Below are positions 1 through 64,000 of a stretch of DNA of 64,000 bases, in pieces; position 1 is the first letter of the stretch; every line of letters begins with the position of its first letter. Origin of the DNA: Syntrophobacteraceae bacterium (GTDB lineage Bacteria > Desulfobacterota > Syntrophobacteria > Syntrophobacterales > Syntrophobacteraceae); assembly GCA_018053185.1 (NCBI GenBank), contig JAGPLX010000007.1:1-64000 (forward strand), given 5' to 3'. The notes below the pieces were generated by a model. It ran no database searches and was not told the origin of the DNA. It saw nothing but the letters and a program-made list of their open reading frames with translations. The position numbers and the translations under genes were made by a program.

Positions 1-1
1 G

Positions 2-118
2 AACAAGGAGGAGTGCAGCAGGGATTGTGACAGGTTGCAAGCCTTCCAGGACGCTATCCTGGAGTTGGATGAACGGAACATCAAGAATTTCGGTCTGAAG
101 TCCTCCTCGAGGGTGTGA
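2..118 (+). CDS. C-terminal end of an unidentified protein (5' truncated)
   Basis: The frame is open from the window edge for 38 codons and ends in TGA at 116-118. The visible part is hydrophilic and probably helical, with two cysteines near the start (ECSRDC) and a charged stretch around LELDERN. The start lies outside the window and I do not recognise the family. It is on the opposite strand to the mdh gene that follows, so the two transcription units converge. Confidence 0.45.
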   Translation, partial: NKEECSRDCDRLQAFQDAILELDERNIKNFGLKSSSRV

Positions 119-524
119 TGCACCCCGGGGGCCGTGCAAAGATCCTCGGGCCGGCAAATCCAGGCGGTCTCTCAAATCTTTAATTGTGGTGTGAAAATGT
201 TCTGACCTTTTCGCAAGTTTTTCACAAAGAAATGTTGTTATATTAATAAGTTGAGTCTATTTCAGGCGGGGGTTCCCGGCCTCGAAGGGACAGAGAAAGG
301 GGAGAATCCCCCTTTGCGGGTCCGCTGGCATCTAAAAATGTACGCGGATGACGGCGGAAAGCAGTGGTGCGGGCAAGCTTGACTTGCCCGTTGTATTTTC
401 GAACGCCAGTCTGCCTAAAACCGTGACTTGGAATAGAGAAAGGGAAAGACTCCAATCCACACCCGGATCGTCGCCTTTCCCCGAGGGCAAAACCATGGGT
501 TTCGACGGTTGCGAACGCCGTTTT
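119..524. other. Convergent intergenic region with two small hairpins
   Basis: No convincing gene is seen. It lies between the 3' end of a plus-strand gene and the 3' end of mdh. Two inverted repeats could act in termination: AAAGGGG (296-302) with CCCCTTT (309-315), and CGGGCAAG (370-377) with CTTGCCCG (383-390), the second followed on the plus strand by TTGTATTTT. Neither has a clean uridine tract for mdh. The AT-rich stretch at about 180-250 is promoter-like in composition but no good box pair is seen. Confidence 0.35.
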
Positions 525-1511
525 CTACTCCAGCATTGCCTTGACGCCTTCTTGTTCTTCGAGCAGTTCCTTGAGGGTGAAATCCATCTTCTCACGTGAG
601 AAGGCATCGATTTCCAGACCCGTAACTCGCTCGTATTTCCCGGGTTTGCAAATAACTGGAACTCCATACATGACGTCCTCGGGAATCCCGTAGGAACCGT
701 CGGATGGAAGACCCATGGTCACCCACTTGCCGTTGGTGCCAAGGGCCCAATCATGCATGTGATTGATGGCGGCATTGGCAGCTGAGGCGGCAGAGGACAA
801 ACCGCGCGCCGCAATAATAGCTGCACCCCGCTTTCCCACCGCGGGGATGAATTCGTTCTTATACCAGTTTTCGTCCACGAGCTTCAGGGCGGGCTGGCCA
901 GCCACGGTACAGAATCGAATGTCCGGATACATGGTGGGTGAGTGGTTGCCCCACACAATCATCTTCTCGACGGAATCCACCGGGTGCCCGGTCTTGGCGG
1001 CGAGCATGGATACGGCCCGGTTGTGGTCCAACCGCAACATGGCCGTGAAATTGCCCTTGGGCAGATCGGGGGCGGATTTCATGGCGATCCAGGCATTGGT
1101 ATTGGCAGGGTTGCCCACGACCAACACCCGGACGTCCCGAGAGGCCACCTCATTGAGTGCCTTACCCTGCTCAATGAAGATCTTGGCATTATCCATAAGC
1201 AGGTCTTTGCGCTCCATTCCTGGTCCTCGGGGCTTTGCACCGACCAAGAGGACATAGTCCGCATCTTTGAAGGCGACTTTGGGGTCGCCCGTGCCGATCA
1301 TGTCCACTAACAAGGGGAATGCGCAATCAGAGAGTTCCATCATGACGCCCTTGAGCGCCTGCTGGATTTTATCTATAGGAAGTTCCAGCATCTGCAAGAT
1401 GATTGGTTGATCCTTGCCCAACATCTCGCCGCTGGCGATACGGAACAAGAGGGCATAGCCGATCTGGCCGGCGGCTCCCGTTACTGCAACACGAACTGGG
1501 GTTTTGGCCAT
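525..1511 (-). CDS. mdh: Malate dehydrogenase (NAD-dependent, cytosolic/chloroplast-type subfamily)
   Basis: This 328-residue enzyme interconverts malate and oxaloacetate. It shows the Rossmann loop GAAGQIGY near residues 12-19, the substrate-binding arginine motif [13 protein letters not shown], the second arginine in RLDHNRAV, and the catalytic histidine in [13 protein letters not shown]. Length and motifs fit the type common in Deltaproteobacteria, not the lactate-dehydrogenase-like form. The start is fixed by a strong AAGGAGGA site seven bases before ATG. It lies 39 bases after pycB on the same strand, so oxaloacetate made by pyruvate carboxylation can go directly to malate; in syntrophic propionate or fumarate metabolism this step also runs oxidatively. 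Confidence 0.95.
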
Positions 1512-1550
1512 GGTGAATCCTCCTTATGGGTTGAGTCCTCCGAATGTGGA

Positions 1551-3551
1551 TTATCCGATAACCGCCAGCACGTCACCTTTCTGTACACTCTGACCCGCCT
1601 TGGCCAGGATCTGCTTGACCGTACCCGTGGCGGGACTGGGGATGGAGTTTTCCATCTTCATGGCTTCCAGGATCAGGACAGTGTCCCCTTCCTTGACGGA
1701 GTCCCCTTCATTGACCTCGAAGCGGATGATCATACCGGGCATGGGGGCTTCGACCTTGGTGCCGCCCGCAACCGCTGCCGGGGCTGCCGCCGGCGCCGCT
1801 GCCGGCGCCGCTGCCGCCGCAGGCTTGGGCGCTGCTACGGGAGCGGGACGAGGAGCTGCGGCTACTGGAGCCGCCATGGGAGTAATGGAGGTGATGGCAG
1901 GTGTTGGACCTCCGGTCTGCTCCACTTCCACCTGGAAGTATTCGCCATCCACGAACACACTGAAGATCCTCGTTTCGGGGCCCTTCGGGGGAGCTTCCTT
2001 CTTGGGTTTTTCGACCAGCTCACCCTTGAGGGCCTTCTTGATGAGCTCCGCTTCTCGCTGGCAATCTTCCAAGGTTTTGGGCTTGACCTCGGGCGGAATG
2101 GGTTCAATCCCATATTTCCACTTGAGGAAGCGCAAACCGGTCATGGGGTATAGAGCGTAGATGAGGACATCGTCGATATCCTTGGCCAGGCCCTTGGTGT
2201 CTTCATAATTCTTGGGCATCTCGGGTTCGAGGATCTCGGCCGGACGACATGTGATGGGGGTTTCACCCCGCGGGTATCCCTTGAGGGCCTTCTTCTGGAT
2301 CTCCGGATCCAAGGGAGCCGGCGTTTGGCCGTACAGACCGTAGAACAGGTCTTTGGTCTGGGCGGAAATCATCTTGTAGCGTTCTTCGGGTGTATCGAAC
2401 AATACGTTGTTGACGGCCTGAATCCCCACGATCTGGCTGGTCGGGGTGACCAGGGGAACCTGACCCATTTCTTTTCTGACCTGGGGCAGGGCTGCAAACA
2501 CGTCGTTCAACCGGTCGGATGCACCCATTTCACGCAGCTGGTTGATGAGGTTGGACAGCATGCCTCCCGGCGTCTGATGGAGCAGCACGTTGATGTCGAT
2601 GATGGACATGCGGTCGTCGAGAAGATGACGATACTTGGGAGAAACCTTCTCGAAGTGTTCACTGCATTCGGCCAGCAGATGAAGATCGAAGCCAGTGTCG
2701 CGATTCGTGCCGCGTAGTGCCACCACCAAGGGCTCGATGGCCGGATGCGAACTTCGGTAGGCCCAGGGGGACAGGCAGGTGTCCACGATATCCACGCCTG
2801 CCTCGATGGCCTTCAGCAGAGCCAGATCTGCCATGCCCGAGGTGAAATGACTGTGGAGATGGATGGGAACCTTGACGTTTTCTTTGAGGGCCTTAACCAG
2901 GTAATAGGCATCATATGGAGCGATAAGACCCGCCATGTCCTTGATGCAGATGGTATCAGATCCCATGTCTTCAAGCTGCTTGGCCTTTTTGACATAGTAT
3001 TCCAGGTTGTACACCGGCCCGCCCATGCGTCGCTCGGTCAGGGAGTAACAAATGGTCCCCTGGAAATGTTTCTTGAGCTTCTTGATAGGTTTGATCACCG
3101 TCTCGAAATTCCGGAAGTCGTTCAGGGCATCAAAGGTTCGAAACACATCGATGCCGTTGATGGCCGCCCGCTCGGTGAACGCCTCGGCGACATCGTCGGG
3201 ATAATTGCGATATCCCACCAGGTTCTGCCCTCGCAACAGCATCATCATGGGGGTCTTGGTGAGGTACTTTTTCAATAGGCGAATTCGCTCCCACGGATCC
3301 TCACCGAGAAATCGATGCATGGTGTCGAAGGTGGCTCCCCCCCAGACTTCCATGGACCAATATCCCACCGTATTCATCTTTTCGGCGATAGGAAGAAGGT
3401 CTTCCGTTCTGCCACGCGTGGCAAAAAGCGATTGATGTCCGTCTCTGAATGTCAGGTCTCCAATGTTGATCGGATTGTCCACCTGCACGGGAGGATCATC
3501 AATTAACCTTGCAATCAAAGACGTGCCGTGAAGATACTCTTTGTTGTTCAT
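1551..3551 (-). CDS. pycB: Pyruvate carboxylase subunit B / oxaloacetate decarboxylase alpha-type carboxyltransferase with biotin domain
   Basis: The 666-residue protein has an HMGL-like carboxyltransferase barrel from about residue 25, beginning with LTFRDGHQS, with a metal-binding HLHSHFTSGM motif. A conserved PYC/OADA region follows, then an Ala/Pro-rich flexible linker (about 560-600) and a C-terminal biotinyl domain with EAMKMEN; the biotinylated lysine is K632. The family transfers carboxyl groups between carboxybiotin and pyruvate/oxaloacetate. No biotin carboxylase (pycA) or OadB membrane subunit is in the window. The link to mdh favours pyruvate carboxylation, but an oxaloacetate decarboxylase role cannot be excluded. 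An AGGAGC site precedes the ATG. Confidence 0.9.
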   Translation of the reverse strand: MNNKEYLHGTSLIARLIDDPPVQVDNPINIGDLTFRDGHQSLFATRGRTEDLLPIAEKMNTVGYWSMEVWGGATFDTMHRFLGEDPWERIRLLKKYLTKTPMMMLLRGQNLVGYRNYPDDVAEAFTERAAINGIDVFRTFDALNDFRNFETVIKPIKKLKKHFQGTICYSLTERRMGGPVYNLEYYVKKAKQLEDMGSDTICIKDMAGLIAPYDAYYLVKALKENVKVPIHLHSHFTSGMADLALLKAIEAGVDIVDTCLSPWAYRSSHPAIEPLVVALRGTNRDTGFDLHLLAECSEHFEKVSPKYRHLLDDRMSIIDINVLLHQTPGGMLSNLINQLREMGASDRLNDVFAALPQVRKEMGQVPLVTPTSQIVGIQAVNNVLFDTPEERYKMISAQTKDLFYGLYGQTPAPLDPEIQKKALKGYPRGETPITCRPAEILEPEMPKNYEDTKGLAKDIDDVLIYALYPMTGLRFLKWKYGIEPIPPEVKPKTLEDCQREAELIKKALKGELVEKPKKEAPPKGPETRIFSVFVDGEYFQVEVEQTGGPTPAITSITPMAAPVAAAPRPAPVAAPKPAAAAAPAAAPAAAPAAVAGGTKVEAPMPGMIIRFEVNEGDSVKEGDTVLILEAMKMENSIPSPATGTVKQILAKAGQSVQKGDVLAVIG

Positions 3552-3569
3552 CCTTAAGCTCCTTTTTCC

Positions 3570-3770
3570 CTATTTTCCGTTTTCCACTTGAGAGATTAAC
3601 CTCAGCCGCCCACATTTCCAGCACTCGATTTCGCATCCCTCGGAATGTCTCATAAGCCTTTGGGCTCCGCTCCTCCTCAGGATATCCGCCATCGGGACCT
3701 GGTAGCCTTGGACCTCCTCCAGGAACCGTTGCCGCTCATCGCATCGAGACTGCGGAAAGTCCCTCGCCAC
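3570..3770 (-). CDS. Small cysteine-motif protein upstream of pycB
   Basis: A 66-codon frame fits exactly between the small gene before it (27-base gap) and pycB (18-base gap), which is the main argument that it is real. It starts with GTG and has GGGAG eleven bases upstream. The C-terminal half contains CEIECWKCGRLR, which looks like half of a zinc ribbon or an Fe-S knuckle. I do not recognise a named family. Its place suggests a role with the biotin enzyme, but this is inference from position only. An overlapping ORF at 3677-3859 in another frame is weaker. Confidence 0.45.
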   Translation of the reverse strand: MARDFPQSRCDERQRFLEEVQGYQVPMADILRRSGAQRLMRHSEGCEIECWKCGRLRLISQVENGK

Positions 3771-3797
3771 CTCGCAAAGAACTCCCTGTGATGCCCA

Positions 3798-3998
3798 CTA
3801 CCGGCATAAACGCATTTGCCAGGTCCACCGGATATCCATCGCCTGTTTGCGCCCTGCAATCGACCAAAGACCTGACAGGATCTGAGGTCTTTCGGCTTGA
3901 GCCCTTTGCTGCATGGCCATCAATGCTTCTTGCTCCGTTGTGAGGTACAGATTGACTGCCGAAGCAATTGCCGCAATCACGTTCTTTTTGACTTCCAT
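3798..3998 (-). CDS. Small conserved protein of the biotin-carboxylase/carboxyltransferase neighbourhood
   Basis: The 66-residue product begins MEVKKNVIAAIASAVNLYL, an alanine-rich helix, and ends with SLW-like and GR..MDIRW..QMRL segments (SGLWSIAGRKQAMDIRW). From memory, short proteins of this layout sit upstream of acyl-CoA or pyruvate carboxylase subunits in Deltaproteobacteria. I chose the ATG at 3998 because AAGGAGG lies seven bases before it; the frame also opens with a TTG two codons earlier that is too close to that site. It is probably the first gene of the pycB-mdh transcript. Its function is not known to me. Confidence 0.6.
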   Translation of the reverse strand: MEVKKNVIAAIASAVNLYLTTEQEALMAMQQRAQAERPQILSGLWSIAGRKQAMDIRWTWQMRLCR

Positions 3999-4219
3999 CC
4001 TCAACCCTCCTTACTGCAGATCCCTCTCTTCGTCGCCCATTCGCCTCGATTTCTCGGTAAGTCGCCGATGGAGGTCATGGCCTTTGGGCTCAGCTCGATG
4101 AAATCCATTAGCGTCGTTATATAAATCCCCACGGGAAGCAAGCATCTCTCCTTTTTTAAAGCCGGAGCACGGTCCCGGTTCCCGCCGGAGTCCCAATGAG
4201 CACGCGAGGGTCGATCCCC

Positions 4220-4549
4220 CTAGGATGCTCGCCGCGTCTTCTTCTTGAGATTGCTGATTTTCCTGCGCAACAAGCCCGCCAGCCTCTTGTTTCCTTCTTC
4301 CTTGGCCTGGATTTTCTTTTCCTTCAGTTCCCGCAGCTTGAGCTTGAGGCTGCGTACGTCCGCACTCTTCTTCCCGCTCTTCACCTCTACAATGCCCTTC
4401 ACCTCCTTGATGGCGGCAATGAGCTCGTTCTTATTCATGGCGTGAACTCCGACGATCCCCTCCACTTTGAGGGCCATCTCCCGGAGTTCCTTGGCCGTCA
4501 TTTTGTCCAGGGGCTTTTCCTTCTGTTCCTTCTCCTTGGCCTTACCCAT
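4220..4549 (-). CDS. Rho-N/SAP-like domain protein
   Basis: The 109-residue, very basic protein has an N-terminal [19 protein letters not shown]...[10 protein letters not shown] segment that matches the Rho transcription-terminator N-terminal fold, a SAP-like helical domain. A lysine-rich coiled region follows ([19 protein letters not shown]) with a basic tail. Such proteins probably bind nucleic acid or ribosomes; no catalytic domain is present. The start overlaps the 3' end of the slipin gene by eight bases, with AAGGAG seven bases upstream, so translation is probably coupled. It is the last gene of the long minus-strand run. Confidence 0.7.
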
Positions 4550-5327
4550 TCACCAACTCCTTGCTCTGCTTCTGCTGAAACATCTCCGCCATGGTAATGA
4601 ACGGTTTGAAGAGATCAATGGGGATGGGAAAAAGGGTCGTGGAATTGTTCTCTGCGGCAATCTCTCTCAAGGTCTGCAAGTAGCGAAGCTGCACCGCCAC
4701 GGGGTGCTTCTGGATGATTTCCGCGGCTTCCGCCAATCTGGTCGCAGCCTGATATTCCCCCTCCGCTCCGATCACCTTGGCCCGCCTTTCCCGCTCGGCC
4801 TCCGCCTGCCTGGCCATGGCTCGCTGCATCTCGATGGGAAGATCGATTTGCTTGAGTTCCACCACCGTCACCTTGATTCCCCAAGGTTCCGTGTGCTTGT
4901 CCAGGATCTCCTGAATATGGGCATTGATCTTCTCGCGCTCCGAAAGCAAATCATCCATCTCGGCCTGCCCGCAGACACTCCGCAGGGTGGTTTGAGCCAG
5001 CTGGCTCGTGGCGTACAGGTAATTCTCCACGGAAATGACGGATTTTACCGGGTCAATGACACGAAAATAAATGACGGCGCTCACCTTTACCGATACATTG
5101 TCCCGGGTGATGACATCCTGAGACGGAACATCGGTGGCCACCAGCCGAAGACTCACTTTCTGCATCCGGTCAATGAGCGGGATCAAAATGATGAGTCCGG
5201 GTCCCTTGGACCGCAACACCCTCCCCAGCCGAAACACCACCCCACGCTCGTATTCATTGAGGATACGGACGGCATTGGCAAGGAACAACACCAGGAAGAC
5301 CACGACGACCAGGAGCCCGTACGACAT
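4542..5327 (-). CDS. Slipin/stomatin-family membrane protein (SPFH domain)
   Basis: The product is 261 residues. An N-terminal hydrophobic segment ([15 protein letters not shown]) is followed by a band-7/SPFH domain ([33 protein letters not shown]) and a C-terminal helical region rich in [17 protein letters not shown], which is typical for oligomerisation. I moved the start nine codons inward, to the ATG at 5327 preceded by GGGAGG at five bases. The upstream neighbour is an NfeD-type protease; the stomatin-NfeD pair is widespread and the protease cleaves the stomatin C-terminus in characterised archaeal cases. Function is probably membrane microdomain organisation. Confidence 0.9.
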
Positions 5328-5380
5328 TGCCACCCTCCCAACGCCACCCATGTTTTGAAATGGCTAAACAAAAGTTGAAA

Positions 5381-6688
5381 CTATTTAACAACCTCTTTAC
5401 CACCGATTTTTTGGACTTTCAACTTTAAATTCTCAACGGATACAACCTCCACCCTTTCCCCTGCAGGGATGGGTTCATCCGCTTCCGCGTTCCAGAGTTC
5501 GCCGCTTACAAAAACCTTTCCGTTCGGATCAATGGATTTCTCCACCACCCCCACAAGGCCCACCAGCGCTTCCGCACCGGTCTGGGGCTTCTGGATCTGA
5601 GAACGAAAGGCCAGGGCCGCCACGGTCACAAAAAAAGCCGACACCGTCAGGATGGTCGGGATGAACACGGCCATGGCGAGCTGAGTGGTATGACCGGGAA
5701 CTCGGAAAAGCATGAGAGAACCCAGAACCAGGGAAAGAACGCCGGCGAGACTGAGAAGCCCGTAGGACGCGATCTTGATTTCCAACAGGAAAAAAACGAC
5801 GGCAAGAAGAATGAACAAGAAGCCCGCATAGTTCACCGGCAGGGTTTGCATGGCGTACAAGGCGAGGATCAAGGAAATGCCGCCGATGACCCCGGGAACC
5901 ACCACCCCCGGTTGGGAAAGCTCGAAATAAAGCCCCGCCAGGCCGATCATCAGAAGGATATACGCGATATTGGGATTGCTGATGGCTCGAAGCACCCTAT
6001 GCTGCCATCCGGGATGGATGGTTCTCTCCTCGACCCCCTTGGTGTGCAGGATTTTGGTGACCCCCTTGTGCTTGAGCTCCCATCCATCGAGCCTTTCCAA
6101 GAGGTCCGGGAGATTGTCGGCGATCAGGTCAACGACATTTTTGGCAAAGGCCTCTTCCGCCGTGGCGGAGATGCTCTTTCGAACCGCCTCCTCGAGCCAC
6201 TCGGTATTGCGTCCTCTTTGGGTCCCGATGCTCCGGGCAAACGCCAGCATGTCGTTGAGGACCTTTTCTTCCATGGTGGAAGGAACGTCCTTGCCGCCGG
6301 CCGTCACGGGATGGGCCGCCCCGATATTGGTTCCAGGGGCCATGGCCGCGATGTCCGCGGACGCGGTGATGAATACGCCGGCGGATGCGGCTTGGGCGCC
6401 GCTTGGAAAAACATATACCACCACGGGGATTTTGGCGTTCAAAATCGCCTGTGCCATGCCCCTCATGGAGCTCATGAGGCCTCCGGGCGTATCCAGAAGA
6501 ATGATGAGACACTCGGCGCTCTCTTCCTCCGATCGGGCTATGGCGTATTTGAGAAAATCCTCGACCCCCGGATTGATGGTATCCTGGATTTGAATGATAT
6601 TGAGGTGCGCCCCATGGGCCTCGGAGTCTCCCACAACGAACAACCCGAGGATGACCCAAAGGACCCAGGCAAACATTGCATTTCTCAT
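5381..6688 (-). CDS. NfeD-family membrane serine protease (ClpP-like, stomatin partner)
   Basis: The 435-residue protein has a signal segment (MFAWVLWVILGLFVVG), a ClpP-class protease domain with LLDTPGG, the nucleophilic serine in QAASAGVFI and a probable catalytic lysine in MEEKVLNDM. About four transmembrane helices follow (e.g. IAYILLMIGLAGLYFEL), then a C-terminal NfeD OB-fold domain (ALVGLVGVVEKS...GKVFVSGELW). I placed the start at the ATG at 6688, preceded by AGAGG, in place of an upstream start overlapping the udg gene. The gene is directly upstream of the slipin gene (53-base gap) and is its expected protease partner. Confidence 0.88.
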   Translation of the reverse strand: MRNAMFAWVLWVILGLFVVGDSEAHGAHLNIIQIQDTINPGVEDFLKYAIARSEEESAECLIILLDTPGGLMSSMRGMAQAILNAKIPVVVYVFPSGAQAASAGVFITASADIAAMAPGTNIGAAHPVTAGGKDVPSTMEEKVLNDMLAFARSIGTQRGRNTEWLEEAVRKSISATAEEAFAKNVVDLIADNLPDLLERLDGWELKHKGVTKILHTKGVEERTIHPGWQHRVLRAISNPNIAYILLMIGLAGLYFELSQPGVVVPGVIGGISLILALYAMQTLPVNYAGFLFILLAVVFFLLEIKIASYGLLSLAGVLSLVLGSLMLFRVPGHTTQLAMAVFIPTILTVSAFFVTVAALAFRSQIQKPQTGAEALVGLVGVVEKSIDPNGKVFVSGELWNAEADEPIPAGERVEVVSVENLKLKVQKIGGKEVVK

Positions 6689-6704
6689 GGCGAACCTCTT
6701 GGTG

Positions 6705-7511
6705 TCAGGATTGCAGGGGAACAACCGAGCCCAGGACGGCACGGATCTCGAGCAAGTCGTCCCAGACTGCCGCCTTCTGAGCGGGGTTTCTCAGAAGGTA
6801 TGCGGGATGAAAGGTACAAATCAAGGGAATTCCCCGCCACATGTGGCGCTTCCCGCGCAATTGCGAGATTGGTTTGTGGGTGCCGAGCAGAGTCTTGGCT
6901 GCGCAGGATCCCAAGGCGCAGATTGCCCTGGGACGAACTGCATGCAGTTGTTGCAGGAGAAAAGGTGAGCAGATCTCGATTTCATCCTGCCCCGGCGTGC
7001 GATTTCCTGGAGGGCGACATTTGACGATATTACAGATATAGACGTCCTTCCTCTGAAAACCGAGGCTCTGGATCATCTTGTCCAGAAGCTTTCCGGCTCT
7101 TCCCACGAAGGGCAGCCCCTCCCGGTCCTCGTCTAAACCGGGGCCTTCCCCCACAAAAACGAGGTTTGCCGTGGGCGACCCATCTCCAAATACGATCCGT
7201 TTTCGGTCGGCGTGCAGGCGACAACGGCGGCAGTCTCCCAGCTGAGCGCGAATTTCGTCGAGAAGCTTCGCCCGATCCTTGAAAGAGGCTGCGGGATCGT
7301 GCACGATAGGGAAACCGTCCGGGACGACATCCTCCTCTTGAAAAGCGGGCTGGGCCGAGCCATGAATTCCGGGAGGAAGGCTTCGGACCCGTGAATCCTC
7401 GGTGTCGTGTCCGGTTGTGGGCCAATCGGCAAGGCCTCCTTCGCGGAGACCGGTGAGAAGGGTGCGCAGCTCTCTCAATGCGAGGCATACCCCGACCCTA
7501 GCGTTATCCAT
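6705..7511 (-). CDS. Uracil-DNA glycosylase, family 4 (Fe-S type)
   Basis: The 268-residue enzyme removes uracil from DNA. It has the [4Fe-4S] cysteines of family 4 (CRRC and the later pair in VKCRPPGNRTP...EIC), motif 1 as GEGPGLDEDREGLPFVG and motif 3 as TFHPAYLLRNP. The N-terminal 80 residues are an unconserved, low-complexity extension that also occurs in relatives with a DnaE- or DNA-polymerase-related origin. The ATG at 7511 follows the coaBC stop by one base, so it was chosen over an upstream start. The following nfeD start is only 16 bases downstream. Confidence 0.9.
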   Translation of the reverse strand: MDNARVGVCLALRELRTLLTGLREGGLADWPTTGHDTEDSRVRSLPPGIHGSAQPAFQEEDVVPDGFPIVHDPAASFKDRAKLLDEIRAQLGDCRRCRLHADRKRIVFGDGSPTANLVFVGEGPGLDEDREGLPFVGRAGKLLDKMIQSLGFQRKDVYICNIVKCRPPGNRTPGQDEIEICSPFLLQQLHAVRPRAICALGSCAAKTLLGTHKPISQLRGKRHMWRGIPLICTFHPAYLLRNPAQKAAVWDDLLEIRAVLGSVVPLQS

Positions 7512-7512
7512 T

Positions 7513-8730
7513 TCAACCCCCCCGGCCGTCATCGGACAAGAGGCTCTCGATCCTGTCGAACACATGCTCGGCAACCTGTTCCTTGGTCATGCACGGCAGC
7601 TCGGTGAGCCCCCCCGAACGATCCAGAATTTTCACCTGGTTGGTCTCGCAGGCAAACCCGGACCCACATTGAGTCAAATCGTTGGCCACGATGAAATCCA
7701 GGTTCTTCTTCACCAGCTTTTCTCTGGCGTTTTCGATGAGATTCTCCGTCTCGGCGGCGAATCCCACCAGAATGGGTCGGGGAGACGATCCTCGGGCCAT
7801 CCCAAGGGCGGCCAGGATATCCGGGTTTTTCACCAGGCGCACCTCAAGATCGTCAACGCTCTTCTTAAGCTTCCGGGAAGCCACCTGTTGGGGGCGGTAG
7901 TCACCCACGGCGGCCGCCATAACGATGACGTCCATATTCGGAGCGAGATCCATGACGGTGTCCCTCATCTCATCGGTGCATCTCACCCGATGGACTTGGG
8001 TTCCCGAGGGGGGATCCAGGACGCTCGGGCCGGATACCAGGTCGACTCGAGCACCGCGTCGCACGGCAATGGTGGCCAGTGCGTACCCCATTCTTCCTGT
8101 CGAGGGATTGCTGATGAAACGCACGGTGTCGAAATGTTCCCGGGTCGGGCCCGCGCTCACCAGGACCCGCTTTCCCTGAAGAGTTTGAGGAGTGAGGATC
8201 CGCCTGGCAGATTCAAGAATTTCCGTAAGTTCGGCCAAGCGCCCGATGCCTTCCTCTTGGCAGGCCAGCGTTCCCTCAACCGGTTCCAAAACATGGATTC
8301 CCATCTTGCGCAACTGCTCGAGATTTCTTTGAGTGAAAAGATTTTCGTACATCCTGGAATTCATGGCGGGGCAGACCAGGATGGGGACGGTTGCGGCCAG
8401 CAAGGTCGTGGTGAGGTAATCGTCGGCGATTCCCGCAGCCATCTTCGCCAGAAGGTTTGCGGTGGCCGGAACCACCATGATCAGCTGTGCGGCCCTTGCC
8501 ACCTGGATGTGTCCCACGCGGGATTCGAACCCCAAATCGAAAAGGTCCGTGCAAACCGGATGGTTGGACAATACCTGCAGGGTAAGTGGGGTGATGAATC
8601 GTTGGGCATTGGCGGTCATGACGACCTGAACGTCGGCGCCCTCTTTGTCCAGGAGGCGAACCAGCTCGGCGGCCTTGTATGCGGCAATTCCTCCGCAGAT
8701 CCCCAGGAGAATGGATTTTCCTTTAAGCAT
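7513..8730 (-). CDS. coaBC: Bifunctional phosphopantothenoylcysteine decarboxylase / phosphopantothenate-cysteine ligase
   Basis: The 405-residue protein catalyses two steps of coenzyme A synthesis. The N-terminal flavoprotein CoaC domain has GICGGIAAYKA, the catalytic histidine in VGHIQVAR, the PAMN motif (CPAMNSRMYEN) and the active-site cysteine in LACQEEGIGRL. The C-terminal CoaB domain starts with VLVSAGPTREHFDTVRFISN and carries KKNLDFIVANDL for nucleotide and substrate binding. The length is normal. The gene sits in a tight minus-strand run; a 78-base gap separates it from the lipoprotein gene upstream. Confidence 0.95.
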   Translation of the reverse strand: MLKGKSILLGICGGIAAYKAAELVRLLDKEGADVQVVMTANAQRFITPLTLQVLSNHPVCTDLFDLGFESRVGHIQVARAAQLIMVVPATANLLAKMAAGIADDYLTTTLLAATVPILVCPAMNSRMYENLFTQRNLEQLRKMGIHVLEPVEGTLACQEEGIGRLAELTEILESARRILTPQTLQGKRVLVSAGPTREHFDTVRFISNPSTGRMGYALATIAVRRGARVDLVSGPSVLDPPSGTQVHRVRCTDEMRDTVMDLAPNMDVIVMAAAVGDYRPQQVASRKLKKSVDDLEVRLVKNPDILAALGMARGSSPRPILVGFAAETENLIENAREKLVKKNLDFIVANDLTQCGSGFACETNQVKILDRSGGLTELPCMTKEQVAEHVFDRIESLLSDDGRGG

Positions 8731-8808
8731 ATCGAATGCCCAGCTTGAAAAAGGTGGTTGTCTTGTGTGAATTCCTTGGTGAGGGGTTCGTTCCGGCTCC
8801 GCCCACAG

Positions 8809-9303
8809 TTACCCACCCATGGGTGCCACATAAATCTCTACATAGGTGCGAAAAAGTTTTTCATAGATATTGATCACAGCCGTCTTGTCGGGTTTTTCGA
8901 AGATGAGGACATTTCGTTTGGATCGGAAACCGCCCTTGGGTTTCCAGTTCTCCCGGGGCATGGCCATCTGGAAAAAACTGACCAGCGATCCCACGTCCAC
9001 CCTGGTTCCGCGCAGCGTGAGCAACCCGGCCTTGAGGGAACCCGACTGGAATACAAAGGTCTCCCCCTCCAATCGACTCAATTCATGGGGTACCGGCACA
9101 TCGGGAAAGTCAAGGAACAAAGGGCGAATGGTCGAGGGGGATGTGGCCGTCGTGGAAGAGGAAGAAGGAGCAGTGGAAGACTGGTCCACGGGATTGGGTG
9201 GGGGCGGTGCGCTGCGGCTGGAAGTGCTGCAAGCGAACGTGGTCAAAGTAGATAAAATTAGCGTGGCTTTTACCAACCTGCCAAAGAGTCTGGTGCCTGC
9301 CAT
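8809..9303 (-). CDS. Putative lipoprotein of unknown function
   Basis: The 164-residue product has a hydrophobic N-terminus ending in TFAC, an imperfect lipobox, followed by a Pro/Ser/Thr-rich spacer (residues about 30-60). A conserved-looking domain begins LDFPDVPVPHELSR and contains FQSGSLKAGLLTLRG and MPRENWKPKGGF. From memory, this domain recurs in deltaproteobacterial lipoproteins near coaBC. I set the start at the ATG at 9303 because AGGAGG lies seven bases upstream, whereas the longer ORF lacks a site. It probably acts in the periplasm at the outer membrane; no biochemical role can be named. Confidence 0.65.
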   Translation of the reverse strand: MAGTRLFGRLVKATLILSTLTTFACSTSSRSAPPPPNPVDQSSTAPSSSSTTATSPSTIRPLFLDFPDVPVPHELSRLEGETFVFQSGSLKAGLLTLRGTRVDVGSLVSFFQMAMPRENWKPKGGFRSKRNVLIFEKPDKTAVINIYEKLFRTYVEIYVAPMGG

Positions 9304-9394
9304 CCCCATCCCTCCTGCCCCTATGTAGGGTACCCGCGGTTCTGTGCCGGATTCACGCTCGTAAAGACCCGAAATCTGCAAATTGCAAATCTAT

Positions 9395-10045
9395 CTAGAG
9401 GAAAAAAGGGTTGGTTCGCCTTTCTTCTCCAACGGTGGTTTCGGGCCCGTGACCCGGAAATACGACCGTTCCGGGATCGAGCGGGAAGATCTTCTCCCGA
9501 ACGGAACGGATCAACTGCTCGTAGGATCCTCCCGGCAAATCCGTTCGACCGATGGACCCCGCAAAGAGCGTATCCCCCACGAGAATCAGGTTTGCCGGGG
9601 CCAGATGGAGGGACACGTGGCCGGGACTATGTCCGGGAGTATCCAGGACGCGGAATTCCATCGAGCCGACCTGTAGAAGGTCTCCTTCCTGGTAAGTCCG
9701 GTCTATGCGCATGTCGGATGTGCCGGAATTCATGCCGAAAAAGGCCCCCATGCCCGTGACGCTGTCCCAAAGGAACGGCTCTTCCTTGGGGTGAAGGTAG
9801 ATTTCTCCCCCGAGCCTCTTCTTGAGCTTCCAGGCATCCATCACATGGTCGAAATGGCTGTGGGTGTTCGCAATAGCCACTAGATCCAGATTTGCCTCGG
9901 TAATGCGACGCAGGATCCGATCACAGCCGCCGCCCGGGTCGACGATCACCGCCTTTCGAGAGTGAGGATCCGCGAGAAGGTAACAGTTCGTCTGGAGCAT
10001 GCCAACCACGAACCGTTCAAAAATCAAATCCTCTCTTTTCAGCAT
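9395..10045 (-). CDS. Metallo-beta-lactamase fold hydrolase (glyoxalase II-like)
   Basis: The 216-residue protein carries the dinuclear metal motif THSHFDH near residue 61, a downstream histidine in TPGHSPGHVS, the bridging aspartate in LVGDTLFAGSIGRTD and a late histidine in FPGHGPETT. These are the marks of the hydroxyacylglutathione-hydrolase-like MBL group. Bacterial members may hydrolyse thioesters or act in sulfur metabolism, so the substrate is uncertain. It lies ten bases downstream of the nitroreductase gene and is probably co-transcribed with it. Confidence 0.88.
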   Translation of the reverse strand: MLKREDLIFERFVVGMLQTNCYLLADPHSRKAVIVDPGGGCDRILRRITEANLDLVAIANTHSHFDHVMDAWKLKKRLGGEIYLHPKEEPFLWDSVTGMGAFFGMNSGTSDMRIDRTYQEGDLLQVGSMEFRVLDTPGHSPGHVSLHLAPANLILVGDTLFAGSIGRTDLPGGSYEQLIRSVREKIFPLDPGTVVFPGHGPETTVGEERRTNPFFL

Positions 10046-10055
10046 GGATGGGCCT

Positions 10056-10586
10056 TTACCTTTCGAAGATCACCAGTTCCTCCAGCGGTCTTCGGTGAGA
10101 ATTCTGATTGCGATGAGCAGGATGGCCGATGGCGATGACAGCCATCAATTCGAGGCGGTCCGGCAGTTCCAGGAGGCGTGAGACCTCCTCCTTGTTTTTC
10201 AGGATTTCACCCAACCAGACGGCCCCCAGGTCCAGGGAGCAGAGAGCCAGCAGGAAATTCTGGATACAGGCGCCCACAGCCTGGCAGTCCTTCACGTAGT
10301 CGTAGGTACTCTCCCTGTCGAGAAACACCGCAACCAACACCGCGGCTCCCCGAACAGTGGCGGCATAGCGTGTCAAGCGGGCCAATCCCTCCTTGAGATT
10401 CTGATCCCAAAGGATGGCAAAACGCCAGGGTTGATTGTTCAGGCCCGATGGTGCCCAGGAAGCCGCTCTCAACGCCTCATAAATGAGGGTACGATCCACG
10501 GGTGCATCCAGAAAGCGGCGCACGCTGCGCCGACCCACCATCAATTGGATCAGTTCATTGGACATTATGGATGTCATGGATGTCAA
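10056..10586 (-). CDS. Nitroreductase-family flavoprotein
   Basis: The 176-residue protein has the family N-terminus RRSVRRFLDAPVD, the FMN-binding AASWAPSGLNNQPWRF segment and the C-terminal AVIAIGHPAH motif. Members use FMN and NAD(P)H to reduce nitro compounds, quinones or other acceptors; the natural substrate is unknown. The TTG at 10586 has AGAGGG seven bases upstream and is a plausible start; ATG codons at 10577 and 10565 are alternatives. It is the first gene of the minus-strand run that continues through coaBC to the slipin locus. Confidence 0.85.
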   Translation of the reverse strand: MTSMTSIMSNELIQLMVGRRSVRRFLDAPVDRTLIYEALRAASWAPSGLNNQPWRFAILWDQNLKEGLARLTRYAATVRGAAVLVAVFLDRESTYDYVKDCQAVGACIQNFLLALCSLDLGAVWLGEILKNKEEVSRLLELPDRLELMAVIAIGHPAHRNQNSHRRPLEELVIFER

Positions 10587-10772
10587 TCCGTCGCCCTCTC
10601 ATCCCCGGATGGTCCCACAGGGGTTCGTTTGGGGGTATTTAACATCGGATAGCCCCTGGTCAAACAGAGTATAGTGGTTCGAGAGCCTGGCGGTCAAGAC
10701 AAGCATTGATTCACCCACATTCCCTAACCTTGCTCTGTATAACAGAATTTCCGAGCTTTCACAAAAATCATC

Positions 10773-10800
10773 TTGTGTAATCTGAGTTTACCGTTAATAT
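10773..10800 (+). promoter_or_regulatory. Possible sigma-70 promoter of the mla operon
   Basis: TTGTGT at 10773-10778 and TAATAT at 10795-10800 are 16 bases apart, about 125 bases before the STAS gene. The region is AT-rich compared with its surroundings. The -35 box is only a partial match. Confidence 0.35.
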
Positions 10801-10925
10801 TTCAGATCGTTTTTCTAAACGCCCTCCATGAGAAGGACCCCGCGCGAAGAGCTTCGATTGGAAGCCCGGAGGCAACGGGTCGATTCATGCCGGGGCGGAG
10901 AGGGCTACCTCTGGGAGAAGTGGAA

Positions 10926-11234
10926 ATGAACTGGCAGGTAATCCGGGACGGCCACCTGGTAGTAAAGCTCGATGGGCACCTGGACCTCTGGAGTGTCCCT
11001 GAAATCCGAAAAGGTATCCTGAAAGTGGCCCGCAGGAAGAGCATTCATACATTGGGGATCGATCTGACCGATGTGAAATCCCTGGATACGGCGGGACTGG
11101 CTTTGTTGGTGGAAATTCACAGGCTGTTGCGTCGCAGGGGTGGTCGGTTTTATCTGGTCGGGTTCGACAACCATATCGAGAAGATGATACGCCTCGCCGG
11201 CCTCGATGGGCTCCTCCGGAAGCTGGATTCGTGA
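10926..11234 (+). CDS. mlaB: STAS-domain protein, MlaB-like
   Basis: The 102-residue protein is a single STAS (anti-sigma-antagonist-like) domain: LVVKLDGHLDLWSVPEIR, then GIDLTDVKSLDTAGLALL with the usual D-SLDTAGL loop, and LVGFDNHIEKMIRLAGL. In Mla transporters the STAS subunit binds the ATPase and supports complex activity. I chose the ATG at 10926, eight bases after GGGAGAAG, because the upstream 51 codons are not conserved-looking. It begins an operon with ATPase, permease and MCE genes; the STAS gene is first here, while in E. coli mlaB is last. Confidence 0.8.
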   Translation: MNWQVIRDGHLVVKLDGHLDLWSVPEIRKGILKVARRKSIHTLGIDLTDVKSLDTAGLALLVEIHRLLRRRGGRFYLVGFDNHIEKMIRLAGLDGLLRKLDS

Positions 11235-11301
11235 AGATCCGCCACCTGGATTCCCGAGAAAAGCGGTGAGGTCTACAACCTCATTCCGAGTGGACAAGGA
11301 C

Positions 11302-12090
11302 ATGAATTCTGTGGATTCCTTCCTGGTGAAGGGGTTAAACAGCCGATATGGAAACCGACAGGTGCTTTTTGACCTTTGTTTCACGATCCCCCGCAATCAG
11401 GTCACGGTCATCATGGGGGTGAGCGGGTGCGGGAAGACCACCCTGTTGCGCCACCTCATCGGACTCAAACCTTGGGATTCCGGGGAAATCATTTTTGAAG
11501 GGAAGGATTTGGGACGGTTTGATGCGGGTGAGCTCATGTCCTACCGGCGCAGGATCGGCGTCCTGTTCCAAAGCGCTGCCCTGTTCAACTCCCTGAGCGT
11601 GGCGGAGAACATCGCCGTTCCCTTGAGGGTTCACACCGGACTTGCGGATGAAACCATCCGGATCATGGCCACCATCAAACTGCACATGGTCGGACTGGCG
11701 GAGTTTCGAGACTTTATGCCCTCGCAGCTCAGCGGAGGCATGCGCAAGAGAGCGGGGCTCGCCCGGGCGTTGGCCATGGATCCCGAGATTCTCTTTGTAG
11801 ATGAACCTTCCTCGGGCCTGGATCCCATCACCGCAGCCGGTTTGGACCGCCTGATTCTTGAGCTGCGGGAAACCCTGGGCATGACCATCATCGTGGTGAC
11901 CCATGAGTTGGAGAGCGCTTTTCAGATCGCCGACCAGATGATCGTTATGGACCAGGGGAAGGTGCTGGTGGCGGGAACACCGGAAGAGGTGCAGCAGAGC
12001 ACCAATGAAAGGGTCATTCAGTTTCTTGGCAGACAGGCGGACTTGAGACAGCTCGACACGGAGGCTTATCATGCCTGTCTGCTGGAGTGA
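11302..12090 (+). CDS. mlaF: ABC transporter ATP-binding protein MlaF-like
   Basis: The 262-residue ATPase has Walker A GVSGCGKTT, the Q-loop in VLFQSAALFNSLSV, signature LSGGMRKRAGLARAL, Walker B ILFVDEPSSGLDP and the switch histidine in VVTHELESA. The LSGGM(R/K)KR signature and the AALFNSLSV Q-loop are typical of the phospholipid-transport MlaF/Ttg2A group. It powers lipid movement between the membranes with MlaE and MlaD encoded next. The start at 11302 is the most likely ATG; an in-frame GTG twelve bases earlier is possible. Confidence 0.92.
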   Translation: MNSVDSFLVKGLNSRYGNRQVLFDLCFTIPRNQVTVIMGVSGCGKTTLLRHLIGLKPWDSGEIIFEGKDLGRFDAGELMSYRRRIGVLFQSAALFNSLSVAENIAVPLRVHTGLADETIRIMATIKLHMVGLAEFRDFMPSQLSGGMRKRAGLARALAMDPEILFVDEPSSGLDPITAAGLDRLILELRETLGMTIIVVTHELESAFQIADQMIVMDQGKVLVAGTPEEVQQSTNERVIQFLGRQADLRQLDTEAYHACLLE

Positions 12091-12189
12091 AGGGCGGCGG
12101 TTTAGCTTTCCAGGATTTCATTCGTCCGCTGAAGACGGCCCATGTTCGTCCGGGCTGAAGGGAAGGTTGCGAAGGGGCAGGGAGTGTGT

Positions 12190-12975
12190 ATGACTCGGTG
12201 GGTCCAGAGGCTTGGAGCGCTTGCCATTGAGCAGGTGTTCGTTTTGGGACGTTCAGGGCTGTTTTTGTGGTATGCCCTGCGGGGTATTGTCCGCCCCCCC
12301 AGGAAGACAAAGTTTGTTCTCCAACAAATCCAGTTTGTGGGGAGCAAGTCGCTTTTTGTCATCGCGTTCACGGCAGCTTTCACCGGCATGGTATTGGGGC
12401 TCCAGGGCTATTACACCCTTGCGAAATTTGGCTCCGAGGGGGCACTAGGATCCGCGGTAGCCCTCAGCATCATTCGGGAGCTAGGCCCGGTGCTTTCCGC
12501 CCTGATGGTGACCGGTAGGGCCGGGTCTGCCATGTGTGCAGAAATCGGCATCATGCGCATAGACGAGCAGATCGATGCCTTGGAATGCATGGCCGTCGAT
12601 CCCCATTCCTACCTGGTCACCCCGAGGCTCCTGGCCTGTTTGCTCGCCATGCCTCTCCTGACCTCGTTCTTCGACGTGGTAGGAATGCTGGGGGGGTATC
12701 TCGTCGGTGTGGAGCTGCTCGGGGTCAATGCGGGATCCTACATAGACGGCATTCATGCCAGCGTGGAATGGCAAGATGTCTACATGGGGGTGGTGAAGTC
12801 GTTGGTCTTTTCGGTGCTGATCATATGGATCAGCACATATAAAGGATTTTATGCCGGCGTAGACGAAGGAACTTACGGGCCGGAGCAGGTGAGCCGCGCC
12901 ACGACCGCTGCCGTAGTCCTTTCGTCGGTGGCCATTCTGGTCGGCGATTATGTCGTCACTTCCTTTCTGATCTAG
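12190..12975 (+). CDS. mlaE: MlaE-family permease
   Basis: This 261-residue inner-membrane protein has about five to six transmembrane helices. It shows the family core GLQGYYTLAKFGSEG, the ALMVTGRAGSAMCAEIGIMR segment with the EQIDALECM motif, and PRLLACLLAMPLLT. It pairs with the MlaF ATPase for glycerophospholipid transport. The ATG at 12190 follows AGGGAG by five bases and removes a 16-residue extension that is not conserved. MlaD starts 12 bases after its stop, so the two are co-translated. Confidence 0.92.
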   Translation: MTRWVQRLGALAIEQVFVLGRSGLFLWYALRGIVRPPRKTKFVLQQIQFVGSKSLFVIAFTAAFTGMVLGLQGYYTLAKFGSEGALGSAVALSIIRELGPVLSALMVTGRAGSAMCAEIGIMRIDEQIDALECMAVDPHSYLVTPRLLACLLAMPLLTSFFDVVGMLGGYLVGVELLGVNAGSYIDGIHASVEWQDVYMGVVKSLVFSVLIIWISTYKGFYAGVDEGTYGPEQVSRATTAAVVLSSVAILVGDYVVTSFLI

Positions 12976-12987
12976 TGGGGACGCGTC

Positions 12988-13443
12988 ATGGAAAAAAGGG
13001 GAGTTGAACTGGCGGTTGGTACCTTTCTGATATTGGGGGCCGTTTGTTTGGGATATCTTTCCATTGAACTGGGGAAGGTCCGGTGGTTCAGCTACGGGGA
13101 ATACCGAGTGAACGCAGCATTCTCGAACGTGGGCGGGCTGAAAGTCAATGCCAACGTCACCATGGCGGGGGTTCCAATCGGGAGGGTCGAGAAGATTTGG
13201 CTGAGGGACGGCCGTGCCTGGACGACCCTGAGCATCCAGGGGGATGTAAAACTGGAAGAAGACGTCATCGCGCGAATCAAGACTATGGGAATTATCGGGG
13301 ATAAGTACATTTCCATAACGCCGGGAGCTTCGGAAATCTTCATCCCCCCTGGGGGTGTTATCCGAGAGACTCAACCCCCCCTGGACATCGAGGAATTGGT
13401 GGGCAAATTCGTATTCGGCAGCATGGACAAAACTCAACAATAA
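12988..13443 (+). CDS. mlaD: MCE-domain lipid transport protein, MlaD-like
   Basis: The 151-residue protein has one N-terminal transmembrane helix (LAVGTFLILGAVCLGYLSI) and a single MCE domain (YRVNAAFSNVGGLKVNANV, MAGVPIGRVEKIWL, YISITPGAS). MlaD forms a hexameric ring in the periplasm and binds lipid. It ends the operon; no mlaC (periplasmic carrier) or mlaA follows in the window. Confidence 0.92.
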   Translation: MEKRGVELAVGTFLILGAVCLGYLSIELGKVRWFSYGEYRVNAAFSNVGGLKVNANVTMAGVPIGRVEKIWLRDGRAWTTLSIQGDVKLEEDVIARIKTMGIIGDKYISITPGASEIFIPPGGVIRETQPPLDIEELVGKFVFGSMDKTQQ

Positions 13444-13844
13444 CAGCAATTCCCGGAAGAAATGAGGCCAAGCTATTGAGTTCTTTAGATGCGGCTCCGG
13501 TAATTTTCCGAAGAGCTCTGCACACTCTTATAGACATTTCGGCCACTTAGGTCACCTCCGGGAACGGAAAAATCCCGGACCTTCCGCTGCTGCCGGCAGC
13601 CTGCTCATCCACGCCCTTGTTCGATCTTTAGCTGCCCAGTGTCGACCAACCGCTCATGACCCTCGATGAATCAGTCTTGTCGAAGTCAATCCCGGACGGG
13701 AAATTTCCCGATGGGGGCAGGGATTCCCTTGTTGATCTTTCATCTTTCAGCCGTGGGGATCCCGCTTCGTGAGTCATCCTGCAACACCGTCCTGCCCCCT
13801 GGAGAAAGAAAGGGGAGGAGCAAGCCCTCGTTCCCGCACTCGGC

Positions 13845-13881
13845 AAAAAATAAGAGAGCCGGCGAAATCCCACCGGCTCTC
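13845..13881 (-). terminator. Rho-independent terminator of the alanine-zipper lipoprotein gene
   Basis: On the minus strand a nine-base stem GAGAGCCGG / CCGGCTCTC (13854-13862 with 13873-13881, ten-base loop) is followed by TTATTTTTT. It starts about 30 bases after the stop codon at 13913. The stem and uridine tract are a textbook arrangement. The 400 bases between mlaD and this element hold no convincing gene. Confidence 0.85.
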
Positions 13882-13912
13882 TCCTCTGAAAGCAAGGATT
13901 GCAAAACCGAAA

Positions 13913-14173
13913 CTACTTCTTCATCTTCTTCATGAAAATGGATTCGGCTTTGTCGGCAGCCGCTTCGGCTCGACGGGCAGCTGCTTCAGCTCTTGCTGCG
14001 GCCGCTTCGGCAGCCTTGGCGCTGGCGCTGCAGGATGCTTCGATCGCCTGTGCCTTATCCAGGGCGGCCTGGCAGAGCTCCTGGCATTTCTTCGCGTCAT
14101 CCGTGCAAGCGCAGCCGGAAACCATGGTGAATGCCAAAGCCAAAACCAACAAAACTCCCAATGTTCTCTTCAT
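13913..14173 (-). CDS. Alanine-zipper lipoprotein, Braun (Lpp)-like
   Basis: The 86-residue precursor has a signal peptide with a perfect VSGC lipobox; the lipidated cysteine is C21. The mature part is helical with repeated AEAAAARAEAAARRAEAAADKAE, a heptad alanine zipper that should form a trimeric coiled coil, and it ends MKKMKK. A C-terminal lysine is what L,D-transpeptidases use to join Lpp to peptidoglycan. AAGGAGG lies eight bases before the ATG and a strong terminator follows. The gene lies downstream of an L,D-transpeptidase gene on the same strand. The coiled-coil assignment is seen directly; peptidoglycan attachment is inference. Confidence 0.85.
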   Translation of the reverse strand: MKRTLGVLLVLALAFTMVSGCACTDDAKKCQELCQAALDKAQAIEASCSASAKAAEAAAARAEAAARRAEAAADKAESIFMKKMKK

Positions 14174-14439
14174 TTCTCTTTCCTCCTTATGATGCTGATT
14201 GATGCTATGACGAAACCTACCTTCTCCGCTAAAACAATCCGGACGTCTCCCTCTCACCTCCTCTCCTGCAGTATGTATTGAAGAGAATAGTTCCTCGCCG
14301 GTTGATCAAACTGCCGCATACTAGCGTGAAAAAGCGGTAAAATGCTACTCTACATGTTGCCCAAAAGCAAGAGGAATTTCATGGAAAATCCATCTACTCA
14401 ATGAGCAGCCTTACTTCGTGTGAGTATTTATTATCACTC

Positions 14440-15402
14440 CTAATGACCAAGCTCAACCATTTTTACAGAAATATCTTCCGAGGGGAGTCGGCTGACGTTC
14501 GTGGGGACGCCGTTCTGAAGGCGAACGGCCATCAGAAAACGCTTGCGGTCCACCTGGTCGGCTTGAGGATATTCGTCCAGCTTTCTCGCGGCATAATCCA
14601 CATAGTCGGGAATCTTGCGATAAACGTCCGGATGGGCCTCCACGTAAATCTGGCCCTCCCTCCGGCCAAGCTTCAGCGGTTCATAAACGATCTCGAGCTT
14701 GGTCCCTATGGAAACCTGCGGGAACAAGATTTTGATGTGTTCCGGGTAACAGCGGATGCACCCGTGGGAAACCAACCTGCCGACACCCCAGGGCATGGCG
14801 GTTCCATGCACTCCGTAGGGTCCCGCACTGAACTTCATCATGTAGTCCCCCAGGGGATTCTCGGGTCCAGGGGGCATAACCGCCATTCCGTATTTCTCCT
14901 GCAGGGAAAGAGGCACATACCAAGAGGGATTGGTACGTTTTTCCGTGATATGAAAGGTACCCAGCGGAGTTTCCCAGCCTTCATCCCCGATCCCGATGGG
15001 ATAGGTTTGTACCGTCGAGGAATTCCGGTCGAAGAAGTACAATCGCAGTTCCGGAACATTGATGACCAGCTGTTGTTGACTGGTAGGGGGAAGCACCCAG
15101 AATGTGGGGATGACGATCTTTTTCCCACTGGGTGGAATCCACTTGTCCGTTTGAGGGTACAATAGATCGATCTCATTGAACCCCAATCCAAAGCGCCGGG
15201 CGATGTCGAGCAGTGTATCCCTGGGAGGGACGCGGTACCATGTTGGAGAACCGATCACCGTGAGATCGGGGATATGGTAGGGGTACTGTTTTATGGTGGC
15301 GGTGAACTGCTCCTCGGAATCTTCTTCGGCGGGTACTTTCAGAGGGATCTGGGACAAGAAGAGGGTTGCCAAAATCAACAAAAAGAAGCGTCGTTTCCTC
15401 AT
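14440..15402 (-). CDS. L,D-transpeptidase (YkuD domain) with LysM domain
   Basis: The 320-residue exported enzyme has an N-terminal signal segment, a LysM peptidoglycan-binding domain (about 54-100, WYRVPPRDTLLDIARRFG) and a YkuD catalytic domain with VHGTAMPWGVGRLVSHGCIRC; the active-site residues are H199, H213 and C215. The family makes 3-3 cross-links or attaches lipoproteins to meso-diaminopimelate. Its architecture resembles the Lpp-attaching ErfK/YbiS/YcfS group. The next gene on the strand encodes the alanine-zipper lipoprotein that ends in lysine, a credible substrate. Confidence 0.92.
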   Translation of the reverse strand: MRKRRFFLLILATLFLSQIPLKVPAEEDSEEQFTATIKQYPYHIPDLTVIGSPTWYRVPPRDTLLDIARRFGLGFNEIDLLYPQTDKWIPPSGKKIVIPTFWVLPPTSQQQLVINVPELRLYFFDRNSSTVQTYPIGIGDEGWETPLGTFHITEKRTNPSWYVPLSLQEKYGMAVMPPGPENPLGDYMMKFSAGPYGVHGTAMPWGVGRLVSHGCIRCYPEHIKILFPQVSIGTKLEIVYEPLKLGRREGQIYVEAHPDVYRKIPDYVDYAARKLDEYPQADQVDRKRFLMAVRLQNGVPTNVSRLPSEDISVKMVELGH

Positions 15403-15782
15403 CGATCCTTATATCCTGTGGGTGGACCACGGAAATCGGCATCAAAAAAGGCCGCACGTACAATAGGGATTCCCCCGGGCCGAATCAAGGGTTATTTGCC
15501 GTTCGTCGGCATTCAATGGATCGTCAACCTACCATCCCATCTCACGGGAAGTCATTCCCGACTTTTCGACCGTCGGCTTGAACTTTAACGAAGAATCTTC
15601 TATAAAACAAGAAGTGATGCCGGATATTCAGGATTCATCATGAACGAACGGTCCCGTGGAGGCCGAGAAAACGGCTCTTTCCCCCTGGGCCTCCTCCCGT
15701 GTCATGGAAGCGCTGGATGGACAGGCGTGGGAGGTAAAGACCCTCGACCTTCAGGACATTAGACCCCTTGGGGAGGAAAACC
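15403..15782. other. Divergent intergenic region between the L,D-transpeptidase and aldolase genes
   Basis: The region holds the plus-strand promoter listed separately and an approximately 170-base leader before the aldolase gene. A 40-codon ORF starting ATG at 15640 is present in the leader, but it has no Shine-Dalgarno site and unremarkable composition. No other feature is supported. Confidence 0.4.
15578..15606 (+). promoter_or_regulatory. Sigma-70 promoter of the class II aldolase gene
   Basis: TTGAAC at 15578-15583 and TATAAA at 15601-15606 are separated by exactly 17 bases. Transcription would start near 15613 and leave a leader of about 170 bases. Confidence 0.6.
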
Positions 15783-16916
15783 ATGCCGAGAGGAAAAAAG
15801 GACAACCGTCCCGAAAACGTGAAGCGCAGATATCCCGACTCTCTCGTCCCTTTGGTAAACGGGAGACTTCTCATCGAGGCCGCAAGAAGGAACAATGCCA
15901 TGATCATGGCTTGCAACATCCGTTGCAAACTTCCCGTGGAGGGCATCGCTCTTGCCTCGATGGCCACCGGCGCACCCGTCATGTACGAAATTGCCAAGTC
16001 GGAACTTTCCTACACGGAGTTCACCCCGGCATCCTTTGTCGATTTCATTTTGTCGGAGAACGAACGGCTTGGGAATACCGACGTCCCTTTCGCCATCCAT
16101 GGGGACCACATTACGGTCAAGAAGGAGGAAGAGATCCAGAGTGTGGCCGACCTCATTGAAGCGGAGCTGGAGGCGGGTTTTACCTCCTTTGCCATCGATG
16201 CTTCCCACATGGAAAACCAGAAGAACCTGGCCGCGACTTCAGAGCTGGCTCGTCCCATCGTGGCCGCAGGTTTGAATCTGGAGGTGGAGCTCGGGGAAAT
16301 CGGGGCCAAGAGCGGAAGCGCAGAGGGTTTTACGCAGCCCGAAGAGGCCCAATGGTTCATTGGAGAGCTGGTCAAGAGAGGGATTCATCCCGATCTCTTG
16401 GCCATCAACAACGGGTCCATCCATGGAACCTACTTCGGTACCGCTCAGGAGGGGATTCAGCTCGAGTTGACCCGAAGAATCTGGGAGAGCATCCAACCCT
16501 GGTCGGTCGACATTGCTCAGCACGGCATCACGGGCACGTCCCTGGACAAGATCTCGTCCTTCATCGAGTACGGAATTCGCAAGGGAAATGTAGGGACTCT
16601 GTGGCAGAATATTTCCCTGGGACTGGCCATGAACCAGAACGGAAACGCCATCACCACCGAAAACCGCGACTACATCAAGCGACCCTACCGGGGAATTCCC
16701 GACGAATTATGGCGGGAGATGTGCGTTTGGGCCCTGGAGACCCGAAATACCGGAGGAAACATCAAGAACGTGAACAAACCTTTCTCCGCCAAGATGAACT
16801 GCATTCCCCTGCCGTACAAGAAGCGAATCACGGATCATGCCTATGAGGAAGCAGTGCGGCTCTTCGAGGCAACACACTCCCTTGGGCTTGCGGAAAGCGT
16901 CTGGGAGCTCATGTAA
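15783..16916 (+). CDS. Class II (zinc-dependent) aldolase, fructose-bisphosphate aldolase family
   Basis: The 377-residue protein carries the class II aldolase metal and phosphate motifs: IHGDH (about 105-109), FAIDASHMENQ, VELGEIGAKSG, INNGSIHGTY and DIAQHGITGT. Typical enzymes cleave fructose-1,6-bisphosphate or related ketose phosphates. The C-terminal 80 residues (GNAITTENRDYIKRPYRG onward) differ from E. coli FbaA, so the substrate is not certain, but glycolysis/gluconeogenesis is most likely. GGAGG six bases upstream fixes the start at the ATG at 15783. Confidence 0.88.
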   Translation: MPRGKKDNRPENVKRRYPDSLVPLVNGRLLIEAARRNNAMIMACNIRCKLPVEGIALASMATGAPVMYEIAKSELSYTEFTPASFVDFILSENERLGNTDVPFAIHGDHITVKKEEEIQSVADLIEAELEAGFTSFAIDASHMENQKNLAATSELARPIVAAGLNLEVELGEIGAKSGSAEGFTQPEEAQWFIGELVKRGIHPDLLAINNGSIHGTYFGTAQEGIQLELTRRIWESIQPWSVDIAQHGITGTSLDKISSFIEYGIRKGNVGTLWQNISLGLAMNQNGNAITTENRDYIKRPYRGIPDELWREMCVWALETRNTGGNIKNVNKPFSAKMNCIPLPYKKRITDHAYEEAVRLFEATHSLGLAESVWELM

Positions 16917-17133
16917 CTCCTGAATTGAGACCTCTCGGGCTTGGGAGGATCGAGTGTTGTGCACCTTGCCCGAGGTGAGGGTGGACAGGGGTTGCAGGGT
17001 GGCTGAAGAAGATGCAGACCCGCAAGCGACCCCTTCCATTCGATCGAGAGCTCTTCCCCCCTCCCCACCAGTGGATTTTCCTGGACCTGCGAGGTGCACC
17101 CATCCGCGGAAAAGGTCCAAAACCATTCAGGTT

Positions 17134-19449
17134 TCATATTCTTTTCCAACGGGTACCTGCGGGGGTATCCACCACTTGAAGGCCGCGTCGGAGAAGCTCC
17201 TCGCGCAGTCGGTCCGCCTGGGCCCACTCCTTGGCGTTGCGTGCCTCGTCACGAGCCCTCAGCAATTCTTCTTCCTCGGAGCTGAGGTCCTCGAAATCCA
17301 GGTCGAAAATCCCCAGAATAGCGTTTATCCGTTGAAAAATTTCGAGTATCTGCAGGCGTTGGGGTTCACTGAATTCCCCACTGTCCAGGATGGGGTTTGC
17401 CGTCCGGGTGAACCGAAACAGGGCCGCCAGGGCCTTGGGAACATTGAGATCATCGGCCATGGCGTCGAAAAAGTTTTGCTCGAGGGTATAGAGAAGCTCT
17501 CCCAGGGCTTTATGTTCCTGGTGACCTCCGCGTACATAGCGAACACGGCGGACGAATTCCTTGAGGCGGGCATAGCCGGAAAGTGTGTTCCGGATGTTTG
17601 CCTGGGTGAAATGGATGGGTTTCCGATAATGGGTGCACAGCAGCCAATAGCGTAGTTGGTTCGGGGAAATGCCGGCGTTCGTCAGGGTACGTACCGGGAT
17701 ATTCGCATCGGGTTCGTCGGAAGTCCTTTCGTCCTTGCCGGACCATATCCGTTCGCAGACCATCCACACCCCAGCAAAAGGCTTCCCTGTCAGGGCTTCG
17801 CCGATTTCACGAACGTTTTCCAGATGGGGAAATAGAAAATCCACACTGCTCACCACAATGTCTACAGGGACTCCCAGGTCGTGCAGGGCAATGGATGCCG
17901 CCGAAATGTGCCAGGTGGGGACCACGTTTCCCCAGGAAGTCTTGAGGTAGATGCCGTGCTTCAGTTCCGTGAGGGTGGCCCTTTTCAGGAGGGTAAAATC
18001 CCTGGGATTGAGTTTCTCGTAAGTGTTCAGGTCTACGGTGGCACCCACACGGATCTTCCTTGGGTCGACCCTGGACAGGGCCCCGTAGTCCCGGCTTCTG
18101 GACAGGTTGAAATAGACCGAACGAAGCTTCTCGTAGGCCAGGTCCCGGTCGATGAGCGCTTGCGTATGGTCGGCAATGGTGTCCAGGTGGTCGGTGATGC
18201 GAGGGTATCGACAGGCCCTTTGAACCCCCAGCCGATCCAGATCCGCCAGTACCTCTTCCGCTTGTTGCCTGCAGTAGGCGGCAAGGTCCATTTTGGCGGA
18301 GATCGCTCCCTGGATGGTCCGGCTCTCCATATCCGGAATCAGGACCATCTGATCCACGGAAAAACCCTTGGCCTTGAGGAATCTCGCAAGGAGGTCCGCC
18401 ACGAGAAAGCGGCGTGATTCCTGTAAAGTCAAGGGCTGGTCCAGGGGAGGGCTGGTGACGAAAAGACGCACCTTGCCTTCCTGGACCGGCTTGAAGTCGA
18501 CCTTTTCCCTGCGCAGCAGGTCGAAAAACTTGAAATCCGGCTCGAGCATGGTGGTAAACAGGTTGGTGCTGAGGTACCGGTCGCCCCCATCGGGCAGGAT
18601 CGCCACCAGGATTCCCTCCTCCATTTCACCGGCCACCTGAACGGCAGCGGCCATGGCCGCCCCTGAGCTCATTCCGGCGAAAATTCCTTCTTCCCGCGCT
18701 AGACGGCGAGCCATTTCAAAAGCATCCTCATCCCGCACAGGGAGGATCTCGTCCATGGCATGACGATCAAAAATGGCGGGAACGTAAGATTCCTTCATGT
18801 TCTTGAGCCCCTGGACCTTGTGTCCGGGGTACGGCTCCACCCCAACCACCCGGATGGAGGGGTTGCGATCCTTCATCGCTTTGAGGATCCCCATGGCGGT
18901 TCCGGTGGTCCCCAGGGTGACCACCACGGTATTGACCTTTCCCTCGGTCTGTTCATAGATCTCGGGTCCCGTCCCCAGATAGTGAGCCAGGGGATTGGCG
19001 GGATTGCTGAATTGATCCGGCATGAAATAGCGATCCGGGTCTTTCCGAACCAGGTTGTAGACCTCCTCGATGGCACCGTCGGTGCCCAGAGAGCCCGGTG
19101 TGAGGAGAAGTTCCGCCCCCAGGGCCTTGAGAATCTTCTGTCGCTCGAGACTCGCCGTCTCCGGCATGACAAGCATGATCCTGTAACCCTTGACGGCCGC
19201 CACCATGGCCAGACCGATTCCCGTGTTGCCGCTGGTGGCCTCGATGATGATCTTGTCGTGCGTCAGGATTCCTTCGCGTTCCGCGGATTCGATCATGCAC
19301 AGGGCGGTCCGATCCTTGATGGAACCGCCGGGGTTTTTGGCTTCCCATTTCACGTAGAGGCGAACTCTGGGATTGGGGTTCATCCGATTGATGAGAATGA
19401 GCGGCGTGTTTCCGATGGATTCCAGGACGTTGGAAAAAACGTTCTTCAT
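17134..19449 (-). CDS. Cysteine synthase fused to a degenerate cysteinyl-tRNA synthetase
   Basis: The 771-residue fusion has two parts. Residues 1-300 are a complete PLP cysteine synthase: Schiff-base lysine K45 in GGSIKDRTA, TSGNTG at 72-77, phosphate loop GTTGTAMG at 180-187 and LPDGGDRYLSTNLF at the end. Residues about 325-771 align end to end with class Ia cysteinyl-tRNA synthetase, including FPH.EN and the C-terminal DTPAGTRWKR. The catalytic marks are lost: the zinc cysteine of YVCGP is threonine (T332), HIGH is TLQE (341-344), HIEC is HISA (A517), the ligand glutamate of FPHHENE is valine (V546), and KMSKS is absent near 572-577. The synthetase half therefore probably cannot charge tRNA; it may bind tRNA or cysteine and regulate the synthase. 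No stop or frameshift interrupts the junction. Confidence 0.9.
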   Translation of the reverse strand: MKNVFSNVLESIGNTPLILINRMNPNPRVRLYVKWEAKNPGGSIKDRTALCMIESAEREGILTHDKIIIEATSGNTGIGLAMVAAVKGYRIMLVMPETASLERQKILKALGAELLLTPGSLGTDGAIEEVYNLVRKDPDRYFMPDQFSNPANPLAHYLGTGPEIYEQTEGKVNTVVVTLGTTGTAMGILKAMKDRNPSIRVVGVEPYPGHKVQGLKNMKESYVPAIFDRHAMDEILPVRDEDAFEMARRLAREEGIFAGMSSGAAMAAAVQVAGEMEEGILVAILPDGGDRYLSTNLFTTMLEPDFKFFDLLRREKVDFKPVQEGKVRLFVTSPPLDQPLTLQESRRFLVADLLARFLKAKGFSVDQMVLIPDMESRTIQGAISAKMDLAAYCRQQAEEVLADLDRLGVQRACRYPRITDHLDTIADHTQALIDRDLAYEKLRSVYFNLSRSRDYGALSRVDPRKIRVGATVDLNTYEKLNPRDFTLLKRATLTELKHGIYLKTSWGNVVPTWHISAASIALHDLGVPVDIVVSSVDFLFPHLENVREIGEALTGKPFAGVWMVCERIWSGKDERTSDEPDANIPVRTLTNAGISPNQLRYWLLCTHYRKPIHFTQANIRNTLSGYARLKEFVRRVRYVRGGHQEHKALGELLYTLEQNFFDAMADDLNVPKALAALFRFTRTANPILDSGEFSEPQRLQILEIFQRINAILGIFDLDFEDLSSEEEELLRARDEARNAKEWAQADRLREELLRRGLQVVDTPAGTRWKRI

Positions 19450-19705
19450 GGTTGGTTGCGGGTCCTCTTTTCGCGAAAAGGGTTCGACCGGGGATGGACT
19501 CGCCGAACTCGCGTGTGGGATAATCCAAGACCGCGGGAAGCTTCTAAAACCTTCCCCGATGTCATTCTTGGGAAAGCCGGCGTTCGAAGCTCGATAGGGA
19601 CCGTTGTGTCCCCGGCGTCATCAAAGGTGGCCGGTTCCCACGGGACTTACCGGGTTCTCATAGGGTTCTCCATACTCACTTCCGTTTGCGTTTTATGCAA
19701 CCTGG

Positions 19706-19735
19706 TATATAGGCAGCTGGAGGATTCTTTGTCAA
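19706..19735 (-). promoter_or_regulatory. Probable sigma-70 promoter for the cysteine synthase fusion gene
   Basis: On the minus strand a perfect TTGACA (plus 19735-19730) is 18 bases from TATATA (19711-19706). Its -35 box overlaps the -35 box of a plus-strand promoter. The implied leader is about 250 bases; no T-box specifier or antiterminator sequence is seen in it, and no other gene lies in 19450-19700. Confidence 0.5.
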
Positions 19736-19758
19736 AGTGTTTCCATGTGTTATATAAA
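19729..19758 (+). promoter_or_regulatory. Probable sigma-70 promoter for the AddB-like gene
   Basis: TTGTCA at 19729-19734 is followed by TATATA (16-base spacer, 19751-19756) overlapping TATAAA (18-base spacer, 19753-19758). The coding start is about 50 bases downstream of the predicted transcription start. Confidence 0.5.
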
Positions 19759-19814
19759 ACTCCTCTATCCTGTGGAAGCCGATTTCCCGGCATTTTCACC
19801 GAGTAGGTGGCAGA

Positions 19815-22481
19815 ATGGACAACCTGGAACTGCAAAACCGCCTGGTAGCATTCATGGAATCCGGCTTCGAGGTTCTCACCGAAAGCGAGAGATTTACTCA
19901 TCAGCTTCAATGCCGCTTTCGCATGGAACAGATGAACAGGTCCTCTCATGGATGGCGGTCTCCGCCCGTGGCTCCGATGAACTACTGGATGGAAAAGCTG
20001 TGGAAGGACCTGTGGCCGGAAGAATGGCCGGCTCCCCCCTTTGTTCGATGGCAATTGCTTTCCCGCTGCGTCACGGCGATCCCTCCTCCCGTGCCTCTTA
20101 CGGCGGGCCCGCTGCTGGTGAAGGACCTGGACGAGACTTTTGACCATTGTCTGCGCTACGGGATGGATCCCGGCCTCGGAGATTCCTCTGTGTCGCTTGT
20201 TCGGTGGAGGCAAGAGGTCTGGCTCTCGTACCGCCGGGAACTGGAGATTCGGCGGCTGTTCTATCCAGCGCTTCTTCCCCAAAGGCTTGTCTCGGTGCTG
20301 AAACGCGAACCGGCGCGAATTCCCTCCAACCTGGTCATGGTGGGCTTTGAATTCGCGGGGTTCTGGGAAAGGAAGTTGTTGCAGGTGTTGTGTTCTTCTC
20401 CCGGCTCTCGACACTATCCGCTGCCGGTTCCGGACAGGACGGACAGGGCCGTCGTTTATGCGGATCCCCATCAAGAGGTCCTGGGCATTCTCGAAGACCT
20501 GGTCGAGGCGGCGGCCCGGTATCCCCTCCACACCCTGGGGGTGGTCGTCCTGGATGCTCCCCTCTACACTCCGCTACTGGCCCGAGAGATCGAGAACCTC
20601 CTCGGCCTTCCCCTCGATGGCGAGCAGGCGGCCTACAACCTGTTGCCGGAACCAAGACTTACGGATCAGCCTCTCTATGAGGCCGCCTTTCTCCCCCTGA
20701 CCTTCGCTCATGACGGGGAGTCCAGGCACGCTTTCCTCGGCTTTCTGCGATCTCCCTACTATGAAACCACGGCCTGTCGGAGCCGGGCACTGATCCAGTG
20801 GGACCGGTCCTGGAGGGAAAAAGGTGTGGAAGGCGGCCTGGAGGCGCTCATCGACTCCGTACCTGCCCCCCTGAAAGGCCTGCTTCCCGAAGAAGGACGG
20901 GAGATTCGCAGGTGGTTTCACCCTCTCATGGCAAAACACGAACGTCCGGGTTCCTCCTGGGCGGGAGATTTGAAAAACCTGTGGAAGGAATTCGGGTTTC
21001 CCGTGCGGGCCCATGAACTGGACCACGTGGCATGGGACCGGCTGCAGCGGCTCCTGGATCAGTTCGAGCGTGCCTTCGGCCAAATCTCCATGACTAGTCG
21101 AGAATTCAAGGAATGGATTCAGGGAGCTGCCGAGAAGATCCACGTTCAGAGGCGGGGTGCCGAGGATGCCGGAATCCAGATCCTTGGAGGGTTGGAAGTT
21201 CGTGGCATGGTTTTTCGTCGACTTTATGTCCCGGCCCTCTTGAGCGGTGTTTTGCCTCAACCTGTTCGAGCCCTTCCTTTCCTGACCTCTGAGGAGAGAA
21301 AAAGGGTTCAGGGCGGGACGATCGAGAGTCAGCTTCAATTCGCGAGGCACCTTTTTGCCCAGATCCATGCGGCCGCTCCCCGGGTGATTTTGTCCCGTCC
21401 CATGGTGACTCTCGCCGGAGACATCGGACTACCATCTCCCTTCTGGCCCGACGGCAAGGAGGAACGATCCCCGACCGTCATCCCCTGGCGCCATCCCCTG
21501 ACGGGAATCCAGAGGGCCCGGTGGGTGAAGGAGGGCATTGCGGGCGTGGAAGCCCATCAAAAATGGGACACCGGGATTCCCGCCGATCTCTACCATGCGG
21601 GTTCCCTGTCCCTTCCCGAAGAAATGCCTGTAGGCGCGGTGGAGATCCTGGTTTCCTGTGTGGCACGGTTTTTCTTGGAGGAAATTCTGAGGATTGTTCC
21701 CCTGTCGGAAATCGAAAGGGGTTTGGACCCCCGGCAGCGAGGAGGAAGGATCCATGCCGTGGTCGCCTCTCTGGGCAGGGAGGTCCGCCGCCGTTGGAAG
21801 GAAGAGGAGTGGAACATCGAGCGGTTGAAACGCGCCCTCGAGGAGGCTGTGGATCACGAGCTCGAGACCGTGGCCCACCTCCCCACCTGGCAGATCGAGA
21901 GAAGAAGGCTTCTGGGCAAGAACGATCGCGCGCCGGGCCTCCTTGTGGAATGGCTGCGACAAGAAATCGAATACCTGTCACAGGGATGGCAATGGGCTGC
22001 CCTCGAGGCCTCGTTCTCGGGTTTGCGGCTGGAGGACTGTCCGGTGACCATTCGGGGTCGCGTGGATCGGATCGACCAACACCGGGACGGAGGAGTCGTC
22101 TGCTGGGATTACAAGACGGGTCGGATTCCTGCCAAAAGGGAGCTGTGGGAAGAGCTGTCCTTTCCCCAGGTTCCGCTCTACCTGATGGCCATACGAAAGG
22201 GCCTGATCCGGGAAATTCCTCCGACCCCCCCATCCCTCAACGGTGGTTACATCGAGCTTCGATCTGTTCGCCACCTGCGTCGGAAGCTTTTCGCGGAAAG
22301 TTCCGACCATCTCGATGCCCTGCTCCTGGATCACGAAAAGAAGATTTCCACCCTCGTCAGGCAGGTTCTGGAAGGACATATCACGGGGCGGTGGTTCGAA
22401 GTTTCCTGCGAGGTTTCCTGTCCATACGAGTGTCTGTGTGGATACCGTCTGTGGATGGGCAAGCCAGCGAGCGCCCCATGA
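19815..22481 (+). CDS. AddB/RecB-like PD-(D/E)XK nuclease with Fe-S cluster cysteines
   Basis: The 888-residue protein has a C-terminal nuclease domain: RGRVDRID at about 746-753 and WDYKTG at about 764-769 are the PD-(D/E)XK acid and lysine motifs. The cysteine in SCVARFF (about 615) and the cluster CEVSCPYECLCGY (about 865-877) match the four cysteines that staple AddB nuclease domains with an Fe-S cluster. The N-terminal two thirds resemble an inactivated helicase scaffold and show no Walker A motif. AddB works in double-strand break repair with the AddA helicase-nuclease, but no addA is in the window. It is shorter than typical AddB. Confidence 0.8.
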   Translation: MDNLELQNRLVAFMESGFEVLTESERFTHQLQCRFRMEQMNRSSHGWRSPPVAPMNYWMEKLWKDLWPEEWPAPPFVRWQLLSRCVTAIPPPVPLTAGPLLVKDLDETFDHCLRYGMDPGLGDSSVSLVRWRQEVWLSYRRELEIRRLFYPALLPQRLVSVLKREPARIPSNLVMVGFEFAGFWERKLLQVLCSSPGSRHYPLPVPDRTDRAVVYADPHQEVLGILEDLVEAAARYPLHTLGVVVLDAPLYTPLLAREIENLLGLPLDGEQAAYNLLPEPRLTDQPLYEAAFLPLTFAHDGESRHAFLGFLRSPYYETTACRSRALIQWDRSWREKGVEGGLEALIDSVPAPLKGLLPEEGREIRRWFHPLMAKHERPGSSWAGDLKNLWKEFGFPVRAHELDHVAWDRLQRLLDQFERAFGQISMTSREFKEWIQGAAEKIHVQRRGAEDAGIQILGGLEVRGMVFRRLYVPALLSGVLPQPVRALPFLTSEERKRVQGGTIESQLQFARHLFAQIHAAAPRVILSRPMVTLAGDIGLPSPFWPDGKEERSPTVIPWRHPLTGIQRARWVKEGIAGVEAHQKWDTGIPADLYHAGSLSLPEEMPVGAVEILVSCVARFFLEEILRIVPLSEIERGLDPRQRGGRIHAVVASLGREVRRRWKEEEWNIERLKRALEEAVDHELETVAHLPTWQIERRRLLGKNDRAPGLLVEWLRQEIEYLSQGWQWAALEASFSGLRLEDCPVTIRGRVDRIDQHRDGGVVCWDYKTGRIPAKRELWEELSFPQVPLYLMAIRKGLIREIPPTPPSLNGGYIELRSVRHLRRKLFAESSDHLDALLLDHEKKISTLVRQVLEGHITGRWFEVSCEVSCPYECLCGYRLWMGKPASAP

Positions 22482-22679
22482 AGGGTCCTTATCCGGGATC
22501 TCTTCCCAGGGTCGTCCTGTTGGAGGCACGGGGATCGAAAAGGGCATGAAAGAGAGGGATCGAACCGCGGGGAGTTCCGTTGACCTGAGTGGCCCATACA
22601 GGTATAAGATCTCGAAGCCGTTTAGAAAACTCGATGCGGCAGGTTCCGAACTCAACCTTCCCGGCATGAGGAGTCTTTC

Positions 22680-23627
22680 ATGAAAATCGGCGTGATGGGT
22701 TCAGGGGGCATGGGGGGATATTTCGGAGGCCTTTTGGCACGGACCGGCGTAGACATCCACTTTGTAACCAGGGGGAAACATCGTCAAGTCATCCTCGAGG
22801 AAGGACTTAAGGTGGTGTCCGGTCAGGGAAGCTTCAGGGTCATGGTTCACGCCACATCGGAACCCGACGAGATCGGACCGGTCGACCTTTTGCTCTTTTG
22901 TGTGAAGTCCTACGACACCATGGACGCAGCCCGCATGATCGCACCCATGGTGGTGGAAGACACGGTACTGATGAGCCTGCAGAACGGCATCGACAATATC
23001 GACAAGCTCATTGGATTTTATGGTCAGGAACGGGTCGTCGGTGCGACGGCCTTTGTGGAAGCCGTCAAGGTTTCACCGGGGGTCGTGGCGCATCGGGGCA
23101 GAGTTGGCCGCATCGTCTTTGGCGAGATGACGGGGCAAAGAAGCGAACGAGTTGAGAAAATCCTCGACCTGTTTCGTCTTGCCGGCATCGACGCAGAGGT
23201 GTCCACCAACATCCAGGAGGTCCTGTGGTCCAAGTTCCTGTTCATCTGCGGAGTTCACGGCGTGAGCACTCTCTCGAGGTCCTCCCTGGGGTTGGTATTG
23301 GCGCTGCCTGAAACCCGAGAGCTCATGACCGGCGTCATGCAAGAAGTCAAGGAGCTGGCTCGCAGGAAAGGCATTCCCCTGCCGGCGTCCGTGGTCGAGG
23401 ATGCCTTGGCCTTGGCGGATTCTTACGACAAGGGATTCAAATGCTCGATGCTTCAAGATCTCCAGTGGCGAAGACCCATGGAGATCGAAGCAATCAACGG
23501 CATGGTGGTCAAGATGGGGAGGGATCTTGGGGTGCCGACCCCTTTCAATCTTGCCGTTTACAGCTGTCTCAAACTCTGCAATCAGCAGATTCGGGATCCC
23601 TTGTGGGCGGAACAGGTCAAACTCTAG
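22680..23627 (+). CDS. panE: 2-dehydropantoate 2-reductase (ketopantoate reductase)
   Basis: The 315-residue enzyme reduces ketopantoate to pantoate with NADPH for coenzyme A synthesis. The N-terminus has the dinucleotide loop GSGGMGGYFGG; FCVKSYDT and SLQNGIDN are family motifs; the C-terminal domain has the substrate and catalytic region around WSKFLFICGVHG with the conserved lysine and SMLQDLQWRRPMEIEAINGMV. GGAG lies six bases before the ATG. coaBC is elsewhere in the window but not linked. Confidence 0.92.
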   Translation: MKIGVMGSGGMGGYFGGLLARTGVDIHFVTRGKHRQVILEEGLKVVSGQGSFRVMVHATSEPDEIGPVDLLLFCVKSYDTMDAARMIAPMVVEDTVLMSLQNGIDNIDKLIGFYGQERVVGATAFVEAVKVSPGVVAHRGRVGRIVFGEMTGQRSERVEKILDLFRLAGIDAEVSTNIQEVLWSKFLFICGVHGVSTLSRSSLGLVLALPETRELMTGVMQEVKELARRKGIPLPASVVEDALALADSYDKGFKCSMLQDLQWRRPMEIEAINGMVVKMGRDLGVPTPFNLAVYSCLKLCNQQIRDPLWAEQVKL

Positions 23628-23990
23628 GGGAAGAGGGAAGAGTCGATGAACTGGCGTTCCGTTCCCCTCAACCCTGGAGACTCCCAGCGAAGGCAGAGTC
23701 AACCGAAAGATTTTCCACCCGAGTCGTACTGGAAGATTCGATGGCTGAAACCAAGGGGACAAGGATGCACTCTTCTCCGGGAAGCGTCGGCTACGGGGTC
23801 CGAGAACAACAGCCCGCCAATCCGGAGGGGAGGGGTGCTTCGCCCAGGAATCCGGAAGGGGCGTAGGTTGGGACGCACCGTAGACCGGTGAGGAATCCGT
23901 CGCCGGGTGCTGAAAACCACGGTCCGCTCAGTCCTTCATCTGGGCGGGTAAGCTCATTGTCCGGAAAGAATCGGTTTTTCAGGGGGAGGG
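23628..23990. other. Intergenic region with no supported feature
   Basis: Several short ORFs occur on both strands, but none has a ribosome binding site or recognisable sequence. I see no hairpin with a uridine tract and no convincing promoter. Confidence 0.4.
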
Positions 23991-24539
23991 ATGGAATATC
24001 GTTTTTGTCCATTTTGCGGGGGACCCTTTGGCCGCGGCGGGGATGATTCCCCGAAGAGGCTTCACTGCGGGCGATGCGGCCAAACCCTGTATCGGAATCC
24101 CACTGTCGGAGTTGCGGTCATTCTTCTCGAGAGAAACGAGTTGCTGCTTGTTCGTCGTCGAGGTTCCCACGAGGACATGTGGTGTATTCCCTGCGGCCAT
24201 GTGGAATGGGATGAAGAGGTTCGAGCAGCGGCCCGCAGGGAATTCCAGGAGGAAACCGGCTTGAAGGTGAGCATCGGTCCGGTGTTTGCCGTTTACTCGA
24301 ATTTTCACGACCGGCATCGCCAGACAGTGGGTATCTGGTTCCTGGGGCGGAGAGTCGGCGGGGAACTGAAAGCCGGGTCGGACGCAAAAGAAGCACGCTT
24401 CTTCCCCGTGGATGGATTGCCTGCTCAAATGGCATTCCCCACCGATCGACTGGTCTGTGAAAAACTGGAACGATGTCTCGAGAGTGGTGACCTACTCCTG
24501 TTGCAGGACACCTGCTTCATCGGGGAATTTTCCATCTAG
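23991..24539 (+). CDS. Nudix hydrolase with N-terminal zinc ribbon
   Basis: The 182-residue protein starts with a four-cysteine zinc ribbon (CPFCGG...CGRCG) and has a Nudix box [20 protein letters not shown] followed by TGL, matching GX5EX7REUXEEXGU. The ribbon-plus-Nudix layout is like NudC/ADP-ribose-type hydrolases, but the protein is shorter than NudC and lacks its SQPWPFP segment, so the substrate is open. The last 48 bases overlap the 3' end of the convergent TraB-like gene. Confidence 0.85.
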
Positions 24540-25331
24540 GGGAAAACCCCGACGGTTTGAGGGAAAACCGGAGCTTCCCATTCGAAGCCGGGACGGGAGG
24601 AGAATGCACCGCTCGGAAGGCACGTCCAGAAGGGTCCTCACGGTTGGGGGGGGTCTTCTGGGCGTGAGGTGCCACCAACCGCCAATGTACACTGGACGAC
24701 GGGTGGAAAAAGAGCCCAGGGCTTCGAGTATCGTCCGGGAGAGGGTCATTTCCCTTTGTTCCCACGCGTCGGCATCCCCCCCTTTGCAGTAGGTCGATGG
24801 TGGGAGTGAATTTTCCTCTGTGGGGAAGATTTGCCAGGCTGCTTGACGGTACTGTGCCTCCACATCAACAGGTATCCGGGGAAGTTCCAGGAGCTGAACC
24901 AGGTTGGCCTTCGAGACCAGGTTCGGCCATGACCTGATGCAGTGGCTGCTGAAGCGGGAATCATCCACGAGGACCACGGGCGGCAGGTCCGCCCGGCGAG
25001 CATGACGTGCGGCGGCACGGTACTCGAAGGGGAGTCCCAGCTGGCGCCCGACGGCAAGGATCTGGGGATGCAGTCGCGCCATCGGAAAGGAAATGTCGCA
25101 GGATTCGGCGGCCCGGCGCAGGTTGCGATGAAAGGTAGCAAAAAGCCTCCGCCCGTGGCGCTGGCGGTAGCATTTCCCAAGAGGACTGAGTTCCAGGAGA
25201 AGAAGGTCCGGTTCAAGCTCTTCGAGCAAACGGCGGAGCTTCCGAAATCCTTGAGGGTCCCGATGAACCGTGCCCACGAGCATAAGTCGGGAGGCAAGGC
25301 GGACTGAATGCCTGTGGAATGGATGATTCAT
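24492..25331 (-). CDS. TraB/GumN-like domain protein
   Basis: The 279-residue protein begins with [14 protein letters not shown] and [10 protein letters not shown], the opening motif of the TraB/PrgY/GumN family, and has YIGGWWHL near residue 220, which may be its second histidine motif. The family is thought to be metalloprotease-like in the Tiki fold, but many bacterial members are uncharacterised. Its ATG overlaps the stop of the HAD hydrolase gene in ATGA, so the two are translationally coupled. The 3' end is convergent with and overlaps the Nudix gene; the last 16 codons could be poorly conserved. Confidence 0.65.
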
Positions 25332-26062
25332 GCCGGGTTTCCGTGCCCCCCGGCAGGACGACTCCGGTCGATATTCGGGTGCAAAATCCGGTTGTAGAGC
25401 TCTTGAAAATGGTCCAGATGGATGTGAGCCTTGAGGCGGGGGTTCTTATAGGCTGCGAAATAGACCCCCGCGGACTCGGCAAATGATTCGTCCACGGGGG
25501 AATCACCCACGTAGAGGACCTGCCCGGGAGTCACCCCGAACACCTGCTGAATCCGTTTCATGGCCTCGGGGTGTGGTTTGGGATGTTGCACATCCGAGGC
25601 CGTGACTACGAGGTCGAAATACTGATCCAGATGGAAATGAGCCAGGACCTCGTGGGCGGAAATGGTGCGGTTGGTGGCCAGGGCGGTCCTGTAACGGGTT
25701 CTTGCCGCCTGCAGCATATCCACCAGCCAGGGTTCCACCCGCAGTTCGGCGTTGAAGTCCTTGTAGTCGATTTCCTGGGCGTAGGCCCAGGCCTTGTCGT
25801 GCATGGGTCCGTTCCCGAGGAGAAACCGAAGAGACTCCTTTACGGGGTGCATGTGGATGAATTCCATTTGCTCGGGAAGGACCGGACCGTGATCCACCAC
25901 TTCCATGATGTGGTTGTAAAAGCGCTCGTTGGCTTCCCGCGAATCAAACAACACCCCGTCGAAGTCGAAGGCGATGACCCGCAGGTCCTGGAAAAAATTA
26001 TCAAACGGCCCGTTTGAACCCCCTCGAATACTGTCGTGTTCTCGTGCGGTCTCTCTTATCAT
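25328..26062 (-). CDS. HAD-superfamily hydrolase (phosphoglycolate phosphatase-like)
   Basis: The 244-residue protein has HAD motif I AFDFDGVLFDS (nucleophile and acid aspartates), motif II threonine in LATNRTISAHE, motif III lysine in HPKPHPEAM and motif IV VGDSPVDESFAESAG. The cap domain lies between motifs I and II (EANERFYNHIMEV onward), as in the Gph/beta-phosphoglucomutase subfamily. The substrate is unknown. AGGA seven bases before the ATG supports the start. It is coupled to the TraB-like gene. Confidence 0.88.
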   Translation of the reverse strand: MIRETAREHDSIRGGSNGPFDNFFQDLRVIAFDFDGVLFDSREANERFYNHIMEVVDHGPVLPEQMEFIHMHPVKESLRFLLGNGPMHDKAWAYAQEIDYKDFNAELRVEPWLVDMLQAARTRYRTALATNRTISAHEVLAHFHLDQYFDLVVTASDVQHPKPHPEAMKRIQQVFGVTPGQVLYVGDSPVDESFAESAGVYFAAYKNPRLKAHIHLDHFQELYNRILHPNIDRSRPAGGHGNPA

Positions 26063-26217
26063 GGTCCGTTCCTGAAGATGCTTGGAGAATCCTGGCGAAT
26101 CATCGAAATCTTTACATGGACGTACTTATCGAATAGAGTGCAGAGTGTCAAGGCAGGGGGGGCGGAATGTCCCCCCTTTTTCATCCACATGGATCAAAAG
26201 GGTTCGATGAAAAAGCC

Positions 26218-27894
26218 ATGGAATACTCCTATGATTTTCTCGTGATCGGAAGCGGGATCGCAGGCTTGTCCTTTGCCCTGAAAGCGGCGGAGCGGGGAAG
26301 CGTCGGTGTGGTGACCAAAAAGGACAAGATCGAGACCAGCACCAACTATGCTCAGGGTGGGATTGCATCCGTTTTGGGACAGGACGATTCCTTTCAACTT
26401 CATATCCAGGACACCCTCAACGCCGGAGACGGCCTCTGCCATCCCGACGTGGTCGAAATGGTGGTGAAGATGGGGCCCGACCGGGTGAAAGAACTCGCAG
26501 CCCTGGGAGTGGACTTCTCCCCGGGGAAATCCGAGCCCCTGTACTTCGACCTGGGAAGGGAAGGAGGCCACAGCCGGAATCGCGTCGTTCACTCGAGAGA
26601 CATGACAGGCAGGGCCGTGGAAAGAGTCCTGGTCGCCGCAGCCGAGGCTCATCCCAACATCCATATCCATGAGAATCACCTGGCCCTGGAACTCATCATC
26701 GACCATCAGTCCGTGAAAGCGGGTTCCCTGGCCCTGTATCATCGAGACATCTGCCGTGGAGCCTACGTCATGGACTCGACCACCCAGGAAATCCACACTT
26801 TTCTTGCCCATGCGGTGATGCTGTGCACGGGGGGGGCAGGGAAGGTCTACCTGTACACCAGCAATCCTGATGTGGCCACGGGCGACGGAGTGGCGATTGC
26901 CTACCGCGCGGGCGCACAGATCGCCAACATGGAGTTTGTGCAGTTCCATCCCACCTGCCTCTATCACCCCCACGCCAAGAATTTCCTTATTTCCGAGGCG
27001 GTGCGGGGAGAAGGGGCGAGATTGGTGGATAAGCGCGGCCGCGCCTTCATGGAAAATTATCATCCCTTGAAGGACCTTGCCTTCCGGGACGTGGTGGCCA
27101 GAGCCATCGATACGGAAATGAAAAAGACGGGCGACGATTGTGTCTTTTTGGACATTACCCACCGCGACCCAGCATTTCTCAAGCAGCGATTTCCCAACAT
27201 CTATGAGAAGTGCCTTTCCCTGGGCATCGACATGAGCAAGGACCCCATTCCCGTAGTCCCTGCGGCTCACTATATGTGTGGAGGCATCCTGACGGATCGA
27301 TGGGGACAATCCAGCATCGAGAACCTCTATGCCATCGGAGAATGTGCCTGCACCGGCCTTCACGGGGCCAATCGGCTGGCCAGCAACTCGCTGCTGGAAG
27401 CCATGGTCTATGCCCACCAGGCAGCTATCCATTCCACATTCCGCCTGGAAGAATGGCGGGCTCGAAAACTCTCGGACATTCCCGCGTGTTTTCATCGAGA
27501 GGGTACTCAGAACGCGCTCCAGAGCGAGATGGTTCTCATTGCCCACAACTGGGACATCATTCGCCGTCTCATGTGGAATTACGTGGGAATCGTCCGAACG
27601 GACAAGCGCTTGAGCCTGGCCCAGAATCATATGGCGCAGATTTGGATGGAAATCCGTGAACACATGCCCAATATTCCCCTCAACAGCGATTTGGTCGAGC
27701 TTCAGAACCTGGCCATGGTGGCCGAGTTGATCATCCGATGTGCCGTTCAGAGAAAAGAGAGTCGCGGGCTCCACTACAACCTGGACCATCCGCACAAAGA
27801 CGACGTGGCTTGGCGCAGGGATACGGTGGTGAGCCGGAAACAGAGCGAGGATTCTCTGTGCGTGGTTTGCGAAGGACCCGATCCGCGCTCCTGA
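26218..27894 (+). CDS. nadB: L-aspartate oxidase
   Basis: The 558-residue flavoenzyme oxidises aspartate to iminoaspartate, the first step of NAD synthesis. It has the FAD Rossmann motif IGSGIAGLSFALKAAERG, the STNYAQGGIASV loop, the active-site HSRDMTGRAVERVL segment and the C-terminal GANRLASNSLLEAMVYAHQA motif. In anaerobes fumarate is the usual electron acceptor, which would link it to the fumarate/malate pool. I chose the ATG at 26218 because family proteins begin close to this point; an upstream ATG at 26167 with a G-rich leader is possible. Confidence 0.93.
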   Translation: MEYSYDFLVIGSGIAGLSFALKAAERGSVGVVTKKDKIETSTNYAQGGIASVLGQDDSFQLHIQDTLNAGDGLCHPDVVEMVVKMGPDRVKELAALGVDFSPGKSEPLYFDLGREGGHSRNRVVHSRDMTGRAVERVLVAAAEAHPNIHIHENHLALELIIDHQSVKAGSLALYHRDICRGAYVMDSTTQEIHTFLAHAVMLCTGGAGKVYLYTSNPDVATGDGVAIAYRAGAQIANMEFVQFHPTCLYHPHAKNFLISEAVRGEGARLVDKRGRAFMENYHPLKDLAFRDVVARAIDTEMKKTGDDCVFLDITHRDPAFLKQRFPNIYEKCLSLGIDMSKDPIPVVPAAHYMCGGILTDRWGQSSIENLYAIGECACTGLHGANRLASNSLLEAMVYAHQAAIHSTFRLEEWRARKLSDIPACFHREGTQNALQSEMVLIAHNWDIIRRLMWNYVGIVRTDKRLSLAQNHMAQIWMEIREHMPNIPLNSDLVELQNLAMVAELIIRCAVQRKESRGLHYNLDHPHKDDVAWRRDTVVSRKQSEDSLCVVCEGPDPRS

Positions 27895-27984
27895 TAGGCT
27901 GATGGGCATGGTTCGGCGCGCCGGTTCTCAGGCCGGCATTTCCCTTGTGACAACCGTTTGGGTTTCCGAGGGCGTTGACGGGGG

Positions 27985-28431
27985 CTAGGAGGGGGGACGG
28001 TTGCCCGGGTCGGATGCCGGCATGTCGGCGGAGCCTGCCTCGATGGCGGGCCTTGCCGGAGGTTCCAGCAAAGGCCTGGACACCTGTTCGACCCGCATGG
28101 TCAGGACCCCTCCCATGAAACTGATTTCATAGTTTCGACCCGACAGATCAACGGTTTCGAGGGTTTCGCGGAGCTTTCGAAGCTGCTTTTTTGCTTTGCG
28201 GTAGATGTAGATGAGGCCGCCGGCAATCATGAGAAAGCCTAACAGAAAAACCCACAGGGGGGTTACCAGCACCTTGCCGATCACCATAATGACCGTGGCC
28301 AACCCGAGCACGAACACCACCTGCAGGATAATGATCAGGTAAAGGTAATAAATTCCCTGGTTGATGGAGGGTTCGGGGTTCTTCTCTTTGGGAGGTTTCC
28401 TGGAACCCCTGAAGAAGCGGCCAAAATCCAT
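27985..28431 (-). CDS. Two-helix membrane protein of unknown function
   Basis: The 148-residue protein has a basic N-terminus, two transmembrane helices (about 27-48 LYLIIILQVVFVLGLATVIMV and 54-75 PLWVFLLGFLMIAGGLIYIY), then a basic coil (RKAKKQLRKLRETLE), a short GRNYEISFMGGVLTMRV segment, and a proline-rich disordered tail. I do not recognise the family. AGGA precedes the ATG. It is convergent with nadB. Confidence 0.65.
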   Translation of the reverse strand: MDFGRFFRGSRKPPKEKNPEPSINQGIYYLYLIIILQVVFVLGLATVIMVIGKVLVTPLWVFLLGFLMIAGGLIYIYRKAKKQLRKLRETLETVDLSGRNYEISFMGGVLTMRVEQVSRPLLEPPARPAIEAGSADMPASDPGNRPPS

Positions 28432-28941
28432 TGAGTCCTATCCCTTCTTACGGATGAGATTCTGCGAAGGGTTTGTTTTTTCACAGGAAGTACTAGTGCA
28501 CCGAAGCTATCACCCGGGGCTCGGAGTGTCAAATGAAAAGGGGGTAGGCAGGGGGCCGGACAGCCCCTGCACCGGGGAAGGTCAACGAAAAAGGGCGGCC
28601 TCCCTCCGGGCCGCCCTCTTTCGACTGTTCTTGCAAAATAACCTGATCGAATCCGGTCTTCGTGGAATGTGTGGGTCAAATGGGGCAGAAGCCGTCTCGA
28701 CCATTTCCGGGGGCGGGATGAGCCAAGGTCCGCAAGCTGTTGGCAACCCCCCTGGATTTCGCCTGGGGCTTCACTCATCCCGGTGGTTCCGGCCATCCGA
28801 TTAGCGCCGAGTTACCCGGAGCAGCGAAAGCCGGCCGGGGGATCTTTCAACTTCCTGTATCCGAAATCCGCCCTCACCGTAGCCCCCACGCCCCACGCGG
28901 CGGGGGACACGTGTACGTGGGGTCCCCTGTCTTCCCCCCCC
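28432..28941. other. Intergenic region downstream of the Qrc operon
   Basis: It holds the terminator listed separately at 28586-28616. The C/G-rich stretch at about 28880-28935 can form several alternative short stems (CCCCACG with CGTGGGG) without a uridine tract. No gene is supported on either strand. Confidence 0.4.
28586..28616 (-). terminator. Rho-independent terminator, probably of the Qrc operon
   Basis: On the minus strand the eight-base stem GGGCGGCC / GGCCGCCC (28593-28600 with 28609-28616) is followed by TTTTTCG. It is about 330 bases after the qrcD stop, so it may end an extended transcript. On the plus strand only a weak TCTTTC follows the stem. Confidence 0.65.
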
Positions 28942-30192
28942 TCACTGGGTGAGGGGATTCAATGCCTTCTCCCGGGGGAAGAGGGGCATGTACCGATAAG
29001 ACAGGGAGATGAGCAGGGCACAGTAAGCAAGCATGGCAATGCCGGGCGCCCACTCGTATACCGTCGGCACGTACACCTCCCAATGATCGAAGGGCATGAC
29101 CGGAACAGCCAGGGCCTGGACCGTCATCACGAAGCGGTTGATGGTGATCCCCACGCAGTCCAGGAAGAAGGCGCCGAACAAAAGCACGTTGTTGTTTCTG
29201 GTTTGTGGCGTGAGAAGAATGATGGCCGGAATCACCCCGCAAATCAGGATTTCCGTCCATAAAAGCCACATGCCGTATGGTTGTCGGTAAAAGTCGGTGA
29301 GCTGCAGACCGAAGCTTGGGGCGAGTATCATGGCCCAATAGAGAGTGTCGGCGATTTTCAAGATGATGTAGAGGGCGAGAAGGTTGCCCACAATCCTTGC
29401 CAGCAAATCATACACGCTCCGGTCCACCAGCTGCTTGCCGCTCACCTTTTCGATAGTTCGGCACACGAGACCTGTCAGGGCCGGTCCGGAGGCAATAGCC
29501 GACAAAATGAACAGGAAAAAGGTCCACGGCCAGATAAAGAACCCCGTCCGATAGGCAAAAGGTCGTCCGAACAGAACACCGGCGACTCCACCCAGGGATC
29601 CTTGGTGGAAGAAGCTAAGAAAGGTACCCGTCAGTGCGAAAAGGGCCATGATCTCATGGAGAGAGTGGCCGAAAAGGTGCAACGGACGGACGGCAGCCAG
29701 CTTCCGATTCTCCAAAATGATGGGAATGTACTCGATGGTCAAGACCAGTGCATAACAAGTAATGCAGAAGATCACTTCCGTCAGCATCGAGTGAACGTTG
29801 GCATGCCAGTAACCGAACCAACCGCGGATCGGTTGTCCGATCTCGAGAAGCAAAATCGCCAGGGCGCCTGTATAGCAGACGAAACCGATCACCACCGCGA
29901 GATTGATGATCTTGTGGAGCTCCTTGAGGGATGGAAAAAAACGGGACATGCCGTAGTAGAGGAACCCGGAAAAAAAGGCGCCGGCACCGAGGGCGATGAT
30001 GGCCAGGTCAATGGTGATGTAAAAACCGAAGCCAAAATAGTCGTTGAGGCCGGTCACATTCAGGGCCTTGAGGAGAACCACCCCGCCGGCATACAGCCCC
30101 CACCCGATGATGCCCAAAAGTACCAGCAACCAGAGCGCAAAAACGGGTAGTGAACACCGCTTCACACCTTCGGGAATCAGCGCTTTATCCAT
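28942..30192 (-). CDS. qrcD: Qrc complex membrane subunit, NrfD/PsrC family
   Basis: The 416-residue integral membrane protein has about ten helices (for example LWLLVLLGIIGWGLYAGGVVLL, IIALGAGAFFSGFLYYG, AVVIGFVCYTGALAILLLEIGQPIRGWFG split by loops). The sequence is of the NrfD family and contains the conserved GQP.RGW loop. In Qrc it holds the menaquinone site and takes electrons from QrcC. It is the last gene of qrcABCD, 101 bases after qrcC. Proteins of this family can be linked to proton-motive force generation. Confidence 0.93.
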   Translation of the reverse strand: MDKALIPEGVKRCSLPVFALWLLVLLGIIGWGLYAGGVVLLKALNVTGLNDYFGFGFYITIDLAIIALGAGAFFSGFLYYGMSRFFPSLKELHKIINLAVVIGFVCYTGALAILLLEIGQPIRGWFGYWHANVHSMLTEVIFCITCYALVLTIEYIPIILENRKLAAVRPLHLFGHSLHEIMALFALTGTFLSFFHQGSLGGVAGVLFGRPFAYRTGFFIWPWTFFLFILSAIASGPALTGLVCRTIEKVSGKQLVDRSVYDLLARIVGNLLALYIILKIADTLYWAMILAPSFGLQLTDFYRQPYGMWLLWTEILICGVIPAIILLTPQTRNNNVLLFGAFFLDCVGITINRFVMTVQALAVPVMPFDHWEVYVPTVYEWAPGIAMLAYCALLISLSYRYMPLFPREKALNPLTQ

Positions 30193-30293
30193 TCTTTACC
30201 CCTCGTTCGTGACTGATTGATTGTTGAGTTCCCAATAAGATGAACCACGTCTCCGCAGATGCCTTGCCGGGGTCCTGGGGACTCGAGGCCCTA

Positions 30294-31046
30294 CTACAGG
30301 CTGTTGTCGGCCAGCTTGTGGACCCATGGATGTTTGCTGAGGTAGATCACCTTCGGCTCCGTGTTGAGTTTGGCCAAGATTCGAAAAGCTCTGGGGTCCT
30401 TGGCCAGTTTGGCCACAGCGCTCTCCGGATCCAGCAGGTTGCCGAAATGGATGGCCTTGGTAGGACATGCCTCCACACAGGCCGGGGTATAGGTGACCGT
30501 CTTGAGATCGACGCCGTCCAAGATGGCCTTGGATCGAGCCTTGTTGAGACGGTGGTTGCAGAAGGTGCACTTTTCCACCACACCCCGCATGCGAGGGCTC
30601 ACTTCCGGGCTGAGCATGCGTTCCATGGGCTTGGGCCAGACCGGGTCCCACCAGTTGAATTTGCGCGCATGATAAGGGCATGCCACCATGCAGTACCGGC
30701 AGCCGATGCACCTGGGATAGACATGACACACCACCCCCGTCTCTTCGTTCCGGGTAGTGGCATTGACCGGACAGACAAAGGTGCACGGGGAATGATGCGG
30801 GGCATCACAGTGCATGCAGGGACGGGGAAGATAGGTGAATTGGTGGTCGGGATAATCCTTGCCGTTCTGGATGGAGTACACCTCCATCCAGGTGATCGTT
30901 CGGACCTTATTGGATTCGTCCACTCGAAAAGAAATGTTGTTCTCCGCCTGACATGCGACACTGCAGGCCGTGCAGCCGGTGCACTTGTCCAGGTCGATCA
31001 CCATTCCATAGCGAGTACCGCTTTGTGTATGTCCTTGTCCACTCAC
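30294..31046 (-). CDS. qrcC: Qrc complex iron-sulfur subunit
   Basis: The 250-residue ferredoxin-like protein has four cysteine groups: CTGCTACSVAC (22-32), CMHCDAPHHSPCTFVCP, CIGCRYCMVACPY and CTFC...CVEACP. This fits the PsrB/HybA/NrfC fold with up to four clusters. It transfers electrons from QrcA/QrcB to the quinone-binding QrcD. There is no signal peptide; in the family it is exported with QrcB as a complex. It starts only three bases after qrcB ends. Confidence 0.93.
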   Translation of the reverse strand: MSGQGHTQSGTRYGMVIDLDKCTGCTACSVACQAENNISFRVDESNKVRTITWMEVYSIQNGKDYPDHQFTYLPRPCMHCDAPHHSPCTFVCPVNATTRNEETGVVCHVYPRCIGCRYCMVACPYHARKFNWWDPVWPKPMERMLSPEVSPRMRGVVEKCTFCNHRLNKARSKAILDGVDLKTVTYTPACVEACPTKAIHFGNLLDPESAVAKLAKDPRAFRILAKLNTEPKVIYLSKHPWVHKLADNSL

Positions 31047-31049
31047 AGG

Positions 31050-33452
31050 TTACCCCCTTTGGTGATGCAATTGCGCACGATTGGCCCAAACGGTTCCCAG
31101 ATTGGTCACCGGATCCAGCTGGACCTCGACGACTTGCTTGGAGTTTACTCCCTTGTTCTGGATGTATTCATCGTAGGCTTCATGGCCGAGCCCTTCCAGC
31201 ATGTACACCACACCCGCTCTGGCAGCGGAAGACAGGTGGATCCGGACCGATACTTTTCCATTCGGCGTCTCTAGAATCGCACGGTCTTTGTCTTTGAAAC
31301 CTAGAGAACGGGCTGTCTGGGGGTGAACATGAACAAACAGGTCGTTTCCCTGCAGCTGAAAATCAAACAGGGTTTTGGTCATGAAGGGAGGATTGGGCAA
31401 GAAACCATTGGCCAGATGCAATGCCGGGTAGGTCACCAGGTAGAGGGGGAAATCCTTCTCGTTTCCTCGAGGTGGTTCCAGGGCATAATGGGGCAGGTAT
31501 TTCTTGTCCTCCTCCATAAACCCCATTTTGAGGAGAGACTGGCAGGCCAGTTCATACCCTCCGGACTCCGTCGCAATGTCCTGCAGGGGATTTCCAGGGG
31601 CATCGACCCAGCACAAGCCCCCCGCCAACTTCTTCCACAAATCCGCTCCATCCTTGTAATTTGGGCTGATGGGCTGGCCTTCCTCGATCTTCCACAGCTC
31701 AAGGTTTTTGCCGTCCGCCACGGCGCCCCTTCCCGAGGCCGCCAGTCCCCTGACCCGCGACTGGAGGTAGTCCTCGAAGTTCTTCCATGGGAGAGCCGTC
31801 TCCAGACCGCCCCCCAGTGTCTTGGACAGTTCGAGGACAACATCACCCGTGTGTCTGGTGTCCAACTGGGGCTTCAACACGGGAGCTGCCACGGCATAAT
31901 AGGCATAAGGGGCTCCGATCATGCCGATCACGTCGTCGTATCGTTCGAGGCTGTTGTGATTCGGTAGAATCAGGTCCGCATGAACCGAAGTCTCGTCCAT
32001 GTAAGTGGAAAAGGAGACCACGAACCCAATTTTTTCCAGGGCCGCATAATAGAGCGATGTTTCTGGAAGAGCATAAGCCGGATTCGCTTCATGGACCATC
32101 AGTAGCTCCACGGGATAGGGTCCACCGGCAGCCACGGTATCGAGAAAAGCATGGATACCGTTCCCTGGAAGAGGGATCTTGGAAAACTGGGCAAGATCCA
32201 AGCGAACAGGAGAGGTCCCCGCAGCAGCGGAAGGAACCTCGGGCAATGGCTGAAATGGAACGGCAGGGACAAAGTTCATGAGGCCGCCGGTCCGCAGATT
32301 GCCCTTCAAAACATTGAGGGCGAGATAAGCCAGGTCACTGTACACATTTTCGGGGCATCCTCCCTGGCCTGAGCCCCAGACGGCGAGGGCTTCCTTCTGT
32401 CCGGCAAACTCCCTGGCCAATTCCCGGATTTTGGATGCTTCGAGGCCTACCCTGTCGGCCACCTGCTCCGGTGCATAGGTGGAAAGAAGAAAGTTCTTGA
32501 AACCCTGGCGGGTTTTGCCGGTACCATCGGTCCAGTCTTCAAAACCGAAGGTCTCTTTGGTCACAAAGTCCGCGTCATACAGGTTTTCTTTCACCATGAC
32601 ATGAGCGATGGCCAGGGCCAGGGCTGGTTCGCTTCCGGGATTCACGGGGACCCATCGGTCTGCTTTGGTAGCCGTCAAGGAACACCGCGATGCCACCTGG
32701 ACCACTCGAGTGCGGCCTCTTTCGGGAAGATCCTCTTGCCAGAGACCGAAGGATGACTGCATCCTGCCCGGGGATCCCCAACCCTCGAGGAGATCGGAGC
32801 CGAAGCTGAGCAGATATGAAGCCCCCTCAATGGCGAAGGCGACCTCTTTCTTCTGTCCCGTGGCGAGCCCCGCCGCTAACTGGAGGCTGTCCCGGTGGGA
32901 AGGCATTGAAAAGAGGTTGGGAGAGCCGTAGGCGTGGAAGAACTGCTGCCACAACACATTCATGCTGTTGTGGTGCTCGGAGGTGATCCCGGCCGCACAG
33001 GCTGCCTTCCCTTCGGATCGAAGCTTGCTCAAACGACCGCTCAGCTCGGCAAGGGCCTCTTTCCAGGAGATGGGCTGAAAGCCTTTGGGATTGCCACGAT
33101 TGCTAACCTGTTTCATGGGCTGGGAGACCCGATAGGGGGCGTAGAGAAACTGAATTCCAGCGGCCCCCAGAGGGCAGATGCCCCCTTGGTTTACCGGGTG
33201 TTTGGGGTTGCCCTCCACGTAAATGGCGCGGTTTCCGTTGACCAGACGGACCTGGATCCCGCATCCACCCCGACATAACACGCACACGGAGGATTTCTTC
33301 GTGATGGGGCCTCTTTCCGGAGATGGACGCCACGACCAGTTCTGGCTCCAGATGGCAGTGTCATCCAGCAATTTCCATGGAATGGGGGTGAACAAGGAAC
33401 CGCCCACTACGCCGGCAGTAAACTGTAAGAAAGCTCTCCTCCCGAATTTCAT
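31050..33452 (-). CDS. qrcB: Qrc complex molybdopterin-oxidoreductase-like subunit
   Basis: The 800-residue protein belongs to the molybdopterin oxidoreductase superfamily. It has a Tat signal (FGRRAFLQF, R5-R6), the [4Fe-4S] cysteines CVLCRGGC (57-64) and the later GGICPLGAAG (C93), and Moco-binding-fold regions such as SFGSDLLEGWG and NHNSLERYDDVIG. In Desulfovibrio vulgaris QrcB was reported to lack molybdenum and to be structural. I moved the start 105 codons inward because the Tat motif begins here and a GAGAGGG site precedes it; the longer frame overlaps qrcA. Confidence 0.92.
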   Translation of the reverse strand: MKFGRRAFLQFTAGVVGGSLFTPIPWKLLDDTAIWSQNWSWRPSPERGPITKKSSVCVLCRGGCGIQVRLVNGNRAIYVEGNPKHPVNQGGICPLGAAGIQFLYAPYRVSQPMKQVSNRGNPKGFQPISWKEALAELSGRLSKLRSEGKAACAAGITSEHHNSMNVLWQQFFHAYGSPNLFSMPSHRDSLQLAAGLATGQKKEVAFAIEGASYLLSFGSDLLEGWGSPGRMQSSFGLWQEDLPERGRTRVVQVASRCSLTATKADRWVPVNPGSEPALALAIAHVMVKENLYDADFVTKETFGFEDWTDGTGKTRQGFKNFLLSTYAPEQVADRVGLEASKIRELAREFAGQKEALAVWGSGQGGCPENVYSDLAYLALNVLKGNLRTGGLMNFVPAVPFQPLPEVPSAAAGTSPVRLDLAQFSKIPLPGNGIHAFLDTVAAGGPYPVELLMVHEANPAYALPETSLYYAALEKIGFVVSFSTYMDETSVHADLILPNHNSLERYDDVIGMIGAPYAYYAVAAPVLKPQLDTRHTGDVVLELSKTLGGGLETALPWKNFEDYLQSRVRGLAASGRGAVADGKNLELWKIEEGQPISPNYKDGADLWKKLAGGLCWVDAPGNPLQDIATESGGYELACQSLLKMGFMEEDKKYLPHYALEPPRGNEKDFPLYLVTYPALHLANGFLPNPPFMTKTLFDFQLQGNDLFVHVHPQTARSLGFKDKDRAILETPNGKVSVRIHLSSAARAGVVYMLEGLGHEAYDEYIQNKGVNSKQVVEVQLDPVTNLGTVWANRAQLHHQRG

Positions 33453-33532
33453 GCCGTTTACCCTCTCATCAAAGCTATCTGGTTGGGTCGATCGGACCTG
33501 GGTCCCTGAATCCCGAGGCACCTCCTCGTGCC

Positions 33533-34093
33533 TTACTTGTGGCATATCCCGCAATCGTTGTTGACGGACTGGTCGGCGTGACACTTCTCGCACTCGATCA
33601 TCTTCATGGTACCGGCGCTGTATCCGGTCAGGCGGTTCTCTCGATACACGGGAAGCTTCTCTTCCTTGGCCACGTCCCGGTGACATCGCACACAGGCTAC
33701 ATTTTTGGCTTTGTGGGGTGCGTGAGAGAAGAAGACGTTGTCGGGTTGGAAGGCGTAGACGAGCCACGGGATCTCACGGTCCTTCTGGATGTAGTCTTCC
33801 ACCAGGATCCGTTCGGATTCCGATTGACCCAGCTGGGACTCATGGCATTCCTTGCACTTGTCGAGCTGAGGAATGCCGGTATAGGTGCCGTCGGTGCGGA
33901 AAGTGTGGCAGTCTTCGCAGGTGCTGTCCTGATGTGCCGCATGGCTGAAGTTGATGGGCTGAATCCTTTCGGAAAACAGAAGGGTGGGAAAGACGAGCCA
34001 CCCGACGACCAGGGCCACGATGAACCCCGAGAGGAAAAAGACCAACCCCAGGACACTGCTGCCGGAAGAATGGGTGTTCTCTTCTTTTTTCAT
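33533..34093 (-). CDS. qrcA: Qrc complex multiheme cytochrome c subunit
   Basis: The 186-residue protein has one N-terminal transmembrane/signal helix (LGLVFFLSGFIVALVVGWLVF) and five CXXCH haem sites: CEDCH, CKECH, CVRCH, CEKCH and CGICH. The described D. vulgaris QrcA holds six haems, so one site is missing or unusual here. It accepts electrons from periplasmic type I cytochrome c3. GAGG seven bases upstream supports the ATG at 34093. It is the first gene of the operon. Confidence 0.93.
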   Translation of the reverse strand: MKKEENTHSSGSSVLGLVFFLSGFIVALVVGWLVFPTLLFSERIQPINFSHAAHQDSTCEDCHTFRTDGTYTGIPQLDKCKECHESQLGQSESERILVEDYIQKDREIPWLVYAFQPDNVFFSHAPHKAKNVACVRCHRDVAKEEKLPVYRENRLTGYSAGTMKMIECEKCHADQSVNNDCGICHK

Positions 34094-34234
34094 AAGATAG
34101 CCTCGATTGAACGACACGATGGTTGATTCGGTCGGGTGCCCGACAACATTGGTGGGCCACCCGCCTCCAAACAACGGTTTTGGTATTCATTGCAGCATGT
34201 TACGCAAAAGCAATTTTTCACAAAGGAGACCCCT

Positions 34235-34264
34235 CTATTACTTGCTTCCCCACTGTCTTGTCAA
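34235..34264 (-). promoter_or_regulatory. Probable sigma-70 promoter of the qrcABCD operon
   Basis: On the minus strand a perfect TTGACA (plus 34264-34259) is followed after 18 bases by TAATAG (34240-34235), a weaker -10 box. Transcription would start near 34228 and leave a 135-base leader before qrcA. Confidence 0.45.
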
Positions 34265-34839
34265 GAGAAAAGACCGGCGAAAAAAACCTGAGAGTGGCCG
34301 GCAAACCCATGTGCCGGAAGTATTGGCTGGAACTGTACCGGATGTCGAGGGCCATGGAGTGTGCATTCCAGATTGCACAAGAACAAGGTGAGCAGGAAAA
34401 AAATAAACCCCTGGACCGAACCTCGCCCGATCACTCATAGGACGGGATTGAAGTGAAGTCAACAAGTTTTTGATATCCTCAAACCCCCTCCATTTAACGC
34501 GTGCACCCGGGTGAGGATGGGTGGTATAAAGGACAGGTCCGCGCGAATCCCTCCAGGAGCGGCGCGAACGAACTGGAAAGCCTCTGGAACCCGCGGGAAT
34601 CCTCCGCCATCCCCAAAGATCGGCCAGGGAAGACCTCTGCACCGGGAGATTGCCGGTATATTCCCGAAGGAATCACGGCCATGGAAATTCCGACAGGGGA
34701 TGTCGCCGGTGGAGGATGACTTCAACCTCCACCAGGGGACGTCCTACTGTTTGCATCTTCGTGGCACTTTGGGAGACAGGCTGGGCTTTTTAGAGTTGGA
34801 CATGGTTCGGGCACCCTGGAGAAAACCTTTGGAGCAGGT
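34265..34839. other. Intergenic region upstream of the nitrilase-family gene
   Basis: No clear gene. An open frame at 34511-34843 (110 codons, plus) ends in TGA overlapping the ATG of the nitrilase gene (GTATGA), which would be coupling if the frame were real. Its first half is composition-driven (Pro, Arg, Gly, Ser) and I see no domain; only the last 45 codons look protein-like. I do not call it a gene. Confidence 0.3.
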
Positions 34840-35649
34840 ATGAAAGAAAGCATACGAGTGGCCCTGGTACAGCCGAAACCCTATCCGGCCTTCGACGATC
34901 CGAGGAACCTGGGGCATGCGCTGTTGATGCTGGAGAGGTGTCGAGGTGAGGCTGTGGATTTGGTCTGTTTTCCCGAGTATTTTCCTTTTCAGGGAGAAGG
35001 AGAGTTGGCTGCGGCGGCCAGGAATCACAAGACATACCTTGTGGCCGGCCTGGTGGAATCCGAAGGGGGGAAGGTGTACAACACGGCGACCCTCTTCGAT
35101 CGATCCGGCCGCATCTTGGGCAGGCAACGCAAGTACAACATCGGTCTTTTGGAGAGAGAAGCCCTGGGGATTTCCCCTGGAGACGGGGTCTTCCGCGCAT
35201 TCAGCACGGATTTCGGCAAGATCGGAATCCCCGTCTGCATTGACTTTTGGGGGCAACCCGAGGCCGGGAGACAATTGGCCGACCAGGGGGTGGAAGTTGT
35301 GTTCAACATCAGCATCTTCCCCATATTGCGCGGGCATTGGAAGACAGGCGCAGCGGTCCGGGCTTTCGACAACTTTTTCTCGGTGGTGGGAGTGAACACC
35401 GCCGACTACAATGCCCTGATCGGGGGGAAACGGATTCACCACCATGGGGGAAAGAGTTTCGTTCTTCAACCTCCAAAGCTTCTGGACAAGGACGATTTCC
35501 GCCGCTGGCTACGCAGCCTGGATTCCACGGAGGGATGGGGTACCCTCGAGCTCAATGAACTGGAGCAGGTACAGATCGCCGGGGTCCACCTGAACACTCC
35601 CCGCCGATTTCGCCGCGAATTCTGGAATCGTTTCGGTTTCCATCGCTGA
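34840..35649 (+). CDS. Carbon-nitrogen hydrolase (nitrilase superfamily)
   Basis: The 269-residue protein has the catalytic triad of the superfamily: glutamate in CFPEYF, lysine in RQRKYNIG and cysteine in IPVCIDFWG. The substrate may be an amide or carbamoyl compound; the exact subgroup cannot be decided from sequence by eye. The start has GGAG before the ATG. It is followed by a small ORF and a radical SAM gene on the same strand. Confidence 0.88.
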   Translation: MKESIRVALVQPKPYPAFDDPRNLGHALLMLERCRGEAVDLVCFPEYFPFQGEGELAAAARNHKTYLVAGLVESEGGKVYNTATLFDRSGRILGRQRKYNIGLLEREALGISPGDGVFRAFSTDFGKIGIPVCIDFWGQPEAGRQLADQGVEVVFNISIFPILRGHWKTGAAVRAFDNFFSVVGVNTADYNALIGGKRIHHHGGKSFVLQPPKLLDKDDFRRWLRSLDSTEGWGTLELNELEQVQIAGVHLNTPRRFRREFWNRFGFHR

Positions 35650-35699
35650 TTGCCGGCTCATCAAGCCATGAGCCTGTTTCAAATCGAGGAGCCGGGGGC

Positions 35700-35795
35700 A
35701 TGAAATGCCTCAAACACAACATCTACCCGGTCGGGATTGTGAGGGAAAAGGACCCAAACCTCTTTGATCCGGATATTGCTGCGCGTTTGAAGTGA
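35700..35795 (+). CDS. Possible 31-residue peptide
   Basis: ATG at 35700 is preceded by GAGGAG eight bases upstream, and the frame ends TGA three bases before the radical SAM start. The peptide contains CLKHNIYPVGIVREKDP and a short acidic tail. The spacing supports a real leader gene, but the peptide is too short to assign. It could instead be an attenuator-like leader or a chance frame. Confidence 0.3.
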   Translation: MKCLKHNIYPVGIVREKDPNLFDPDIAARLK

Positions 35796-35798
35796 TCC

Positions 35799-36968
35799 AT
35801 GGCCGGTGGAAGTCCGTCATACCTGCGGTTGTATGAAGAGGGGATCCTCCGGGAACGGGCCAGGATATTGCGCGGCTTGATGGACCGGTGCACTCTGTGT
35901 CCTCGCCGATGCGGAGCCAACCGCAATGAAGGGGAAAAGGGGGCCTGCGGAATCGCCGACCACTTGAAGGTGGCGGCCGTCAACCTGCATCCGTGGGAGG
36001 AACCTCCCATCTCCGGCTCACAGGGATCCGGCGCCATCTTCTTTTCCGGCTGTTCCCTCCGGTGCGTCTTCTGTCAGAACTATCCCATCAGCCAGATGGG
36101 GATAGGGCGGCATTTCACCGTCGAGGGACTGGCTCGTGAGATGCTCGATCTTCAGAAAAAGGGGGCTCACAATCTTAACCTTGTCACGGGAACCCAGCAA
36201 ATCCCCTGGGTGATCGAGGCCCTTCTCCATGCCGTCCCGCGAGGGCTCTCCATTCCTTTGGTCTACAACTCGAGCGGCTACGAATGCCTCGAGGTGATCC
36301 GTCTTCTCGAAGGAATCGTGGACATCTATCTTCCCGACATCAAATACGCGGACCCGGCGGCGGCTTCGTTCTGTTCGATGCGGGAAGACTATGTGCGGGT
36401 GAACCGACGTGCCCTCCTGGAAATGTGGAAGCAGGTGGGGGAATTACGCTGCGATTCCGAGGGCGTTGCCGTACGGGGCATGCTGGTGCGTCACCTGGTG
36501 TTGCCCGGGGATTTGTCGGGGACCAGGGATTGTCTCTATTTTCTCTCCACCCGGATGGGGCCTTCGGTCTGGGTAAGCCTCATGAATCAGTACTTTCCGG
36601 CTTACCTGGCCATGGGGATGCCGCCCCTGGATCGAAAGGTGTCCTTGGAGGAGTATGAAGAGGCGGAAGCCTGCCTGGAAGAATTCGGGCTGGTCCGGGG
36701 ATTTGTCCAGGAAAGGTGTGAAGATGAATGGTGGACCGAAAGCGCCGACGGTCGGTTGGTTCACTCGACATTTTCGTCAATGGCAGGAAGGTCGAACAGG
36801 AAGGGGAGGTCACGACTTCCAAATCGGGCCGATACGAAGCCGAGGTTTTACTTCCCAAGGGATCGCTTTCCGGGGCGGGGCGAGAGTCGAGCTCCGGGCA
36901 AGAAAACCCGCCTATCAGCCCTCCGAAAGGGTCTACTTGTCCGACATGGTAAAGGAAAAGACGGATGA
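35799..36968 (+). CDS. Radical SAM protein (PflA/AmmeMemoRadiSam-like) with abnormal C-terminal tail
   Basis: The core has an N-terminal cysteine group CTLCPRRC plus C50, and the radical SAM CX3CX2C motif FSGCSLRCVFCQ (C85, C89, C92), followed by NLVTGTQQ and VYNSSGYE as in radical SAM activases of the PflA/AmmeMemoRadiSam group. The natural end seems to be near residue 305 (GLVRGFVQE). The open frame runs 84 residues further (from about 36715) into decayed permease sequence, giving a basic, Arg/Pro/Gly-rich tail unlike the family. The original stop is probably lost. Confidence 0.8.
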   Translation: MAGGSPSYLRLYEEGILRERARILRGLMDRCTLCPRRCGANRNEGEKGACGIADHLKVAAVNLHPWEEPPISGSQGSGAIFFSGCSLRCVFCQNYPISQMGIGRHFTVEGLAREMLDLQKKGAHNLNLVTGTQQIPWVIEALLHAVPRGLSIPLVYNSSGYECLEVIRLLEGIVDIYLPDIKYADPAAASFCSMREDYVRVNRRALLEMWKQVGELRCDSEGVAVRGMLVRHLVLPGDLSGTRDCLYFLSTRMGPSVWVSLMNQYFPAYLAMGMPPLDRKVSLEEYEEAEACLEEFGLVRGFVQERCEDEWWTESADGRLVHSTFSSMAGRSNRKGRSRLPNRADTKPRFYFPRDRFPGRGESRAPGKKTRLSALRKGLLVRHGKGKDG

Positions 36969-37440
36969 GAAAGGAAACGAGGTGTTCCTCGCCCATCACA
37001 GTCTCACCCTCCAGCGCACCATCACCCCGCCTTCCGGGTGGCGACCTTCATCCTCGCGGCGGTGTACGCGATTATTGCCATCGAACTTGTGCACAGGATC
37101 CTCGCAGCCTTTCTTGGTGCGGCTTTTCTTTTCATCATAAGTGGGAGGTGTGCGGAAGATGATCGAGCGCCTGCGCTGCGACGATGATCGGGGCCGCACT
37201 TCTCATGGTTGTCGGCAGAGTGGATATCGTGGAAATGCTCGAACACGAAATCGAATGGCCTACCCTCATCTTTTTCATGATGCTCTTTATCGTCGTGGCC
37301 GGTGCGGAGGAAACGGGGCTGATCCAGATCATTGCCGACAGGGTGAAGGATGTCTCCCGGCGGGGGAAAGGGATTCCAAACGCAGGAGTTGCGCCATTTG
37401 AAATGCCGGCGACCGTATTGGAACAACCCGGGGCAATCAG
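36745..37440 (+). pseudogene. Decayed ArsB/NhaD-type permease (3' truncated, at least three frameshifts)
   Basis: Pieces of one membrane transporter appear in successive frames: LDIFVNGRKVEQEGEV (frame of 36728), then ARVELRARKPAYQPSE and LAHHSLTLQRTITPP (frame of 36655), then ATFILAAVYAIIAIELVHR and AAFLGAAFLFIIS (frame starting near 37038), then IEWPTLIFFMMLFIVVAGAEE and GLIQIIADRVKDV (frame of 37184). The last two parts match the ArsB/NhaD/citrate ion-transporter superfamily, whose members have an N-terminal soluble domain of this type. The rest of the permease is missing and a response regulator gene starts 28 bases further on. Confidence 0.75.
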
Positions 37441-37467
37441 CAAGTGCAGGTGGGAGAAGAGAGGAAC

Positions 37468-37878
37468 ATGAAGGATACAACAGTGCTGTTGGTGGATGAC
37501 GAGGTCCCCTTTGTCGAGTCCATGACAAAAAGGTTGACCCAGAGGGGCATATCCGTCGTGACGGCGTTCAGTGGCGAGGAGGCGTTGAACCATCTTCGGG
37601 ACCGGAAAAATATGGATGTTGTCGTCCTGGATGTGAAAATGCCGGGGATGGACGGCATCGAGACCCTGAGGGAAATCAAGAGGAGGCATCCGTTGGTGGA
37701 GGTCATCATGTTGACCGGCCATGCGACCGTGGAGACGGCCATCGAGGCAATGAAGCTCGGGGCTTTCGATTATCTCATGAAACCGTGCGAAATCGAGCTG
37801 TTGGTGCCCAAGCTTCAGGAAGCAAAGAGGAAAAAGGAAGACCAGGAAGAGAAAATCCTCCGGGCGCGGATCACATAG
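37468..37878 (+). CDS. Single-domain response regulator 1
   Basis: The 136-residue protein is a lone receiver domain: acidic pair in LLVDDEV, phospho-acceptor D55 in VVLDVKMPGMDGIET, the conserved threonine in MLTGHAT and lysine in YLMKP. No DNA-binding or enzymatic output domain follows, only a charged tail. The start is the ATG at 37468 after AGAGG. It is the first of seven such proteins in the cluster and probably works as a phosphorelay intermediate. Confidence 0.88.
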   Translation: MKDTTVLLVDDEVPFVESMTKRLTQRGISVVTAFSGEEALNHLRDRKNMDVVVLDVKMPGMDGIETLREIKRRHPLVEVIMLTGHATVETAIEAMKLGAFDYLMKPCEIELLVPKLQEAKRKKEDQEEKILRARIT

Positions 37879-38172
37879 ATCGCTTTGCCACCCGGGAATG
37901 AGGATGGATGGCGGGCCGGGTTTTGGAAGAGTTCCCGGGAAAGGCTCGATCCCACCATTGTAAGATGTATCGAGGAGCTGCCGGCTTCATTCCCCTCCCT
38001 TACTTTGAGACATCGGCCTTCCTTTTCCATCCTTTCCTTTTTCCAATACATGGTCTAATCTTCCTTGCCTCCTCATGAGTTTTGGCACGAGCATTGCCTC
38101 GAAATCCATGGAGAAACTCTTCGTCGGGGCATCTTTTCCCGCGCTCCAGGCAGCCAGGCAGGGTGGACAGGC
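37879..38172. other. Intergenic region with an inverted repeat upstream of the kinase gene
   Basis: CCCGGGAA (37891-37898) and TTCCCGGG (37932-37939) form an eight-base inverted repeat with a 33-base loop but no uridine tract; it could be an operator or a weak terminator of the preceding receiver gene. The sigma-54 promoter is listed separately. No gene is supported. Confidence 0.4.
38082..38097 (+). promoter_or_regulatory. Sigma-54 (RpoN) promoter of the kinase-receiver operon
   Basis: TTGGCACG (38082-38089), AGCA, TTGC (38094-38097) matches the consensus TGGCACG-N4-TTGC at every conserved position, with GG and GC spaced ten bases apart. The start site would be near 38109, 64 bases before the kinase ATG. 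An NtrC-type activator gene lies in the same cluster. Confidence 0.8.
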
Positions 38173-39831
38173 ATGGAAGAAAAAGGATACAGAAGACTTC
38201 AGTGGAAGATCATTGCAACTACCCTGGGTTTTGCCCTGGTTCCCCTCTTTGCTCTGGGCGCAAGCATTTATTACCAATTCAGTGTTTCCTACACCGCAAA
38301 AATCATGGAAAGTTTGAGGACCCTGGCCGAAAATCGATGCAGTGCCATCGATCTTTTTCTGGACGAGCGGGTGTCCCAACTGAATACCCTAGCTTACACC
38401 CACCATTTCGACCAGTTGAAGGACGAGGCCTATCTCGATCGAGTCTTCACCCTCGTGCAGGCGAGGTCCAAATCCTTTGTGGATTTCGGTGTCATAGACT
38501 GGGAGGGGAACCAGGTGGCTTACGTGGGTCCCTACCAGATCAAGGGCCTCAACTACAAAAACGAAGAATGGTTTGATGCCGTAATGCTTCGGGGGGTGTA
38601 CATCAGCGACGTCTTCATGGGTTTCCGGAAATTTCCCCACTTCATCATTGCCGTGATGCGCCGTGAAGGGGATCGGAGCTGGATCCTGCGTGCCACCATC
38701 GAGACCGAGATTTTCGATACCATGGTCCGGGCGGCACAAGTGGGGGAGAAGGGGGATGCTTTTCTCATCAACCGGGAAAAAGTCCTGCAGACGACGCCGC
38801 GCTTTGGGGGGGAGGTGCTGGATCGGCTTCCCTACGGACATTTCAGCAAGTTTGTGGGTACACGCGTGGAAAAGATGGATATCAATGGGGAGACAGCCCT
38901 TCTCGGCATGACCTGGCTTAGAAACAAGGACTGGCTCCTGGTCATTCGGGAGGATCCCCGGGAAGAGCTCTCGCCCCTTTTCCGTGCCCGTCACCTGGCC
39001 ATCGCTCTGATCCTGGGAGGAGTGCTGGTCATTGTGCTGGGAGCGACGTTTGTGGCCCGGGTTCTCACGGCCCAGTTGATCCAGGCGGACCGCGAAAAGG
39101 CCATGCTGGACGCTTCTCTCATGCAGTCCGGCAAAATGGCGGCCTTGGGGAAGCTTGCGGCGGGCATCGCCCACGAGGTGAACAATCCCCTGGCGGTCAT
39201 CAAGGAAAAGGTGGGCTGGTTGAAGGACCTCCTGGAAGAGAAGGAGATTTCCGCCAGCGAGAATTTCAAGGAGTTCGACGATGCAGTGCGAAAAATCGAC
39301 TACCATGTGGATCGGGCCAAAAAGGTGACCCATCGTCTCCTTGGTTTCGCCCGGCGCATGGAACCCATACAGGAGAAGGTGGACCTCAACCGGCTCCTGG
39401 ACACCACCATCGATTTCCTTCGCAACGAAGCTCATTATCGAAACATCGAGATCCGGACCGAGTATGCGGAACCTCTGCCTCCAATCACCAGCGACAGTGC
39501 CCAGCTGCAGCAGGTCTTTCTCAACATCCTCAACAATGCCATCGATGCCGTCCACAAGAACGGAACCATCGTCGTCCGATCCCAACTCATCGCCAAAGGC
39601 AAGGAAATCGCCGTCGCCATTGCCGATGACGGCCCCGGGATTCCCAACGAGGTGATCGGGAAGATTTTCGACCCGTTTTTCACCACCAAGGAGATCGGGA
39701 GCGGGACGGGGCTGGGGCTCTCCATCAGCTACAGTATTATTGAGAAACTGGGTGGGAGGATTCTGGTGTCCAGCCAGGAGGGGAAGGGAACCACCTTTAC
39801 CATTTGCCTTCCATTAAATCAAAGTGGTTGA
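38173..39831 (+). CDS. Membrane sensor histidine kinase 1 (Cache-type sensor)
   Basis: The 552-residue kinase has TM1 (about 10-32), a periplasmic domain of about 240 residues with Cache features ([37 protein letters not shown]), TM2 (about 275-299), a HisKA region with phospho-H334 in [12 protein letters not shown], and an HATPase domain with [20 protein letters not shown] and [10 protein letters not shown] placed the start at 38173, which removes 36 non-conserved residues and places it downstream of the sigma-54 promoter. Its sensor is similar in layout to kinase 4 at 50136. The next gene is a receiver protein. Confidence 0.88.
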
Positions 39832-39929
39832 CGGAGCCTGTCCGGGTGGAGGACCCTGCCTTGCGGGGTATCGGTCCTTCGATATTCCCTTCTCTCTGGG
39901 ACATGAAACGACAAGAAAAAGGCCGTGTT

Positions 39930-40331
39930 ATGGAGAATTTTCGAGTCCTCGTTGTGGATGATGAACCGGACTTCCTGGAAACGATTGTCAAGCGCCTTCT
40001 CAAGCGGAAGGTCAGTGCCACGGGTGTGGACAGCGGTCTCAAGGCCCTCGATCTCTTGGAGAAGGAAGCATTCGACGTGGTCATTCTCGATGTGAGAATG
40101 CCGGGAATGGACGGAATCGAAACCTTGAGGGAGATGAAGAAGAAGAACCCCCTCATGGAAGTGATCATGCTCACGGGGCATGCCTCCGTGGAAGCCGGAA
40201 TGCAGGGAATGCACCTGGGTGCCTTCGACTACGTCATGAAGCCGGCCGAAATCGATGATCTGATCGAGAAGGTCCGTCAGGCATACGAACGAAAGTCCCA
40301 GCACGAAGAACGGCTTCGTGCCGGGTTCTGA
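39930..40331 (+). CDS. Single-domain response regulator 2
   Basis: A 133-residue receiver: LVVDDEP, phospho-acceptor D54 in VILDVRMPGMDGIET, MLTGHAS and YVMKPAEI. It resembles regulator 1 closely (GIETLREMKKKNPLMEVIML against GIETLREIKRRHPLVEVIML), which suggests tandem duplication. AAGG lies seven bases before the ATG at 39930. There is no output domain. Confidence 0.88.
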   Translation: MENFRVLVVDDEPDFLETIVKRLLKRKVSATGVDSGLKALDLLEKEAFDVVILDVRMPGMDGIETLREMKKKNPLMEVIMLTGHASVEAGMQGMHLGAFDYVMKPAEIDDLIEKVRQAYERKSQHEERLRAGF

Positions 40332-40395
40332 CCGGCGCACCCCACCCCGGGGGACCTGATCACCCTGTCAAACCGATAGCCCGTCGACCGGAAAC

Positions 40396-41328
40396 ATGTC
40401 CAATCATTTGCGATCCGCGTACCTTCGTCTTCGTCCTCACGCCGCGAGCCTCATGCTGCTCGGGCTGTCCGTGCCCGTCTGGGTATTCGGCGGATGGTCC
40501 TCGTGGGTTTGGACGCTCCCCATGGTTGCGATCACCGTTCTCATGACCCGTCACCTTTTGCACCGGGTCCAACAGGCCAACGAAGAGAAAAACTGCCTGG
40601 ACGAACAACTGATCCAGTCCCAGAAGCTGGCCTCCATCGGGCAGCTTTCCTCGGGAATTGCTCATGAAATCAACAATCCTTTGGGGATTATCGGGCAGGA
40701 GGTGGAATGGATGGCCCACCTGCTCAGGGGGGAGAGTGTCACCGATCCCCAGGAGATGGAGGAGTTGAGGGACTCGATGAGGGAAATTTCCCGCCAGGTG
40801 GATCGCTGCCGGGACATCACTCATAAACTTCTGGATTTTGCTCGAAAAAGGGAGCCTCTTCTTCAGGGGATCGAGGTCAACCGGCTGGTGGAGGACATGG
40901 CCAGGCTGGTGGAAAGGGAGGCGACCCATCACGGAATCCGGATCGTGCGTGAGTATCAACCGGACCTGCCTGTTGTGCATACGGACCCGCCCCTCCTTCG
41001 CCAGGTGGTGTTGAACCTTCTGAACAACGCGACCTATGCCGTCCAGAGGAACGGAAGCATCACCATCAGAACCCGCAAAGCAGGTCCCCAGGCCATCACC
41101 ATCACCATAGAGGATACGGGCTGCGGCATTTCCAAGGAACACCTGGACAAGATATTCGACCCGTTCTTCACGACCAAGCCCCCCGGAAAGGGTACGGGTT
41201 TGGGCCTGTCCCTCTGCCACGGCATCATCACCAAGCTCGGGGGCCACATTTCGGTGACCAGTGAAGTAGGAAAAGGCTCAACCTTCACCATCCGCCTTCC
41301 GGTGCAGTCGAAGAAAGGAGGATCATGA
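40396..41328 (+). CDS. Histidine kinase 2 (short, two-helix membrane anchor, no sensor domain)
   Basis: The 310-residue protein has two hydrophobic helices near 17-52 (LMLLGLSVPVWVFGG, WTLPMVAITVLM) with almost no loop, then HisKA with H90 in [12 protein letters not shown] and an HATPase domain (NLLNNATYAV, EDTGCGISKEH, GTGLGLSLC). With no periplasmic domain it must sense membrane state or a partner protein, or just pass on phosphate. Its stop overlaps the next receiver start as ATGA. Confidence 0.88.
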   Translation: MSNHLRSAYLRLRPHAASLMLLGLSVPVWVFGGWSSWVWTLPMVAITVLMTRHLLHRVQQANEEKNCLDEQLIQSQKLASIGQLSSGIAHEINNPLGIIGQEVEWMAHLLRGESVTDPQEMEELRDSMREISRQVDRCRDITHKLLDFARKREPLLQGIEVNRLVEDMARLVEREATHHGIRIVREYQPDLPVVHTDPPLLRQVVLNLLNNATYAVQRNGSITIRTRKAGPQAITITIEDTGCGISKEHLDKIFDPFFTTKPPGKGTGLGLSLCHGIITKLGGHISVTSEVGKGSTFTIRLPVQSKKGGS

Positions 41329-41765
41329 ACATGGAGCAGGCGTCGAAAAAGCCAAGGGTCCTTCTCGTAGATGACGAGGAACGGTACCGTACGACATTGG
41401 CAAAGCTGTTGACCGTTCAAGGCCTGTCGGTTTCCTCCGTCGGAAGTGGCCTGGAGGCCCTCGATGAATTGAAAAAGGGCGGCTACGACGTGGTCCTGTT
41501 GGACGTCAAGATGCCGGGCATGGACGGGATGACGACCCTGGCCGAGATCAAGAAGATAAATCGGAATGTCGAGGTCATCATGCTCACCGGACACGCTTCT
41601 GTGGATGTGGCTGTGGAAATCATGCAGCTCGGAGGCTACGAGTACCTCTTGAAGCCCTGTCCCGTGGAAGAGATCCTGGAGAAGGTGGAGGCGGCTTTCG
41701 AACGAAAGACCACGCGGGAAGCCAGCCTGAAAAAGGCGACGCCTAGTCCGAATCCGTCTTCCTGA
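41325..41765 (+). CDS. Single-domain response regulator 3
   Basis: The 146-residue receiver carries LLVDDEE, phospho-acceptor D60 in VLLDVKMPGMDGM, MLTGHAS and YLLKPCP. AAAGGAGG precedes the start and the gene overlaps the kinase stop, so they are co-translated. Its last 23 bases overlap the 3' end of the convergent NtrC-type gene; the tail (KKATPSPNPSS) is not conserved-looking. Confidence 0.86.
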   Translation: MNMEQASKKPRVLLVDDEERYRTTLAKLLTVQGLSVSSVGSGLEALDELKKGGYDVVLLDVKMPGMDGMTTLAEIKKINRNVEVIMLTGHASVDVAVEIMQLGGYEYLLKPCPVEEILEKVEAAFERKTTREASLKKATPSPNPSS

Positions 41766-43161
41766 AGGCCCTGGACTGAATGTTGGTTTCCTTCATGAGT
41801 CGGTGAAGGTACTGGCGTTTCACCCCGAGCTCCCGGGCTGCGTGAGAGACGTTTCCCCCGTGCCTGGTAAGAACCTTGTGGATGTAGCGTGCCTGGAAGT
41901 CCTCGATGAGCCGGTCCTTGGCCTCTTTCAGGGGTAGGGAGAACAATTCTTCGTGGTCTGCCCCCTCAAGTCTCGACGGGCGGGCAGGGGAGGGGGTCTC
42001 GTGCAAAAAAAGATCGGCCGGGCTCACCACCCCGTCCTGGGCCATGATCACCCCTCTTTCCACGGTGTTCTCGAGTTCGCGGACGTTCCCGGGCCAGGCC
42101 CTCTCCGTGAGATAATCCAGGGTGTTCTCGGCGAAACGAACGGCTTTCCCGTGCAAGGTCCCATATTTCTCCAAAAAATAATGGGCCAGGAGAGGGATAT
42201 CCTCTTTTCTTTCCCGGAGCGGCGGGAGGCGGAGATGGATGACGTTCAGCCGGTAGTAAAGGTCTTCTCGAAATTCACCCTTGGCGATCTTCTCCTCGAG
42301 GTTGCGATTGGTTGCGGCAAGAAACCGGATGTCCACCTTTCGAATGGAGGTGGAACCGACCGCCTTGTATTCGCCCTCTTGCAGCAGTCGCAGCAGTTTC
42401 ACCTGCATGGGGGTGCTCAGGTCTCCGATCTCATCCAGGAACAGGGTGCCTCCGCCAGCCTCCTCCACCAGTCCTTTCTTGTCTCGAACGGCCCCCGTGA
42501 AGGCCCCCCTCACATGACCGAACAACTCGCTTTCGATGATGGATCCGGGGAGCGTGCTGCAATCGACGGGCACGAATTCCCGGTTTTTTCGGAGACTGCG
42601 CGAGTGGATGAGACGGGCCACCAGCTCTTTTCCCGTGCCGCTCTCACCCGTGAGCAGGACTGTCGCGGACGTTTTGGCCACCCGATCTATCTGGCTGTGG
42701 AGCCTCTGTATGGCCGGGCTGTTTCCGATGAAGCCGGAAAAGAAGGATTCTCCCGAGAGCTTCTCGCGCAAATAGGTATTCTCGCGCTGAAGCTGTTGCC
42801 ATCTTATCGCCTGGTCCAGGAGGTGAAGGATCCTTTCTTTTCGAAAGGGCTTGGTGATATAATCGAAGGCGCCTTTTCGCGTCGCCTCGATGGCGGATTC
42901 AATGGAACCGAATGCCGTCATGACAATCACTGCCGTGGTGGGGTCCTTTTCCTTCACGGTTTCCAGGACATAGATCCCGTCTTTGTGGGGCATCTTGAGG
43001 TCCGTGACCACAACGTCGTAGTGATTGGACCTGAGCAGATCCGTGACGCGAAGGGGATCGTCCGTGACCGTCACCTCATGGGATGTCTTTTCGGAAATGA
43101 TCCGCTTGAGAAGGACCAGCATGTCCTTCTCGTCATCGACGATGAGAATTTTACAGGCCAT
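41743..43161 (-). CDS. NtrC-family sigma-54-dependent response regulator
   Basis: The 472-residue activator has a receiver domain (ILIVDDE, D54 in VVTDLKMPH, KP at 104-105), an AAA+ domain with Walker A GESGTGKE (172-179), the sigma-54-contacting GAFTGA loop (219-224) and Walker B LFLDEIGD, and a C-terminal Fis-type helix-turn-helix (HGGNVSHAARELGVKRQYLHRLM). The start at 43161 has GGAGGA five bases upstream; the longer frame adds 52 unrelated residues. It is the only output-bearing regulator in the cluster and is the likely activator of the sigma-54 promoters at 38082 and 45796. Confidence 0.93.
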   Translation of the reverse strand: MACKILIVDDEKDMLVLLKRIISEKTSHEVTVTDDPLRVTDLLRSNHYDVVVTDLKMPHKDGIYVLETVKEKDPTTAVIVMTAFGSIESAIEATRKGAFDYITKPFRKERILHLLDQAIRWQQLQRENTYLREKLSGESFFSGFIGNSPAIQRLHSQIDRVAKTSATVLLTGESGTGKELVARLIHSRSLRKNREFVPVDCSTLPGSIIESELFGHVRGAFTGAVRDKKGLVEEAGGGTLFLDEIGDLSTPMQVKLLRLLQEGEYKAVGSTSIRKVDIRFLAATNRNLEEKIAKGEFREDLYYRLNVIHLRLPPLRERKEDIPLLAHYFLEKYGTLHGKAVRFAENTLDYLTERAWPGNVRELENTVERGVIMAQDGVVSPADLFLHETPSPARPSRLEGADHEELFSLPLKEAKDRLIEDFQARYIHKVLTRHGGNVSHAARELGVKRQYLHRLMKETNIQSRAFRKTDSD

Positions 43162-43338
43162 GATCGTCCTCCGCTGCCGGATAGTTGCCCGGCGGACATG
43201 GCGCCAAGGGATGTGCCTCTCTTCGGGCGGGGCGGCCTTATTCCCGGTGGCTCTTCCTTCATCGTTTTTTTGTAGTATCCTGATCCCGCCGGAGGGACAA
43301 GTCAACTGAATTGTCATCCGATAGTTTCACTGTAAGTC

Positions 43339-45633
43339 ATGAAGGACATGGTGGAAGACAACGAAAAGGCGGTCAGGACCGCGGCAGGGGAAAGGTTGAG
43401 GCTGCGGCAGGTCATCAAAATGGTGGCGATGATCACCATCGCCTTGGTAAGCCTTGCCCTCTATCTCGGCATTTCCACGGCCCGGTACATGAAGGAAATC
43501 CTGAGGAGCCAATTCAACAACCAGCAGCTGGTCCTGGCCAAGACGACCGCCTCCAGGATCGAAACCGGCATCCAGAACGCCATCACGGACTTGATTTTCC
43601 TCAATTCTTCCCCCGCCATCCAATACTGTGATCCCGAGGCCTACGAAGCCCTGCTTCTGTCGACGCTGCCCGTATTGAACCGGGACCACCTCCAGGAAAT
43701 CCGGCGAGTGGACCGGGACGGCAATACCATGTTCGTGGCGGATGAACAGGGGGTGGCGATGAAGCATCTGGGTCTTGTGCGCCAGGAGGCCGGGGTGTAC
43801 CTCTCCTGGGCTTCGGATATGTCCAATCGCGGCAAGACCACAGCCACGGGGATTCGTACCAAGGAATTCGCCAAGGACAAGAAGCGCATCCTCATCGATT
43901 TGGTTGTCCCGACGTACGAAGATTCCTCCGATGCTCAACACCCGAGACCTACTCACCGGTTCGCGGGGTACCTGGCGGCGACCTTGAACGTCAGCGGTCT
44001 TCTCCAGGAGACGGTTCATCCTGTGCGATCCGGCAAGACGGGCTATGCCTGGGTCATCGATTCCTCCGGGACTTTCCTCTACCATCCAGAGCCGTCCTTC
44101 ATCGGGGAGAACGTCTTCGAGGTTCGCGCTTTTCGCGGTCTGGACATTTCTTTCGAGAAGATCAATGAAATTCAGCGAAACGAGATGATGAAAGGGAAGG
44201 AGGGTGCAGGGAGCTATACCTCGGGTCGGCACCGGGATTTGATGGAGCCCGTGGAGAAGCTGATTGCCTATGCTCCCATGCGCGTCGAAGGACCCCACAT
44301 GTCGTACGTCTGGTGCGTGGCGGTCGTGGCTCCCGCCGAGGAAATCGAGGGGAACATTCATTCCGTGTACCAGTGCCAGTTTATCCTGCAGGGAATCATC
44401 ATGTTCATCATCATCCTGGGTACGGTCGTCATCATCTTCTATGAGCTTCGCTGGTCCACCATCCTGGAACATGAGGTGGTCTCCAAGACCCGGGACATCA
44501 GCCGGTACGCATCAGAGCTCGAGCGATCCGAGGCCAAATATCGTTCCCTGGTGGAGAGTGCAGAGGACCTGATCTTCATGGTGGATACGGACGGCATTCT
44601 CAAGGCTGCCAACCAGCACACGGCACGCCTTTTCGGCATGGGAAACGAGGAAATTGCAGGACAAAGCCTCTTCCGCTTCCTGCCTCGGGATCAGGCCGAT
44701 CAGCAGCTGGGTCTCGTCCGGAAGGTTCTGCGAGGAGGGCAACGGGTGTGTACCGAAAACGTCCTGCGCATCGGCGAAGAGGACTTCTGGTTCAACTTTC
44801 AATATCTGCCTGTAAGGGGCGATGCAGGGGACCCCGTCCACGTCCTCGGAATCGCCAGGGATATTACAGAACGCAAAAGCCTCGAAAAGCAGCTCATCAA
44901 TGCGGAGAAGCTGGCTTCCCTGGGGACCTTGGCCGCCGGAATCGCCCACGAGATCAACAATCCCCTGGGAATCATGCTGGGCTTTTGCGACCTCCTTCTT
45001 GAGAGGATGGATCCGGGCACTATGGAATACAATGATCTAAAAACCATCGAACGCCACGGGCTTCATTGCAAGAGCATCGTCGAGCGCCTGTTGAGTTTCG
45101 CCAGGATCAGCGAAGAAACGGAGGATTTCTGTGACCTCAACGCCAACGTGGAATCCATTGTCAACGTGGTCCGACATACCCTTGGCCTTCACAAGATACA
45201 ACTGGTGACGTCCCTGGAAGAGGCGCTTCCACCCGTTCGAGGGGATTCGCGGGGGATTCAGCAAGTACTTCTCAACCTGATCAACAATGCCGTGTATGCC
45301 ATGAACGGTCAGGGGGTCTTGACCATCACCACCCGTCAAGGCAGAAAAGCGGGATATGCAGAGATGGTGGTGGAGGACACGGGCATCGGGATCAAGGGCG
45401 AGTTCCTCCAGAAGATTTTCGATCCCTTTTTCACCACCAAGAAGGTGGGGGATGGGACCGGGTTGGGGCTTTCCGTGAGCTACGGGATTGTCGCCAAGTA
45501 CGGAGGAAACATCGAGTGTGAGAGCTACACCCGGGAAGAAAGACCCGGAAGGTCCGGGACCACCTTCATCGTCATCCTTCCCTTCAAAGAGGATGTGCCG
45601 TCCGATTCCCTGGAAATCACCTCCAATTCCTGA
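43339..45633 (+). CDS. Membrane sensor histidine kinase 3 (Cache and PAS domains)
   Basis: The 764-residue kinase has TM1 (about 27-47), a large periplasmic dCache-like region (about 50-345; VDRDGNTMFVADEQG, GKTGYAWVIDSSGTFLYHPEPS), TM2 (about 349-370), a PAS domain (about 395-510; DLIFMVDTDGILKAAN, GIARDITERKSLE), HisKA with H537 in [12 protein letters not shown] and an HATPase domain (NLINNAVYAM, DTGIGIKGEF, GTGLGLSVS). Its promoter must lie in the 177-base gap shared with the divergent NtrC gene. GKTGYAWVIDSSGTFLYHP is a ligand-binding Cache signature, but the ligand is unknown. Confidence 0.9.
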   Translation: MKDMVEDNEKAVRTAAGERLRLRQVIKMVAMITIALVSLALYLGISTARYMKEILRSQFNNQQLVLAKTTASRIETGIQNAITDLIFLNSSPAIQYCDPEAYEALLLSTLPVLNRDHLQEIRRVDRDGNTMFVADEQGVAMKHLGLVRQEAGVYLSWASDMSNRGKTTATGIRTKEFAKDKKRILIDLVVPTYEDSSDAQHPRPTHRFAGYLAATLNVSGLLQETVHPVRSGKTGYAWVIDSSGTFLYHPEPSFIGENVFEVRAFRGLDISFEKINEIQRNEMMKGKEGAGSYTSGRHRDLMEPVEKLIAYAPMRVEGPHMSYVWCVAVVAPAEEIEGNIHSVYQCQFILQGIIMFIIILGTVVIIFYELRWSTILEHEVVSKTRDISRYASELERSEAKYRSLVESAEDLIFMVDTDGILKAANQHTARLFGMGNEEIAGQSLFRFLPRDQADQQLGLVRKVLRGGQRVCTENVLRIGEEDFWFNFQYLPVRGDAGDPVHVLGIARDITERKSLEKQLINAEKLASLGTLAAGIAHEINNPLGIMLGFCDLLLERMDPGTMEYNDLKTIERHGLHCKSIVERLLSFARISEETEDFCDLNANVESIVNVVRHTLGLHKIQLVTSLEEALPPVRGDSRGIQQVLLNLINNAVYAMNGQGVLTITTRQGRKAGYAEMVVEDTGIGIKGEFLQKIFDPFFTTKKVGDGTGLGLSVSYGIVAKYGGNIECESYTREERPGRSGTTFIVILPFKEDVPSDSLEITSNS

Positions 45634-45795
45634 CCCCTCGACACCCCCGCGAAAGCTTTCTCTCCGCCGATCCGCTCAAAATGCGCCTGTTCGGAAACTA
45701 CATTGCCTGCCCCACGAGTGCAAGGTGCTTTATTTTTCCAATGAATCCCTCTCCTATACCCGTCAGACCAAGATCCTGGTGAGCTTCCTTTTTCC

Positions 45796-45812
45796 CTGGC
45801 ACGCTCTTTGAT
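45796..45812 (+). promoter_or_regulatory. Probable sigma-54 promoter upstream of the receiver-UspA-TSUP gene run
   Basis: CTGGCACG (45796-45803), four bases, TTGAT (45808-45812) matches the -24 box exactly, but the -12 box reads GA in place of GC. It lies about 115 bases before the next coding start. The -24 match is strong; the -12 mismatch lowers confidence. Confidence 0.5.
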
Positions 45813-45927
45813 CAGATCGTTTCCCGAACTTCCAGCTTCTTTCGATACGCCTCTCGGCACGACCCGGGCGGCTCTCTTCCGGTGTCTTGTTCAGCCGGGA
45901 AATGGGTTGCAGGAGAGAGGAGTCTTC

Positions 45928-46344
45928 ATGACCGACCCCAACCGGAAAATCATCCTGATTCTGGATCCCGACCGGGACATGGGCGAGCTTTTCGCCCGGG
46001 CACTGGAGACCAGTCGCGAAAACAAATGCTATCTTGCATCGGAGGAAACCGAAGCCATGGCGCTTCTCAAGAAGATCATGTTCAGTCTCCTTCTGGCGGA
46101 CCTCGGTCTCCTGATGACCAATGATTTCGGCCTTTTTCGAAAGATCCGGCGATCCTTTCCCCACGTTCCCATCGTGGTGGGCGCCTTTCTTCACCAAAGG
46201 GACGATGTGCCCAGGGCCCTCGAGATGGGGGCCCTGGGCTATGTCATGAAACCCATCCAGATCGACGGGTTTCGGAGGAGGATGCGGCAGTTTCTTGTTC
46301 CCCTGAAAGGCGGGGAGTCGACTGAAATGTCCACCAAACGGTGA
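45928..46344 (+). CDS. Degenerate single-domain receiver protein 5
   Basis: The 138-residue protein has receiver layout, but with ILDPDRD in place of the usual VDDE pair and LLLADLGLLM around the acceptor, D58; the conserved threonine is replaced in VVGAFLHQ, while VMKP is kept. Signalling may be weak or phosphorylation-independent. AGGAG lies five bases before the ATG at 45928. It lies just downstream of the sigma-54-like site and opens the UspA-TSUP gene run. Confidence 0.75.
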   Translation: MTDPNRKIILILDPDRDMGELFARALETSRENKCYLASEETEAMALLKKIMFSLLLADLGLLMTNDFGLFRKIRRSFPHVPIVVGAFLHQRDDVPRALEMGALGYVMKPIQIDGFRRRMRQFLVPLKGGESTEMSTKR

Positions 46345-46551
46345 CACAGGTGTCTTTCTCCGGTTTCTCCCTGGGAGGTATGCACAAGCCTTGGGAAGGA
46401 GAAGTGCGCTTGTATAGTCTTTCACGACGTCACCCGTTCCAAGGGCTTCCGTTAGGCATACAACTTGCTGAGGGCTGTTCATCGGGAGATCGGTCCTGGT
46501 GCAGTGGTTGGAAGGTGAAAACAACGGGAAGCGGGTTAGGGGAGGAAGCAA

Positions 46552-46974
46552 ATGGCAAAAAAGGTACTGGTGCCGACGGACGGTTCGGAGCATTCCATGA
46601 AGGCGGTTCGAACGGCCCTGGAAATGGCGGAGTTGGGCATGGCCGAGGTGACCCTCATGGCGGTGGCTTATTACATCCGGGAGGACTTCGAGGAGATGCC
46701 GCCCAACGTTCAGGACAAGCTGGATTCCCAGGCGAGAAATGCCCTGCGTACGGCCAAAGCTCTGTTCGAAGAGAAAGGCATCCCGGTGGAGACTGTATTG
46801 GAGACCGGTTTTGTTCCCGCAAACAATATCATCGAACGGGCCGAAAAGGGGAAGTTTGACCTGATCGTGATGGGGAGCACGGGGATGACGGGTTTTCTGA
46901 AGCGTTTGCTCATCGGAAGCACCGCGTCCAAGGTGGTTTCCGCCGCCCCATGTACCGTGATGGTGGTTCGATGA
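46552..46974 (+). CDS. Universal stress protein (UspA family)
   Basis: The 140-residue protein has VLVPTDGSEHS at the N-terminus and the nucleotide-binding GSTGMTGFLKRLLIGSTAS motif (GX2GX9GS type) at the C-terminus, so it belongs to the ATP-binding branch. GGAGG precedes the start. It lies between the receiver gene and the DVU0150-like/TSUP genes. UspA proteins are often encoded next to transporters they regulate. Confidence 0.92.
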   Translation: MAKKVLVPTDGSEHSMKAVRTALEMAELGMAEVTLMAVAYYIREDFEEMPPNVQDKLDSQARNALRTAKALFEEKGIPVETVLETGFVPANNIIERAEKGKFDLIVMGSTGMTGFLKRLLIGSTASKVVSAAPCTVMVVR

Positions 46975-47029
46975 GTTGCATGAGATTGGAAAAAAACGGT
47001 TGGGGTTTGGAAAAGGGAGGAAAGGAAAA

Positions 47030-47326
47030 ATGATGGGAACCTGGAAGAAAGTGTTGAGCATCGTTGCCATGGTGAGCGTGCTTTTCCCGGGCCTTGCCGT
47101 GGCGGCCGCCGGTCCGGCGGCTCCGCTCGTCATTGTGGCCGATACTCGAAAGCTTAGCGGGATCATGGCCTGGTGGGCAAATCTCTACAACGAAAGTCAT
47201 CTGTATTTCACTATTCTTACCGTGATCCTCATCCCGCTCATCGGGGTGATCTTCGGTGTGGTTGCCGACCTCATCATGACCCATATCGGCATTGATCTCA
47301 AATCGAGAGATCTGGCCGAACATTGA
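47030..47326 (+). CDS. DVU0150-like small membrane protein
   Basis: The 98-residue protein has a signal-like helix (KVLSIVAMVSVLFPGLAVAAA), the segment ADTRKLSGIMAWWANLYNES and a second helix (FTILTVILIPLIGVIFGVVADL), ending HIGIDLKSRDLAEH. I recall this as a family annotated after Desulfovibrio vulgaris DVU0150, found next to TauE-like permeases; this is memory, not a search. AAAGGA precedes the ATG at 47030. It is probably a subunit or assembly factor of the TSUP transporter. Confidence 0.75.
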   Translation: MMGTWKKVLSIVAMVSVLFPGLAVAAAGPAAPLVIVADTRKLSGIMAWWANLYNESHLYFTILTVILIPLIGVIFGVVADLIMTHIGIDLKSRDLAEH

Positions 47327-47377
47327 TTCAGGATCCGGAACCGGGATGCTGCAAGCTGAAAAACAGGAGGAGAGGCC

Positions 47378-48451
47378 ATGGATTGGTTGTACATTCTGAT
47401 GCCCATCGCCGGAGTGAAGATTTTCTGGCCGGGCTTGATCATACTTGGAATCGGTGTGGGAATCATTGGAGGATTTTTTGGAATGGGGGGAGCCTGGATG
47501 GTGACCCCCGGTTTGAACATTCTCGGGTTTCCCATGGCATTTGCCATTGGAACAGACATCGCCCATATGGCGGGAAAGTCCCTCATCTCGACCATGCGTC
47601 ACGGGAAATTCGGCAACGTGGATTATCGCCTGGGATTGATCATGCTCATCGGGACCGTGGTGGGGTTCGAGCTCGGCGCCCAGATGGTCATGTGGCTCGA
47701 ACGGATTGGAAGTGTCGAGATCACGGTGCGGTATCTCTACCTGATCCTGCTGGCCTTTATCACCTGGATGGTGTTCAGCGACGTGGCCAAGCGCAGGAAA
47801 AAGGAACGGGAGGCCAAGGCCGCCGGAAGGGAAGTGGATAAGCAGGTCACGGGACTGGAATGGCACAAGACCTTCCACAAGATCAAGATCCCTCCCATGA
47901 TCCATCTCAAAACCGCGGGCATCTACTGCTCCGCCTGGCTTCCCATCGGGGTGAGCTTTTTCACGGGATGGTTGGCCGGTATCCTTGGAATAGGCGGAGG
48001 CCTCATTCGCATGCCGTCCCTCATCTACATCATCGGGTGTCCGACCCATGTCGCCGTGGGAACCGACCTCTTTGAGGTCATGATCTCCGGGCTTTACGGC
48101 GCCGCAACCTATACGTACAAGGGGCGAACCGAACTGGTCGCAGCCATCATCATGCTGGTGGGGGCCTCCATCGGCGCACAGATTGGAACGGTGGCCACCA
48201 AGTACATCAAGGGTTACGGCATTCGCATCGCCTTTGGTCTCGCCGTAATAGGATGTGCCGTTTCCATCATCCTGAAGCTGCTATCCATGTATTTCCCCGC
48301 AAAGAAACCTTTTTTCGATGCCTCGGCCACTTTCTTCGTCCTGGCGGTGGTGGCGGCTCTTTCCATCTACATCGCCGTGCGAATGTTCCAGGGTGCCAAG
48401 GCGGAGGTTGCCGCCAAGAAGGCGGCGATGTCCAAGACCAATCTCGGCTGA
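47378..48451 (+). CDS. TSUP/TauE-SafE-family anion permease 1
   Basis: The 357-residue membrane protein has two repeats of the family motif: GIIGGFFGMGGAWMVTPGLNI near residue 30 and GILGIGGGLIRMPSLIYI in the second half, with about eight helices and a cytoplasmic loop rich in charged residues (AKRRKKEREAKAAG). TauE/SafE proteins export sulfite, sulfonates or related anions. In sulfate reducers members of this group are thought to handle sulfur oxyanions, which fits this host, but no substrate is proved. AGGAGG seven bases before the ATG supports the start. Confidence 0.9.
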   Translation: MDWLYILMPIAGVKIFWPGLIILGIGVGIIGGFFGMGGAWMVTPGLNILGFPMAFAIGTDIAHMAGKSLISTMRHGKFGNVDYRLGLIMLIGTVVGFELGAQMVMWLERIGSVEITVRYLYLILLAFITWMVFSDVAKRRKKEREAKAAGREVDKQVTGLEWHKTFHKIKIPPMIHLKTAGIYCSAWLPIGVSFFTGWLAGILGIGGGLIRMPSLIYIIGCPTHVAVGTDLFEVMISGLYGAATYTYKGRTELVAAIIMLVGASIGAQIGTVATKYIKGYGIRIAFGLAVIGCAVSIILKLLSMYFPAKKPFFDASATFFVLAVVAALSIYIAVRMFQGAKAEVAAKKAAMSKTNLG

Positions 48452-48610
48452 AGGGTGATATGGGGACTTTTCGGGGTTGGGCATGGTTCTTGGGGGGGTC
48501 GGCTGGATCCGCACCCCCCCCGGCAGCCATTCCCAGAGACCACGAAGCAGGTTTGGGGGATAGTGAAGAGCACAGCCGGGAACAACCGGCTCAACCAATG
48601 GGAGATGAAA

Positions 48611-49207
48611 ATGGGAAAGAATCGACACTGGGTTGCAGCGTGGCTCATGATTCTCTGCCCGGCCTTCCTGGCGGGTTGCGGCGAATATGGGAAAGTGGAC
48701 CAGGGAAGGGTCATCAAGTTCGACAAGGACAAGAGACTGGTGACCATCATTCGGGATGTCAGGGGTGATTCTCAGAACCCGGACTACAGCCATCTGCCGC
48801 CGGTCACTTATGAGCTTCCGAAAAATCCGGAGGATGTGGGTGCCGATCCCAAAGCGGGCCTGATGATGAAGCTGGATACCAGGAACAAAGAGATCGTGAT
48901 CTTCGATCCGACCGCCGGGAATTTCAAGACCATTCGTTACACTCTGCTGGATCAGAAGGAAAACGTCGCAAAGGACGATCCTCTCGTCAAGGATAAGAAG
49001 TTCCCCCAGGTGGATCGGGAGAAGAAGACCATCACCATCTACTCCGCAAAGCAGAAGACTCTTGTCACCTTTTCCGTCCCCGACGAGTTTTTCTCCTTGC
49101 CGGACAACGCCTGGGATGAAGGGGACGAAGCTCGATTCTATTACAAGGAAGAAGGGAAGGCTCTTCGTTTCATGAATGTCAGCAAGACGGACATTTTCAA
49201 AAAATAG
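48611..49207 (+). CDS. DUF4881-like lipoprotein
   Basis: The 198-residue precursor has a lipobox FLAGC and then GEYGKVDQGRVIKFDKDK, PDYSHLPPVTYELP and a KTITIYSAKQKTLVTFSVPDE section. I recall this as the DUF4881 family found near TSUP permeases in Desulfobacterota. The ATG at 48611 has GGGAG six bases upstream; an ATG two codons earlier is less likely. Function is not known; the periplasmic placement suggests a sensor or accessory role for the transporter. Confidence 0.7.
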   Translation: MGKNRHWVAAWLMILCPAFLAGCGEYGKVDQGRVIKFDKDKRLVTIIRDVRGDSQNPDYSHLPPVTYELPKNPEDVGADPKAGLMMKLDTRNKEIVIFDPTAGNFKTIRYTLLDQKENVAKDDPLVKDKKFPQVDREKKTITIYSAKQKTLVTFSVPDEFFSLPDNAWDEGDEARFYYKEEGKALRFMNVSKTDIFKK

Positions 49208-49315
49208 GCAGGCATGACAGGGGATGGAACCAGGGGGGGAGGGGATTACCCGGTTTTGCGAGGAAAGGCGGCGGATCCCCCCGGGTTCCGGAGACAAAAC
49301 CCATTGAAATTGCTC

Positions 49316-50167
49316 ATGGTTTCTCAAATGGATGAAGCTCTAGCACGAAGGTGGAGAGGTAGAATCGGAAAAATTGGTGCGCTGATTTGCACAGTCTTCC
49401 TCCTGGCTGTTCTCGATGGACTCGTGGGCAGGTTTCGAGACCCGTCCCATGAATATTCGGTCCTTTCCGGAGAATCACTCCGGCTCACGGGTCCCCTGCG
49501 GGAGGATGTGCCCGACATTGGGGGCCTGGCCTACGAATCGGGCACAGAGGGGATTCGACTGACTTTCGAGGCAATCCAACCGAGTTTCTGGTACGGCAAC
49601 GCGCTCTGGCGCGGGGTCCTGGAGGTGGATTCGGGGGTATCCCCCGGAGCCTATACGCTCAGGGTTGTCGCCAGGGGGAATCCCGCCGTGGTGCTCAGCC
49701 CGATCCTCCGTGTGGTTGTCCACGCAGATGTTCCCAGTTACCGGCTCCGTTCCAAGTCCCTGTTCCTTCGATACCTGAACATTTCTCCATGGTGGGTGGC
49801 GGTTTTCGCCCTGCCCCTTGTATGCAGTTTCTTTTGTGCTATTCTAATACTGTCACGCCATGTCGATCGTTTCCTCGCTCGAGAAGGAAAAGCTGAAATC
49901 TATCGAGTGTTGGGCGACCCCCCTCAATTCGAGATTACTTTTGGGTTGGGCACTGCGCACGGGATTTCCCGGGGGATGGAGCTTTCCGTGCTGGATTTCC
50001 GGGGCATTCCCGTCGGGATGGTGCAAGTACGGGAGGTTTCGCTGAACGATGCGGTGGGCATGGTTTCCACCATGGCGGAGGTAAAACCTGGATTCCTTGT
50101 CCACGCATCCCAGGGGACCCCCCAAAGGTCTGAACATGATCCCGGACACCAAGGACTCATCCGCTAG
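49316..50167 (+). CDS. Two-helix membrane protein of unknown function in the TSUP operon
   Basis: The 283-residue protein has a helix near the N-terminus (GALICTVFLLAVLDGLV), a periplasmic beta-rich domain (YSVLSGESLRLTGPL, GVSPGAYTLRVVARG), a second helix (WWVAVFALPLVCSFFCAILI) and a cytoplasmic end (FEITFGLGTAHGISRGMELS). I do not recognise the family. It sits between the lipoprotein and a kinase whose start overlaps its last 32 bases, so it may be a sensor partner for that kinase. The start codon is uncertain. Confidence 0.6.
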   Translation: MVSQMDEALARRWRGRIGKIGALICTVFLLAVLDGLVGRFRDPSHEYSVLSGESLRLTGPLREDVPDIGGLAYESGTEGIRLTFEAIQPSFWYGNALWRGVLEVDSGVSPGAYTLRVVARGNPAVVLSPILRVVVHADVPSYRLRSKSLFLRYLNISPWWVAVFALPLVCSFFCAILILSRHVDRFLAREGKAEIYRVLGDPPQFEITFGLGTAHGISRGMELSVLDFRGIPVGMVQVREVSLNDAVGMVSTMAEVKPGFLVHASQGTPQRSEHDPGHQGLIR

Positions 50168-51920
50168 ACCGGATGCCGTCAATAGTCTTCCCAAGGAAAC
50201 CTATTCCAGGCTCTACTTTCGTTTTGTCCTTCTGACCCTTCTGTGCTCCGTCGTCCCTCTCATCCTCGTCGGATGGGGTATCTACACCTACTATTCACGG
50301 TTCGGATATTCTCGCATGGTCGAGGATCTTCTGAGCAAAGTGGAATCTCATCGCAAGATCGTCGAGCTGTTTCTCAAGGAACGGGTTTCCACCTTGCAGC
50401 TCCTTTCTCAGAGCCATTCTCTCGAGCATCTGAGCCTGCGGGAAAACCTGGAGAGGATTTTCGAGATTTCCTGCAGGGAGGGATCTTACTTCACCGATCT
50501 GGGGGTCCTCAACGACAAGGGAAGGCACCTGGCCTATGTGGGTCCGTACGATCTCATGGCCAATGACTACTCTGGTACCTTTTGGTTCAAGGAGGTCATG
50601 GAAAAGGGTGTCTATATCAGCGACATGTTCCTCGGGTTTCGCAAAGTTCCTCATTTCATCATCGTCGTGGCCCGCACGGAAGGGGACCGCAAGTGGCTTT
50701 TGCGGGCTACCATCTACAACGAGTTCTTGAGCGCCCTTTTCGGCAATGTGCGGATCGGCCGGACGGGGGATGTCTTTCTCCTGAACTCCGAGGGAGTCTA
50801 CCAGACGACTCCCCGTTCCGGCGGCTTGCTCATGGGACAGGCGCCCCTGCCCATGCACCTGTTTCGTGAGGAGAGCGGAGTCGAGGTCCTGACGGGAACC
50901 GCCCTGGGGGAAGAGGATTCTTCCCCGCGGCTGGTGGTGGCTTATTCCTGGATGAAAGATCCCAAGTGGGTGTTGGTGGTTCGCCAGGATTATGCCGAGG
51001 CGTTTCGCGAGGTCAATCATGCCAACATCGCTTCCCTTGTCTTTCTTGCGCTGAGCGCCCTGGCCATCCTGGTGGTGTCCCTCATCACCACGCGGCACAT
51101 GATCAAGGTGATCCGAAAACGGGATGAAGAGGCCGATCAATTGAACAAACAGCTGTATCAGGCCTGCAAGCTTGCGTCGGTGGGGGAGCTGGCATCCGGC
51201 GTAGCCCATGAGATCAACAATCCCTTGGCCATCATTTTGACGGAAGCCCAGGTCATACGGGACGTGGAAGAGGATACCGCCAACCTGGACATCGAGTTCA
51301 AATCCCAGTTGGATGAATCCCTCGACCAGATCGAAACCCAGGTGCAACGATGCAATCTCATCACCCGGAATCTTCTTCGATTTTCCCGCCGGACCAGGTC
51401 TCTCATCGAGAGGGTCGATCTCAACCGGTTCCTCCAGGAAGTGATCGATCTGATGCACAAAAAGGCGCAAACCAGCGGCATCCAGCTTTCAGGAAATTTC
51501 GAGGAAAACCTTCCGCCGCTCCAGTCCGATCCGTCTCAGCTTCAGCAGGTCTTTTTGAACCTCATCAACAACGCCATCGAGGCCCACGACGGCAAGCCCT
51601 ATGGGACGGTTCGAATCACCACGCGGACGCACCCGGAACGGGAGGGGGCGGAAATCATTGTGGCGGACACCGGCGCGGGTATCACCCGGGAAAACATCGA
51701 AAAGATCTTTGATCCCTTCTTCACCACCAAGCCGGTAGGCAAGGGTACGGGGCTGGGTTTGTCCATCTCCTACGGCATCGTTCAACGGCTCGGAGGGAAC
51801 ATCTCCGTTCGAAGCGAGGTGGGCAAGGGTACGGAATTCATCCTATTTCTTCCTTTCAGGCTTCCCAGGGATGTCGAGGATGGGTTGGAAAATGCCGGCA
51901 CAGGGGGCTCCAATGCCTAG
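50136..51920 (+). CDS. Membrane sensor histidine kinase 4 (Cache-type sensor)
   Basis: The 594-residue kinase has TM1 (about 31-53), a Cache-type periplasmic domain ([35 protein letters not shown]), TM2 (about 297-319), HisKA with H358 in [12 protein letters not shown] and HATPase ([30 protein letters not shown]). Its periplasmic motif is close to kinase 1 ([16 protein letters not shown]), so both may bind related ligands. AAGG seven bases upstream supports the start at 50136. Two receiver genes follow. Confidence 0.9.
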
Positions 51921-52314
51921 AGTAAAGATCCTCCTGGTGGACGACGAGGTGACCTTCGCCAACAACATGTCCAAGCTTCTGGCCAAGCGGGGATATGAGG
52001 TCGCTGTAGTCCATACGGGAGAGGAGGCGCTGCGGAAAGTCGAAGAAGACGAGGTCGATGTAGTGATTCTCGATTTGAAGATGCCGGGCATGGGAGGATT
52101 GGATACCCTGAAGATCCTCAAAAAGCGAAAACCTCTCATCGAGGTGATCATTCTGACCGGTCACGGCTCGGTGGATTCGGCCGTGGACGGCATGCACCTC
52201 GGAGCGTTTGACTACGTAACCAAACCCGTCTATGTTGAGGACCTCAACGAGAAGGTTCGTCAGGCGCACCAACGAAAGATGATCCAGGAAGGGAAGGGGA
52301 CGGGAGATGGTTAA
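51913..52314 (+). CDS. Single-domain response regulator 6
   Basis: A 133-residue receiver: LLVDDEV, phospho-acceptor D54 in VILDLKMPGMGG, ILTGHGS and YVTKPVY. It overlaps the kinase stop by eight bases, so it is the likely cognate partner of kinase 4. No output domain is present. Confidence 0.87.
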   Translation: MPRVKILLVDDEVTFANNMSKLLAKRGYEVAVVHTGEEALRKVEEDEVDVVILDLKMPGMGGLDTLKILKKRKPLIEVIILTGHGSVDSAVDGMHLGAFDYVTKPVYVEDLNEKVRQAHQRKMIQEGKGTGDG

Positions 52315-52364
52315 CAGACTCCGGTCCCGAGTCCCTCTGCCGCCCAAAGGAGCCGGTTCCTCCC

Positions 52365-52820
52365 ATGCCTCAGCCCATTCGTGTCCTGCTGATCGATGAT
52401 GAAGAGATTTTCGTCCAGTCGCTCACCAAAGTTCTGAAGCGGAGAGGAATGGTGGTGGAAAGCGCGGGAAGCGGAACTTTGGGGCTCGAATTGCTCTCGC
52501 GGCAGGATTTTGACGTTGTGGTCCTGGATGTTCGCATGCCCGGCATGGACGGGCTGGAGACTTTAAAAGCCATACGAGACCGTGGTGAATCTACTCCCGT
52601 GCTGATTCTCTCGGGACATATCGAGTTGGGCCAGGTGTCCCGGGCACTTCGGGAAGGGGCTGCGGAAATCCTCCTGAAACCCTGTCCCGTGGATGTGCTC
52701 ACTTCGGCCATTGAAAACGCATACGAACGCAAGGTGTTCGCCGAAGACGTGGAAAAAAACGGCGGTGAACCAGGGGAAAGGAACCCGGGACCCCAGGCGG
52801 ATCGCCACGGGACGAAGTGA
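52365..52820 (+). CDS. Single-domain response regulator 7
   Basis: The 151-residue receiver has LLIDDEE, phospho-acceptor D55 in VVLDVRMPGMDGLET, ILSGHIE (serine in place of threonine) and LLKPCPVD, with a charged, disordered tail. AAAGGAG occurs upstream of the ATG. It diverges more from the other receivers and faces a PEP-synthase-like gene at its 3' end. Confidence 0.85.
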   Translation: MPQPIRVLLIDDEEIFVQSLTKVLKRRGMVVESAGSGTLGLELLSRQDFDVVVLDVRMPGMDGLETLKAIRDRGESTPVLILSGHIELGQVSRALREGAAEILLKPCPVDVLTSAIENAYERKVFAEDVEKNGGEPGERNPGPQADRHGTK

Positions 52821-52888
52821 CCCGAGAGCTAAGTCGGGGCGAGACCCACCGATCCGGCACCGCAGCTCCTCGATCCGCCCGGCCGCCT

Positions 52889-55624
52889 CTATTTTTCCAG
52901 ATTCGGTCCGGGATCATCCGGGTTGTCGAGTTCGGGGCCGTGCCCCCTTCCTACCTGTTCCAATCCGTAGTCCCCCCGCAAAAAGGCTTCCACAAAGACT
53001 CGTACCGAATCGTCGCCGGCCATGGCCGCATCCATCTGGCGGAAGAATTGGAGCAGGGAGCCCAACATTTCGAGATGTCGGAGCAGCTGCTCCCGTGGGG
53101 CTTTGCTCAGTCGCGCATTGACCATGTCGTGGGTCAGCTTTACCGAAAACCCGTACTCCTTCAGAATCTCGGCGATAGCGCGGGTTCTTCGGACCCGGCG
53201 CACGTAGTCCGCAGCACCTCCCTTGAACACCAGAGTGATGTAGTTTTTGTTGGTCGTGTTGCCGCAGTAAGTGTCCACCACACTGAAATGATATCCCACT
53301 CGAGCCGTATAGTTCACATAGTTGTCCGAGATGAGGGCATAGCATGGGGCGCGAAAGGTCGAATCCTGTTCGGGGCTTGTGAGGGCATGTTGCATCATCA
53401 CCGAAAACAGGCCGCCCAGATCCATACTCCTGGGACCGAATCGGGGGATCTTTTTGTGAAACATTCCCTTGAGCAAGGCCGAAAAGGGGGCGGAGGCGAC
53501 CTGGGACGGCTTGACCTTGCGGTCCTTGGGAAAGCTCTTCAGACCTCCTCCCAAATCGATGATGTAGAGGTCCACGGGCAGGAAGACGTCCAGTTGAAAA
53601 CTGGCTCCACGCAAATCTCCCACCTTGTCTCCCAACTGGAACATCTCCTGGTAGGACTTTTCGTGGACAAACCTGGCAACATCATGGGGTGTTCGACAAT
53701 GTTCCGGTGAGAACGTCGGCGAGGCCGGATCCGTCAGGTTCAAGGGGGCCACCAGTTCCACCACCTTCTTCAGCTGCCGATATCCGGGCGTATGCAGGCG
53801 GTGGGAACCGATTTCCTTCTCCCAGGCTTCGTCCGATTCCCCCTTGAGTAAACTCGGGACCTCACCCAGGTAGACGAGCCTGCTGCCTGCGTCCACGGTA
53901 ATGACGGCGCCGCGGGGAATGGATTGGTAAGCCTTGCCCGTATTGAGGAGGGTGGGGATTCGAAACTCCCTTGCCAGAGTGGCCATGTGTCCGGTGGTAC
54001 TTCCTGCATCGGTGACGATGGCCCGTGCCCGGGTCATGAGGCGAACAAACCTGGGAGAGGAACGCCGGGCGATAAGGATCCCGCCCTCGGGAAAGGTGTC
54101 GATATCTTCGTCATCGGTCATGTGAACGGCAGGACCCGATGAGGCTCCCGGGCAACCCACCTCTCCCCCTTCGAGAAGCACGGGAAACCCGGCAATCGGC
54201 TCGACTCTCCGGGCGGGTTGCGCTGCCAGCAGCAAGGGTCGGGACTGGAGGAGGAAGATTCGTCGATCGGCATCCATGGCCCATTCCATGTCCTGGGTGC
54301 AGCCGAAATGGGCTTCGACCTTCAGTGCCCAGGATGCCAGTCGAGCGGCTTCCTCGTCCGTCAGGATCGGTTGGGCGGCCAGAGAGGGTGGGACCTCCTC
54401 TTCCCGAATCCCTTGCCCCGGAACCATCCGCAGCTGTAGGTCCTGGGTCGAGGGAGTGCGAAGGATTCCGCCTTCAGCCCCTCCTCGAGGAACACGGAGG
54501 ATCTCCGGGGAAGTCCTGCCGTCCACAAGTACGACCCCCAGTCCACGGACGGCCTGGATAAGCACCTGGTTCGAGTCGGGGTGGCTCGGGTCCCTGGAAA
54601 ACACTACCCCCCCGGCCACGGCCTCGACCATCTCCACAAACCCAACCCCCATCTGGGCCGATTCTCCCGGGATTCCGTGAAGAAGGCGATAAGACAAGGC
54701 CTCGGGAGAGTAAAGGCTGGCAACGACCTGGTGATATGCCTGGCAGAGGTTGTCCCTCGAGACGTTCAGGAGGGAAAGAAACTGTCCCGCGAAGGAAAAG
54801 TCACTGTCCTCGCCCACGGCACTGGACCGGACAGCCATGAGGGGTTCCCGCCCCGTCCTTCGAACCAACCGGTCGTATCCATCGAGAATTTCCCGGCACA
54901 GGGCGGGAGGGACCTTGATCTCCATAAGTCGCTGCTGGAGCGCCCTGCTCACCTCGAGCACGTCCTCCTGGGATTCGAACTCCATGTGCTTATCCTGAAC
55001 CCAGGAACGAATGCCTCCTTCTTCCACCAGGAGACGATAGGCCTCGGTGGTGACGGCAAAACCCTCCGGCGTCGGCAATCTGAGAACATTGGCCAGTTCG
55101 CCGAAATTGGCCATCTTCCCCCCCACCCAATCCCCCTGGGAGCCGTCGATCTCGTGAAGGTCCGTCACCAGCATCCCCGGCCCGGAAGAGGACTCCTCCT
55201 CGACCGCCCGGGTCAGACGATCCGAGATCTCTTCCTCCACCTGTCGCAAGGCTTCATACCGGTTTCCCGAAATTACGTTGATGCTCTCCACCATGGCATG
55301 AGTATCGGCCAGGATGCGCACCACCTTCCGCTTGATGAAGGATCGATCGATGTAGTCCCGACCACTGAGTTTTTGCTCGAGATCCCCTATAGTCTCGAGG
55401 AGGCTGTTGTTGGCTGAGAGAAGCTTGCGGAATTCCGTGTGGTAGAGCCTCAAGCGGGCGAGCTGCCGTTCGTGGTCGATATGCCGGTCCTCGCTGCGAA
55501 GTCCGATGATTTCAAGGAAGGTCAAAAAGTTCCGCCAGATACGCTTCCCCTTGCCTTCAGTCGGTGTGCAGTCGTTGGGGGAAACAGTTGTCCGCGGGAC
55601 GTCCGGTTCGTTTGTCGAGATCAT
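52889..55624 (-). CDS. PEP-synthase-like protein with novel C-terminal domain, copy 1
   Basis: The 911-residue protein has an N-terminal helical region (50-140), an ATP-grasp pyruvate-binding domain with GGKMANFGE (168-176) and AVRSSAVGEDSDFSFAGQ (264-281), and a swivelling phospho-histidine domain with GSTTGHMATLAREF (H546). The expected C-terminal PEP/pyruvate barrel is absent. In its place there is a domain from about residue 620 marked by FSPEHCRTPHDVARFVHEKS and IDLGGGL. It therefore probably makes a phosphorylated or pyrophosphorylated intermediate, but the final acceptor is unknown. It converges with regulator 7. Confidence 0.82.
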   Translation of the reverse strand: MISTNEPDVPRTTVSPNDCTPTEGKGKRIWRNFLTFLEIIGLRSEDRHIDHERQLARLRLYHTEFRKLLSANNSLLETIGDLEQKLSGRDYIDRSFIKRKVVRILADTHAMVESINVISGNRYEALRQVEEEISDRLTRAVEEESSSGPGMLVTDLHEIDGSQGDWVGGKMANFGELANVLRLPTPEGFAVTTEAYRLLVEEGGIRSWVQDKHMEFESQEDVLEVSRALQQRLMEIKVPPALCREILDGYDRLVRRTGREPLMAVRSSAVGEDSDFSFAGQFLSLLNVSRDNLCQAYHQVVASLYSPEALSYRLLHGIPGESAQMGVGFVEMVEAVAGGVVFSRDPSHPDSNQVLIQAVRGLGVVLVDGRTSPEILRVPRGGAEGGILRTPSTQDLQLRMVPGQGIREEEVPPSLAAQPILTDEEAARLASWALKVEAHFGCTQDMEWAMDADRRIFLLQSRPLLLAAQPARRVEPIAGFPVLLEGGEVGCPGASSGPAVHMTDDEDIDTFPEGGILIARRSSPRFVRLMTRARAIVTDAGSTTGHMATLAREFRIPTLLNTGKAYQSIPRGAVITVDAGSRLVYLGEVPSLLKGESDEAWEKEIGSHRLHTPGYRQLKKVVELVAPLNLTDPASPTFSPEHCRTPHDVARFVHEKSYQEMFQLGDKVGDLRGASFQLDVFLPVDLYIIDLGGGLKSFPKDRKVKPSQVASAPFSALLKGMFHKKIPRFGPRSMDLGGLFSVMMQHALTSPEQDSTFRAPCYALISDNYVNYTARVGYHFSVVDTYCGNTTNKNYITLVFKGGAADYVRRVRRTRAIAEILKEYGFSVKLTHDMVNARLSKAPREQLLRHLEMLGSLLQFFRQMDAAMAGDDSVRVFVEAFLRGDYGLEQVGRGHGPELDNPDDPGPNLEK

Positions 55625-55738
55625 CGTCTTTGCCTGGCTCTACCTGTGAATAAATGAGTGTTCGATCGGGAGAAAGTTTCTTCTTCTCTGCCGGCCGGGG
55701 TTACGCGAAGGGGAGAAGTCCCTGGTTGCGGACAAGTC

Positions 55739-56119
55739 CTAGTAATCGTGGTCCCGGGCCTCACCAGCTGCCTTGATGGTATCCACCAGCTTCATGATGT
55801 TGCAGGGCTTCAAAAGATAGCAGAAGGCACCGGTCTTCATGGTATCTTCTTCATCGGTGGGAGAAAAATGACCGGTCAGAAGGATCACCTCGGTCCTGGG
55901 GTCGATGCGCTTGATTTCCGCAAGGGCCTGAATCCCGTCCATGCCGGGCATTTTCACGTCCAGCACCACCACGTCAGGGGGATTTTTCGCAATCAAGGAG
56001 AGGGCGGAATAGGCGCTATCAGCCACATCCACGATGAACCCCCGGCGTGTGAGGACCTTGCGCAGGCTGTTGACAAAATCCACTTCATCGTCCACCAACA
56101 GAACTCGCATGCCCTTCAT
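55739..56119 (-). CDS. Single-domain response regulator 8
   Basis: The 126-residue receiver has LLVDDEV, phospho-acceptor D54 in VVLDVKMPGMDGIQ, LLTGHFS and LLKPCN. It shares an ATGA overlap with the membrane protein gene upstream and lies 114 bases before the PEP-synthase-like gene, so it is likely to be co-transcribed with both. No output domain. Confidence 0.88.
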   Translation of the reverse strand: MKGMRVLLVDDEVDFVNSLRKVLTRRGFIVDVADSAYSALSLIAKNPPDVVVLDVKMPGMDGIQALAEIKRIDPRTEVILLTGHFSPTDEEDTMKTGAFCYLLKPCNIMKLVDTIKAAGEARDHDY

Positions 56120-56766
56120 CTGCTCCTCGTCTTTTCGCGAAGCAATCGGACCAGTTGCCGGCCGCTCTTCTTCCTGACCGCATAGATTCGAACGGGCTCC
56201 GGATTGGGGGATGGATTGCCTGATTCCACTTCAATCCAGCGTGTGGGAAGGAGCACAGCGTGCAGGATGCCCAGGGTTCCGATCACCGACATGACCCAAC
56301 CGGTGATGTCCAGGTGTTCCCAAAACACAAGGGAGGATGCCAGGATAAGCGCCCCCACCCCGAACTCCCCCCACCGTATCCGGCGATGAACGGAAAGCCC
56401 CAGAACCCGGTCGTAAGGGAGAAGGACCACCCGAGTATGGTCCCGGGAGTCCGCCGTGGGGGGTTGATCGGGGATGATCCGGGACTGAACGCAAAACAAC
56501 CTCCGGTCCGTGGCAAACAGGCTCGATGCCTCCTGTTCCGGCTCCTTGAGCAAGGACTGGGTCCATTTGAAGTGAGCCTGGATGGAATGATGTTCCTGTT
56601 CGATGGGTTCGTCCTTGGCCATGCGCTTGCGAACCACCGCCCGATAGAGTTCGATGGTGAAAAAGGTCAGGAGCTTCTGAAAAGACCTCTCGTTGAGGTC
56701 CCCTCGCTTTCGCTTGGCATAGAGCTCCTTGATCTCCTCGCGCAGATCTTCCGGTTCCGGCGGCAT
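56116..56766 (-). CDS. Membrane protein of unknown function coupled to a receiver
   Basis: The 216-residue protein has a helical N-terminus (EEIKELYAKRKRGDLNERSFQK), a middle region ending in a beta-like segment (RVVLLPYDRVLGLSVHRRI), and two adjacent transmembrane helices (GVGALILASSLVFWEHL, WVMSVIGTLGILHAVLL). I do not recognise the family. The ATG at 56766 has GAGG upstream; the longer frame has no site. It overlaps the receiver start and may be the sensor or effector that works with it. Confidence 0.6.
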   Translation of the reverse strand: MPPEPEDLREEIKELYAKRKRGDLNERSFQKLLTFFTIELYRAVVRKRMAKDEPIEQEHHSIQAHFKWTQSLLKEPEQEASSLFATDRRLFCVQSRIIPDQPPTADSRDHTRVVLLPYDRVLGLSVHRRIRWGEFGVGALILASSLVFWEHLDITGWVMSVIGTLGILHAVLLPTRWIEVESGNPSPNPEPVRIYAVRKKSGRQLVRLLREKTRSR

Positions 56767-57107
56767 GGTTCCTCGTTCCTGCTTCCCTTGCATTAGAGCT
56801 TGTACAATGAGGAGCGGCCTCGAATTGTTCAAAAAAGAAACCTAAATTTTATCAGCTTCTCCACCGTTTGTGGACCCGAATATTTCCGCCAATGGACAAT
56901 GGACAGCCGAAATCGTGGGAAGGCCTTCTTTTCGCAAGGGGAACCCCTCTCTCGGTAGAGCATGGAGCCCGGCAGCTCTTTTCCCCAAGAGGGAGCCCTC
57001 CATCTGCGATGGGAGAGGATCACGGGGGAAGCGGTCGCCCCCTCGTGAACAGACCTTGCAGGCGTTCTCGAGCCCCGGCTCACGCCGGGGCCCGAGGGAC
57101 TCTATCG
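56767..57107. other. Intergenic region with a GC-rich hairpin
   Basis: CCCCGGC (57073-57079) and GCCGGGG (57084-57090) form a seven-base stem with a four-base loop about 20 bases after the stop of the small membrane gene at 57108. There is no uridine tract, so it is at most a weak terminator. No gene is supported. Confidence 0.4.
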
Positions 57108-57302
57108 CTAATCGTCTTCGTACGGATAGGAACCCGGAGACACGTGCGAGGCGTGGTATCCCGGCAACAGGCTCAGCACCACGGCCACCAGGATCACGAA
57201 CACCACCACGAAGGCGTTCCAGGGATCCCATTCTGCAATCGTCGATTCATACAACTGCCAAAGGAGAATCCCGTAGAGCACAATGTTTGCCAATATCTGC
57301 AT
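57108..57302 (-). CDS. Small membrane protein (64 residues) of the second TSUP operon
   Basis: The product has two hydrophobic stretches: MQILANIVLYGILLWQLY and FVVVFVILVAVVLSLLPG, with a short acidic C-terminus (SPGSYPYEDD). GGAGG seven bases before the ATG at 57302 is strong; the GTG two codons earlier is too close. It is the last gene of the TSUP operon. Probable role is assembly or regulation of the permease, by position. Confidence 0.7.
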   Translation of the reverse strand: MQILANIVLYGILLWQLYESTIAEWDPWNAFVVVFVILVAVVLSLLPGYHASHVSPGSYPYEDD

Positions 57303-57320
57303 GAACACACCTCCCCTTAT

Positions 57321-57431
57321 CTAGAACATGGCTTCTTTGAGCCATAACACGTAGATCAGTGCCGCAGCCACCAAGGAAACGACCAGGAGCAAAACCCAGT
57401 AGCCGATCATGCTGTCGATGAACCACCTCAT
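57321..57431 (-). CDS. 36-residue single-helix membrane protein
   Basis: An unreported-looking short gene: ATG at 57431 preceded by AGGAGG eight bases upstream, product MRWFIDSMIGYWVLLLVV followed by SLVAAALIYVLWLKEAMF, almost all one transmembrane helix. It lies 42 bases after the TSUP stop and 18 bases before the next small gene start, the spacing of an operon member. Like other one-helix subunits it may stabilise the permease. I do not recognise a family. Confidence 0.65.
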   Translation of the reverse strand: MRWFIDSMIGYWVLLLVVSLVAAALIYVLWLKEAMF

Positions 57432-57473
57432 GATATCTGCCTCCTAAGAAACGTGATTTTCGAAAGGTTTCCA

Positions 57474-58541
57474 TCAATCTTTCACCACCAGGGACGGAAT
57501 CCAGTGGGGGACCGCTTTTCCAGCTCTGTGCCGTGCCGCGAAAATGACCAGGCTCGCGATGAAGAGACAGAGGAAGATCATCTCGCCCAGGGTGAACACC
57601 ACGGCGGCAAAAGACAAAATCTCGTATTGACCCCCTGTCATGAGATACCCCAGCCGCATGAAGGCGCCCGTTGTAGCCAGGATCAGCGAGTAGCTCAGGA
57701 TATAGCGGATGGCCGGACCGCGTACGTAGGAAGTGGCGATGGCGCCGAATTGAGCCCCGATCATGGCACCCGCGATCATGAACAGCACCGCCATCATGTC
57801 CACGTTGCCGCTCATGGACTGCCTCAAAGCACCGTACCCCCCCGAGACCACGATCTCGAGGAGGTCCGTCCCCACGGCGATGTGGGTCGTGGCCCCCACG
57901 AGGTATACGAGGGCAGGAACGCGAACGAACCCCCCACCCACGCCGAAGAACCCCGCCAGCACCCCGGTGGCGATGCCAACGATCACGATTACCCACATGG
58001 AAATAACGATGCGGGCCACGTGACAGCGAACGATGGGAAAGAGGGGGATCCTCTGGAAGAACTCGGGCAACCGGGTGGCCTTATGCTCCCGTCCCAGGTG
58101 GCCTCCACCTTTTTCCCTCTCTTCGATCTGCTTGTGGGCCTTGCGCGTTTCAAGCTGGGTGTAAATAAAAAGTGACAGCATGATGACCACGGTAGCCGAA
58201 AGTAAAGCAATGCCCGAGACCCCCGCCTTTTTGGTCATGTTCAGAAGACGAACGCCCCATTCCACGCCCATCATGGTGCCGCCCACCATGGCGAGTCCGA
58301 GGGTCCAGTCGATGTTCCCCAACTGGCGATGCCGGATGGTGGCCACCACCGATTTCCCCGCTATGTGGGTGACATCGATTCCCGAGGCCATGTAGCCGGG
58401 AAATCCGAATACGATGAGGGCGGGGGTCACCATGTACCCGCCGCCCACTCCGATGAATCCTCCGACCATGCCGACGGTGAGACCGGTCAAGACCAGCAGG
58501 AATACGGGCGATTGAATTCCAGCAATTGCAAAATCGAACAT
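57474..58541 (-). CDS. TSUP/TauE-SafE-family anion permease 2
   Basis: The 355-residue permease has the repeats GMVGGFIGVGGGYMVTPALIV near residue 25 and GVLAGFFGVGGGFVRVPALVY in the second half, about eight helices and a charged central loop (EEREKGGGHLGREHK). It is clearly related to permease 1 (both have THIAVGTDL/THVAVGTDL after the second motif). AAGGAGG five bases before the ATG at 58541 sets the start. The substrate is probably a sulfur-containing anion, by family. Confidence 0.9.
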   Translation of the reverse strand: MFDFAIAGIQSPVFLLVLTGLTVGMVGGFIGVGGGYMVTPALIVFGFPGYMASGIDVTHIAGKSVVATIRHRQLGNIDWTLGLAMVGGTMMGVEWGVRLLNMTKKAGVSGIALLSATVVIMLSLFIYTQLETRKAHKQIEEREKGGGHLGREHKATRLPEFFQRIPLFPIVRCHVARIVISMWVIVIVGIATGVLAGFFGVGGGFVRVPALVYLVGATTHIAVGTDLLEIVVSGGYGALRQSMSGNVDMMAVLFMIAGAMIGAQFGAIATSYVRGPAIRYILSYSLILATTGAFMRLGYLMTGGQYEILSFAAVVFTLGEMIFLCLFIASLVIFAARHRAGKAVPHWIPSLVVKD

Positions 58542-58554
58542 GGTTGCCTCCTTC

Positions 58555-59121
58555 TTAGTGTGCACCCTCGAAGTGCTTGATCTTCTTGATCTTCAAGCCC
58601 AACATGCCTGTAAACCCTTCGGCCATCGTTCCCAGGGAGAATCCCAGCGCGAGAATCACCGCGACGTTCCATACGCCCGACCACGGATTTGTCTTGACAC
58701 CCTTGTGTTTGTAAGTGTCTCGGTACTTGAAACCCTTGGCTTCCTTGATCTGGACAGGCACCATGACTTTGAGGGTGTTTCCTTCGAGGGCAACCCGCTT
58801 ACCTTCCTCCACGTCCTTCTTGGAGATCACCCCGTTGGTGTTCTTGGGCAAACGATCTCCTTTTTTGACTGGAACCGCCTGAAGTCCCTGGATCTCCGCC
58901 GCCTGGACGATCTCCAGTCTGGCCGGCTTTTCCTTGGTGGCGTCCTTGAACTGGTTCACATCCACGGCATAGCCGGCTGTGGCGGCTTCGTAGTAATACC
59001 AGCTGATCATCCTCCCTGAGTAATACTCGTAGCAGATATACCAAACTAGTGCCACTGACACGACCGTCCAGACAACAAACTTGATGGTTTCTCTTCTTTT
59101 ATACTCGTAATCATCAGCCAT
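58555..59121 (-). CDS. Two-helix membrane protein of the second TSUP operon
   Basis: The 188-residue protein has an N-terminal helix (FVVWTVVSVALVWYICYEYY), a periplasmic domain (GDRLPKNTNGVISKKDVEEG, KVMVPVQIKEAKGFKY) and a second helix (NVAVILALGFSLGTMAEGF) before a basic tail (KIKKIKHFEGAH). AAAGGAGG eight bases upstream fixes the start. It begins the operon, 13 bases before the permease. Its layout is different from the DVU0150-like partner of permease 1, so the two systems have non-homologous accessories. Confidence 0.7.
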   Translation of the reverse strand: MADDYEYKRRETIKFVVWTVVSVALVWYICYEYYSGRMISWYYYEAATAGYAVDVNQFKDATKEKPARLEIVQAAEIQGLQAVPVKKGDRLPKNTNGVISKKDVEEGKRVALEGNTLKVMVPVQIKEAKGFKYRDTYKHKGVKTNPWSGVWNVAVILALGFSLGTMAEGFTGMLGLKIKKIKHFEGAH

Positions 59122-60090
59122 GCAAGTAACCTCCTTTTGTCAACTCGATCCTACAAAATGATATTGCACTCGGACTTTCGGAAACGGATCCCTTGGTCTA
59201 TGGTCTGGAGTACCTAGACAGCGAAATTCTCCTGCGGATACACCTCCTGTTGTCGGTCTAGACCAGCCCCCATACTTCCGCCTTCAGCCCAGCCCTAAGG
59301 TTCCCTGACGCAGTGGTCACCTCCTTTCCGGTTGATGAAACGGTCTTTTGGTATCAAGCAGGCCGTGCTCTGTCGCAGCACGCACCATGTCCGTGCGGTA
59401 GAGGAAAATCCATATCGACTGTTCCGACGCGTGAGCGGCGTCCGGTGGGAAAGAGGAAATCGGGTTCCGACCGCCGAGGGGTCCACAGGGTAGATGAACT
59501 TAAGGTCCACGGGGATTTCCTTTCCACACTCCCTTGGCAAAGAGGATCTTCAAGAACCATAGTCATTCAAGACCAATGCCAGATGCCATGACCGCATCGA
59601 AGTCCCGGACCCGAGAGGCGGAGGCTTCGGCGACCGTGAAGAGGTAGATGCGCATGGGTGCCGCGTATCGAGGAAAAGATGGGATGGGACTTGAAGTTGC
59701 GGGTATCGACACCGACTCGACTGCATCCCTTCCCTCCAATTCGGGGAAGACGAGGCGTGACAAAGCCCTGCCTTGGGCATTTCTACCACCGTGCGGTGTT
59801 TGTGTGAAAAATATAGAAAATTGATGGTATAGGTACGTTTGCACTTTAACTTTAGCAAAGGATCCGGGAAAGAGTCAACGGAAATTTGACGGGGGCAAAC
59901 ATCGTTTGCTCAGGGGAACTAAACGACACAACGAGAGTTGTGGGTCAGGCGGTGCAGGGGGACCTCAATCGGATCTCAAAAAAACTACTAGACTTATCCA
60001 TCGGTTAGGAAAGAAACGGGAATTAGATGGGTCATAAAGATCCAGCCTGTGGGTCGGACTGACTCCCATGAAAGAAAAAAAATCGAGAAA
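59122..60090. other. Long intergenic region with no supported gene
   Basis: This 969-base stretch between the TSUP operon and the second PEP-synthase-like gene is the largest gap in the window. Short ORFs on both strands lack ribosome sites and family features. A perfect inverted repeat GCAAAC-ATC-GTTTGC at 59895-59909 could be an operator. The AT-rich part around 59805-59870 could hold a promoter, but no clear box pair was found. It could also hold an RNA gene or decayed sequence. Confidence 0.4.
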
Positions 60091-62700
60091 CTATGCACAA
60101 AATATCCGCTCCAATTGATAGTCCTCCTCCAAAAAGGCTTGGGCAATCTGTTGTACGGTTTTTTCACTGTGCATGAGCATGTCCAGCTGGCGGGTGAAAA
60201 GGAGCAGTCTACCCACCAGATCCAGCTTCTCCTGGGTCAGGGAAAGGTCGTATTTCTGATAGCGTGCGTCCACTCGATCCCCCATGACCTCGACGGAAAA
60301 GCCGATGTTCTCAAGGATGAGCGCGATGGAACGGGCTCTCCGGTTTCGCCGCACATCGTCGGCTGCCCCGCCTTTGAAAGAAAAAGTAATGTAATTCTTG
60401 GTGATCACCTCGTCACAAAAAGCATCCAATATTCCATAATGATATCCCACCCGGGAGCTGAAATTCAGATAGCGGTCCGACACGACGGCGTAGCTGCGAT
60501 CTCCGAACCGGTCCTCCGTATGGGGAGAAGACAGCATCTGTTCACTCATCACCGAAAGAAACCCGCCGAACTCGACGGGGCGAGGCCTCTGGTAGCGAAC
60601 CCCTTCGTGGAGCATTCCCTTGAGAAGGGACCGGAACGGCAGGGAAACAACCTCCTCCACGACCACTTTTCGCGGGTTGGGTTTGCGGGGGGCCAAGCCT
60701 CCTCCGAGATCGATCACGCAAAGATCCAGGGGAATCGGGGCCTGGAGCCGAGCCCCGCATTGTCCCCGTTCCGAGACCAGGTCGCTGATCTGGAACATCT
60801 CCTTGTAGGAAAGCTCGTGAACATAACGCATGATATCGTGCAGAGATCGACAATGCTCGGGGGAAAAGGTCGGGGACCCGGGATCGAAGAGACGGAGGGG
60901 TACGATCCATTGGGCGATGGATTCGAGCGTCCGGTACACGGGGGTTTCCTTCATGCGGGGTTCGCGATCCCTTTGCAGTTCGAGAAGCTCGGGGACGCGC
61001 CCCCTGTACACTCTCCCATAATAGGCGTCCACGGTTACCTCGGCACCGTGGGGAATGCGGCTTGTAGCAACCTCGGTCCCCAGGAGGGTAGGGACTCCGA
61101 ACTCCCTGGCCAGGGAAGCCATGTGTCCCGTGATGCTGCCTGAATCCGTCACGATGGCCCGAGCCTTGGGCATGATCACCACAAACTTCGGGGAGGAGTT
61201 GGAAGCGATGAGGACGGCTCCCTCGGGAAAACCGGCCAGGTCTGCCTCCGATCGCACATGGTGGGCCGGACCGAATCCCACTCCCGGATAGGCGATACTC
61301 CCCCCCTCCAAGAAGACGGAATAGCCCGCCAGTTCCGGAAGATCGAACTCTTTTCCGGATTGAATCGAGGTTTCCAGACGGAGGGGCCTGGTCTGCAACA
61401 CAAGGAGACGACCGGTCGGATCCATAGCCCATTCAATGTCCTGGGGCATTCCGTAGTGGGCTTCCAGCTTCATGGCCATTTCCGCCAGGGTGCGGACCTG
61501 CTCGTGGGTGAGGCACGGCGCCTTTTGTCGGTCGGCGGAGACGGGTATCTGCACGAGCCCCCCCTCGGGATTGCGTACCAGCTGGACAGGCTTGTCGGAA
61601 ACGGAAGACTCCAGCAGGGTGAAATGCCCGTCCTTGGCCACGGTGAAGCTGTCCGGCCTGATCACCCCGTCCACGGCATAAGGACCCAGTCCCCAAACGG
61701 CGCTGATGAGGATGTTGTCCTGAAAGAGGTTGAAAGGATGGTGGGAGTACATGACCCCGCTGCAAACGGAATCCACCATCTGGAGGCAGGCCACACTCAT
61801 GGCGATGTCTTCGTCCCGGATCCCCATGTTGAACCGATAGGCGATGGCTCGCGGAGTGAAAAGGCTTGCAACGATGTAGTTGTATGTCTGGATCAACCTG
61901 GACCTGGGGACGTTGAGCACCGACAGGTACTGACCCGCGTAGGAGAGTTCGCTGTCTTCGCCGATGGCGCTGCTTCTTAGGGAGACATCCCGAGGGAAGT
62001 CGCCCGACGTCCGTTGGGCAACCCGTTCCATCATTCGGTCATAGGCTCCCAGGATGGCCGTCTCGAGCTCGCGGGGGACGCGGGCGGAGATAATGAGCCG
62101 TTGGATGTCCTCGCTGGCGGCGTTGACCGATTCCGGATCATTGGGGTCCATCTGCATCTTGATCTTATTGATTTCATCCACCAGGTCGTTGGCCTCGAGG
62201 AGGAGCTCATAGGCGCGGGTGGTGATGGCGAAACCTTCTGGGATGGGAAGCCGTACCCGGCTCAGCACCTCCCCGAGGTTGGCGTTCTTTCCTCCCACCC
62301 AGTCCACCATTTCCCGGGTGATTTCGGTGTAGGGGAGAACCAGCTCAGAGACGTGAGTTTCATCTTTCTTCTCCAGGTGATCCTTGATGTAGCCGTTGAG
62401 GGTTTCGAGTATTTCGTACAGAACGGCATACCGGTCGGCGGAAAGACCGTTCAGGCTCTTGATCATGCGAAGGGTGCAGAAAACGGCCCGGGCGGATTGG
62501 GAACGCACGTAGGACATTCCGAAGAGCTGTTCCCCGCGGAGTTTTTGTTCCATGTCGGTGATGATCCTGGAAAGCTGGGTGTTGGCGTCGAGCAGCTCTT
62601 TGAAATGCTGGTACTTCAGCCGAAAGACATCCGAGAGGTCCGTTCCCGGATCCTTTGGTCTCCGGCCGATCCATCGGAAAGGATTCATCTCTCGAAACAT
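60091..62700 (-). CDS. PEP-synthase-like protein with novel C-terminal domain, copy 2
   Basis: The 869-residue paralogue of the protein at 52889 has an N-terminal helical region (20-110), an ATP-grasp domain with GGKNANLGE (136-144) and SLRSSAIGEDSELSYAGQ (240-257), and the phospho-histidine domain with GSITGHMASLAREF (H526). The C-terminal domain (about 600-869) has FSPEHCRSLHDIMRYVHELS and IDLGGGL, again in place of the PEP/pyruvate barrel. Both copies share the NYITL/NYITF-FKGGAAD segment near the end. No ordinary PEP-synthase reaction can be assigned. Confidence 0.82.
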   Translation of the reverse strand: MFREMNPFRWIGRRPKDPGTDLSDVFRLKYQHFKELLDANTQLSRIITDMEQKLRGEQLFGMSYVRSQSARAVFCTLRMIKSLNGLSADRYAVLYEILETLNGYIKDHLEKKDETHVSELVLPYTEITREMVDWVGGKNANLGEVLSRVRLPIPEGFAITTRAYELLLEANDLVDEINKIKMQMDPNDPESVNAASEDIQRLIISARVPRELETAILGAYDRMMERVAQRTSGDFPRDVSLRSSAIGEDSELSYAGQYLSVLNVPRSRLIQTYNYIVASLFTPRAIAYRFNMGIRDEDIAMSVACLQMVDSVCSGVMYSHHPFNLFQDNILISAVWGLGPYAVDGVIRPDSFTVAKDGHFTLLESSVSDKPVQLVRNPEGGLVQIPVSADRQKAPCLTHEQVRTLAEMAMKLEAHYGMPQDIEWAMDPTGRLLVLQTRPLRLETSIQSGKEFDLPELAGYSVFLEGGSIAYPGVGFGPAHHVRSEADLAGFPEGAVLIASNSSPKFVVIMPKARAIVTDSGSITGHMASLAREFGVPTLLGTEVATSRIPHGAEVTVDAYYGRVYRGRVPELLELQRDREPRMKETPVYRTLESIAQWIVPLRLFDPGSPTFSPEHCRSLHDIMRYVHELSYKEMFQISDLVSERGQCGARLQAPIPLDLCVIDLGGGLAPRKPNPRKVVVEEVVSLPFRSLLKGMLHEGVRYQRPRPVEFGGFLSVMSEQMLSSPHTEDRFGDRSYAVVSDRYLNFSSRVGYHYGILDAFCDEVITKNYITFSFKGGAADDVRRNRRARSIALILENIGFSVEVMGDRVDARYQKYDLSLTQEKLDLVGRLLLFTRQLDMLMHSEKTVQQIAQAFLEEDYQLERIFCA

Positions 62701-63092
62701 ACGGGAAACTCCTCTGGGACGGGTTGTCGAAAATTCCCAGGTGTTTTCGCCCTCGCATCTCCAGGTGGTTGAACTCTAGCAACTACTATATCATCCTATT
62801 TCTCTGGAGGAACAGATTCATTTTCCGTCGTTGGAAGGATGGAGACCTCCCGGCTTTCCCCCGGATTCCAGAAGAAAGGAATCGAGTTCGGGTAGGAAGG
62901 GCCGTCGTGGGACGGAGAAAAGAGGTTGCATCTTGACCGTTTGTGCGCTACCAGACAGCAAGGGATCCGAAGGGATCCGTTTTCTTGCATGCGTCTTGGT
63001 GGGGGAGCGGCCGCGAAGACGGATGTCGACGAAAGGGGGAGGACCCCCGGCTTTCCCAGGAGTCAGCAGCCGCTCAAAGAGGGAGGATTTTC
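62701..63092. other. Divergent intergenic region with no supported feature
   Basis: It must hold the promoters of the second PEP-synthase-like gene (minus) and of the lipoprotein (plus). I found no box pair I trust. The AT-rich part near 62780-62820 is the best candidate. No gene is supported. Confidence 0.4.
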
Positions 63093-63632
63093 ATGGTTTC
63101 CGCCGCGAGACAAGGCCTCGTGATGACCATCACGCTGCTTCTTGTGTCTTCCTGTGCCGGTTATACCTTCGGGCCGCTGGCCAAAAAAAAAGAGTATACC
63201 GGTGATGTCAAGCTGCTCAACATTCAGGTGCCCGAAGCGGTCCATGAGGACATTCCCTACGACATCGTGGGGACCTTTGAATCGAAGGAGGGCGTGAAGA
63301 TCCAACGCGCCTGCTTCCGGTGGTATTCGGACCGGGCACAGATGACCTCCCCCCCTCTCCATTGTTTCGCCTATGAAGTCCAGACCAACCAACCCATCGG
63401 TTCCGTTTGTTCTCGCTGGGTAGCCGAAGGCCCCCACGCCGTCATGTCCCCCCTGACCTGTGTCAAGGTAGAAGATGTGCAATATGGGACCCCTGGAAGA
63501 TTCTCGGTGAAGCTCCGAACCAGCAACCTCAACCTGGTCTACAGCCTGATTGAGTGTTATCTTGAATACCTTCAGGATGGGATGACAAAAGAAAGCAACA
63601 AGATTACCGCCCGTATTCGTGTGGAAAAATAA
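63093..63632 (+). CDS. Lipoprotein of unknown function
   Basis: The 179-residue precursor has a signal peptide with lipobox VSSC (LLLVSSCAGY). The mature part has four or five cysteines (ACFRWY, LHCFAY, GSVCSRW, LTCVKVEDV, IECYLEYL) and a likely beta-sandwich ending KITARIRVEK. I do not recognise the family. GGAGG six bases before the ATG at 63093 sets the start; the longer frame adds 50 unrelated residues. Confidence 0.7.
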   Translation: MVSAARQGLVMTITLLLVSSCAGYTFGPLAKKKEYTGDVKLLNIQVPEAVHEDIPYDIVGTFESKEGVKIQRACFRWYSDRAQMTSPPLHCFAYEVQTNQPIGSVCSRWVAEGPHAVMSPLTCVKVEDVQYGTPGRFSVKLRTSNLNLVYSLIECYLEYLQDGMTKESNKITARIRVEK

Positions 63633-63654
63633 TGAGAAAGGGCGTTGCGTCGCG

Positions 63655-63707
63655 GGGGGCAGGCGTCTGCAACCTCTGCAACCGGAGAATAGACCCTGCC
63701 CCCTTTT
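63655..63707 (+). terminator. Terminator of the lipoprotein gene
   Basis: GGGGGCAGG (63655-63663) pairs with CCTGCCCCC (63695-63703) and is followed by TTTT. The loop is 31 bases, longer than usual, but it lies 23 bases after the stop codon. Confidence 0.55.
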
Positions 63708-63797
63708 AGTCCATACCGGGATCGATTGTGACCCCTTCTCAGACCTGATCTCGAAGCCTTACCGTGGGAGATCTTCAGGGTCGGGTTTCGCCATGGA

Positions 63798-64000
63798 TCA
63801 GGGGCGACTCCACACTGCGGAGATTGCCTTGGCGGGCTTCTCACTCACGCAACGAAGGCTGTGACTCAGATCGGACTCGAAGTAGATGCTGTCTCCGGCC
63901 TCGAGAATCTCCACTCGGTCCACCGTTCGAAATTCCACCGTCCCCTCGATGACATACATGAACTCTTCCCCCTCATGGCTCATAAAAATCATTTCCTCCG
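63798..64000 (-). CDS. C-terminal part of a cupin-domain protein (5' truncated by window edge)
   Basis: The frame is open to the right edge, so the visible 67 codons are the 3' end only. It has the cupin metal-binding motif HEGEEFMYVIEGTVEF and a second motif GDSIYFESDLSHSL, which together form the end of the small-barrel domain. Such a C-terminal cupin is common in XRE-family regulators that sense a small molecule, but the DNA-binding part, if any, is outside the window. It converges on the lipoprotein gene. Confidence 0.75.
   Translation of the reverse strand, partial: EEMIFMSHEGEEFMYVIEGTVEFRTVDRVEILEAGDSIYFESDLSHSLRCVSEKPAKAISAVWSRP

Follow-up and report, generated by a model that had tools for sequence, protein, structure and literature searches.

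Why would a bacterium join a cysteine synthase to a cysteinyl-tRNA synthetase (CysRS) that appears to have lost its active site? The question is raised by one gene in the window, by which we mean the whole stretch of 64,000 nucleotides that was analyzed. The gene is a single uninterrupted open reading frame of 771 amino acids that starts with ATG and lies on the minus strand at 17134..19449. The first-pass annotation described it as a cysteine synthase fused in frame to a full-length CysRS-like domain, and both the open frame and the Pfam and NCBIfam domains confirm that description. Its features are listed here with the evidence for each in parentheses.

17134..19449, minus strand: cysteine synthase-pseudo-CysRS fusion gene, 771 aa (ORF, translation, Pfam/NCBIfam, AF2)
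18550..19449, minus strand: cysteine synthase half (PLP fold type II), residues 1-300 (TIGR01136, PDB matches, loop alignment)
17137..18531, minus strand: pseudo-CysRS half, residues 307-771 (Pfam, full-length CysRS-chain match, Foldseek)
18418..18429, minus strand: eroded HIGH motif, reading TLQE, residues 341-344 (alignment with E. coli CysRS and with the genome's own canonical CysRS)
17137..17289, minus strand: anticodon-contact region, CysS_C (Pfam match, conservation in 105 fusions)

The N-terminal part of the protein matches the Pfam model PALP over residues 10-287 (E 4e-71), and the C-terminal part matches the CysRS models in order, with tRNA-synt_1e at 319-622 (6e-44), DALR_2 at 660-715, and CysS_C at 721-768. 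The CysRS-like half also aligns over its full length with CysRS chains of known structure. An AlphaFold2 model of the fusion has a mean pLDDT of 86.7 and a pTM of 0.67, a value that does not fix the relative placing of the halves, and Foldseek matches this model both to CysRS bound to tRNA (1u0b_B, TM 0.81 by target length) and to CysM (2bhs, TM 0.96 by target length). The gene is transcribed alone, away from its two neighbors, a class II aldolase-like gene at 15768-16916 (+) and a PDDEXK nuclease (AddB-like) gene at 19815-22481 (+), and we found no gene neighbor or operon partner conserved across 69 fusion loci. Promoter and terminator scans at the locus gave results at chance level, and no tRNA gene was found in the window. 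A leader RNA or T-box upstream of the fusion was rejected, since Rfam returned nothing at E <= 1 over positions 14000-24000.

Of 395 genomes sampled from the phylum, at least 149, from bacteria of the sulfate-reducer type, carry the full-length in-frame fusion, a result that answers the question, posed in the first-pass annotation, of whether other Desulfobacterota carry it. The frame is open in nearly all of them, with an internal TGA in one row. In a scan of genome contigs that covered the best 80 loci, such that other phyla may hold the fusion too, the named carriers belong to Syntrophobacterales, Desulfobacterales, Desulfobulbales and their relatives, and include Desulfacinum infernum, Desulfosarcina cetonica, Desulfogranum marinum and Desulfonema magnum. 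An assembly artefact is excluded because the same fusion occurs across many genomes, among them the complete genome of D. magnum. One fusion (L061) lies on a contig labeled Methanococcoides; since it groups with the Desulfobacterales fusions, this contig is probably misplaced in that MAG. The fusions group as a single clade (SH-aLRT 99) when their C-terminal halves are placed in a tree alongside canonical CysRS, and they do so as well in a tree of the N-terminal halves, except that one long-branched standalone synthase (L145) is nested inside. The fusions that branch closest to canonical CysRS, L025 and L179, are, along with L028, among those with the best-kept motifs. A plausible history is that CysRS was duplicated and then fused once near the base of the lineage.

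Purifying selection acts on both halves of the fusion: the median dN/dS (omega), taken over pairs that are not all independent, is 0.138 in the CysRS half and lower still, at 0.095, in the synthase half. A pseudogene or a gene under relaxed selection is ruled out by the omega of the CysRS half and by the open frames across the phylum; the first-pass annotation had allowed for both relaxed selection and a fusion confined to this genome, and neither is what we observe.

With respect to catalysis, the CysRS half has lost the residues that a synthetase would be expected to need. HIGH reads TLQE (341-344), KMSKS is gone, and three zinc ligands are replaced (Cys28 by T332, Cys209 by A517, and Glu238 by V546), all as the first-pass annotation had stated and as alignment with the E. 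coli and the genome's own canonical CysRS bears out. In addition, the ATP-site GGG225-227 (E. coli numbering) has become VSS, while the fourth zinc ligand, His234, is kept as H542. The half scores 234.6 bits against the NCBIfam cysS model, under the cut-off of 340. With HIGH, GGG, KMSKS and most zinc ligands lost, neither ATP binding nor zinc-based cysteine recognition is to be expected. Across 105 fusions, H37 is retained in 27%, H40 in 9%, K269 in 4% and K73 in 35%, and E238, C28 and C209 in 50-64%. Among 58 fusions, HxG[HN] is kept in four, a KMSKS-like motif in five and the zinc set in 25, with all three together in a single member, versus HIGH and KMSKS in 29/29 canonical CysRS and all four zinc ligands in 27/29. 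The erosion is graded rather than uniform: a few basal members (L025, L028 and L179) are near-intact, with HLGN or HLGV, KMSRS and all four zinc ligands, and most are not. The idea that the residues might be lost in every fusion therefore does not hold; L028, for example, has HLGN, KMSRS and every zinc ligand.

Two other activities known for CysRS relatives were considered. An MshC-type cysteine ligase is excluded, as the loss of catalytic motifs with retention of the anticodon domain is the opposite of the MshC pattern; the MshC model scores 84.6 bits against a cut-off of 485. Cysteine persulfide synthesis by CysRS lysines, which we take to be those of KMSKS and the K73 region, is unlikely given how seldom K269 and K73 are retained.

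A functional CysRS is encoded elsewhere, as the first-pass annotation had predicted: the same assembly contains a complete canonical CysRS, HIGH and KMSKS included, on another contig (C71:53653-55113), and each of the 30 fusion genomes that we checked has a separate CysRS, although in one case only part of that gene was seen. Four genomes of the window's family (G276, G352, G255 and G390; loci L162-L165) carry a third CysRS-like gene of about 415-430 aa, which is MshC-like or CysRS*-like, with HVGN or HLGN and KMSKS intact and no anticodon domain; the sequence flanking it, about 4 kb in each direction, has no tRNA gene.

The anticodon-binding domain presents a different picture. R733, R737, W742, D746, R749 and D761 of the fusion correspond to E. 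coli R423, R427, W432, D436, R439 and D451, so that all six anticodon contacts (RRWDRD) are intact, with R439 and D451 presumably being further contacts in the E. coli CysRS-tRNA structure. The five charged residues are kept in 104-105 of 105 fusions, and W432 in 98. The six together have a mean conservation of 0.987, compared with 0.50 for the other 32 positions of the anticodon domain (permutation p ~1e-5). When the 124 columns that are invariant in canonical CysRS are scored in the same 105 fusions, the anticodon domain has a mean retention of 0.96, the KMSKS loop 0.19, the catalytic and zinc residues 0.38, and all remaining columns 0.60. Among the contact residues, R427, D436 and W432 touch G34 in the E. 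coli complex, and R423 is part of the hydration network of that base (PMC12684709). Because catalysis has eroded while the anticodon-contact residues have been kept, the CysRS half is probably a tRNA(Cys)-binding module, although the conserved contacts could in principle serve another RNA instead. The first-pass annotation had suggested selection for the binding of tRNA(Cys) or of cysteine. The pattern of loss and retention favors the tRNA; a general role of the CysRS half in cysteine binding is not supported, since this lineage has lost all but one of the four zinc ligands and E238, C28 and C209 are at 50-64% in the family.

We then consider the synthase half, whose CysM-like character, like the absence of CysE described below, escaped the first-pass annotation, leaving its interpretation as a whole partly supported. 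This half passes the NCBIfam cysKM model (TIGR01136; 370 bits, cut-off 344), contains the PLP lysine motif NPGGSIKDR with catalytic Lys45, and matches Mtb CysK1 (275 bits) and E. coli CysM (268 bits) in the PDB. A loop alignment reveals a short CysM-type loop, QGLKNMKESYVP (QGLKN, containing LKN), in which K216 is a basic residue; the CysK loop PGPHxIQGIGAGF is absent from the half. The cysM equivalog cut-off is not reached.

To place the enzyme in its pathway, we counted genes in 113 fusion genomes, 55 with the fusion as the sole cysKM match and 58 with another. CysE is found in one of the 55, where the single exception (G052) is a weak partial match, and in 56 of the 58, where it often adjoins the second cysK. 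This split is highly significant by Fisher's test when uncorrected for relatedness (p ~1e-28), and it recurs in the same direction within families f1, f3, f10, f52, f80, f34 and f32. Lacking both the CysK loop and, in 54 of the 55 genomes, CysE, the fusion does not resemble CysK, the CysE-binding OAS sulfhydrylase. SerA is above the cut-off in 54 of the 55 fusion-only genomes and SerC is present in the window's own genome; therefore, O-phosphoserine can be made. Given a CysM-like synthase half and genomes that rely on the fusion without CysE, the synthase half is most likely an O-phosphoserine-type sulfhydrylase, as judged from gene content and resemblance. Against this, C. jejuni CysM rejects OPS (PMC9855970). 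Mtb CysM is an O-phosphoserine enzyme that works in a thiocarboxylate route (cited in PMC9855970). A SepRS-dependent route is excluded, as SepRS was found in none of the 55 fusion-only genomes.

CysE loss does not need the pseudo-CysRS: in a sample of 30 fusion-free genomes, five have no CysE either and yet keep a standalone synthase. Nor does the fusion serve only to replace CysE control, because it is also kept in genomes that have CysE together with a second CysK. Several neighborhoods bear separate mention. In one CysE-less genome of the phylum (L185:3503-5895), a related CysM-like gene is followed by JAB and ThiF genes, an arrangement that resembles the thiocarboxylate cysteine route of Mtb CysM. 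In a CysE-less, fusion-free genome (L182:756-5437), a CysM-like gene that stands alone and clusters with the fusion N-terminal halves is flanked by two tRNA modification genes, one mnmA-like and one mtaB-like, with a nifS-like gene upstream. In a fusion genome (L187:4512-8638), the separate cysK and cysE adjoin iscS/iscU-like genes. Finally, two genomes without the fusion have cysKM matches in open frames of 871-877 codons (G056:C2:267368-268246 and G018:C38:95709-96596), which may be other cysteine synthase fusions or merely long open frames.

In the textbook pathway, cysteine inhibits CysE and so controls its own synthesis. This usual control point is missing where the fusion is the sole cysteine synthase, since CysE is absent there. 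The reading that we favor, tentatively and at somewhat less than even chances, is that the fusion is a CysM-type, likely O-phosphoserine synthase in which a tRNA(Cys)-binding pseudo-CysRS controls cysteine output by charging state. The sequences support the fusion itself, the erosion of the ATP site, the conservation of the anticodon contacts, purifying selection, and the absence of CysE when the fusion is alone; from these we infer that the substrate is O-phosphoserine, that tRNA(Cys) is bound, and that the purpose is regulation. On this reading, the module would have lost amino-acid activation, mostly completely, while its surface for reading the anticodon of tRNA(Cys) would have remained. 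Without CysE, O-phosphoserine would be drawn from serine synthesis, making the sulfhydrylase itself the committed step in cells that are likely rich in sulfide. Binding of tRNA(Cys), probably in a manner that tells uncharged from charged, would set the activity of the attached synthase, so that a tRNA(Cys)-reading domain would report charging state and adjust cysteine flux in place of CysE feedback. The stronger form, in which uncharged tRNA(Cys) directly switches the synthase via the attached pseudo-synthetase and replaces CysE feedback in a large part of the phylum, is a possibility that we hold slightly more tentatively still.

Alternatively, the pseudo-CysRS half might act as a docking module that brings the synthase to tRNA(Cys) or to the true CysRS, such that fresh cysteine is passed to charging and free cysteine is kept low in a sulfide-rich cell, with activity ungated. 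Conservation of the tRNA contacts fits this delivery equally well, and a separate CysRS to receive the cysteine is present in every genome checked, but free cysteine diffuses fast and the 69 loci yielded no conserved neighbor or partner; we regard delivery as unlikely. Somewhat less likely again is that the half only stabilizes or oligomerizes the synthase and that tRNA binding has been lost. Such a scaffold would accommodate an ATP site eroded in nearly all members, zinc ligands lost in about half, and a C-terminal half that evolves somewhat faster than the synthase half; it leaves unexplained, however, why polar anticodon contacts are invariant while their neighbors vary, and sister CysM-like enzymes exist without a CysRS-like domain. 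It is improbable that other residues still let the CysRS half activate cysteine or a different carboxylate, or charge a tRNA: the near-intact basal members would suit such a ligase, but the query has lost HIGH, GGG and KMSKS alike, and the full motif set survives in just one of the 58 fusions. Least probable is synthesis on the tRNA itself, in which O-activated serine on tRNA(Cys) would become Cys-tRNA(Cys) in a bacterial counterpart of SepRS/SepCysS, for although a covalent link here joins a PLP beta-replacement enzyme to a binding body of the tRNA(Cys) type, in cells without CysE, the 55 fusion-only genomes lack SepRS, canonical CysRS is present, and the CysK fold is generally known to act on free amino acids.

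If the charging-state reading is true, one enzyme by itself would let tRNA charging set the supply of an amino acid, and a widespread lineage of bacteria would make cysteine with neither the CysE step of the textbook pathway nor the feedback on it. The catalytic motifs are lost by degrees while the anticodon contacts stay, which also offers a natural series from a synthetase to a non-catalytic RNA-binding module. We found no published description of the fusion in the literature searched, a search with most subscription journals outside its scope, and a 2022 review of aminoacyl-tRNA synthetase paralogues gives only CysRS* and MshC for CysRS (PMC9437257).

The fusion shares with canonical CysRS (TIGR00435; E. 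coli 1LI5/1U0B) the full-length fold with its anticodon-binding domain, the anticodon contacts, Trp205 and His234, but it lacks HIGH, GGG, KMSKS and most zinc ligands, sits behind a cysteine synthase, and coexists with a separate CysRS. With CysM-type synthases (E. coli CysM and O-phosphoserine sulfhydrylases such as Mtb CysM) it shares the PLP lysine motif, the short loop with a basic residue replacing the CysK loop, and use without CysE, whereas it adds a pseudo-CysRS domain of 465 residues and its own use of O-phosphoserine is predicted. MshC and CysRS* are likewise duplicated CysRS proteins with a new job, but they keep catalysis; CysRS* from Desulfobacterales, for instance, has retained catalysis and lacks the anticodon domain (PMC9437257), so that the fusion, with catalysis lost and the anticodon domain kept, is their mirror image. 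The SepRS/SepCysE/SepCysS transsulfursome also links cysteine formation physically to tRNA(Cys), although through different protein families and with a SepRS that the fusion-only genomes lack. As a means of sensing, a tRNA-gated synthase would be the enzyme-level counterpart of GCN2 and the T-box. The closest logic is that of HisZ, which is a non-adenylating paralogue of HisRS and controls HisG, the enzyme that opens the histidine pathway (PMC9437257): in both cases a synthetase paralogue that does not adenylate is joined to an enzyme that makes the corresponding amino acid, and by this analogy of domain logic the pseudo-CysRS may exert a HisZ-like allosteric control. HisZ, however, is a separate subunit that senses histidine, whereas the pseudo-CysRS is fused in cis, is of class I, and has kept its tRNA-reading domain.
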